37,573 bases of DNA, taken from an uncultured Planctomycetota bacterium. GTDB lineage: Bacteria; Planctomycetota; Phycisphaerae; Sedimentisphaerales; UBA12454. Positions 1 to 37,573 of this stretch are shown one piece after another (the stretch's first letter is position 1; every line of letters starts with the position of its first letter). Below the pieces are notes generated by a model that searched no databases, was not told the DNA's origin, and saw nothing but the letters and a program-made list of their open reading frames with translations. Location of the stretch: assembly GCA_903847315.1 (NCBI GenBank), contig CAINDG010000020.1:1-37573 (forward strand). The letters are read 5' to 3'. The position numbers and the translations under genes are program-made.

Positions 1-671
1 AACAATACATGTACAGTCTTTGATGATGCCGAATCGCTCATCATAAAAGCTGCGTCAATTTTCCCCTCAAGCAGAGCAGCTTGTGCCTCTTCATCGTCTA
101 TTTCCAGGAGAGTCGTCGAACCGCCCGGCTTAATGCCATTCAGGGCCAAAAGTTCTAATGCGAGCACTTGAGTTCCCGTGCCTTTTTCACCGATGGCTAA
201 TTTTTTGTCCGCAAATTGAGAGAGCAAATCAAGAGGTTTCTCACTGCGGTAGAATATAAGCAACGGCTCATAGGCAATGCTGCCCAGTGATATCAATTTG
301 CTGATATTTTGTCCTTTGGCCACTCCTGTTTGTACAAAACCGACATCAACCTTAAATGAAGGATTGTTCAGCCTTTCGAGATTTTCCAACGATCCCTCGG
401 ACTTCAGTATCTTTAGCTGAATACCATTGCGTGCCAGTATTTCGGCATACTTTTCAGCATATCTTTTAAAGCTGGTTCCGTCATCGCCACTGGAAAAGAT
501 AATAGTCTTTGGCGGAGCTGAACGAAAAAACCAGAACAAGGCAATGATTATAACGAGACCCATAAAAATTATGGCACTTAGCGATGCTACGGGGCCAATG
601 CCAAAAGTCTCGTTAAACATTTGCTGAATTCGTGAAAAACCAGCAGAATTGATTTTATTGTTTTCCGTCAT
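1..671 (-). CDS. TAXI/NMT1-type solute-binding protein of a TRAP transporter, C-terminus cut by window edge
   Basis: The minus-strand frame is open from the ATG at 671 to the window edge, about 223 codons. After a short polar N-terminus comes one strongly hydrophobic segment (about residues 28-45, ending in LFWFFRSA). A periplasmic-binding-protein-like region follows, with FSSGDDGTSFKRYAEKYAE, VDVGFVQTGVAKG, LAIGEKGTGTQVLALELL and GKIDAAFMMSD. The order GTSFKRYAE... then IGEKGTGTQ... resembles TAXI-type TRAP or NMT1-like binding proteins, which capture small carboxylates outside the membrane. The hydrophobic segment looks like an uncleaved anchor rather than a classical signal peptide. The permease is not in view. 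The gene lies 28 nt downstream of rpe on the same strand. Family assignment is moderately sure; the substrate is unknown. Confidence 0.68.
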   Translation of the reverse strand, partial: MTENNKINSAGFSRIQQMFNETFGIGPVASLSAIIFMGLVIIIALFWFFRSAPPKTIIFSSGDDGTSFKRYAEKYAEILARNGIQLKILKSEGSLENLERLNNPSFKVDVGFVQTGVAKGQNISKLISLGSIAYEPLLIFYRSEKPLDLLSQFADKKLAIGEKGTGTQVLALELLALNGIKPGGSTTLLEIDDEEAQAALLEGKIDAAFMMSDSASSKTVHVL

Positions 672-699
672 AATATTGATCCCTCATGGGGGTTAAGCA

Positions 700-1374
700 T
701 TATTTTACGCAGGCGTTGCGAATTGCCTCTATTGCTTTCGCTCTATCTGGTTTTCCGAAAATCGCATTTCCCGCCACGAGCGTATCTGCTCCTAATTCGG
801 TTACAATAGACGCGGTTTTGGAATCTATTCCTCCATCGACTTCAATCCTTATATCCGGCCCGACGATTTGCCGAATCGGCTTGATTTTATTAGCGGCCGC
901 CTGAATGAAACTCTGGCCGCCAAAGCCCGGATGAACCGTCATAACGAGAATCATATCCGCCAGATGCGCGTATTTTTCTATTTTTGATACAGGCGTTTCA
1001 GGATTTAAACACAGACCCGCCGAAATGCCCGCATCGTGTATTTTTTTTATAAGGTCAGCCGGATTGGGAGCAACTTCGATATGGAATGTGATATTATCGA
1101 CACCCGCCTTAATAAAGGCCTCTGCGTATTTGGCCGGTTCCATTATCATCAGGTGGCTGTCGAAAAATAGATTCGAATATTTTCGCAGTTTCTCGATGAC
1201 AGGGGGGCCGAAGGTTATATTCGGCACGAAATGCCCGTCCATAACGTCGAGGTGTACCATTTTCAGACCTGCTTTTTCGACCTGTCCGATTTCATCGGCA
1301 AGTTTGGCGAAGTCCGCACTCAATATCGATGGCGCGATTTCAATTGTTCCGACTTTTGGTAGTTTTCCAATCAT
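700..1374 (-). CDS. rpe: Ribulose-phosphate 3-epimerase
   Basis: This 224-residue protein has the usual length for the family. It interconverts ribulose 5-phosphate and xylulose 5-phosphate in the cytosolic pentose phosphate pathway. It is a (beta/alpha)8 barrel that reads APSILSADF near residue 14, then the metal and catalytic cluster HLDVMDGHFVPN (H41, D43), then DSHLM (H74), MTVHPGFGGQ, and EVDGGI with D180. All key metal ligands and catalytic aspartates are present. The ATG at 1374 lies directly behind a purine-rich, repetitive leader that probably includes the ribosome binding site. It is downstream of the DUF1646 transporter and upstream of the binding-protein gene on the same strand, but a shared function is not evident. 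Confidence 0.97.
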   Translation of the reverse strand: MIGKLPKVGTIEIAPSILSADFAKLADEIGQVEKAGLKMVHLDVMDGHFVPNITFGPPVIEKLRKYSNLFFDSHLMIMEPAKYAEAFIKAGVDNITFHIEVAPNPADLIKKIHDAGISAGLCLNPETPVSKIEKYAHLADMILVMTVHPGFGGQSFIQAAANKIKPIRQIVGPDIRIEVDGGIDSKTASIVTELGADTLVAGNAIFGKPDRAKAIEAIRNACVK

Positions 1375-1378
1375 TAAG

Positions 1379-1436
1379 TTTCCTTATTTTCCTTACTTCT
1401 TTGCTTCTTTACTTCCTTATTTCTTTACTTCCCTTT
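1379..1436 (-). repeat. Degenerate purine-rich microrepeat in the rpe leader
   Basis: On the minus strand this stretch is almost entirely purine plus T, built from imperfect copies of AAGTAAAGAA and AAGTAAGGAA. It fills the gap between the DUF1646 stop and the rpe start, so it contributes the only Shine-Dalgarno-like bases (AAGGAAA) for rpe. Nothing else is visible in it. Confidence 0.6.
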
Positions 1437-1460
1437 AACATAGATTATATTAAAATTTCA

Positions 1461-2513
1461 TCACAGGACAAAGAGGATAATTACAAAAAATACAATCATT
1501 ATGACCATTCCTAACGGAACGCCGTACACTGCCCATTCTTTACTCTTTATGGATAGTTTATTTGCGCAAATGATATTTGGAATATTGCCCGGAATCAGCA
1601 TTCCGCCCGCGATTAAAAGTCCCAGCAGTATGCACTCGATTGTCGCCGCCGGCATATTTGGCGATAGTTCTGCCGCCGTAAGCGTGGCGTTATCCAGAAT
1701 CGCAGAGATTATATTGACCCAGAAAAGAGCTTTTGCCGAGGCATTGACTAAGTACCGCTCCACCAGCGGAGTAAAACCTGTGCCGAGAAGGACAAGTGCG
1801 AAGACGAAGATATAAACTTTCAAAGTTCTGGAGAGAATATCTTTGATATATTCGGGTTTGTCTTCCTTTAACTCCGTATGCTTGATAATCTTTTTCTCTA
1901 AAAATGTCGCGAGGATTCCAAGAGCGAAAACCGGCGGAATTACCCATACGCCGAGCATTCGAAGCAGAAAAAAGAAATCGGCGTTGTGCGGCGGGCCTTT
2001 CAGCTTTGCGACGGCGATTGTAGCGAGCGGTTCACCCAGCGGGGTAAGAACTGCGCCAAGGCCGATAGCGAAACAGGCGATAACAACAATTCTGACTTCG
2101 GTTTTTCTGTGGAGCTTCATTGCGCTGACGATTTCGACGAGAATTAAAGCCGCGATGATGGCGGTAATAACACTGCTAAGCAGTCCCAGCACAACGACTA
2201 TCAGGAACATCAGCGTTCCATATCCGAACCGCTTTGCTATCGCCAATGTCCATTTGTGCAGTTTCGGCCGAATTATCTCAAACAGAAAGCCGGCAATCAG
2301 AACCGCAAGCGTAATTTTAATCGGGTCGAGAATCGCTTCGTGCAATAAATGCCACGACCACAGCCGCGATACGCTTACGGAAAGAACGCCCATTATCAGC
2401 AGGAACGCTTCAAGGTCTTCTTCCACTCTTTTGGACAGAAAAGGCAGCAGCAGAACCATTCCCATAATGGTTCCTAATCCGCCAATCAGCCATAAATCAT
2501 TGTGCATAAACAT
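1461..2513 (-). CDS. DUF1646 family membrane transporter (putative cation antiporter)
   Basis: This polytopic inner-membrane protein of about 350 residues has roughly nine or ten hydrophobic segments. Diagnostic stretches are LTPLGEPLATIAVAKL in the middle and GNIPNIICANKL near the C-terminus, plus an Asn/Asp-containing helix, ISAILDNATLTAAEL. These match DUF1646 and the wider ion-transporter (NhaD/ArsB-like) superfamily, for which cation transport is proposed but not well proven. The conserved charged residues inside membrane segments (E in GEPLA, D in LDNAT) suit ion coupling. The start is uncertain: a GTG at 2519 and ATGs at 2513 and 2507 lie in one frame and none has a clear ribosome binding site. 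It reads into rpe. The ion carried cannot be told from the sequence. Confidence 0.82.
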   Translation of the reverse strand: MFMHNDLWLIGGLGTIMGMVLLLPFLSKRVEEDLEAFLLIMGVLSVSVSRLWSWHLLHEAILDPIKITLAVLIAGFLFEIIRPKLHKWTLAIAKRFGYGTLMFLIVVVLGLLSSVITAIIAALILVEIVSAMKLHRKTEVRIVVIACFAIGLGAVLTPLGEPLATIAVAKLKGPPHNADFFFLLRMLGVWVIPPVFALGILATFLEKKIIKHTELKEDKPEYIKDILSRTLKVYIFVFALVLLGTGFTPLVERYLVNASAKALFWVNIISAILDNATLTAAELSPNMPAATIECILLGLLIAGGMLIPGNIPNIICANKLSIKSKEWAVYGVPLGMVIMIVFFVIILFVL

Positions 2514-2759
2514 TCTCACTGAAAACCGTGATTAATCCCGGCTTTTATAATAATAGATTTTCGCTCGTTTGCAACAATATCTTATGTGTGGGTTGTGTGG
2601 GGGCGGGGTTGATTATTGCGAAGATATCGCAGGTAAAACAAAAAATGCTGCCAGTTTTTTCCTTTTACCTTTTTCCTGACCTGATTATAATAGGAGCAGT
2701 ATCTTTCAACATACCTGATGAGCCAACTGTTAACGTAGCGTTAATTGAAAGGGGCAAGT

Positions 2760-3335
2760 ATGTCGTTAACGGAAAGAGAACTGTGGGCGGTGCTTCACGG
2801 CATGTGCCTTGGGGCGGTATTTCTATTAGCATTTAGCGGCGTGATGGTAGAACTGTGGGGTTTGCGAAAAGAGTTGGTAACCGAGGCCGGCATCCAAAAG
2901 TCCGTGCGGCGGCTGATAATCGGCACATGGACAATGGCAGTTGTGGCCTGGCTGACGGTCATAAGCGGCACATATATTGTTTACCCCTGGTATCGTGCCA
3001 AACCGCCCGTACAGCCCGCAGCGGCTGTATCAGCATCGGCCGTAGCAGCGGCGGAAAAAAACGATTTGACGCAATATCCCAAGGCGTATCTGATGGCCAG
3101 TCCAAACACCTCTCAATGGCACACGTTTGGTATGGAATGGAAAGAGCATGTTGCCTGGTTCAGCCCGATTCTGGTTACGGCGGTGGCATTTATTGTGAGC
3201 CGTTACCGCGGCCAGTTGGCGCAGGACAAAATGTTGCGATGGTCGGTAATGACGCTGTTTGTACTCAGCTTTGCTGCAGCGGCAGTGGCGGGTTTATTTG
3301 GCGCCTTTATCACAAAAGCTGCGCCCCTGCATTGA
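2760..3335 (+). CDS. Conserved four-helix membrane protein, function unknown
   Basis: I do not recognise this 191-residue protein by name. The ATG at 2760 is preceded by GAAAGGGG at a good distance; an upstream in-frame TTG at 2745 would run through that site. Four hydrophobic segments are visible: residues about 15-35, 60-80, 130-145 and 160-185. Between helices 2 and 3 sits an Ala/Pro-rich stretch and the motif WHTFGMEWKEHVAWFSP. Histidines in helix 1 (LHGMCLG) and in that loop could bind haem or metal, as in small membrane cytochromes, but this is speculation. It is followed 12 nt later by a second small membrane protein, and the two probably form a bicistronic unit. It diverges from the DUF1646 gene. 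Confidence 0.8.
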   Translation: MSLTERELWAVLHGMCLGAVFLLAFSGVMVELWGLRKELVTEAGIQKSVRRLIIGTWTMAVVAWLTVISGTYIVYPWYRAKPPVQPAAAVSASAVAAAEKNDLTQYPKAYLMASPNTSQWHTFGMEWKEHVAWFSPILVTAVAFIVSRYRGQLAQDKMLRWSVMTLFVLSFAAAAVAGLFGAFITKAAPLH

Positions 3336-3347
3336 AAGGATTAAACT

Positions 3348-3671
3348 ATGGAAACAAAACAAACACTTAATAACGGCCCCGCGGCGGCGGCGATTCTGGC
3401 GGCGGGAATCGGAAGCTTTGCCTTTGGATTGGCGGTATGCCTTTCACAAGCCGTCAAAGCGGTAGCGAATTTCTTCACTTTCTCTGTGGCGGTTGGGCCT
3501 CTGGCCGGAAAGACCACTTCGTCAATTGTCGTTTGGCTGGTTAGCTGGATTATACTCAGCCTGATGTTGAAAAATCGGCAGGTAAGTCTTGCCAAAGTGT
3601 TCGCAGCGGCATTAGTGCTGATTGCGCTGGGACTGCTGGGTACATTTCCGCCATTTTACGACATGCTCTGA
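3348..3671 (+). CDS. Small three-helix membrane protein, function unknown
   Basis: This 107-residue protein has three predicted membrane helices (about residues 13-30, 52-72 and 83-100). The middle helix is Trp-rich (VVWLVSWIILSLML). The start ATG has AAAGGA 7 nt upstream, placed just after the stop of the preceding membrane protein gene. Translation is therefore likely coupled and the two products may form a complex. No catalytic motif is visible. The unit ends at the bidirectional hairpin at 3720-3746. I cannot assign a function. Confidence 0.78.
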   Translation: METKQTLNNGPAAAAILAAGIGSFAFGLAVCLSQAVKAVANFFTFSVAVGPLAGKTTSSIVVWLVSWIILSLMLKNRQVSLAKVFAAALVLIALGLLGTFPPFYDML

Positions 3672-3719
3672 AAATAGACCTCACAAAGGCTGTATTTTTT
3701 TATTTTAAAAGAAACAAAA

Positions 3720-3746
3720 AAGGCCGCCGGATTTCCCAGCGGCCTT
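3720..3746. terminator. Bidirectional rho-independent terminator
   Basis: The perfect 8-bp stem AAGGCCGC / GCGGCCTT has an 11-nt loop. It is flanked by TTTT on the plus strand and by a run of Ts on the minus strand, so it can stop both the small membrane-protein operon and the converging pgk transcript. Confidence 0.85.
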
Positions 3747-3756
3747 TTATTCTATT

Positions 3757-3790
3757 CCCTAAACCCTATCCCCTGTACCCTATACCCTAT
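3757..3790. repeat. Degenerate CCCTAT-type microrepeat at the pgk 3' end
   Basis: About five imperfect copies of CCCTAT/CCCTAA/CCCTGTA lie head to tail and run just into the pgk stop codon. The repeat is strand-asymmetric, like the purine repeat before rpe. No protein or RNA role is visible. Confidence 0.5.
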
Positions 3791-5025
3791 TTCTCGTCAA
3801 GTATCTCAAGGCATTTGAATTTTTTACCTTCCATAAACTCAAGGCTTGCTCCGCCGCCCGTGGAAACGTGACTTACTCGTTTATTGAGTCCCATTTTCTT
3901 TATGGCGCTTGCGCTGTCACCGCCGCCGATAACGCTTATCGCGCCTTCATCGGTTGCCTTGGCCACCGCGTTAGCGACTGCCTTTGTGCCTATATCGAAA
4001 GGCTGCATCTCGAATACGCCCATTGGTCCGTTCCATACGACCGTTTTCGCGCCTTCGAGTTTCTTAACGAACAGCTTTATAGTTTCCGGCCCGATATCTA
4101 CGCCTTGCCAGCCGTCCGGAATATTTCCCGCGACGACTTTATTGGCTGCGTTGGCCTTTATTTCCTGAGAGATTACCGTATCGACCGGCAGCACTAATTC
4201 GCATCCGCCTTTTGCCGCCGTTGCCATTAATTCTTTTGCCTTATCGACGAATTCGTCTTCGCAAAGGCTTTTTCCGACCGACAGTCCCTTGGCCTTGAAG
4301 AATGTATAAGCCATTGCTCCGCCGATGAGTATTTTATCGACTTTTTTCATAAGGTTTTCGATGACTTTGAGTTTATCGGAAACTTTCGCTCCGCCCAGGA
4401 TAGCGACGAATGGTTTTTTAGGCTTGTTTAGAGCATCGTCGAGGAATTTTAATTCTTTTTCGACGAGGAATCCGATAACCCTGTCTTTCCCCTTCATCAT
4501 TTCCGGCACGGTGTACATCGATGCGTTATCGCGGTGAGCCGTTCCGAACGCGTCATCGACATATACATCGCCCAGCGCCGCGATTTGTTTTGCGAAATCG
4601 TCTTTTGCTTTTCGCAGTGCGGGGTCTTCTTTTGCATTTTTATCTTTTATTTCTTCAGCTTTATAGAAGCGCACATTTTCCAGCAGCATTACATCTCCCG
4701 GCTTTAAAGCCGCTGCCTTTTTCTTTACATCGTCCCCGATGCAGTCATTTGCGAATATAACGTTTTTCTTCAGCAGTTCGCCGAGTTTTTTAGCGACCGG
4801 TGCCATAGAAAATTCCGGTTTCTTCTCGCCGTCCGGCCTGCCCAGATGGCTCATCAATATTACAGAGCCGCCTTTATCGATAATTGTTTTGATAGTCGGC
4901 AGGGCAGCGACGATTCTCGAATCGCTGGTGATATTCTGGTTTGCATCGAGCGGCACGTTGAAATCAACTCGCATCAGGACTTTCTTGCCTTTAACGTCTA
5001 TATCAGCAACTGTTTTCTTTGCCAT
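3787..5025 (-). CDS. pgk: Phosphoglycerate kinase
   Basis: This 412-residue cytosolic glycolytic enzyme transfers phosphate between 1,3-bisphosphoglycerate and ADP. Visible motifs are RVDFNVPLD (D21, N23) at the start of the N-domain, SHLGRPDG (H60, R63), LLENVRFYKAEE, GTAHRDNASMYTVP, ILGGAKVSDKL, the nucleotide-site stretch VVWNGPMGVFE, and the C-terminal GGGDSASA followed by HVSTGGGASLEF. It is full length with no missing key residues. AAAGGAT precedes the ATG. It lies downstream of gapA on the same strand, but a repeat element and the gapA terminator lie between, so it may have its own promoter. It converges on the membrane-protein pair. Confidence 0.98.
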   Translation of the reverse strand: MAKKTVADIDVKGKKVLMRVDFNVPLDANQNITSDSRIVAALPTIKTIIDKGGSVILMSHLGRPDGEKKPEFSMAPVAKKLGELLKKNVIFANDCIGDDVKKKAAALKPGDVMLLENVRFYKAEEIKDKNAKEDPALRKAKDDFAKQIAALGDVYVDDAFGTAHRDNASMYTVPEMMKGKDRVIGFLVEKELKFLDDALNKPKKPFVAILGGAKVSDKLKVIENLMKKVDKILIGGAMAYTFFKAKGLSVGKSLCEDEFVDKAKELMATAAKGGCELVLPVDTVISQEIKANAANKVVAGNIPDGWQGVDIGPETIKLFVKKLEGAKTVVWNGPMGVFEMQPFDIGTKAVANAVAKATDEGAISVIGGGDSASAIKKMGLNKRVSHVSTGGGASLEFMEGKKFKCLEILDEK

Positions 5026-5049
5026 AACTCATCATCCTTTAAAGTAGTG

Positions 5050-5129
5050 GTCATTTCGACCGAAATGAGTCCCGATTTATCGGGACGAATGTAGCGGAGA
5101 AATCCGGCGAAGCCTTCGCTCGAAATGAC
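5050..5129. repeat. 80-bp palindromic interspersed repeat (REP/MITE-like)
   Basis: The element begins GTCATTTCGACCGAA and ends TTCGCTCGAAATGAC, so its ends are imperfect inverted repeats. An internal palindrome GTCCCGATTTATCGGGAC sits in between, along with AGCGGAGAAATCC. Sequences of this type are known as dispersed non-coding repeats in many bacterial genomes. Here it fills the gapA-pgk gap. No transposase is present. Confidence 0.72.
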
Positions 5130-5151
5130 AAATGGTTTTTAAAAGAACATT

Positions 5152-5183
5152 AAAAAAAAGCCCCTGTCTTTCACGGCAGGGGC
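5152..5183 (-). terminator. Rho-independent terminator of gapA
   Basis: On the minus strand a 7-bp stem GCCCCTG / CAGGGGC with a 10-nt loop is followed by eight Ts. It starts just after the gapA stop. Confidence 0.9.
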
Positions 5184-5191
5184 CATTAATT

Positions 5192-6202
5192 TTACATAGC
5201 TGCGATTTTCGCGATGATGTCAACAGTGCGGTTCGAATAGCCCCACTCGTTATCGTACCAGCTGACAACTTTAATGAAATTGCCCATTGCCATAGTGCAG
5301 AGCGAATCGAATACGCTCGAGCTTGGATTGCCGATAATGTCTGAGCTTACGATAGGCTCATCGCAATACTGCAGAATGCCTTTAAGATTGCCTTCCGCGG
5401 CTTTCTTAAGAGCGGCGTTAATTTCAGCGATGGTAACTTCTTTTTCCAGTTCTGCGGTCAAGTCAACGCAGCTTCCTACGATAACCGGCACGCGGAGCGC
5501 GAATCCATCGAGTTTGCCCTTCAGTGCTGGTATAACTTCGCCCAGTGCCTTTGCTGCGCCGGTGGTTGTCGGAATAATATTTTGTGCCGCTGCTCTTGCC
5601 CTGCGAAGGTCGCTGTGAATCATATCGGCGACGTTCTGGTCATTTGTATAGCCGTGAACGGTTGTCATCAGACCTTTCTTAATCCCGAATGCCTCCTGAA
5701 GAACCTTTGCCAGCGGGGCAAGACAGTTGGTCGTGCAGCTTGCGTTTGAGATGCAGTTCATAGCTTTAGTTACTGTATTATCATTTACGCCCATCACGCA
5801 GGTGCAGTCGATTTTGTCTTTTGCAGGAACGGTCAAAACAACTTTACGTGCTCCCGCCTTGATGTGGTCGCCGTATCCGCCTTTTGGCGATTCTTTGCTG
5901 CGGAAAATACCGGTCGATTCCACTACGACATCGATGCCCATTGCCTTCCAAGGCAGTTCTGCCGGATTTTTCACCGCCAGAACCTTAATGTTTTTGCCGT
6001 TAATTGTAATCGTATCGTCCTTGACGGCGACGGTGCCTTTCCATGGTCCCATTACGGTATCATATTTAAACAGGTGTGCCAAAGCCGCGGCGTTGGATAA
6101 ATCGTTGATTGCCACCAGCTCCATATCTTTCCTGTTCATAATGATTCTTGCCACTGCTCTGCCGATTCGGCCGAAACCGTTAATACCTACTTTTGTCGCC
6201 AT
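5192..6202 (-). CDS. gapA: Glyceraldehyde-3-phosphate dehydrogenase, type I
   Basis: This 336-residue cytosolic enzyme oxidises glyceraldehyde 3-phosphate to 1,3-bisphosphoglycerate with NAD. The N-terminal Rossmann motif GFGRIGR (from residue 9) is followed by VAINDL; the Asp at 34 favours NAD over NADP. The catalytic site SNASCTTNC places Cys156, with His183 in [10 protein letters not shown]. The substrate-binding loops [20 protein letters not shown] and the C-terminal [12 protein letters not shown] are intact. AAAGGAG precedes the ATG at good spacing. The gene ends at a clear terminator. A catabolic or dual role is likely, since no second paralogue is in view. Confidence 0.98.
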
Positions 6203-6287
6203 TTGAAAAACTCCTTTAAAAATAAAGATTTATGGTTTTATTTGCAGCCATAAGGTTTTTTGAGAAAATCGTCTCATTATCTCAAGT

Positions 6288-6308
6288 GTTTTTGTACCTT
6301 TGTGGCTA
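6288..6308. repeat. Copy of the TTTGTGGCTA repeat family, left of the nuclease islet
   Basis: GTTTTTGTACCTTTGTGGCTA resembles the better copies at 8769-8792 and 8960-9035, on the other side of the nuclease islet. It is degenerate and non-coding. Confidence 0.45.
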
Positions 6309-6392
6309 TTAACAGGGTTTTATCCCGCCGCTGCTATAATTTTCGGAACGCCGATTTTAGGGATGGCGCCGGAAACTGTCAAGTAGATTATT

Positions 6393-6436
6393 TATCACGA
6401 ATTAACACGAATTTTAATCACAGATTACACGGATTT
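6393..6436. repeat. Degenerate ATTAACACGAATTT / CAGATTACACGG repeat
   Basis: This stretch contains CACGAATTAACACGAATTTT followed by AATCACAGATTACACGGATTT, a tandem of a roughly 15-base degenerate unit. Such sequence is familiar as intergenic filler in several bacterial genomes. A related run lies at 35681-35740 near the 5S gene. Confidence 0.5.
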
Positions 6437-6484
6437 ACCGAAGGCGGATAAATTTTTCAACAGACACAACGTCTCTTATTTATT

Positions 6485-7447
6485 CTAATTTAGTTTGTTT
6501 GATAAATCTGAGGGTATAATTTCAATGGTTTCTAAAATACCTCTTTTGGATGCAGACTCCTCGTATTGATATAAATCGACAATCACAAAAAAAATAGTTT
6601 TGTTATTATGTGAATAATATGGTGTATGGTGAGCCTTGTCTTCTAAAGAAAAGCTTAAACTTTCTTTACAAGTTTTAAAAATTATAAGATATCCAACAGA
6701 TTCATTGTAATCTACCGTATAAGTGTATAATTGATTAAAACCACTCAATATATAATCTTTTCCCTTCCCTTTTTGAGGATTGAATATTTTTGCATCAATT
6801 AACAAACGATCCTCTCCAATTTGTGATGATATTAAATCAATTTCCCCGGAAACTGAGCTAGGTTCTATATAATACTCTATGCCTTGATCGTATAAGTACT
6901 CGTAAAGATTTAATGCAAGGTTTTTTTCTCCTTTTTGAGTATCGTTCGTCCATAAATTAAAAAGGCTTTCACGTTTAAACCATTCTATCATTCTTTTATA
7001 TTTTTGTATTACTGACAGAATGGCACGAGCGTCATCAAGATGTTCATCCAAATAGTCGTAGAATGGTTCCAGAAAAATATCTTTAAATGATTCAAGAATA
7101 TTATTGAAGTTTGTCTCGTGACTATAGTGGTGGGCAATGTTCACCTCAATCATGTTGTCATCCGAATTGACACAGCGATTTAATACAAAGTAGCAAGCTG
7201 CTGCATTTTCCAATTCATTGTCAAACACAATAGCTTGTTCGGATGAAAATAGTTTTTCCACCTCTTTATCTATATGCCCCTTAGTCTTTTCTAATTCTTC
7301 TATGATACCAATAAATATTGGATAACTTTGTACAAATCCCCAGAATTGTTTTAAAGCATAATGAAATATTTGATAATCAGTGGAATTCAATCTTCGCACA
7401 CGTTTTTGTAATTTATAACGAAGCTGTTGTAACTGGTCATTTTTCAT
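6485..7447 (-). CDS. PD-(D/E)XK nuclease-like protein, third gene of the AT-rich islet
   Basis: This 320-residue protein has no family name that I recognise. The N-terminal 170 residues are helical and charged. Residues about 174-260 read like a PD-(D/E)XK nuclease core: a helix with E174/E183, then VSGEIDLISS (E202, D204), LLIDAKIF (D218, K220) and GFNQLYTYTVDY (Q239), then a hydrophobic strand VGYLIIFK. That order of acidic residue, D-x-K, then Gln helix is the family signature. The ATG follows AAAGGGA and lies 10 nt after the zinc-ribbon gene, so the three genes form an operon. Codon use is clearly more AT-rich than in gapA or pgk, which suggests transfer. DNA cleavage or defence is inferred only. 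Confidence 0.72.
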   Translation of the reverse strand: MKNDQLQQLRYKLQKRVRRLNSTDYQIFHYALKQFWGFVQSYPIFIGIIEELEKTKGHIDKEVEKLFSSEQAIVFDNELENAAACYFVLNRCVNSDDNMIEVNIAHHYSHETNFNNILESFKDIFLEPFYDYLDEHLDDARAILSVIQKYKRMIEWFKRESLFNLWTNDTQKGEKNLALNLYEYLYDQGIEYYIEPSSVSGEIDLISSQIGEDRLLIDAKIFNPQKGKGKDYILSGFNQLYTYTVDYNESVGYLIIFKTCKESLSFSLEDKAHHTPYYSHNNKTIFFVIVDLYQYEESASKRGILETIEIIPSDLSNKLN

Positions 7448-7457
7448 ATAATCCCTT

Positions 7458-7694
7458 TTAGATTTTTATATCAAATGATAAATCCCCTAAAGAATCTTCG
7501 AGTTTCTGTATAGCCTTCTTAATAGAACGAATTGCTTTTCTACATTCATTCATTTGGTCATCTAAGCAAATATTAATTTTGCATCCACGACAAATAATTA
7601 CGTCCCGTAAACGTGCTTGTTTTAAGTTAATAATATTATAAAAACCACATGCCGGGCACGCAAAATCAATATTTTGTCTGTCAAAATTTAACAT
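7458..7694 (-). CDS. Small zinc-ribbon protein of the islet
   Basis: This 78-residue protein starts with a two-knuckle zinc ribbon, CPAC (C13, C16) and CRGC (C35, C38). A charged helical tail follows (NECRKAIRSIKKAIQKLEDSL) that could form a short coiled coil. Small ribbon-plus-helix proteins of this kind often accompany nucleases or phage-related genes, but no function is established here. It is preceded by GAGGA about 10 nt before the ATG. It sits 44 nt after the HNH gene and 10 nt before the PD-(D/E)XK-like gene, all on one strand. The product may bind DNA or a partner protein; this is inference. Confidence 0.75.
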   Translation of the reverse strand: MLNFDRQNIDFACPACGFYNIINLKQARLRDVIICRGCKINICLDDQMNECRKAIRSIKKAIQKLEDSLGDLSFDIKI

Positions 7695-7738
7695 TACATA
7701 ATCTTCCTCTTGTGCGATGTACTCAAATTTTTAAAGTT

Positions 7739-8569
7739 TTAATTTTTCTCCCATTTTCTTATGTCATTCGTCCATCCTTCAACCAAACTTCTCCATTCCG
7801 ACCAATTATCTGCTTGTTTTGCCTGTGGTTCCATTTCCTTCTCTAAATCATTGATAATTTGCTGTTCTGTATACCCGTAATTTTTAAGAGCGATGACATA
7901 CTCATTCAAAATTATAGATCCCTTTTTATGATCCCAAAAGTTGAATCTATTCCGGCATATACCTTTGATATACGCTAATTTTTGGTCGATGGGGGGTCTA
8001 TTTTTTATGTTTAGAATTCCACCAATTTTTTTTATAAAATCTTCAACGCTATCTTTAATAAGGTTATCTGAAACGTCATATTTCAAATATTTTTTTGCTG
8101 AGATATCTATCGCCTCTAATATGTCTTGTAAATTAAATTTATTGATTAACTTTTCAATAGTTCTCTTTCCATTCTCATTTAAAGAAAATTTACCAATTTT
8201 ATTATCGATGTATTCGACAACTTGAGTTAATGTATCTTTTTGCAAATCTGTTAACGACTCTTGCCATTTAAACATTAATTCTATTTGTTCTCGTCTCTCT
8301 TGAACTTCTTCCATTTGCTTTCTTTGTTTTTGTAAAGCACTTTGGTCGTCTAGTTGAATATTGCTCTTACCTCGATTACATTCGTAACAACTTGTTGTGA
8401 AATTCAATATTCCATCGGCTCCTCCTTTGGATTTTGGATGTATGTGATCAACTTCCAGAATAACATCTGGTGCTTTTTTGCCACAATACTGACAAGTAAA
8501 CTTATCCCTCTTGAAAACCTCGAATCTTATCCTTTTGCTAATAGATTTTCGTTTGATTCCTTTCTTCAT
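7739..8569 (-). CDS. HNH endonuclease with long helical C-terminal region, first gene of the islet
   Basis: This 276-residue protein has an N-terminal HNH domain: CQYC (C26, C29), EVDHIHPKSKGG (D41, H42), the Asn-containing LNFTTSCYECNRGKSN (N56, C61, C64). The four cysteines bind a structural zinc and the DH pair is catalytic. A coiled, Gln/Glu-rich segment (about 75-100) follows, then a helical domain. Its stretch LAYIKGICRNRFNFWD resembles the YxxxIxxNW signature of DnaD-like and phage replisome proteins; that comparison is tentative. The ATG at 8569 has no good ribosome binding site. A 31-codon reading frame ends 6 nt upstream, so coupling is possible. The gene is AT-rich compared with its surroundings. 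DNA cleavage is likely; the target is unknown. Confidence 0.85.
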   Translation of the reverse strand: MKKGIKRKSISKRIRFEVFKRDKFTCQYCGKKAPDVILEVDHIHPKSKGGADGILNFTTSCYECNRGKSNIQLDDQSALQKQRKQMEEVQERREQIELMFKWQESLTDLQKDTLTQVVEYIDNKIGKFSLNENGKRTIEKLINKFNLQDILEAIDISAKKYLKYDVSDNLIKDSVEDFIKKIGGILNIKNRPPIDQKLAYIKGICRNRFNFWDHKKGSIILNEYVIALKNYGYTEQQIINDLEKEMEPQAKQADNWSEWRSLVEGWTNDIRKWEKN

Positions 8570-8768
8570 TGCCTATTACCATCCAAACGGAATTTCTCCT
8601 ACGCCAGTTTGTAGGCGATTTGTTCGTCTAAAATATCTTTGACGGTAAGCACTGTTTCGGATTTTTACCATATCTCGACAAATTATACCCCAGTTTTTTT
8701 CGGTTTCAAACAAATTCTGGTTGTTTTTGTCCAGTTTATTGTAAAACCAACTGCTTTATAATCGTTTC

Positions 8769-8792
8769 GTGTCTTAGTGCCTTTGTGGCTAC
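8769..8792. repeat. Copy of the TGCCTTTGTGGCTAC repeat family
   Basis: GTGTCTTAG followed by TGCCTTTGTGGCTAC matches the right arm of the inverted pair at 8960-9035 with one difference. It is non-coding and lies between the nuclease islet and the HNH-AP2 gene. Confidence 0.6.
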
Positions 8793-8959
8793 TTTTGTCG
8801 GGAATTTTTTGAAAAACGCGCAATTAATTTCCAGCGCTTTTTTAAAATCTCAAAAAATTTGCATCCTTTATTGACAAGGGTTTATGAAAAAAACGCCAAA
8901 ATTTTTGACGAATTTTCGCAAATATCGCGCAAGTTCTCAGTAAGTATGGAGGGCTATAT

Positions 8960-9035
8960 GTAGCCACCAAGACACGAAGTCACGAAGAAAAAAGATATAT
9001 TTTAAAATTTGGTGTCTTGGTGCCTTTGTGGCTAC
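8960..9035. repeat. Inverted pair of the TGCCTTTGTGGCTAC repeat
   Basis: The left arm begins GTAGCCACCAAGACAC and the right arm is GTGTCTTGG plus TGCCTTTGTGGCTAC. The right arm pairs with the left except for one extra 8-9 base unit (GGTGCCTTT). The pair could fold into a hairpin of about 76 nt. The right arm runs to 12 nt before the HNH-AP2 start codon, and its translation creates a spurious N-terminal extension of that frame. Confidence 0.65.
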
Positions 9036-9047
9036 GTCAATTTAACT

Positions 9048-9689
9048 ATGTCAAAATTAAATCTACAAATCCCAATTCCGGCATTCATCGAAAGCATCGT
9101 TGTTTATTTTCTCCTTCGCTATCGCAAAAAACACTTCGGCTATGCCTTTCGAAAAATAAAACTTAACAAAGGCAAATATGCCATCGTTTCCCCCGAAGAT
9201 TACGCCAAATTATCCGAATACGATTGGCAATATGTTGAAAACAAAAGTAAAAATCGTTACGGAGCCCGTATTGACGACGGAAAAATAATATATATGCACA
9301 GGCAGATTATGAATGCTCCTAAAGGCACTCCCATTGACCATAAAGACCACAACGGCCTGAACAACACAAGAGAAAACCTGAGATTGGCAACTATCTCGGA
9401 AAACGCCAGGAATTGCGAAAAAACAAAAAGGCCCACAAGCTCAAAATACAAAGGTGTCTGTTGGAATAAAAAAAGCAAAAAATGGCAGGCGCATATACAC
9501 TATAACGGAATAAGTATACATCTGGGTCTTTTTGACAGCGAGGAAGATGCTGCAAAGGCGTATGACGAGGCCGCGAAAATTTATCACGGCGAGTTCGCCG
9601 TGCTGAACTTTCCCGAGGTTTTAGTGAAGGCGGGCGGCAAAAATACGCTCTTGCGGAAAATACTGGGCCGATGTAAACTGATATTATGA
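9048..9689 (+). CDS. HNH endonuclease with AP2 DNA-binding domain
   Basis: This 213-residue protein resembles free-standing homing-endonuclease-type proteins. After a basic, hydrophobic N-terminus, residues 35-65 (RKIKLNKGKYAIVSPEDY...) form the usual lead-in. The HNH_3-type core follows, with MHRQIMNAPKGTPIDHKDHNGL (H84, D97, H98, H101) and N105/N110 in LNNTRENLRLAT. The AP2 domain spans about 133-190: YKGVCWNKKSKKWQAHI, then GLFDSEEDAAKAYDEAA, then GEFAVLNFP. The start chosen is the ATG at 9048, because an earlier in-frame start at 9009 lies inside an intergenic repeat. No clear ribosome binding site is visible. A selfish or DNA-nicking role is likely from the family. Confidence 0.88.
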   Translation: MSKLNLQIPIPAFIESIVVYFLLRYRKKHFGYAFRKIKLNKGKYAIVSPEDYAKLSEYDWQYVENKSKNRYGARIDDGKIIYMHRQIMNAPKGTPIDHKDHNGLNNTRENLRLATISENARNCEKTKRPTSSKYKGVCWNKKSKKWQAHIHYNGISIHLGLFDSEEDAAKAYDEAAKIYHGEFAVLNFPEVLVKAGGKNTLLRKILGRCKLIL

Positions 9690-9708
9690 AGAATAAAAAG
9701 GAGAACTA

Positions 9709-10182
9709 ATGGCAAATAAAACAGATTTAACTCGTCGGGACGTAGCCCAGCGAAGCCTGATCGCATACTGCGGACTTTATTGCGCAACCTGCCCGGGCTA
9801 TACACAAGTCCCGGCCAATCTTGCCAAAGAACTGAAGGCGGAACTTAAAAAGGGAAAATTCGATACGGCCGCTGATTTTCTGGCGAAGATGCCGGGCTTC
9901 GGCGCGTTCAAGCACTATAAGCAGGGATTAGAATTATTAGGCACGATAGCAAAGATGCGATGCCCGGGCTGTAAGAAAGGCGGCGGCGGGCCGAAGTGCA
10001 AAATAAGAATATGCGCGAAACAAAAGAAATTCGAAGGCTGCTGGCAGTGCAATCAATTCGAGACCTGCAAAAAATTCGTATTTCTCATCCAAGGCAATGA
10101 TGTAACGTATCTTAAAAATCTGCGGAAGATAAAAAAATCAGGTACTGCGGAGTTTATAAGGCAGAAAAAGAGCGGACATTAA
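9709..10182 (+). CDS. DUF3795 domain cysteine-rich protein
   Basis: This 157-residue soluble protein has the N-terminal motif AYCGLYCATCPGY (C21, C25, C28) typical of DUF3795. A second cysteine block follows at CPGCKKGGGGPKCKIRIC and GCWQCNQFETCKKF. The cysteine pattern suggests metal binding, but the function of the family is not established. AAGGAG lies at good spacing before the ATG. It starts 19 nt after the HNH-AP2 stop and is followed 41 nt later by an amidohydrolase on the same strand. The three may share a transcript without sharing a pathway. Confidence 0.88.
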   Translation: MANKTDLTRRDVAQRSLIAYCGLYCATCPGYTQVPANLAKELKAELKKGKFDTAADFLAKMPGFGAFKHYKQGLELLGTIAKMRCPGCKKGGGGPKCKIRICAKQKKFEGCWQCNQFETCKKFVFLIQGNDVTYLKNLRKIKKSGTAEFIRQKKSGH

Positions 10183-10223
10183 GCGCCCTTGCGGAAATCA
10201 TCTTTTTGAGATAAACTAATCTT

Positions 10224-11027
10224 ATGGAAAACAGGATTATAGATTTTCATACCCACGCGTTCAGCGATGATTTGGCGCCCAAGGCGATGAAGGCCCTTGT
10301 CGAGCATCATCCTGATATCCCCTATTTTTTAGACGGCACAATCGCTTCTCTTTTAAAATCAATGGACGCCGTCGGCATCGAAAAAAGCGTTATCTGTTCG
10401 ATTGCCACAAAGCCGAAGCAATACAAGCCAATTCTCGACTGGTCGAAACAGATTCAGTCCGACAGGATTATTCCGTTCGCATCGGTTCATCCGGCCGATG
10501 AGCAGAGAGATGAGCATATAAAGGAGATTAAGGAGTCGGGCTTTAAAGGCTTGAAGATGCATCCTTATTATCAGGATTTTTTTCTCGATGACGATTCGAT
10601 GATGGCTTATTACGAGCAGGTTTGCAAATGTAACCTGATATTGGTTATGCATACGGGTTTTGATATTGCTTTTGAGCATATCAGAAGGGCGGACCCCGAG
10701 AGGATAGTAAACGTTATGAAAAAGTTCCCTCAGCTTAAGCTGATAACTACGCATTTCGGAGCCTGGCAGCAATGGGACGAGGTAGAGGCTCGGCTGATAG
10801 GCAAACAGATTTATATAGAGATTTCTTTCGCGCTGGATTATCTGGCGACGGATAAGGCCAAAAAGCTTTTCGAAAGCCATCCAGCCGATTACCTGCTCTT
10901 CGGTACAGACAGTCCATGGCGAGGGCAGCAAGACACACTTAATCTGTTAGAAAAGCTGAACTTAAATGCTAATTTAATGGAAAAAATCCTTCATAAAAAC
11001 GCAAAAAGACTACTTGGTATATCCTGA
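10224..11027 (+). CDS. Amidohydrolase family protein (PF04909-like metal-dependent hydrolase)
   Basis: This 267-residue TIM-barrel hydrolase has the N-terminal metal motif DFHTHAF (D7, H9, H11). Later ligands are in FKGLKMHPYYQDF, VMHTGFD and THFGAW, and the C-terminal catalytic aspartate is in LLFGTDSPWRGQ. These fit the amidohydrolase_2 group, whose members decarboxylate or hydrolyse small organic acids and lactones. The substrate cannot be told. It is full length. The start ATG lacks a strong ribosome binding site but lies close after the DUF3795 gene. No terminator is seen behind it, only an AT-rich gap of about 265 nt before the symporter module. Confidence 0.9.
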   Translation: MENRIIDFHTHAFSDDLAPKAMKALVEHHPDIPYFLDGTIASLLKSMDAVGIEKSVICSIATKPKQYKPILDWSKQIQSDRIIPFASVHPADEQRDEHIKEIKESGFKGLKMHPYYQDFFLDDDSMMAYYEQVCKCNLILVMHTGFDIAFEHIRRADPERIVNVMKKFPQLKLITTHFGAWQQWDEVEARLIGKQIYIEISFALDYLATDKAKKLFESHPADYLLFGTDSPWRGQQDTLNLLEKLNLNANLMEKILHKNAKRLLGIS

Positions 11028-11293
11028 ATTCCAATATTTTTTAGCTTAAACACATAACTTATTGCAAAAAAAGAGGTTATATAAATTTATTTCATTTTTT
11101 CCCTTGTCTAAACGTCTGTTTTTTTGTGACGATTGGCATTTAAAAGTCGTTTTTTTAAGCAGCGGTATGTTTGAAAATTAGTTTTTACTGTGGTTTTTAA
11201 CCCCTGTTGGCCGAAAATAGGATAAATAGGCTAAAAATGGCTATATCAGTATTGATACGGCCTGCACTGACCTTAATTAAAGGAGATTGCGGT

Positions 11294-11464
11294 ATGTTGG
11301 GAATACAAGACAAATGGGTCCTACTTGCTTATGTTCTATGTATCGTCAGCACATTGTTGTGCGTGTTGTATGGATATTTTAATTGGAACAAAGGCGATAC
11401 GGAAGTTAAGCCGGAGGATAAGCGATGGGCAAAAGAAGAAGATAAGGCTGATGAGAAGATGTAG
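11294..11464 (+). CDS. Symporter small accessory protein
   Basis: This 56-residue protein has one membrane helix (WVLLAYVLCIVSTLLCVLYG) followed by the short aromatic motif YFNWNKG and a highly charged tail rich in Lys, Glu and Asp. The ATG at 11294 is chosen because AAAGGAGA lies just upstream; longer in-frame starts have no such site. Such small proteins are regularly found directly before sodium:solute symporters, as here, and probably support folding or stability of the transporter. The gap to the symporter is 62 nt, within one operon. Confidence 0.85.
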   Translation: MLGIQDKWVLLAYVLCIVSTLLCVLYGYFNWNKGDTEVKPEDKRWAKEEDKADEKM

Positions 11465-11526
11465 GAGAAGCTGAGCTAAAGATACGGACGTGTAAATAGA
11501 GATAACTTATCCTGGAGAATATAAAA

Positions 11527-13356
11527 ATGAATATATTAGCGAATACGACGATGGATGTGTGGACAATGATTTCAGTTGTGGCTTATATGCTGCTGATAGT
11601 GTACCTGGGCTATTTGGGCTACAAACGAACCAAGACCGCAACCGATTATCTAATTGCCGGCAGGCAGGCGCATCCGCTCATTATGGCGCTCAGCTATGGT
11701 GCGACATTTATATCGACATCCGCGATAGTAGGATTCGGCGGCGTGGCGGGTCTGTTTGGAATGAGCCTTCTTTGGCTTACGATGCTCAATATTTTTATGG
11801 GCATATTTGTAGCCTTTGTTTTTATCGGGGGACCGACCAGACGAATGGGACATCGCCTCGATGCACATACGTTCCCGGAACTGCTGGGCAGGAGATTCGA
11901 CAGTAAATTTATTCAGATTTTCGCCGGACTTACGATTTTTATTTTTATGCCGTTGTATGCGGCGGCGGTATTAATCGGCGGCACAAAGTTTTTCGCGACG
12001 CAATTAGGCGTGGATTACAATATCGCGCTTTTTATCTTCAGCGTAATAACCGTAACTTATGTCTTTATGGGCGGCCTTAAAGGCGTTATGTACACCGATG
12101 CGGTGCAGGGCGCAATAATGTTCATTGGTATGGGAATACTGCTGGTGTGGACTTATAAAATAGTCGGCGGCATTGTGCCGAGCCATCAGTATCTTACGGA
12201 TATGGCTCCGCTTGTGCCTGGAAAACTGGCGGCGATCGGACATCAGGGGTGGACTGCGATGCCCAAATTCGGCTGGGGCGATACTAAATATAATCTGTGG
12301 TGGATTGTGGTATCAACGATTGTTATGGGCGTCGGTATCGGCGTGCTTGCACAGCCTCAGCTTGCTTTGAGATTTATGACCGTCAAGAGCAAAAAAGAAC
12401 TTAACAGGGCGGTGCCGACCGGCGGAATATTTATTCTGATGATGACAGGCGTTGCGTTTATAGTCGGCGCAGTTTCCAATGTCTATTTCAACCAGCATGG
12501 AGCGCCTCTGACCGGCAGAATAGTAAAAACGATTAATGCGGAGAAAGGATTTGCTGTTCTGCAGATTATGAAGAAAGACGACACAGGCGGATGGGTCGAT
12601 GCTGTTGATGCTAAAGGCGCCGGGAAAATGGCGCCGGTAACGCTGATAAAATCCGAGCCTGTCGGCGCAAAGACAGTTGATGGCAAAGAAGTTTCCATTG
12701 TGCAGGGCAGGAGCATTTCAGTGGTCTATGCCGGCGGGGACCCGGAACAGATAATTCCGACATATATAACTACGGCGATGCCCAAGTGGTTCGGCATAGT
12801 ATTTCTGCTTACGCTGCTTTCAGCGGCGATGAGTACGCTGTCAAGCCAGTTCCACGCGTTAGGGACCGGTATCGGCAGGGATGTGTTTGTACAGATTACC
12901 GGCAAAGAGGAATACACTTTGGGCGTAACGCGAATAGGAATTATCATCGGCTTTGTTATAGCGATGCTCTGGAGTTATTACTCGCAGCAAAGTTCTATTA
13001 TCATCGCGAGAGCGACCGCGATATTTTTCGGTTTGTGCGCTTCGGCGTTTATGCCGACGTTTTTCGGCGGATTGTTTTTCAAACGTATGACAAAAGCAGG
13101 CGCCATTAGTTCGATGATTGTCGGCTTTGGCATAACGACTTTCTGGCTGCTTTTTGTCAAGGCGCAGGAAGCGGGCGCGGTCGGCCTTGTGCAGAGACTT
13201 ACAGGCGGAAAAGACAGCCTTCTGGCAGACAAACCGAACTGGCCTGTGGTTGACCAGATTATAATTGCTCTGCCAATATCCATAATAGTCGCTATTGTGG
13301 TATCGATGTTTACGAAACCGCCGTCAAAAGAACATCTTGATAAGTGCTTTGGATAA
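11527..13356 (+). CDS. Sodium:solute symporter (SSS family) with extramembrane insertion
   Basis: This 609-residue inner-membrane protein has about 12-13 helices. SSS features include YLIAGRQAHPLIMALSYGATFISTSAIVGFGG (helix 2, Na-binding region), MGGLKGVMYTDAVQG, AQPQLALRFMTVKS, and LLSAAMSTLSSQFHALGTGIGRD (helix 8, with the serines of the second sodium site). Residues about 318-408 form an insertion of about 90 residues (including TGRIVKTINAEKG and DGKEVSIVQG) that reads like a small folded beta domain between two helices. GGAGA precedes the ATG. The substrate is probably a small organic acid or sugar, judged only from the family and from the downstream porin and acyl-CoA ligases. Confidence 0.92.
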   Translation: MNILANTTMDVWTMISVVAYMLLIVYLGYLGYKRTKTATDYLIAGRQAHPLIMALSYGATFISTSAIVGFGGVAGLFGMSLLWLTMLNIFMGIFVAFVFIGGPTRRMGHRLDAHTFPELLGRRFDSKFIQIFAGLTIFIFMPLYAAAVLIGGTKFFATQLGVDYNIALFIFSVITVTYVFMGGLKGVMYTDAVQGAIMFIGMGILLVWTYKIVGGIVPSHQYLTDMAPLVPGKLAAIGHQGWTAMPKFGWGDTKYNLWWIVVSTIVMGVGIGVLAQPQLALRFMTVKSKKELNRAVPTGGIFILMMTGVAFIVGAVSNVYFNQHGAPLTGRIVKTINAEKGFAVLQIMKKDDTGGWVDAVDAKGAGKMAPVTLIKSEPVGAKTVDGKEVSIVQGRSISVVYAGGDPEQIIPTYITTAMPKWFGIVFLLTLLSAAMSTLSSQFHALGTGIGRDVFVQITGKEEYTLGVTRIGIIIGFVIAMLWSYYSQQSSIIIARATAIFFGLCASAFMPTFFGGLFFKRMTKAGAISSMIVGFGITTFWLLFVKAQEAGAVGLVQRLTGGKDSLLADKPNWPVVDQIIIALPISIIVAIVVSMFTKPPSKEHLDKCFG

Positions 13357-13499
13357 AAGCAGTTATGACGGCTTAATTGCTGAATAAAAATAGCAAAATT
13401 TTATTAAAAATTATTGAAATATATCAGAGATAGCGTAGTATATTGCCAATTTGACGTAGCGTAAAAAGTATCAACTAACCGTTTTTTAGGGAGAAATAA

Positions 13500-15056
13500 A
13501 TGAAAGGTGTATGGAAACTGTTGATAGTTTTTATCGTATTGACAGCGGCATTAACCACATTTGCTGCAGCACCAGCAGCACCGCAGCAATCAACTACTGT
13601 GGCGCCGCCGGCCGCGACTACTACCACCAGCAGCGGCAAAAGTATAGAGGATTCCAGGGACTGGTTCCATCATCCGACTGACTGGCTCACTATGGGTGCC
13701 GATGAAAGATTCCGTTGGGAATATGGATGGAACATCGATGACCTTAAGAGCGATGCAAAACACAGAGACACAAAATGGAATTTCCTGCGGCAAAGATTGC
13801 GTTGGTGGACTAAAACCAAAATCAACGATGATATGGACTTCAATATGCGATTGGCGTGGGAATTCAGAGAATGGGATACGCCTAATCGCAAATTAGGCAG
13901 CGGCTCATCTTTGGAAAAAAGAATACACGAACAGGATTTAAGCGAAATCATATTCGACCAGCTTAATTTGACCGTAAGAAATCTGGGCGGTGCTCCGCTG
14001 ACAATGGTATTCGGCCGACAGGATATCTTTCTGGGCGACGGATGGCTTGTATGCGATGCCGGTCCTCTCGATGGTTCGAGATCGACTTATTTTGATGCGT
14101 TGAGATTCACTTATAAAATTGCAGACCAGCAAACCCTGGATGCAATTTTAATCGCAAACCGTGCAGCGGAAGACGCCTATATTGCTCCGATTAATAACCG
14201 GCACAGATTGAATACGCAGCAGGATGAATTAGGAGCAATACTGTATTACACAGATAAAACCCGGCCGAATCTGAGTTTTGACGCTTACTTTATGTTTAAA
14301 GGTGACAATCCGGTCAATCACCTTAATAATTTAATTGGTTCGGCAGGTTATGATGGTTTTCCGCCGTGGTGGACCAGGAAGGCTCAAATTTATACATTCG
14401 GCGGCGCACTATACGGCGCGATTAACGGCAGTGAGCATTGGAAATATAGAATGGAAGGCGCCGTTCAGACCGGCCGACAACAAGGGTTAGTTCCCTTAGG
14501 AACTAATAACACCTATAGTGTTACGCATAGTATGAAAAATATAATGGCATTCGGAACGATTAATAAAATTGAATATAATTTTAACGACGAGAAGAAAAAC
14601 AAACTGCGATTGATGGCGGAATATATGTCCGGCGATGACCCAGGCGACGGCAAAATACAGCAGTTTAATACGCTCTGGGGCCAATGGCCGAGATTCAGCG
14701 AACTTCTCGCTTATGCTTATAACCTTGAAACAAGAGTCGGCGACATTACGAATCTCTACAGGCTTGGATTCGGACATAGTATTCAATTGACAGAAAAGCT
14801 ATCGATGGATACCGACTATAATCTGTTATGGGCAGACGAGAATACTTTTAAAAACCAGACACACAGCAGCGGATTCGGATTTTCCGGTCGTGGGAAATTC
14901 AGAGGCCAGCTTGTTACCTGGATGCTCAAATATCAAATTACTAAAAATTTAAAGGCCCATATACTTTTGGAAGATTATTTGCCGGGTAATTACTATGCAA
15001 GCGGCAGCAGAGATAACGCATATTACGCAAGAGTAAATCTGGAATATACCTTCTAA
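13500..15056 (+). CDS. Alginate-export-type outer-membrane beta-barrel porin
   Basis: This 518-residue precursor has a signal peptide (MKGVWKLLIVFIVLTAALTTFAAA) and a Pro/Thr/Ala-rich linker to about residue 45. A long barrel domain of alternating aromatic and polar strands follows and ends in the classical C-terminal aromatic YTF. Stretches such as MGADERFRWEYGWN, FLRQRLRWWTKTKI, FGRQDIFLGDGWL, YFDALRFTY and YARVNLEYTF match the alginate export family (PF13372). That family includes AlgE-type channels but is mostly used for unknown anions or sugars. It follows the symporter and ends at a strong terminator. The product would let the symporter's substrate cross the outer membrane; this is inference from position. 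Confidence 0.85.
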   Translation: MKGVWKLLIVFIVLTAALTTFAAAPAAPQQSTTVAPPAATTTTSSGKSIEDSRDWFHHPTDWLTMGADERFRWEYGWNIDDLKSDAKHRDTKWNFLRQRLRWWTKTKINDDMDFNMRLAWEFREWDTPNRKLGSGSSLEKRIHEQDLSEIIFDQLNLTVRNLGGAPLTMVFGRQDIFLGDGWLVCDAGPLDGSRSTYFDALRFTYKIADQQTLDAILIANRAAEDAYIAPINNRHRLNTQQDELGAILYYTDKTRPNLSFDAYFMFKGDNPVNHLNNLIGSAGYDGFPPWWTRKAQIYTFGGALYGAINGSEHWKYRMEGAVQTGRQQGLVPLGTNNTYSVTHSMKNIMAFGTINKIEYNFNDEKKNKLRLMAEYMSGDDPGDGKIQQFNTLWGQWPRFSELLAYAYNLETRVGDITNLYRLGFGHSIQLTEKLSMDTDYNLLWADENTFKNQTHSSGFGFSGRGKFRGQLVTWMLKYQITKNLKAHILLEDYLPGNYYASGSRDNAYYARVNLEYTF

Positions 15057-15080
15057 TTTCGGGAAAAACGGATAAGATAA

Positions 15081-15110
15081 AAGCCCGGCCGATTGGCCGG
15101 GCTTTTTTAT
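15081..15110 (+). terminator. Rho-independent terminator after the porin
   Basis: A perfect 10-bp stem AAGCCCGGCC / GGCCGGGCTT with loop GATT is followed by TTTTATT. It separates the uptake module from the ligase-ACT operon. Confidence 0.95.
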
Positions 15111-15168
15111 TGAAAAATTTGCCATAAATGATATACTTAATTCTCCATTTTTTACCAGGGGATTTATT

Positions 15169-16470
15169 ATGATTTGGAACGAAAAGTTCGAGTGTATGGC
15201 ACCGGCTGAACTCAAGCAGGTGCAGTCGGAACGACTTAAAAAACTCGCCGCCTATGTCTATAAAAATTGTAAGGTTTATAAGGATAAATTCGACAAGGCG
15301 ACGGTTAAACCGGATAAGATTAATTCCATTGACGATATAAAAAGGCTGCCGTTCACGACGAAGGTTGATATGCGGGACAACTATCCTTACGGCTTGTTCT
15401 GCATGGACCAAAAGGATGTTAAGGAAATTCACGTTTCCAGCGGCACGACAGGCAATCCGACGCTTGTCGGTTATACCAAAGACGATTTGAAATTATGGTC
15501 GGAAGTGATGGCTCGCTGCCTGGCCTGTGCGGGAGCAGAACCCGGCGACACTGTTCAGAATGCCTATGGCTACGGATTATTCACCGGCGGTCTTGGCGTT
15601 CATTACGGCGGCCTTGAGATGGGATTGAGAATTATTCCGATGTCCTCCGGTCAGACACAGAGACAATTAAAAATTATGCAGGACTTCAAACCGAAGATAA
15701 TTACCTGTACGCCGAGCTATGCGTTGTATATGGCAGAAGAAGCCAAAGATATGGGCATCGACCCCAAAAATGGAAACTGGAAAATCGGCGTATTCGGCGC
15801 TGAACCGTGGACTGAAAAAATGCGGGACGAAATCGAAGCTGTCTGGAATATGCTTGCTACCGATATTTATGGCCTGTCTGAAATAATCGGGCCAGGCGTC
15901 GCACAGGAATGCCCTCATAAAAAAGGACTGCATCTTTTCAGCGACGTTTTTTATCCTGAGATTATAGACCCTGACACGGGTGAATCAGTGAAAGAAGGCC
16001 AGGATGGCGAACTGGTTATCACAACCCTGACGAAACAGGCGATTCCATTGATAAGATACAGGACAAGGGACTTAGTCAGCATCAACTGCGAAAAGTGCAA
16101 ATGCGGCAGGACGAGTCCGCGAATCAGTAAAATCAAGGGCAGAACCGATGATATGATTGTTGTTCGCGGCATAAATGTATTTCCATCGCAGATTGAACAC
16201 GTTATCCTCGGCATCGAGGGCACAGAGCCGCATTATCAGATTATCGTTGACAGACAACAGCACCATCTTGACGAGGTCGAAGTGCTCGTCGAGGTCAACA
16301 GCAAGATGTTTTCCGATGAAGTCAAAAAGCTCGAAGAACTCAGGAGAAAAATCAAGAAGGAAATCGAGACGGTGCTTTCAATCGGTGTAAAAGTTACGCT
16401 CGTTGAGCCCAAAACAATCGAGAGAAGTATGGGAAAAGCCAAGAGAGTTATCGACAAACGTCAAATATAA
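15169..16470 (+). CDS. Phenylacetate-CoA ligase-like AMP-forming enzyme, first copy
   Basis: This 433-residue member of the PaaK group of the adenylate-forming superfamily would activate an aryl or alkyl carboxylate with ATP and CoA in the cytosol. The P-loop VSSGTTGNPT starts near residue 89. Other core motifs are YGLFTGGLGVHYGG, YGLSEIIGPGVAQEC (A5-like), RYRTRDLVSI and the hinge/catalytic region GRTDDMIVVRGINVFPSQIEHV. All are intact. It is followed 11 nt later by an ACT-domain protein, and the pair is repeated downstream. PaaK-like proteins with ACT partners are often annotated as indoleacetate- or arylacetate-CoA ligases, but the true substrate here is unknown. It starts 112 nt after the porin stop, just past the terminator. 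Confidence 0.92.
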   Translation: MIWNEKFECMAPAELKQVQSERLKKLAAYVYKNCKVYKDKFDKATVKPDKINSIDDIKRLPFTTKVDMRDNYPYGLFCMDQKDVKEIHVSSGTTGNPTLVGYTKDDLKLWSEVMARCLACAGAEPGDTVQNAYGYGLFTGGLGVHYGGLEMGLRIIPMSSGQTQRQLKIMQDFKPKIITCTPSYALYMAEEAKDMGIDPKNGNWKIGVFGAEPWTEKMRDEIEAVWNMLATDIYGLSEIIGPGVAQECPHKKGLHLFSDVFYPEIIDPDTGESVKEGQDGELVITTLTKQAIPLIRYRTRDLVSINCEKCKCGRTSPRISKIKGRTDDMIVVRGINVFPSQIEHVILGIEGTEPHYQIIVDRQQHHLDEVEVLVEVNSKMFSDEVKKLEELRRKIKKEIETVLSIGVKVTLVEPKTIERSMGKAKRVIDKRQI

Positions 16471-16481
16471 GGATTGACAAA

Positions 16482-16913
16482 ATGAAGATAAAACAAATTT
16501 CAATATTTCTGGAAAATCGTAAAGGCAGACTTTATGATGTCTGCGCACTGCTGGGTAAAAACGATATCAACATTCGTGCGCTCAATGTCGCCGAGACGGA
16601 GGCTTTCGGCATCCTTCGGATTGTAGTCAACAAACCGGACGCTGCGGTAAAGGCTTTGAAAGATGCCGGCATAGTGGCAAAGATTACAGATGTTGTCGCT
16701 ATCGAAGTTGACGACAGGCCCGGCGGTCTTACCGACATCCTGAAAGTTCTCGCCGATGAGGATGTCAATATCGAATATATGTACGGCTTCGTTGAAAAAT
16801 CGTCCGACAGGGCGCTTATGGTCTTTCGTTTTGACGATGTTGACAAGGCAGTGAATATCCTGAAAAAGCATAGCATAAAAATTGTTACCGAACAGGGAGT
16901 TAGAGAACTTTAA
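16482..16913 (+). CDS. Tandem ACT-domain protein, first copy
   Basis: This 143-residue protein is made of two ACT domains. The first begins KQISIFLENRKGRLYDVCALLGKNDINIRALNV; the second begins VVAIEVDDRPGGLTDILKVLADEDVNIEYMY. ACT domains bind small ligands, usually amino acids, and regulate enzymes. It lies between two phenylacetate-CoA-ligase-like genes and its stop overlaps the next start (TAATG), indicating tight co-translation. The likely role is sensing a ligand, such as an aromatic amino acid, and controlling the neighbouring ligase. This is inferred from position. Confidence 0.93.
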   Translation: MKIKQISIFLENRKGRLYDVCALLGKNDINIRALNVAETEAFGILRIVVNKPDAAVKALKDAGIVAKITDVVAIEVDDRPGGLTDILKVLADEDVNIEYMYGFVEKSSDRALMVFRFDDVDKAVNILKKHSIKIVTEQGVREL

Positions 16914-18223
16914 TGGAAATTCGGTACTGGAATAAAGAGATTGAAACTGCTGACAGGGAAAAACTTCGGCAGATTCAACTGCAGAGGCTCAAAAGCATAA
17001 TAGCATCAGCTTTAAAGACGCCTTTTTATTCCAGGCGTCTGCCCTCGGTCGGGATACATTCGCCAGACGACATAAAAAGCCTCGATGATTTGCGGAAGAT
17101 TCCATTTACCACCAAAGATGACCTTCGCCAGAATTATCCGAAGGGACTTTTGTCCGTTGATACTTCTGAAGTTGTCAGGATACACACCTCAAGCGGCACG
17201 ACGGGAGTTCCGACGGTGATATACCTTTCCGCCAAGGACCTCGATGCCGCGACCGATATAATGGCAAGAAGCATTTACGCCACCGGCACTGACAAGACGG
17301 ATATTTTGCAGAATATGATGAGCTACGGATTATTTACCGGTGGATTATGTATGCATTACGGGGCTGAGCGAGTCGGTCTAATGGTAATACCGGCAGCGGG
17401 CGGAAATACAAAAAGACAAATCCAATTGATGAAGGATTTTCGCACAACCGTTCTGCATATAACGCCCAGTTATCTGCTTCACGTTCATTCAAAGCTTGCT
17501 GAATACAGCGTCGCGGTCAGCGATTTGGCATTGAAGAAGGCTTTTGTCGGCGCCGAGCCTCATTCCGAAAATACCCGCAGAAAAATCGAAGACCTTTTCG
17601 ATATCGACGCGTATAATTCTTACGGCCTTAGCGAAATGAACGGACCGGGAGTCGCTTTTGAATGTGTTTATAAGACCGACCTTCATTTGTGGGAAGACGC
17701 TTATATAGTTGAAATAATAAATCCGAAAACCGGCGAACTTGTTCCTGACGGCAAGGAAGGCGAAGTGATTCTGACAAATCTTATCCGTCACGCTATGCCG
17801 CTTATGCGGTACCGGACAAGAGACCTTGCCTTTCTGCACAAAGAGTCTTGCCCGTGCAAAAGAACGCACAGAAGGCTTTCGCGGATACTCGGCAGGACGG
17901 ACGATATGCTGATAATCAATGGCGTCAATATTTTCCCGTCTCAGATTGAGGAAGTTATAATGAAAATTCCTGAGGTCGGCACGAATTATCAGATATGTGT
18001 TGAAAAACAGGGCGCTCTTGACAGACTGATTGTAAAAGTGGAATTGTATTCGAAGATATTTATGGGCGAGGCGAAACAGATTGACAATTTAAAGGCGAAA
18101 ATTGCCGACGAATTAAAGGCCTCGATAACTTTAAAGCCCGCGGTAGAACTGCACGAACCCGGCGTTTTGCCTGTGTTTGAAGGCAAAGCAGTTCGTGTAG
18201 TCGATAGCCGTCCAAAGTTGTAA
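16913..18223 (+). CDS. Phenylacetate-CoA ligase-like AMP-forming enzyme, second copy
   Basis: This 436-residue paralogue of the 15169 gene has the same motifs in the same order: HTSSGTTGVPT (P-loop), YGLFTGGLCMHYGAE, YGLSEMNGPGVAFEC, RYRTRDLAFL and GRTDDMLIINGVNIFPSQIEEV. It has clearly diverged from the first copy in the rest of the chain, so the duplication is not recent and the substrates may differ. The start codon overlaps the ACT stop by one base. A second ACT gene follows 11 nt after its stop. No motif is broken. Confidence 0.92.
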   Translation: MEIRYWNKEIETADREKLRQIQLQRLKSIIASALKTPFYSRRLPSVGIHSPDDIKSLDDLRKIPFTTKDDLRQNYPKGLLSVDTSEVVRIHTSSGTTGVPTVIYLSAKDLDAATDIMARSIYATGTDKTDILQNMMSYGLFTGGLCMHYGAERVGLMVIPAAGGNTKRQIQLMKDFRTTVLHITPSYLLHVHSKLAEYSVAVSDLALKKAFVGAEPHSENTRRKIEDLFDIDAYNSYGLSEMNGPGVAFECVYKTDLHLWEDAYIVEIINPKTGELVPDGKEGEVILTNLIRHAMPLMRYRTRDLAFLHKESCPCKRTHRRLSRILGRTDDMLIINGVNIFPSQIEEVIMKIPEVGTNYQICVEKQGALDRLIVKVELYSKIFMGEAKQIDNLKAKIADELKASITLKPAVELHEPGVLPVFEGKAVRVVDSRPKL

Positions 18224-18234
18224 AGGAGTTACAA

Positions 18235-18669
18235 ATGGCGAAACAGCTTCATATATTTGTCGAAAACAAACCCGGCAGATTAAAAACTATTACCGAGAGT
18301 CTCCAGAAAATCGGCATAAACATTCGTGCTTTTGCCATTCAGGACAGGGGCGATTACGGGCTGATGAAACTTATAGTCAGCGACCCCCGGCAGGCGCATT
18401 TATCGCTTGCCGATATGGGTTGCGCCTGTGCGCTGAAAGACGTTTTAGCGGTATCGATTCCAGACCGTCCGGGAAATCTTCACAGACTTTTAGGCGCATT
18501 GGCCGACGGCGGCATCAATATTATTGACGCCCATGGTTTTGTTCTCCAGCCCAACAAGCAGGGCATCTGCGTTATTGAAATTGAGAATCTGGCTCAGACA
18601 AATGCCGAGCAGGTGGTCAGGAAGGCCGGTTTTGACGTCCTCGACGACGACCAGCTTAATAACCTTTAA
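18235..18669 (+). CDS. Tandem ACT-domain protein, second copy
   Basis: This 144-residue protein has two ACT domains. The first begins KQLHIFVENKPGRLKTITESLQKIGINIRAFAI and the second VLAVSIPDRPGNLHRLLGALADGGINIIDAHGF. It is a diverged paralogue of the 16482 gene. AAAGGAG precedes the ATG. It ends 3 nt before the ATP-grasp gene. As with the first copy, a regulatory partnership with the preceding ligase is the simplest reading. Confidence 0.93.
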   Translation: MAKQLHIFVENKPGRLKTITESLQKIGINIRAFAIQDRGDYGLMKLIVSDPRQAHLSLADMGCACALKDVLAVSIPDRPGNLHRLLGALADGGINIIDAHGFVLQPNKQGICVIEIENLAQTNAEQVVRKAGFDVLDDDQLNNL

Positions 18670-18672
18670 AAA

Positions 18673-19815
18673 ATGCCTTCCAGATTTAAGATATTCAAAA
18701 GGCCGGTCAAGAAGGCACGGTATCTGTTCGACATAGCAAAATTTTGCCGCAGGATCACGCCTATATGGAATATAAATTATTTAACTGTTTTCCTGCGGTC
18801 TGTGCGATTGTGCGACGAGGGAAGATTTTTACCTGATGAGGCGTTTCGACTCGGTTTATTCCGTCCTAACCTCTCCACTGATGAACTTTCCAAATACATC
18901 AGCAGAAAAAAATTGACAAAGATACAAGAGTCGCTCAATCCTGTACAATGGGCTCCGCTTCTAAAAGACAAAAGTATTTTTTACCGGTATTGTATGACAC
19001 TGGATGTTCCTATACCAAAACTATATGCTGTTTTTTTTAAAGGAGTTGCAGGATGGTCATACAGCGGTTCTGTTTTAAGTAACCGTAACGAATGGGAAAG
19101 ATTCATTGATAGTCAGCTCCCCTCGGAATTCGTTATTAAGCCTGTCAGGTCAGCTTATGGCCGAGGAGTAAACATCTTCAGCAAAACAAAGGATGAATTT
19201 GTCGATGCATCGGCAAGGCTATATAAGGCGGTTGATATATACGACACGATGCTATCGAGTGCAGAAGAAGATGGTATTTTAATTCAGCAGCGGTTGAAGA
19301 ATCATGCAGAATTGGTACGCCTCAGCAATACCGAATTTCTGCAGACAGTTAGGATTATTACTTTTGTTGACAGCGATTACAAAAGTAACATATTGCATGC
19401 GCACTTCAAACCAATAGTGGGCCGACATGTGGTTGATACTTTCCTGGACGGCCTGACAGGCAATATAGAAGCCCCTGTGTCTTTAGCCGACGGCATTTTG
19501 AAGCTGGCAAATCAAATCACCTCAAGCGGAGAGGGAATAAAAACAATATACAAACATCCCCAAACGGGTGTTTCTTTCGAGGGATTTAAGCTCCCGTTAT
19601 GGACTGAGGCCTGTAAACTGGTTAAAGAAACCTCGCTGAAATTTCTGCCTGTTCGAACAATAGGATGGGATGTGGCTTTGACGCCGAATGGCCCCTGCAT
19701 TGTGGAAGGAAATATTTGGTGGGACCCGCCTAACCAGCACCGGATTATGGATGTTCTTAAATATGATGTCTCTTTATCTAAAGGGGCAGCCCCGCAAGTG
19801 AAGATATCACGATAA
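18673..19815 (+). CDS. Sugar-transfer-associated ATP-grasp family protein
   Basis: This 380-residue protein has an N-terminal helical region and an ATP-grasp fold from about residue 100. Visible are the lysine strand EFVIKPVRSAYGRGVNIF (near 147), a central strand ILIQQRLKNHAELVRLS, and the C-terminal metal/ATP site IGWDVALTPNGPCIVEGNIWWDPPNQH. These fit the ATPgrasp_ST group, related to glutamate-ligase-like enzymes and often found with polysaccharide genes. The reaction is unknown, but an ATP-dependent carboxylate-amine or similar ligation is expected. The ATG is 3 nt after the ACT stop and has no ribosome binding site of its own, so translational coupling is likely. Confidence 0.82.
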   Translation: MPSRFKIFKRPVKKARYLFDIAKFCRRITPIWNINYLTVFLRSVRLCDEGRFLPDEAFRLGLFRPNLSTDELSKYISRKKLTKIQESLNPVQWAPLLKDKSIFYRYCMTLDVPIPKLYAVFFKGVAGWSYSGSVLSNRNEWERFIDSQLPSEFVIKPVRSAYGRGVNIFSKTKDEFVDASARLYKAVDIYDTMLSSAEEDGILIQQRLKNHAELVRLSNTEFLQTVRIITFVDSDYKSNILHAHFKPIVGRHVVDTFLDGLTGNIEAPVSLADGILKLANQITSSGEGIKTIYKHPQTGVSFEGFKLPLWTEACKLVKETSLKFLPVRTIGWDVALTPNGPCIVEGNIWWDPPNQHRIMDVLKYDVSLSKGAAPQVKISR

Positions 19816-19914
19816 TCGGGGTTTGAGACGAAATATCAGGCTCATTTAAATATTTATTTTGCAAAAAGGTCCTCCGGATTGTAAAGTAATTGTGAATTTT
19901 AATGGAAATTATCA

Positions 19915-19988
19915 GGGCTCGTAGCTCAGTCCGGTAGAGCAGCGGACTCATAATCCGTCGGTCCAAGGTTCAAATCCTTGCGGGCCCA
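19915..19988 (+). tRNA. tRNA with CAT anticodon (probably elongator tRNA-Met; tRNA-Ile2 possible)
   Basis: This is a 74-nt cloverleaf: acceptor GGGCTCG / CGGGCCC with one T-G pair, D-arm GCTC...GAGC, anticodon arm GCGGA-CTCATAA-TCCGT, and T-arm CAAGG-TTCAAAT-CCTTG. The discriminator is A and CCA is not encoded. The CAT anticodon means Met, or Ile if the C is modified to lysidine. C4-G69 is present, but the next pair is T-G rather than C-G, so TilS recognition is uncertain. Confidence 0.93.
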
Positions 19989-20000
19989 GTAAATGGTTAT

Positions 20001-20071
20001 TGGGGAATAGTGTAACGGTAGCACGAGTGGCTCTGAACCATTTAGTCAAGGTTCGAATCCTTGTTCCCCAG
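20001..20071 (+). tRNA. tRNA-Gln (CTG anticodon)
   Basis: This is a 71-nt cloverleaf beginning with the T1 typical of tRNA-Gln: acceptor TGGGGAA / TTCCCCA, anticodon arm AGTGG-CTCTGAA-CCATT giving anticodon CTG, T-arm CAAGG-TTCGAAT-CCTTG, and discriminator G. CCA is not encoded. It lies 12 nt after the CAT tRNA and both probably share a transcript. Confidence 0.94.
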
Positions 20072-20077
20072 GTTGGG

Positions 20078-20127
20078 CCCCGTCATCAGTCCTGAACGAG
20101 GTTGAAGGAATTGTGACGGGGTTTTTT
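20078..20127 (+). terminator. Rho-independent terminator after the tRNA pair
   Basis: The 8-bp stem CCCCGTCA / TGACGGGG closes a loop of 28 nt and is followed by TTTTTT. The large loop is unusual but the stem and T-run are convincing. Confidence 0.8.
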
Positions 20128-20174
20128 AATGTTGATTATTTAATTTGTCATCTTTTCGCATACAATGGTTCGAT

Positions 20175-22751
20175 ATGACTGACGGCAATAAAACCAGAAC
20201 AAACGAAGGTAAAAAATCTCAAGTCTGGGATTTTGATTATATTGGCTGTACCGCCGCGGTTCTTTTTGAAAAATTAAAAACCTCTGAAAACGGACTTAGC
20301 GAGGAAGAAGCGGAAAATCGCCTTTCAGATTATGGTTTTAATGAGCCGGCCAGAAAAAAGAAACGCACAATATTATTTCAGATTTTGTCCAAATTTGTAA
20401 ATCCTCTCGTAATTGTGCTATTAATTATCGCTGCGTTTTCATTGTTTTTCGGGGAAAAAATGAGCGCGGTTCTGGTTATATTAATGGCGATTATGAGCGT
20501 GTTTTTGTCTTTTATACAGGAGTACCGCGCAGGCAAAGAGGCGGAAAGACTCAGTGAAATGGTGTCCGCCACCGCTACAATATGGCGTGACGGCAAATCC
20601 CGAGAAGTAAAAATCAAGGAAATTGTTCCCGGGGATATCGTCGATTTATTTGCGGGCGATATGATTCCGGCTGATTTGAGAATTATTTCATGTAAGGATT
20701 TATCGATAAATCAGGCTTCTCTGACCGGAGAATCTTTTCCCGTGGACAAGGTACCGGTTCCGATTCAGCCCAAAAACAATTCGGCATCGGAATTGACGAA
20801 CATCGCTTTTATGGGCTCCAGCGTGGTGAGCGGGACAGGTTTAGGCGTAGTTATTAAAACAGGCCTTGCGACACAATTTGGCGCGATTTCAAAAAAGCTG
20901 GCGTCAATGCCGATTGAAACTGGTTTTGATAAGGGAATACGCCAGTTTACTTGGCTTATGATTCGCCTGATGATAATACTGGTCGTAATTATCTTTGCTA
21001 TAAACGCAGAATCGAAACATAATTTTATTCAGGCGCTGCTTTTTTCGCTGGCGGTGGCGGTCGGGCTTACGCCGGAAATGCTGCCTATGCTGGTTGCGAT
21101 AAATCTTTCCAAGGGGGCAATCGCTATGTCCAAGAAAAAGGTCATAGTCAAACGCCTCAACTCCATTCAGAATTTTGGCGCGATGGATGTGCTCTGCACT
21201 GATAAGACCGGTACTCTTACGCTGGATAAAATCGTCCTTGAGCAGCATTGCGATGTGGTAAGGCAGGAAGATGAGAATGTGCTGAGGCTCGCTTATATCA
21301 GCAGCTTTTATCAAACAGGCCTTAAAAATATTTTAGACAAGGCCATCCTGGAACACGAGGAATTGTATATAAAACAATATAAAAAAATCGATGAGATACC
21401 TTTTGATTTTTCCAGAAAAATGATGTCGGTGGTCGTCGGATCAGAAGGCAAACACACGATTATTACCAAAGGTGCTCCGGAAGAAATTTTTAAGAGATGT
21501 ACAAAATATGAATTAGAAGGCGAAATATTTGATTCGAACGACCTGGTATTTACCGACCTGAAAGAAGAATATGACAGTTTAAGTATGGACGGCTTTCGCG
21601 TTTTGGCTGTCGCGTATAAGGATATAAAAAACAACAAAGAGGTATATTCGAGAGATGACGAATGCGAGCTGGTTCTTAAAGGATATATAGCTTTTCTCGA
21701 CCCTCCCAAACCCTCTGCCAAGGAAACAATAGACGCCTTAAGGGCGCTAGGCATAGAATTTAAGGTTTTGACCGGCGACAACGAGCTGGTAGCCAGGAAA
21801 ATTTGCGGTGACGTCGGCATTGATGTTACAGGTTTGATAACCGGCGAGGAAATAGAAAAGATGAGCAGCGGAGAGCTTAAAAAGGCTGTTAAGTCCACTT
21901 CCGTTTTCGCCCGGCTTTCACCTTTGCAAAAAGAGCGGGTGATTCATGCTTTGCATGAGAATAAGCATATTGTCGGTTACCTGGGTGACGGAATAAACGA
22001 TGCGCCTGCGTTAAAAGCCTCAGATGTCGGGATATCAGTCAATAACGCGGTGGATATCGCCAAGGAATCCGCTGATGTAATTCTTTTACATAAGAGTCTT
22101 ATGGTCCTCAGGGACGGCGTGCTGGAAGGAAGGAAAACTTTCGGCAATATTCTTAAATATATTAAAATGGGCGCAAGCTCGAACTTTGGCAATATGTTCA
22201 GTATGACGGGAGCGAGTCTATTTTTGCCGTTTTTGCCTATGCTGCCGATACAGATACTTTTGAATAATTTCCTTTATGACCTTTCGCAGATTGCCATTCC
22301 TTCAGATGAGGTTGATAAGGAGTATCTATTGAAAGCAAGACCATGGAACATCGACTATATCAGGAAATTCATTCTTTTCATCGGTCCAATAAGTTCCATA
22401 TTTGATTTTATAACTTTTGCCGTACTGTGGTATGTTTTTCACGCATCTGAGGCGCTCTTCCATACCGGCTGGTTTTTGGAATCGCTTTGCACCCAGACGC
22501 TGGTTATACATATTATCCGCACAGGTAAAATTCCTTTTATTGAGAGCAAGCCCAGTCAGTTTTTATTATTTACTTCTATTTATATTGTTACAATAGGATT
22601 GCTGATACCTTTTACCATCGTGGGGAGATATTTCAAATTTGTTGCTCCGCCGCTTTCGTTTTTCCTGGCCCTTTTCATTATTGTTGTCGCTTATCTGTTT
22701 ATGGTACAGATTGTCAAGAAGTGGTTTATGAAAAAATACGGATATGAATAG
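20175..22751 (+). CDS. Magnesium-translocating P-type ATPase (MgtA/MgtB type)
   Basis: This inner-membrane pump has 858 residues from the ATG at 20175. An upstream in-frame TTG at 20145 is possible, and neither start has a clear ribosome binding site. P-type landmarks are LTGES (E186, actuator), CTDKTGTLT with the phosphorylated D343, KGAPEEIF (nucleotide domain), LTGDN, and GDGINDAPALK. The membrane segment AVAVGLTPEMLPMLVAINLSKGA and the following KRLNSIQNFGAMDVLCTDK are typical of the IIIB group that imports Mg2+. C-terminal helices (FLPMLPIQILLNNFLYDLSQ) are intact. No Mg riboswitch is visible upstream; the leader contains the tRNA terminator. Confidence 0.93.
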   Translation: MTDGNKTRTNEGKKSQVWDFDYIGCTAAVLFEKLKTSENGLSEEEAENRLSDYGFNEPARKKKRTILFQILSKFVNPLVIVLLIIAAFSLFFGEKMSAVLVILMAIMSVFLSFIQEYRAGKEAERLSEMVSATATIWRDGKSREVKIKEIVPGDIVDLFAGDMIPADLRIISCKDLSINQASLTGESFPVDKVPVPIQPKNNSASELTNIAFMGSSVVSGTGLGVVIKTGLATQFGAISKKLASMPIETGFDKGIRQFTWLMIRLMIILVVIIFAINAESKHNFIQALLFSLAVAVGLTPEMLPMLVAINLSKGAIAMSKKKVIVKRLNSIQNFGAMDVLCTDKTGTLTLDKIVLEQHCDVVRQEDENVLRLAYISSFYQTGLKNILDKAILEHEELYIKQYKKIDEIPFDFSRKMMSVVVGSEGKHTIITKGAPEEIFKRCTKYELEGEIFDSNDLVFTDLKEEYDSLSMDGFRVLAVAYKDIKNNKEVYSRDDECELVLKGYIAFLDPPKPSAKETIDALRALGIEFKVLTGDNELVARKICGDVGIDVTGLITGEEIEKMSSGELKKAVKSTSVFARLSPLQKERVIHALHENKHIVGYLGDGINDAPALKASDVGISVNNAVDIAKESADVILLHKSLMVLRDGVLEGRKTFGNILKYIKMGASSNFGNMFSMTGASLFLPFLPMLPIQILLNNFLYDLSQIAIPSDEVDKEYLLKARPWNIDYIRKFILFIGPISSIFDFITFAVLWYVFHASEALFHTGWFLESLCTQTLVIHIIRTGKIPFIESKPSQFLLFTSIYIVTIGLLIPFTIVGRYFKFVAPPLSFFLALFIIVVAYLFMVQIVKKWFMKKYGYE

Positions 22752-22859
22752 CGGATTTACCCCTGCCAATCCGTCCTGAATTTGTCCTTGCCCGTCTCTG
22801 CTTTTTATTGTATCATTTTAGTTTCTAACCATTTATTACCATTTTTCAGGAGTCTTATT

Positions 22860-24896
22860 GTGGCAGGAATTGACGATTTTCGTAACGTGGTATTACTTGG
22901 TCACGGCAGCGCCGGCAAGACCAGTCTTGCCGAGGCGATTCTCCATAAGACCGGCAAAACAAACAGGTTAGGGTCAGTCGAGGAGAAAAATACCGTTTCC
23001 GATTTTGACGATGAGGAAAAGGAACGGGGCCATTCGATTCACTCTGCGGTTATGCATACCACCTATAACGGCAAAATAATAAACCTTATAGACACCCCCG
23101 GCTATCCTGATTTTATCGGTGCGGCCTTGACCACGATACCGGCTGCCGACTGCTGTGCGATAGTTATAAATGCCGCGACCGGCATTGAAGTTAACACCAG
23201 AAAACTTTATCAGGCCGCCACTGAGTCTGAAAAGTCGAAGATAATAATCATCAATAAAATCGATGCCGAAACTGCCGACATTCCCGAACTGCTTAAAAAT
23301 ATTCAGCAGACTTTCGGTACGCAGTGCAGATGCGCGAACCTGCCGAGCGAGGACAAATCCGCCGTTATCGACTGCCTGAAAAATAATTCCGGCAAATCGC
23401 TGATTTTGGATGTCGCCCAGGCTCATACGGAACTTGTAGAAAGCGCAATCGAAGCCGATGACAAGCTTATGGAAGCGTATCTCGGCGGAGAGAAGGTATC
23501 GGACGACAAAATCGCAGCCGTTTTCGCAAAGGCGATTGCGGAAAATAAAATTGTTCCGATTATTTTTACCAATGTCCGAAAGGAAATCGGCACAACCGAA
23601 CTTCTGGATTTGATAGTCAATTACGCTCCTTCGCCTGCGCAGGTAAAGCCGGTAAAGCTCGTCGATGGCGAAAAAGTAATCGAGCTCAAGGCCGATGCCG
23701 CAGGCCCATTAGCGGGACTTGTTTTCAGGGTTGGTCTTGACCCGCGTTCGAATATGAAATATGCCACGATGAGAATTTACAGCGGAACGCTCAAGAGCGA
23801 TACCGCGATGCTTCGCAACACCGACAGAAAAGCCATTCGGCCCGGCCATGTCCTTAAGAATCAGGGCTCCGAAATCGGCGAAATTAGCGCCGGCGTCGCA
23901 GGAGATATTGTTACCCTTGCCAAGCTTGAAGAGCTCCAGATTGGCGACCTCATTCACGACGGCAAAGTATCAGGCAAATTCGAAATGCCGAAACTCCCGT
24001 CCCCGATGTTCAGTCTCGCCCTTGAGCCTACATCGAAAGGCGATGAGCAAAAATTGGGTTCTGCGATGGAAAAGCTCACCGAAGAAGACGTTTGCTTCAA
24101 GGTCAGCAGGGACCATCAGACGCGGGAACTTGTTATCAGCGGACTTGGCGATTTGCATTTGCGAGTAATGCTTTCCAAAATGGATAAGCGGTTCAAACTG
24201 TCTGTTACCACGAAGAAGCCCAAGATTCCGTATCGCGAAACGATTACCGCAAAGGCCGACGGCCATTATCGTCACAAGAAACAGACAGGCGGAGCCGGCC
24301 AGTTCGGCGAAGTCTATCTGCGTGTTGAGCCTGCTCCTCGCGGGTCGGACCCGCCTCTGCAATATAGTTGGGACGTTTTCGGCGGGTCGATTCCCGGCCA
24401 ATACGAAGCCCCGATTGTCAAAGGCATTCAGGAAGTTATGGAAAGCGGCGCTGTCGCCGGTTTTCCGCTGAAGGACGTCAAGGTTTCCATTTATGACGGC
24501 AAGCATCATCCGGTTGACTCGAAAGAAGTCGCGTTCCGTGCCGCCGGCAAAGGCGCGTTTCTCGATGCCATACAAAAAGCAAGACCTTGTCTGCTTGAGC
24601 CGATAGTCAATATTGAAATTACAGTTCCAGCCGACCACGTCGGCAGCATCGCGGGCGACCTGTCCAGCAGACGCGGCAGGGTACAGGGTCAGGATATGCT
24701 GGCGGGCAATATGATGGTCATTAAGGCTCAGGTGCCTTTGGCTGAGGTGGCAAGTTATGACAGCCAGCTCAAGAGCGTTACCGGCGGGCAGGGCAGTTAC
24801 TCGATGACATTAAGTCATTACGAAGTGGTGCCGCCGAACGTTCAGCAGGCGGTCATCGCCCAGTACGCAAAACAGAAACAGACTGAAGCAGAATAA
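22860..24896 (+). CDS. Elongation factor G-like GTPase (FusA2 type)
   Basis: This 678-residue cytosolic GTPase has the EF-G domain order. The start is taken as the GTG at 22860, with AGGAG 7 nt before it and the first residues AGIDDFRNVVLLGHG; an earlier in-frame ATG adds 26 unlikely residues. Motifs are G1 GHGSAGKTS (14-22), G3 DTPGYPDF (78-85) and G4 NKID (132-135). Domain IV contains GGAGQFGEVYLRVEP and the C-terminus has SSRRGRVQGQDML. G1 and G3 differ from canonical EF-G (AHIDAGKTT, DTPGHVDF), which is typical of FusA2 paralogues whose role in translation is unclear. It probably does not replace the main EF-G. Confidence 0.9.
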   Translation: MAGIDDFRNVVLLGHGSAGKTSLAEAILHKTGKTNRLGSVEEKNTVSDFDDEEKERGHSIHSAVMHTTYNGKIINLIDTPGYPDFIGAALTTIPAADCCAIVINAATGIEVNTRKLYQAATESEKSKIIIINKIDAETADIPELLKNIQQTFGTQCRCANLPSEDKSAVIDCLKNNSGKSLILDVAQAHTELVESAIEADDKLMEAYLGGEKVSDDKIAAVFAKAIAENKIVPIIFTNVRKEIGTTELLDLIVNYAPSPAQVKPVKLVDGEKVIELKADAAGPLAGLVFRVGLDPRSNMKYATMRIYSGTLKSDTAMLRNTDRKAIRPGHVLKNQGSEIGEISAGVAGDIVTLAKLEELQIGDLIHDGKVSGKFEMPKLPSPMFSLALEPTSKGDEQKLGSAMEKLTEEDVCFKVSRDHQTRELVISGLGDLHLRVMLSKMDKRFKLSVTTKKPKIPYRETITAKADGHYRHKKQTGGAGQFGEVYLRVEPAPRGSDPPLQYSWDVFGGSIPGQYEAPIVKGIQEVMESGAVAGFPLKDVKVSIYDGKHHPVDSKEVAFRAAGKGAFLDAIQKARPCLLEPIVNIEITVPADHVGSIAGDLSSRRGRVQGQDMLAGNMMVIKAQVPLAEVASYDSQLKSVTGGQGSYSMTLSHYEVVPPNVQQAVIAQYAKQKQTEAE

Positions 24897-24916
24897 TAGC
24901 TGTTTTTGCTTTTTGA

Positions 24917-24955
24917 AAATATTTAACCCCCGATTCTATCGGGGGTTAAATATTT
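24917..24955. terminator. Bidirectional terminator overlapping the aroDE stop codon
   Basis: A perfect 17-bp inverted repeat, AAATATTTAACCCCCGA / TCGGGGGTTAAATATTT, has a 5-nt loop. It lies 20 nt after the EF-G-like stop. On the other strand it covers the last codons of aroDE (encoding YLTPDRIGG) and its TAA. AT-rich arm ends supply Ts on each side. Confidence 0.85.
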
Positions 24956-26506
24956 GTTCTTTAACGTCTCAATTGTCACTTTTCGCAGAACATCCATCGG
25001 ACAATCCTTGTGTGTGAACAATTTGAATTGTTCCGCCGCTTGACCGATATACATTTCCGAGCCGTTTACGACTTTTGCACCGGCCTGTTTGGCTTGCCGT
25101 AACAGCAGTGTTTCCAAAGGGTTATAAACCGTATCAAAAACAACCATCGATGGTTTTATATATTCTTTCGGTATGGGACTTGCATCTGTTTTCGGAAACA
25201 TACCTATACTGGTGCAGTTGACGAGGATTTCAGCTTCTATATTTTTTATTTCGTCAAGATTTGCCCAGTGGCACTCGAATTCTTTCGCGAGCTGTTGCGC
25301 CTTTAATATTGTGCGGTTGTATATGGTAACCTTTGCGCCTGCATCGACGAGACCTGCGATGATGGCTCTTGCCGCTCCGCCCGCTCCCAGACAGGCGACG
25401 ATTTTATTATGCAGTTGTTTTCTTTTTATTCCCATCGCAATCGTCAGTGCGTCCATAGCTCCGCCGCAATCGGTATTAAAGCCGGTTAATCTTTCATTGG
25501 TGCCGATTACCAGTGTATTAACCGCGCCGATTTGTATCGCCGTCAGCTCGATATATTCTCCTTTTTTCTGTGCGTATTCCAGCGCACTGACCTTATGCGG
25601 AAGTGTTACGCTGAATCCCCTGAAATCCAGCCAGCCTCTTGCGGTAACATTGTCGAGAAATTCGTCGAATTCTATCTGCCCTCCGTTTACCAGCAGCGGC
25701 AGATAAATCTTATTCAATTTTTCCGCCGCGAAGCAGGCGTTATGAACAATAGGGCCTATAGAATGTTCCACCGGGTCGCCGATTAAACCGAAAAATTCGG
25801 TTTTATTGTTTATTTCGCCGAACCGGTATGTTTTTTTCATTTTTTCTATGGTTAGTTGCCCCTGTGCGGTGCTTTGGTCTTCTTCGACGCTTGCGAAAGT
25901 CAAAAACGCGTCCAGTTTTTTCGCGATAATCCTGCTGACAACGCCTGTTTGCCCCATACATATTGCGATTGCCTTGCTGCCGTACTTTTTCAGGATGTCA
26001 AAAGCTGCAAAACAATCGTTTATATGCTTTGCCAGGTATGCGGCCTTGGCGATTGCATCTGGAAAGTCTGTAAACATCTGTTCGTAAATACTATCTAAGT
26101 TTTCAAACGGCCCTTTAAAATTATGCGCCGAGAGAATGAGCCTTGTTTTTTTATTTTCAGCGAGAGCGTTTTTGATGGAATCGCCGAATTCTTGCTTTTT
26201 AAAATTTGCGTATTCGCAGTCGATTAAATCTGCGTCGAGTTTCACTGCTTCGATGAGTATTTGCTTGCGGACAAATGGATTGAGATTGTTCTGCCCGCCC
26301 TGGGCGGAATCTCTGCACGTAACAATTATCGGCAGGCCTGTTTCTTTGGCAGAGGCAATTAATTCCGCCAGTTTATCGCCGTCCAGTCCTTCGATGTAGT
26401 CGGTGCGCAGTTCGAGCATCTCGGCTCCTGCTTTGCAAGCCGCCGCTATCTGCTCTTTACAGCTTTTTAAATCTTTGCCCGATATTGGAACAGCAAGATA
26501 CGTCAT
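24923..26506 (-). CDS. aroDE: Fused type I 3-dehydroquinate dehydratase / shikimate dehydrogenase
   Basis: This 527-residue bifunctional enzyme performs steps 3 and 4 of the shikimate pathway. Residues 1-225 are type I AroD: ELRTDYIEG, TCRDSAQGG, LILSAHNF (catalytic H128) and AIAKAAYLAKH (K154 as likely Schiff-base lysine). Residues 235-527 are AroE: GDPVEHSIGPIVHN, SVTLPHK (K305), GAVNTLV, GFNTDCGGA (D346), the NADP loop GAGGAAR (374-380), YNRT and NCTSIGM. In the usual shikimate-binding S-x-S motif the second Ser is Gly (HSIGP). This fusion is known from plants, chlamydiae and planctomycetes. It lies 14 nt after the LeuA-like domain gene and is co-directional with it. The stop lies inside a terminator hairpin. 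Confidence 0.95.
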   Translation of the reverse strand: MTYLAVPISGKDLKSCKEQIAAACKAGAEMLELRTDYIEGLDGDKLAELIASAKETGLPIIVTCRDSAQGGQNNLNPFVRKQILIEAVKLDADLIDCEYANFKKQEFGDSIKNALAENKKTRLILSAHNFKGPFENLDSIYEQMFTDFPDAIAKAAYLAKHINDCFAAFDILKKYGSKAIAICMGQTGVVSRIIAKKLDAFLTFASVEEDQSTAQGQLTIEKMKKTYRFGEINNKTEFFGLIGDPVEHSIGPIVHNACFAAEKLNKIYLPLLVNGGQIEFDEFLDNVTARGWLDFRGFSVTLPHKVSALEYAQKKGEYIELTAIQIGAVNTLVIGTNERLTGFNTDCGGAMDALTIAMGIKRKQLHNKIVACLGAGGAARAIIAGLVDAGAKVTIYNRTILKAQQLAKEFECHWANLDEIKNIEAEILVNCTSIGMFPKTDASPIPKEYIKPSMVVFDTVYNPLETLLLRQAKQAGAKVVNGSEMYIGQAAEQFKLFTHKDCPMDVLRKVTIETLKNKYLTPDRIGG

Positions 26507-26520
26507 AAATTTAACTCAAA

Positions 26521-27102
26521 CTATTCAAGTTGTTGGTTGATTCGGTCTAATACGATATTTATCGCCGTCAGATACGCCTTTGCGATTGCTTCGAGTATAT
26601 CAATTGAGCAGGCGGTGGTTCTTACCTGTTGGTTATGGTATTCGGTAGTTGCGTTTACCTGCCCCAGCGAATTTAATCCGCCGATAATTGTGTGGAATTC
26701 GAAATCTTTCAGGAACACTGGGATTTGCGTAACCTCTGTGATAACCGAGCATATCGCGTCGGTCGAACTGTATCCACTGGCTTCGGAAGTAATTCTTTTT
26801 CCGTCAGGCGAATCCAGCACCGCCGTCACTGTCGGCAGGATATTTGGACCAATAGTGATTTTCAGCGATACGAGGTCCCATCCGATTTTGGGCTGGATAT
26901 GTATTTCTTCCGCCATAGCCGCGATTTCCTCAGCGAAAATTTTTGCCTTTAATTCATAAAGGTCGCAAATACGCTGATACAGCTCTTTGAATTGTTTCGG
27001 TGTAAATTTCTGGCCTATAGCGGCAAGTTGTGCGTGCACGATTTCCGGGATTGGCGGGTTACTGCCGTCAAATAACGAGTTGTCCGGATTGGAAATAGCC
27101 AT
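26521..27102 (-). CDS. Stand-alone LeuA regulatory (allosteric dimerisation) domain protein
   Basis: This 193-residue protein lacks any isopropylmalate synthase barrel. The N-terminal 70 residues resemble the helical linker of LeuA (FTPKQFKELYQRICDLYELKAKIF). The rest matches the LeuA C-terminal leucine-binding domain (PF08502): GYSSTDAICSVITEV in place of GDGPVDAVFKAI, then DFEFHTIIGGLNSLGQVNATTEY and TACSIDILEAIAKAYLTAIN. It could bind an amino acid or act as a detached regulator of a LeuA- or citramalate-synthase-like enzyme. The ATG at 27102 is the only plausible start. It precedes aroDE by 14 nt on the same strand, which suggests a link to amino acid synthesis. Confidence 0.85.
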   Translation of the reverse strand: MAISNPDNSLFDGSNPPIPEIVHAQLAAIGQKFTPKQFKELYQRICDLYELKAKIFAEEIAAMAEEIHIQPKIGWDLVSLKITIGPNILPTVTAVLDSPDGKRITSEASGYSSTDAICSVITEVTQIPVFLKDFEFHTIIGGLNSLGQVNATTEYHNQQVRTTACSIDILEAIAKAYLTAINIVLDRINQQLE

Positions 27103-27209
27103 AAAAATAATTTATCAGAAAACCTTCGTAGTTGCGACAAAAAACTGCATTTTTTATCGTCTTTAAATTTCTTGCCCGAACCGTCCATTATCCGTAAAAT
27201 AGGCGACTT

Positions 27210-28181
27210 ATGCAGATAATAGATAAGCTTGAAAAGATTGATAAAAGTTTAAGAGGCTGCTGCCTGAGCATAGGCAATTTCGACGGCGTTCATCTCGGCC
27301 ATCAGGAGATAATTCGTACCGCCCGCCGGACTGCCGCCGCCCTGGGCAATTGCCCCGTTGTCGCGGTTACTTTTGACCCTCACCCGGCTGCAATTCTTTA
27401 TCCCGAACAGATGCCGCGTGTTTTAACGCCTTTATCTTTAAGGACGGCCCTGCTCGAAGCGGCAGGTGTCGATTATCTGGTTGTTTTAAAGGACAGTTAT
27501 CAGATGCTGACGCTTTCGCCGCAGGATTTCGTCGAAAAGTTTTTGACAAAATCTCTTTCGCCGCGGGCAGTCGTGGAAGGCGAGGATTTTCATTTCGGCT
27601 ACGGCCGCAGCGGCGACATTAAAGTTCTCGCTCAGCTCGGCAAAACCTATAACTTCGATGTTATTATTGTCGGACCGCAGCAGGTGCTTCTTGACGGAGT
27701 ATCGGAGAGGGTTTCAAGCACGCTCATCCGTCATTTGCTTCATAAAGGCAGTATCGCCGGCGCCGCGAAAGCGCTCGGCAGGCCGTATCGTCTTATGGGA
27801 AAAATTGTCAAAGGCCGCGGCAAAGGCGCTGAGCTTGGCTTTCCGACCGCCAACATCGACTCGCACGACCAGATTCTCCCCGCCGAAGGCGTTTACGCGG
27901 GTTTTATTTCTGTTGCCGATACTCTTGGAGAACTTTGCGTTTCCAATCAGAAACTGCCCGGCGTTTTCAGTCTCGGCAGGGCAAAGACTTTTATTTCCGA
28001 CCATCATTTACTCATCGAGGCTCACATTCTTGACAGCAAAGCCGGCGATTTGTACGGCAAATATCTCGCGATGGACTTTATTGATTTTATCCGCAGCCAG
28101 CAGAGATTCAAAACGCCGGAAAAACTGAAGGAGCAAATCGCAAAAGACTGCAAAACCGCAAAAAATATTTTGAAAAATTAA
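27210..28181 (+). CDS. ribF: Bifunctional riboflavin kinase / FAD synthetase
   Basis: This 323-residue cytosolic enzyme makes FMN and FAD from riboflavin. The N-terminal FAD synthetase half has the nucleotidyltransferase motif SIGNFDGVHLGHQ (residues 20-32), TFDPHPA, EGEDFHFGYGRSG and SSTLIRHLL. The C-terminal flavokinase half has GKIVKGRGKGAELGFPTAN and AEGVYAGF, and ends with LIEAHILD and the aromatic-rich helix. It is full length. It diverges from the LeuA-domain gene, and 17 nt separate it from the following DHH phosphoesterase, an operon pair also seen in many bacteria. No FMN riboswitch fits in the 107-nt upstream gap. Confidence 0.96.
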   Translation: MQIIDKLEKIDKSLRGCCLSIGNFDGVHLGHQEIIRTARRTAAALGNCPVVAVTFDPHPAAILYPEQMPRVLTPLSLRTALLEAAGVDYLVVLKDSYQMLTLSPQDFVEKFLTKSLSPRAVVEGEDFHFGYGRSGDIKVLAQLGKTYNFDVIIVGPQQVLLDGVSERVSSTLIRHLLHKGSIAGAAKALGRPYRLMGKIVKGRGKGAELGFPTANIDSHDQILPAEGVYAGFISVADTLGELCVSNQKLPGVFSLGRAKTFISDHHLLIEAHILDSKAGDLYGKYLAMDFIDFIRSQQRFKTPEKLKEQIAKDCKTAKNILKN

Positions 28182-28198
28182 CAAATTTAAGGATTTAT

Positions 28199-29206
28199 AT
28201 GTCGATAAAAAATGATTTCAAAAAGGCGATAGATTTAATTAACAAATCGAAAAGCTGGCTCGTTACTTCGCATACCCGTCCTGACGGCGATGCGGTCGGC
28301 TGTATGAAGGCTCTGTGCGAAATTGCCAAACAGCTTGGCAAAAAGGCCCAGCCGATTCTGCTTTCCCCGTCGGCGCAATGGTACGAATTTATTTTTGATG
28401 CGCCGGTTCCGGTGCTCGGCAACGATGTAAAATTAGACCAGCTCCAGGCCGGCTCGTTCGGCAAATTCGACCTTGCTGTGGTTGTCGATACCAACAGTTA
28501 CATTCAGCTTCCTGAATTTGACAAATGGCTCAAACTTTCAAAAGTTCCTGTGCTTGTTATCGACCATCATCTTACAGGCGATGGCTTGGGCGATGTGGAA
28601 GTTGTCGATTCTACGGCGGCCGCTACCGGCGAAATCGTCTTTGACCTGCTCAAATTTGCCGATTGGAAAGTCACGCCTCAAATCGCCGAGGCACTTTATA
28701 TCGCGCTTTCTACCGATACAGGCTGGTTCAGGTTTGACAATACCGACAGCAGGGTGATGCGAAACGCTTCATCGCTTATCGAACTCGGTGCCCGACCTTC
28801 TGTCGTTTATCACAAGTTGTACCAGAACTATTCGCCGGCAAGGCTCAAACTGCTCGGCAGAATGCTTGAGAATACTGAGCTTTATCACAATGATAAAATA
28901 GCTTTGCAGTTTATTATGCGTTCCGATTTTGACGCCACAGGTGCAAGGGGTGCCGATACCGAGGAATTTGTCAATGAATCGCAGCGTATCAATTCTGTGG
29001 AAGCTGCCGCGTTGTTTGTCGAGCTTAAAGACGGCGGTTTTCGCTGTTCGCTGCGGAGCAATGGCAGCGTAGATGTGCAGAAAATCGCAAAGGAGCTTGG
29101 CGGCGGGGGGCATAAAGTCGCCGCAGGCGTCAATCTAAAAGGCTCGCTTGCCCAGGTAAAGAAACTCATCCTCGACCGCTTCGAAAGGGAATTAAAAAAT
29201 ACTTAG
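28199..29206 (+). CDS. DHH-family phosphoesterase, NrnA-like (nanoRNase / pAp phosphatase)
   Basis: This 335-residue protein has the DHH signature: SHTRPDGDAVG (motif I, D29-D31), VVVDTN (motif II), VLVIDHHLTGDG (motif III, D122-H123-H124) and ALSTDTGWFRFDNT (motif IV). A C-terminal DHHA1 domain ends in GGGGHKVAAGVNLKG. NrnA proteins degrade 2-5-nt RNA fragments and dephosphorylate pAp using Mn2+. AAGGA precedes the ATG. Its stop codon overlaps the converging transglutaminase gene by four positions (29203-29206), so no terminator separates them. Confidence 0.93.
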   Translation: MSIKNDFKKAIDLINKSKSWLVTSHTRPDGDAVGCMKALCEIAKQLGKKAQPILLSPSAQWYEFIFDAPVPVLGNDVKLDQLQAGSFGKFDLAVVVDTNSYIQLPEFDKWLKLSKVPVLVIDHHLTGDGLGDVEVVDSTAAATGEIVFDLLKFADWKVTPQIAEALYIALSTDTGWFRFDNTDSRVMRNASSLIELGARPSVVYHKLYQNYSPARLKLLGRMLENTELYHNDKIALQFIMRSDFDATGARGADTEEFVNESQRINSVEAAALFVELKDGGFRCSLRSNGSVDVQKIAKELGGGGHKVAAGVNLKGSLAQVKKLILDRFERELKNT

Positions 29207-30954
29207 TCTCCATTCCCGACCGGTACGATTGTTGGATAAATACCTTCTATAATCAGCTTTGCCTCTGCCCAGTCGGCATGGTCGCCTATACCACCGTCGT
29301 TGGCATCGCTAACTTTAAGTATCAGTTTTTTGATATTTTTTGTTTCTACTTTTACAGGCTTTGCCTGTTCGCCGCCTCTCATAATTCCGCTTTGCCAGAG
29401 GATTTTACCATCACCGGTTACGAAAAATTCCACACTCCCCCGGCCTTTCTCGACCTCATCGTCCACGCCGGCATAAGCCGAAAATTCTTCTATCGAATTA
29501 TTCGTGTCAAATACACAAATGCTTTCGGAATGTGTGCCGATGCCCCGTTTGAATTTTTCGCCGCCGATTGAAATCGGCTTTCCTTCCACGCTTTGATTAT
29601 TGTGCGGCGACCCCCAGCCTTGCCTTATATTGGAAAGATTAAGTTCGTCTATGTAAAGCACCTCTCTTCGAACCCTTCGGAATAATTTCTCTGCGTCTTT
29701 AGTCGTCTCTGAACCGGTCGTTTTTTTTATCAGCGGCAGCAATTCCAATGCCGCCTTGACGTGCTGGTTTTTATGATAAAAACATTTAGCTATTCTGTAA
29801 TGGCACAAGTCTCCGTTTTTGTCCTGGTCGCAATTGGACAAGATAAGATAGCGGTATATCTGTAAAGCTCGGTTATAGTCTTTCTTATTAAAGCTTATAT
29901 CGGCTTCTTCGTATATTTTTTTTACATTTGCCGGACTGCCTATTCTAGGCATATCCGGATAAGCGAAACTTTCAACGGAGAATTCCGTGTCGATGTGATT
30001 TCCTTCCGTTCCGCCGGCGAAGACAAACCACCAGTATCCCTGCTGTACGCAGCCGCTATCTTTACTTCCCTTGTTTTCGTTGACATTAAATTTCATATTG
30101 CCGGCCTTGACCAGCGGCAGATGGTTATTGCTCAAATGTCCAAAGCCTCCGGCGCCGCTGTGGTCAATAGGTATCCATCCGATACCGGGCACTAAAAATT
30201 CCGCCCAGCAATGCCATCCGTCTAAATTTCCTGCCCAGCAGCCTGCGACAAATCGTGTCGGGATGCCGGCCCGACGGCAAAAATCAACAAAGAGAGCCGC
30301 AATTACCCCGCAATCTCCTTTTCTCGCCCGCAGGCAGATTTTCAAATCCCCCGGTGGCGGGGTGACGTATTTAATATTTTTAGCAATCCAGTCATAAACA
30401 GCCTTTGCGTAAAGCACTGGATTGCCGTTGCTTTCTCGTTGAAATATTTTGAGAATTCTTTGAATTTGTGGTTCATCGGCTAAAATATTATTATCGGGCG
30501 GCAGTCGGGTACAATACTCATACTCAGAGTCTTTCTTATATTCCGGAAAGGTTTGTTTCGCCAGTTCAGCGAAATTGATATTGACTTCGTATAGTTGCAC
30601 ATCATATTCCACGCACACCAGAGCTATCGTACCTTTGTGGGGCAGGCCGTTTTTATATACTGTGCGGTAAATTTGGCCCGGCCCTTCTGTGTTATGAAGC
30701 AAAAAGGGCTCATCCCCGCTGATTTTAACATTTGAAACCTGACAATCCGGCCAGTTTTCCGGCAGCGATATATTCAGTTCCAGATGTGTCATTGTTGTGA
30801 TATTTTTGTTGTAAGTGCAACCGGTGTGCCTTACGTGAAAAAGTCTCGGATTGGAATAGATAACTTCAGAAGCGGAGCCGATAGCTGAATTGAGGAAAAC
30901 AATAATGAGCGTCAAACAGCAGATATTCTGCATTTTTTGTTTATGATAACTCAT
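29203..30954 (-). CDS. Secreted transglutaminase-like protein with TPR-type repeats and NPCBM domain
   Basis: This 583-residue precursor has an N-terminal signal peptide (hydrophobic residues 11-28). A transglutaminase-core domain follows, with C215 in RKGDCGVIAALF, H248 in GWHCWAEF and D264 in WIPIDHSG; the triad is complete. Residues about 345-410 form a short TPR-like helical stretch (ADISFNKKDYNRALQIYRYLI and KAALELLPLI). The C-terminus (about 435-575) is an NPCBM domain: GIGTHSESICVFD, FSAYAGVDDEVEKGRGSVEF, and LKVSDANDGGIGDHADWAEAKL. NPCBM binds glycans, so the enzyme probably acts on a glycan-bound protein or peptide outside the cell. It follows the broken flavodoxin-type gene. Confidence 0.9.
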   Translation of the reverse strand: MSYHKQKMQNICCLTLIIVFLNSAIGSASEVIYSNPRLFHVRHTGCTYNKNITTMTHLELNISLPENWPDCQVSNVKISGDEPFLLHNTEGPGQIYRTVYKNGLPHKGTIALVCVEYDVQLYEVNINFAELAKQTFPEYKKDSEYEYCTRLPPDNNILADEPQIQRILKIFQRESNGNPVLYAKAVYDWIAKNIKYVTPPPGDLKICLRARKGDCGVIAALFVDFCRRAGIPTRFVAGCWAGNLDGWHCWAEFLVPGIGWIPIDHSGAGGFGHLSNNHLPLVKAGNMKFNVNENKGSKDSGCVQQGYWWFVFAGGTEGNHIDTEFSVESFAYPDMPRIGSPANVKKIYEEADISFNKKDYNRALQIYRYLILSNCDQDKNGDLCHYRIAKCFYHKNQHVKAALELLPLIKKTTGSETTKDAEKLFRRVRREVLYIDELNLSNIRQGWGSPHNNQSVEGKPISIGGEKFKRGIGTHSESICVFDTNNSIEEFSAYAGVDDEVEKGRGSVEFFVTGDGKILWQSGIMRGGEQAKPVKVETKNIKKLILKVSDANDGGIGDHADWAEAKLIIEGIYPTIVPVGNGD

Positions 30955-30966
30955 TTTTCTCTTTAA

Positions 30967-31086
30967 CTATATCTTTTCCGTCTGCGCACTACTAAATTGC
31001 ACTTCGGCCGCAATTTTATCGACAGTCGAGTCGATGATGCCACCTTTTCTGTAAGTGCCGACAATCGCAAGGATTTTTTTGTTCAT
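30967..31086 (-). pseudogene. N-terminal remnant of a flavodoxin-family (FMN reductase-like) gene
   Basis: The frame starts with ATG at 31086, only 2 nt after the nucleotide-sugar dehydrogenase stop, and encodes 39 residues beginning MNKKILAIVGTYRKGGIID. This matches the first beta strand and FMN phosphate loop of flavodoxin-fold iron-sulfur flavoproteins, normally near 200 residues. It runs on through STVDKIAAEV and ends QTEKI at a TAG. In intact relatives an EKIYL-like strand would continue, and the codon after this TAG again encodes Leu. Only about 12 nt lie between the TAG and the start of the transglutaminase gene. Loss of the rest by nonsense mutation and deletion is the best reading; a genuine micropeptide is the alternative. 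Confidence 0.55.
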
Positions 31087-31088
31087 TT

Positions 31089-32729
31089 TCAGGCTTTTTT
31101 ACTTCGGACAGCCTCTTTAATTCGTTGGATATGTCCGCGGCCGAGAGCCTTGACTTCGCAGCCAAGCTCGAAATACCGTTTAATATTGTCATCGCTGAGA
31201 ATACCAAAGCAGTCAACCACCGCCAGCGGTCCGCCGGCCCATTTAACAATATCATCAGGATTTAGTTTCAGATATGGCTCGTGCGGCACAGCCAGAATGA
31301 CCACTTCTGCCCCTTTAATCGCTTTCGGCAGGTCGCTTTGAACACGGATATCCTTCAAATTTGCCTGGTTGCGGAAGAATCTCGCCCAGGAGTGCCCCGG
31401 AGACGGGTATGTATCCTGCTGTTCCAGTTCATACCAGTGTTCCAGATATGGATCGTGCACGGACAATTCCGCGCCCATTTCGGTTAATTTTCTTACAACG
31501 ATTTCTGAACCGCTGTATCTCGTATCAGCCACATCCTGCCGGTAGCTTGCTCCGCAGAGCAGAACCTTTGCGCCGGCGATATATCGGCCCATATTTCGCA
31601 GAGCGTCCCGTGTCAGAGTCGCGACGTGCAGTCCTCTTGTGTCGTTAATATCAATGGCCATCGTCGAGAGTTTGAAGATATCATCATCGAATCCGAGAAT
31701 GTGTTTGTATGCCCAGAAGCCCAGACCGCCATCCTTTGGCAGACAGTATCCGCCGATGCCGGGGCCGGGGAATATCATATTATTATGCGTAGGACGCATT
31801 TTGATTGCTTTAATAACCTTAATCAGGTCAACGCCGTTGCGTTCGGAAAAGAGCGACCATTCATTTAGAAACGCAAGGATAGTTGCGCGGTAAGAGTTTT
31901 CGACTATCTTGGTGGTTTCAGACTCAATCGGCCTGTCCATTACAGTCAGCGGAAAATCTTTCGTGTTGAGAACTTCGTGCAGAAATTTCTCCACTCGTTT
32001 GCGAGCCTCGGCATTGCAGCCGGAACAGACTCGCCAGAAGTCTCGTATTGAGGCAACGTATTGCTTGCCGGGCATAACGCGTTCAAAACTGTGAGCCAGC
32101 AGCGGCTCGGTTTTGATGCCTCTTGCCGCAAAGGCCTTTTTCATTATCGGCCAGGCTACGAATTCTGTCGTGCCGGGCGCTACGGTTGTTTCAATCAGTG
32201 TCAGACAGGTGGGAGGAATTTTCTGGGCGATAGTTTTCATAGTGGCCTCAAGCGCCACCATATCGGTTGAACCTGTCCGGAGCTGGCCTAAGTCTTTCTT
32301 TTGATAATCGCACTGAACATCTATTACAACGCAGTCAGCCAGTTCGAGACAATCGCTGTTGTATGTGCCGATGAGGGTTTTTTTCTCGAGCACGCAGCGG
32401 GAAATCATCGGGTCAACTTCCGGGTCCTCTGCCTTGACAGGCGATTGTCCCTTGTCGAGCATTGGAATCTTCCAATAGCTGCGTGGACTTGGCCGCTGGC
32501 AGCCGATTACGAATTTGGATGGTTTTCCTGTTTTTTTATCGACAGTATCGGCTACAATTGCCGCCATTACCGCACCGACAAATCCCACTCCCATAACTAC
32601 GACGATTTCCTTGCCCTCTTTGCGGGCAGCCTCTGCAAGTTTGCGGACGCGCTGCAGTTCCGCTGCGTAGTCGCCGGCCTGTGGAATTGCGAATTTTTCT
32701 CCTGCTGGATTTACGGAATACTCTGTCAT
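31089..32729 (-). CDS. UDP-glucose/GDP-mannose dehydrogenase family protein (nucleotide-sugar dehydrogenase)
   Basis: This 546-residue protein is longer than common UGDs because of an N-terminal extension of about 40 residues and internal loops. It oxidises the C6 hydroxyl of a nucleotide sugar to a uronic acid in two NAD-linked steps, feeding surface polysaccharide synthesis. The NAD loop is VVVMGVGFVGAVMA (GxGxxG at 47-52). The middle domain has IESETTKIVENSYRAT. The active-site loop is GPGIGGYCLPKDGG with nucleophile C329. The C-terminal domain has LLCGASYRQDVADTRYSGS. The substrate sugar is unknown. A broken flavodoxin-type gene follows 2 nt downstream. Confidence 0.92.
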   Translation of the reverse strand: MTEYSVNPAGEKFAIPQAGDYAAELQRVRKLAEAARKEGKEIVVVMGVGFVGAVMAAIVADTVDKKTGKPSKFVIGCQRPSPRSYWKIPMLDKGQSPVKAEDPEVDPMISRCVLEKKTLIGTYNSDCLELADCVVIDVQCDYQKKDLGQLRTGSTDMVALEATMKTIAQKIPPTCLTLIETTVAPGTTEFVAWPIMKKAFAARGIKTEPLLAHSFERVMPGKQYVASIRDFWRVCSGCNAEARKRVEKFLHEVLNTKDFPLTVMDRPIESETTKIVENSYRATILAFLNEWSLFSERNGVDLIKVIKAIKMRPTHNNMIFPGPGIGGYCLPKDGGLGFWAYKHILGFDDDIFKLSTMAIDINDTRGLHVATLTRDALRNMGRYIAGAKVLLCGASYRQDVADTRYSGSEIVVRKLTEMGAELSVHDPYLEHWYELEQQDTYPSPGHSWARFFRNQANLKDIRVQSDLPKAIKGAEVVILAVPHEPYLKLNPDDIVKWAGGPLAVVDCFGILSDDNIKRYFELGCEVKALGRGHIQRIKEAVRSKKA

Positions 32730-32799
32730 TGTTTGTATCTCCTTATTAATAAAAAAAATAAAATCTCAAATATTTAAGTCAAAACATTCACATCATGTT

Positions 32800-33438
32800 T
32801 TAATTGTCTGCCGCCGCTGTATTAATATCGACCGGCTTTGCGAGCATTATGACCTCGGAAACAAACTCAGGGCCGAATCCGAAATTGCAGAATTTCCATT
32901 CATCCTCCGGCTTGTAGAAAGTAAACTTCCAGACCACGCCGGCGGATTGATGTTTGCTTATAAAGTAAACGCCGATTTCAGACTTATTAAACCGCAGCAC
33001 CCCAACATATTCAAAACCATCGACAAGCTGTTTCCCAATCGACGGCAGCACATTGTTAAGCATCGCGTTGAGATTTGTGAGAAAAACTTTTTTCTCGTCG
33101 GGATTCTGAACGGATTTAACGTAATAATTATAGCTGCGTACTAAATCGAAAGCTTCGCTAAATTTACTATCCTGTATCAGGTCGCCTGCTCTTTTTGACA
33201 ATTGCACGCAGTCTTTAATAGTTTTCAGGGATGGTTTTTTAATCGGCACAGGGGCAGGGACATTGGGTTCGTTTGGCTCATTAGGTTCATTAGGATCATT
33301 GGGCAAATTAACCTTTTTCGGCTCGTTGAGTTCACCGGCCTTATTGATTACATTTGGTTTATTAGACTTATTAGGTTCGCTTTGTGCTGCCAATGCCAGG
33401 CACGACATAATCAATACCAGATATATGACACGTTTCAT
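32800..33438 (-). CDS. Secreted protein with Asn-Glu-Pro repeat linker, function unknown
   Basis: This 212-residue precursor has a signal peptide (MKRVIYLVLIMSCLALAAQS). A low-complexity linker rich in Asn, Glu, Pro and Lys follows (about residues 21-65), with short repeats such as PNDPNEPNEPNEPNVP. A small folded domain comes next with helices (IKDCVQLSKRAGDLI...FSEAFDLVRSYNYYV) and a beta region (VGVLRFNKSEIGVYFIS, VVWKFTFYKPEDEWKFCNFGFG). The folded part is unfamiliar; its last third resembles proteins that carry a hydrophobic pocket, but I cannot name a family. It lies 70 nt upstream of the dehydrogenase gene on the same strand. AAGGAGAT precedes the ATG. Confidence 0.85.
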   Translation of the reverse strand: MKRVIYLVLIMSCLALAAQSEPNKSNKPNVINKAGELNEPKKVNLPNDPNEPNEPNEPNVPAPVPIKKPSLKTIKDCVQLSKRAGDLIQDSKFSEAFDLVRSYNYYVKSVQNPDEKKVFLTNLNAMLNNVLPSIGKQLVDGFEYVGVLRFNKSEIGVYFISKHQSAGVVWKFTFYKPEDEWKFCNFGFGPEFVSEVIMLAKPVDINTAAADN

Positions 33439-33580
33439 CAGAATCTCCTTGTTGCTGCCTTTATGTGTTCTGCCATTGCAAGAACCGATGTCGCTATGGC
33501 AATGACAAATGGAATATAAGCAATCTTAATTCGCATAGCATAAGTATATGCCGTGCGTCAGGTTATGTCAAGTTAATTTG

Positions 33581-33605
33581 CGCAAGACAAAGGCGCCAAG
33601 AACGC
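33581..33605. repeat. Weak copy of the CAAGACAAAGGCGCCAAGAACGC repeat type
   Basis: This 25-base stretch resembles the complement of the repeat found at 8769-9035 (AAGGCACCAAGACAC). It is degenerate and lies in the gap upstream of the Asn-Glu-Pro protein gene. Confidence 0.35.
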
Positions 33606-33650
33606 AAAATATGGATTTTAAAGGTAGTTAGTCTGTTTTTTTTTAAAACA

Positions 33651-33680
33651 GGAACCGCAGCAAATTGTTGCCGCGGTTCC
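33651..33680 (-). terminator. Terminator of the outer-membrane barrel gene
   Basis: GGAACCGCAGCAA pairs with its near-complement ending GCGGTTCC (one mismatch). On the minus strand the stem is followed by TGTTTT. A second small inverted repeat, CTGTTTT / AAAACAG, lies directly beyond it at about 33632-33650. Confidence 0.65.
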
Positions 33681-33716
33681 CGACAGAAGTCAAACGCTGC
33701 TAATGTGAAAAAACTT

Positions 33717-34571
33717 TTAGTTTAACTTAATCAGTATTCCAGTGCCTACAGCCCAGCCGTCGCCGGTAAAGGAGTATTCTACTGTAGCCGAGGTGTTTTT
33801 GGAAATATCGAATTGTGCGCCGAGAAAACCGCCGAAATGACTTGCTTCGAGATTCGCATGCCCTTTATCACGCCATGTCCCGCTGTCGCCTTCCCCATAG
33901 TCCCAGCTTCCTTTTTCTGTATAATCGTAATCTCCGGCCAGATAATAGTAAAACGGTCCGCCGTAAAGTTTCCAGCCGCCCATATCAACTGTCGGCCCTA
34001 TTGAAAGCAGCAGGTCCCATGTTTTTAAATCAACCGTATCTTTCCATACATCACCAGCATCAGAACCTTTCCCGCCCCACTGGGTATCCAGCCAATTCAT
34101 CTGTAGTGCGGTGCCCCAGGAAACTTTTTCCCCTTTGTAGAATGTAAACTTTGTGCCCCATCCGAAGCAAATATCGTTATCGAAGTTCATGCCCCATTTG
34201 GAAATATCACCGTCATCTTCGACTTCTTTGGCGTTGGCCTTTACATCCGCAAGACCCAGCTGAAAATACAATTCCCACCAGTCTCTTACGCCGTAGTTGA
34301 TGTTCCAGTAGTGTCGATTGACATTGACACTTCTAAGCTTTAATTCAGAGCTCCAGTGATAAGTATCGGTTAGCATCCCATCATCATCCCAATCCAACTC
34401 CCGCCATTTCACTGTAGCTCTGTCTAATCCTTGGCTGGAATAGGAATAATTATATCCTGTACCCCACTGACCCTTCTTGAGTCCTGCAGTCGGAGGCCCC
34501 AGAAAGCCGGCTGCAAATACGCTTGTGCATAGAGATGCCAAAATCAATCCTGCGATAACTTTCTTATACAT
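33717..34571 (-). CDS. Outer-membrane beta-barrel protein, function unknown
   Basis: This 284-residue precursor has a signal peptide (MYKKVIAGLILASLCTSVFA). It is then rich in alternating aromatic and polar strands: GQWGTGYNYSYSSQ, NVNRHYWNINYGVRDWWELYFQLGLADV, DLLLSIGPTVDMGGWKLYGGPFYYYLAG, LGAQFDISKNTSATVEYSF and the final GWAVGTGILIKL. This is the pattern of a small outer-membrane barrel with about ten strands. No closer family is apparent. AAGGAGAT lies upstream of the ATG. It stands alone between gaps of more than 230 nt, with a terminator behind it. Confidence 0.82.
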   Translation of the reverse strand: MYKKVIAGLILASLCTSVFAAGFLGPPTAGLKKGQWGTGYNYSYSSQGLDRATVKWRELDWDDDGMLTDTYHWSSELKLRSVNVNRHYWNINYGVRDWWELYFQLGLADVKANAKEVEDDGDISKWGMNFDNDICFGWGTKFTFYKGEKVSWGTALQMNWLDTQWGGKGSDAGDVWKDTVDLKTWDLLLSIGPTVDMGGWKLYGGPFYYYLAGDYDYTEKGSWDYGEGDSGTWRDKGHANLEASHFGGFLGAQFDISKNTSATVEYSFTGDGWAVGTGILIKLN

Positions 34572-34750
34572 AACATATCTCCTTCAAAAATATTGTTATG
34601 GACATTTTCTCAAAGCGGCCGATTTTAAGCTATTAAGCTAATTTGTATGAATTTTGGTGTCAATCAAAATTTTAAATTATGTGGAATATGGTGGTATTAT
34701 ATTTTTAAAGCAAATCTCTCGACAATTTAAAGTTAAATATAACTGATTTG

Positions 34751-34784
34751 TCCGCCTGCGGTTACCCACCGCAGGCAAGGCGGA
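34751..34784. repeat. Palindromic TCCGCCTGCGG / CCGCAGGCAAGGCGGA element
   Basis: The left arm TCCGCCTGCGG pairs with CCGCAGG and then GGCGGA, with five unpaired bases inside the right arm. It is a compact hairpin without a T-run on either strand, so it looks like a dispersed palindrome rather than a terminator. It lies between the barrel gene and the small hydrophobic protein gene. Confidence 0.5.
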
Positions 34785-34808
34785 TTTTGGTAGAGGGCAA
34801 AATTGAAT

Positions 34809-35084
34809 TTAAAATACTAAATGCTTAATCAACAGAATCGGCAGGGCGAGAAAAACAAACAGTATCAGCATAATCGGCAGTACTATCGGCAGGGCGATTA
34901 ATCCCAGAAGTACCAGCAGCATACAAACAGCGATCCCGACAGGAAGTAAAGCCAGCATAACTATCGGCAGGAAAATCAGGGAAACCATTACTCTTAGTAT
35001 GCAGAAAGTGATTTTAAAAAGCACTGCCGCAAACAGAAATACCATCATTATTCCGACAAACAACATTAGCATTATTGTTCCCAT
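34809..35084 (-). CDS. Small, very hydrophobic membrane protein
   Basis: This protein has 91 residues from the ATG at 35084. GAGGGA sits at proper distance before it; an in-frame TTG at 35099 would overlap that site. The chain is nearly all Leu, Ile, Val, Met and Phe with few charges and can form three or four helices (MLMLFVGIMMVFLFAAVLF, LLPVGIAVCMLLVLLGLIAL, LPIMLILFVFLALPILLI). No motif points to a function. It could be an accessory membrane subunit. The gene lies alone. Confidence 0.65.
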   Translation of the reverse strand: MGTIMLMLFVGIMMVFLFAAVLFKITFCILRVMVSLIFLPIVMLALLPVGIAVCMLLVLLGLIALPIVLPIMLILFVFLALPILLIKHLVF

Positions 35085-35163
35085 ATATTTATCCCTCAAA
35101 TTGTTTACTTAATATACCCTATCTTTTATATCAATGTCAAACAAAATTGCGTAGGGGGGTTGG

Positions 35164-35514
35164 TTAGTTTAAGTCTTTCATAACACACCTGCAAAAACCG
35201 TGATGAATCGCGCAAATTCCGCCGAATGTACAGAACAGACCCCAAAACAGCGGCCGTCCGAAGATATGTGCCGCTGTCGGCTGCGAAGAAGGCAGAAGAT
35301 AGATTCCCCACGTAATAAGAACACAGCCGATAACCACACAGATATGCCCGAAGACAAGGGTTGCAGCTCGGCCGGGTTTGTAACTTAAATAAACTAATGA
35401 TGCCCCGATTGCACCCGGAATAAAGCCTCCTAACCTCTTATGGATGACAAGCCAAAGGCACAGGATTATTAAAGCCATACCGAGAATTGCAGGGATGATA
35501 CGTTTAGGTTTCAT
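35164..35514 (-). CDS. Small membrane protein with three to four helices, function unknown
   Basis: This protein has 116 residues from the ATG at 35514, chosen because AAAGGA lies 6 nt upstream; an in-frame ATG at 35529 would overlap that site. Hydrophobic segments are at about residues 6-25, 30-45, 52-75 and 85-105. Cysteines and histidines cluster at the C-terminus (CAIHHGFCRCVMKD), which could bind a metal. I do not recognise a family. It lies about 80 nt upstream of the hydrophobic-protein gene on the same strand. Confidence 0.7.
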   Translation of the reverse strand: MKPKRIIPAILGMALIILCLWLVIHKRLGGFIPGAIGASLVYLSYKPGRAATLVFGHICVVIGCVLITWGIYLLPSSQPTAAHIFGRPLFWGLFCTFGGICAIHHGFCRCVMKDLN

Positions 35515-35680
35515 TGTGAATCCTTTCATCTATCTATTATTTTATTCCATTATAACTGAAAATTAAGAGATGAAAACTCAAATTTCTTCGCTTTGCCAGG
35601 GCGATGACGTATGTTTAGCAGGGAATTTTTCGCAAGTACGAGGCGTTCATTTGTCGCTGGCCTGTTTGTAATTACTTAAA

Positions 35681-35740
35681 AATCAGTGTAAATCTTGTGT
35701 AAATCCGTGTCTATATAGGTCAGTGTTAGTCTGTGTCTAT
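35681..35740. repeat. Degenerate GTGTAAATCCGTGTCTAT repeat
   Basis: Several imperfect units (AATCAGTGTAAAT, TTGTGTAAATCCGTGT, GTCAGTGTTAGTCTGTGT) lie head to tail. It resembles the complement of the repeat at 6393-6436. It occupies the gap just beyond the 5S terminator. Confidence 0.5.
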
Positions 35741-35780
35741 AAAAAAGGAGAGCCTCTGTTGCTTAACGCAACAGAGGCTC
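35741..35780 (-). terminator. Terminator of the rRNA operon
   Basis: On the minus strand a perfect 13-bp stem, GAGCCTCTGTTGC / GCAACAGAGGCTC, with a 5-nt loop is followed by TCCTTTTTT. It lies directly after 5S rRNA. Confidence 0.93.
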
Positions 35781-35784
35781 ATAA

Positions 35785-35893
35785 TCCTGGCGATGACCTA
35801 CTCTCGCCGTTAAGACTACCATCGGCCTGACGGGCTTAGCTTCTGAGTTCGGAATGGGATCAGGCGTTTCCCCGCCAGTATAGTCACCAGGAA
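35785..35893 (-). rRNA. 5S ribosomal RNA
   Basis: Read on the minus strand it begins TCCTGGTGACTATACTGGC and contains the conserved CCCATTCCGAACTCAGAAG, then ends GTAGGTCATCGCCAGG. The terminal pairing CCTGG / CCAGG is visible. The length of about 109 nt is usual. It follows the 23S gene on the same strand, as in a standard rRNA operon. Confidence 0.93.
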
Positions 35894-35900
35894 GTTTGAC

Positions 35901-35927
35901 TAATCTGAAATCTTAAATTTCAGATTA
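35901..35927. repeat. Inverted repeat in the 23S-5S spacer
   Basis: TAATCTGAAAT and ATTTCAGATTA form a perfect 11-bp stem with loop CTTAA. It lies between the end of 23S and the start of 5S and may be an RNase processing stem. No T-run follows. Confidence 0.55.
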
Positions 35928-35989
35928 TTAATATCATATAGCGTAGACGGTCAATAAATAGGGCATTATGTAAAAAACCATTGTCAATC

Positions 35990-37573
<1,584 letters not shown>

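Follow-up and report, generated by a model that had tools for sequence, protein, structure and literature searches.

What does the AT-rich islet upstream of gapA in an uncultured Planctomycetota bacterium encode, and do its three co-directional genes act as one system? An earlier note, made from the letters alone, had read the islet as a mobile, defence- or restriction-like trio of an HNH nuclease, a small zinc-ribbon protein and a PD-(D/E)XK-like nuclease. We re-analysed it within the window, by which we mean the whole stretch of 37,573 nucleotides (contig CAINDG010000020.1). The three ORFs are all intact on the minus strand and, as described there, closely spaced, with a gap of 44 nt between the HNH and ribbon genes and of 10 nt between the ribbon and nuclease genes. 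The features are as follows.

6383 to 9008, no strand: AT-rich segment, missing upstream of gapA in relatives.
6485 to 7447, minus strand: nuclease-like effector gene, 320 aa, with an N-domain and a predicted PD-(D/E)XK domain.
7448 to 7457, minus strand: 10-nt spacer from the ribbon stop to the effector start, with a AAAGGGAT-type ribosome-binding site.
7458 to 7694, minus strand: ribbon gene, 78 aa, the conserved partner directly upstream of the 320-aa effector gene.
7739 to 8569, minus strand: HNH gene, 276 aa (PF01844, PHROG 16986), a co-directional neighbour outside the conserved pair.
9009 to 9689, plus strand: ORF of an AP2 and HNH_3 homing-type endonuclease (PF00847, PF13392; PHROG 99, 147 bits).

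Composition analysis revealed that the islet genes have a GC content of 0.30-0.32 and a GC3 of 0.23-0.29, compared to a GC of 0.448 for the whole window and a GC3 of 0.52-0.54 for the pgk, gapA, DUF3795 and amidohydrolase genes. Nowhere else is the window as rich in AT: all other stretches as long as the islet have a GC of at least 0.418, which bears out the contrast with the flanking genes noticed before. In relatives from the same family and genus, DNA similarity upstream of gapA ends at or before about position 6383 of the window, and in one genus-mate (G005) the region from gapA to the amidohydrolase gene spans only about 1.6 kb with zero islet genes in between. Given this similarity break and the islet-free locus, the AT-rich segment behaves as an insertion, in keeping with the mobile character first suspected.

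Several further elements lie at its far end. The AP2-HNH endonuclease ORF, which the earlier note left out, sits between the trio and the DUF3795 gene and has a GC of 0.42. The intergenic stretch at 8752-9040 contains an element of about 150 bp (about 8803-8957), of which six further copies with 81-88% identity are found in the same genome. It also contains a repeat of about 30 nt, GTGTCTTAGTGCCTTTGTGGCTAC, present in roughly 25 copies genome-wide and located in addition at 6282, 8961 (minus strand) and 9008. Imperfect 28-nt direct copies of this genome-wide repeat lie at 6282-6309, outside the AT-rich segment, and at 8765-8792, inside its far end.

The HNH assignment is confirmed by its profile, as the protein matches PF01844 at 52.4 bits against a cut-off of 21.4. 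It also matches PHROG 16986 over its full length (229 bits) and shares 41% identity over 92% with gp1 of Pseudomonas phage JBD44. The gene of JBD44 gp1 is located directly upstream of the phage replication initiation gene, and Escherichia phage Louie has the same layout; in temperate phages, members of the HNH family adjoin replication-initiation genes. In the window, by contrast, the HNH gene stands alone beside the other two genes, and a genus-mate (G006) carries an HNH homologue elsewhere in its genome without the ribbon and nuclease pair. The three genes are indeed co-directional, closely spaced and equally low in GC, which is what a single three-gene system, as first proposed, would look like. 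However, a tblastn search at E<=1 found zero HNH homologues in any other nuclease-carrying locus, and relatives of the HNH gene adjoin phage replication-initiation genes or, in the genus-mate, occur without the pair. The trio as a unit was ruled out on this ground, and we regard a three-gene system as extremely improbable. The HNH gene is most readily understood as a separate passenger, putatively of phage origin and unrelated to the other two genes.

Recurrence in other genomes had been put forward by the earlier note as one test of its proposal: the trio recurs in none of the other loci with the nuclease, but the ribbon and nuclease pair does recur. The nuclease has homologues in MAGs of Omnitrophota (L007, 55% identity) and a Deltaproteobacterium (L008, 56%), in its own phylum (L011, L012 and L048, 43-46%), on a Polaromonas plasmid (L002, 41%), in cyanobacteria (L009, L010, L043 and L044 at 39-41%; L045 partial) and on actinobacterial plasmids (L003-L006, 20-26%). 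In six of these loci (L002, L007, L008, L011, L012 and L048), a ribbon homologue is encoded immediately 5' of the nuclease gene, at distances of -4 to +11 nt, and a weak ribbon match likewise precedes the nuclease homologue on a Streptomyces plasmid (L003). Across seven pair loci, the pairwise identities of ribbon and nuclease are correlated (r 0.85, permutation p 0.0006). Moreover, both strong ribbon matches in a sample of 294 genomes of the phylum, those of the window and of G331, adjoin the nuclease. The conserved unit is the ribbon and nuclease pair, and its two members are inherited jointly. For four full-length homologues from cyanobacteria and three from Streptomyces/Kitasatospora, no ribbon gene could be recognised next to the nuclease; the partnership is thus not universal, and the ribbon is not always required.

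The 320-aa nuclease is rare and patchy, with one to a few members per 200-400 genomes sampled, and wider sampling added few. Its closest relatives (55-57%) belong to other phyla, compared to only 43-46% within its own phylum; with its nearest relatives outside the phylum, the pair spreads horizontally between unrelated bacteria. The idea that phages or viruses carry the nuclease was considered and dropped, with zero matches among phage records and in two IMG/VR scans.

The ribbon protein displays the arrangement C13-x2-C16 ... C35-x2-C38 followed by a long C-terminal helix (residues 45-75). Its seven homologues share all four cysteines, an RxRDxIICRGCK-like core and the long helix, so the small zinc-ribbon partner of the earlier reading holds. 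The predicted model (pLDDT 83) has a four-strand ribbon in addition to helix 45-75, with the two CxxC knuckles in the β-ribbon, and zinc binding is predicted. The nearest solved folds are the LysW carriers, with an RMSD of 1.2 Å over 39 residues and a Z score of only 4.0, a likeness that marks the model as a small zinc ribbon and no more.

The 320-aa effector can be divided into a helical N-domain (residues 1-138), a long helix (140-168) and a nuclease domain (residues ~170-300). By sequence, the protein matched no Pfam, NCBIfam or solved-structure family and gave no convincing PHROG match; haemagglutinin coiled coils found with phmmer (E 0.004) were put down to helix artefacts. A match came from the PADLOC profile PDC-M14B (46 bits, E 1.3e-12), which aligns residues 3-137 with positions 5-141 of its 261, leaving the C-terminal half unmatched. 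Consistently, hhalign against four PDC-M14B proteins covered residues 6-138 with a probability of 95 and a score of 63.9, whereas 40 column-shuffled controls scored at most 19.6. At the level of these profile comparisons, the N-domain of the effector is homologous to that of PDC-M14B.

PDC-M14 is an unvalidated candidate in PADLOC. PDCs in general are mostly unvalidated candidates derived from guilt-by-embedding (PMC12988326), and two tested PDCs showed no activity in the native host (PMC12409345). Like the window pair, PDC-M14 has two genes, the zinc ribbon coming first, and its B protein starts with the same helical domain of ~130 residues. In three cyanobacterial genomes and one Lysinibacillus plasmid, each PDC-M14B gene is preceded by a zinc-ribbon gene of 144-149 aa matching PDC-M14A at 148-178 bits; in the window, too, a zinc-ribbon gene lies directly upstream of the gene with the N-domain. 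The two differ in the rest. PDC-M14B ends in a GNN-repeat-like, helical or hydrophobic tail (classified by eye in those loci), whereas the window effector ends in a predicted PD-(D/E)XK nuclease. The window ribbon is half the size of PDC-M14A and has one ribbon, and neither it nor its homologues match the PDC-M14A profile; with hhalign reaching a probability of only 12-25% over 13 residues, homology of the window ribbon to PDC-M14A could not be shown. Since the PDC-M14B C-termini are not nucleases, the window pair combines the PDC-M14 layout and a homologous N-domain with another effector, and, lacking a PDC-M14A match, it is not a strict PDC-M14 member by the PADLOC definition. The earlier note, which knew of no named system with such a composition, was therefore nearly right: PDC-M14 shares the ribbon-then-B layout and the N-domain, but not the nuclease. 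Overall, the nuclease-armed ribbon pair looks like an undescribed relative of a candidate defence system.

A small gene placed first, genes that overlap or lie only a few nucleotides apart, a sporadic distribution and plasmid carriage are also what a toxin-antitoxin module would display, in which the upstream ribbon would be the antitoxin or repressor of a nuclease toxin, the module would be self-maintaining and defence would be incidental. We consider this rather unlikely, for in cyanobacteria, homologues that keep the motif intact occur with no ribbon gene, and the N-domain is common to PDC-M14B proteins, whose C-termini are not nucleases.

As to the C-terminal half of the effector, the GEIDLI, DAK and glutamine read earlier in the third protein are present as described. 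The residues D204, D218-x-K220 and Q239 are invariant in 14 homologues, down to 20% identity, and E174 is invariant as well; D204, D218 and K220 thus make up the D ... (D/E)-x-K motif of PD-(D/E)XK enzymes. The AlphaFold model of the protein has a mean pLDDT of 83, with the segment 196-212, which holds the strand of D204, below 50. In a structural comparison of residues 139-310, most of the chains that VIA-align superposed on this half belong to PD-(D/E)XK enzymes of many families. The top neighbours are OkrAI (Z 6.6; 5.1 Å over 132 residues) and McrC (Z 6.4; 5.2 Å over 126 residues), followed by EcoT38I (5.1), Ecl18kI (4.9), PspGI (4.7), Shedu (4.6), EcoRII (4.6) and HamA (3.9), all structural Z scores of the effector being below 8. 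Foldseek found no match of the model at E<=0.001 in the PDB or viral libraries. With McrC, Shedu SduA, Hachiman HamA, OkrAI, EcoT38I and Ecl18kI, the effector would share its predicted α/β core, and it has the D ... D-x-K ... Q pattern in common with them. However, sequence comparison ties the effector to no Pfam, NCBIfam or solved-structure family, and it differs from these enzymes in its N-terminal domain and its partner. Motif and weak but consistent fold match together make it likely, but not proven, that residues 170-300 are a PD-(D/E)XK nuclease, as the earlier note had supposed. In homologues of intermediate distance, the N-domain retains 28-37% identity compared to ~50% in the nuclease domain; this faster divergence fits an N-domain that would be the sensing part under pressure to change.

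The neighbourhoods scanned for defence genes were those of the window, L002, L003, L033, L046, L047 and L048, leaving aside L034, a short contig. In the Deltaproteobacterial groundwater MAG (L047, 1792-12316), the pair is flanked on one side by NsnA-NsnB-NsnC, which we take to be Menshen, and on the other by a type III-like methyltransferase and then IetA-IetS; the Menshen and IetAS systems are both complete, and the whole forms a dense defence island. A GajB-like helicase and ZacB/ZacA-like genes are found close to the pair on the Polaromonas plasmid (L002), and PDC-M30A- and PDC-S31-like genes close to that on the Streptomyces plasmid (L003). Clear defence neighbours were found neither in the window nor in the Omnitrophota locus or two loci of the same phylum (L033, L046 and L048 scanned), and L046 has one marginal PycTM match among its neighbours. 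Defence neighbours at three of seven loci, a count with no measured background, are suggestive. The defence-like character proposed earlier thus finds an echo in some homologous loci, and a defence function of the pair is what we infer.

Two other roles have to be weighed against these contexts. The pair might be a restriction-like nuclease, either modification-dependent or of type II without a partner, with the ribbon aiding DNA recognition; McrC and type II enzymes are among the fold neighbours, and an N6/N4 methyltransferase adjoins the L047 pair. We hold this to be improbable, as the L047 methyltransferase abuts IetA-IetS, and neither a methyltransferase nor an McrB-like GTPase is found with the pair in the window, in the 12.8 kb covered of the Polaromonas plasmid L002, in L046 or in L048. 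The loci with no defence neighbours would agree with a nuclease for DNA repair or plasmid maintenance that has no defence role. Such a role seems very improbable for a gene so rare and patchy that moves horizontally and whose pair in one locus adjoins Menshen and IetAS.

Taking the conserved pair and its joint inheritance with the N-domain homology to PDC-M14B, the catalytic motif, the fold matches and some defence-island neighbours, we think it probable that the pair is a horizontally moving defence module of two genes, a nuclease-armed variant of the PDC-M14-like kind. We propose that the ribbon protein and the N-terminal helical domain would form the sensing or regulatory half, a layout in common with PDC-M14, possibly as a complex. 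Infection would act as the trigger that releases or assembles the C-terminal PD-(D/E)XK effector domain. Once infection is sensed, this domain would cut DNA, whether of the phage, the host or both, and the outcome would be protective. The HNH gene, a separate passenger, would have no part in the process.

Ribbons resembling PDC-M14A also occur in other company. On Curtobacterium and Kocuria plasmids (L063 2105-3456, L064 2151-3468), such a ribbon is paired with a CAP12-type TIR protein matching PF10137 at 90-92 bits, and on haloarchaeal plasmids (L066 2000-3459, L067 2000-3459), the ribbon gene immediately follows one whose product has a PDC-S05-like C-terminus. On plasmids of Phaeobacter and Miltoncostaea (L062 2968-3966, L065 2935-3969), a PDC-M14A-like double zinc ribbon is fused to a helical C-terminal part. 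Beside PDC-M14AB in L052, a divergent 153-aa gene (362-820, minus strand) has a GNN-repeat part and a tail that both match PDC-M14B in its C-terminal half, as though the effector half had a gene to itself.

A ribbon partner with exchangeable effectors suggests a modular family. Only tentatively would we extend this to a wide modular immune family headed by zinc-ribbon adaptors, in which the swapped effectors would be PD-(D/E)XK nucleases, hydrophobic or GNN-repeat tails, TIR and PDC-S05-like domains. If true, this modular ribbon family would have in the window pair its first described branch armed with a nuclease. PDC-M14, known only from profile models, would gain a branch whose effector lends itself to a direct assay, that of DNA cleavage, and a layout of ribbon and adaptor domain with swappable effectors would open the part played by the ribbon to tests across effector types.
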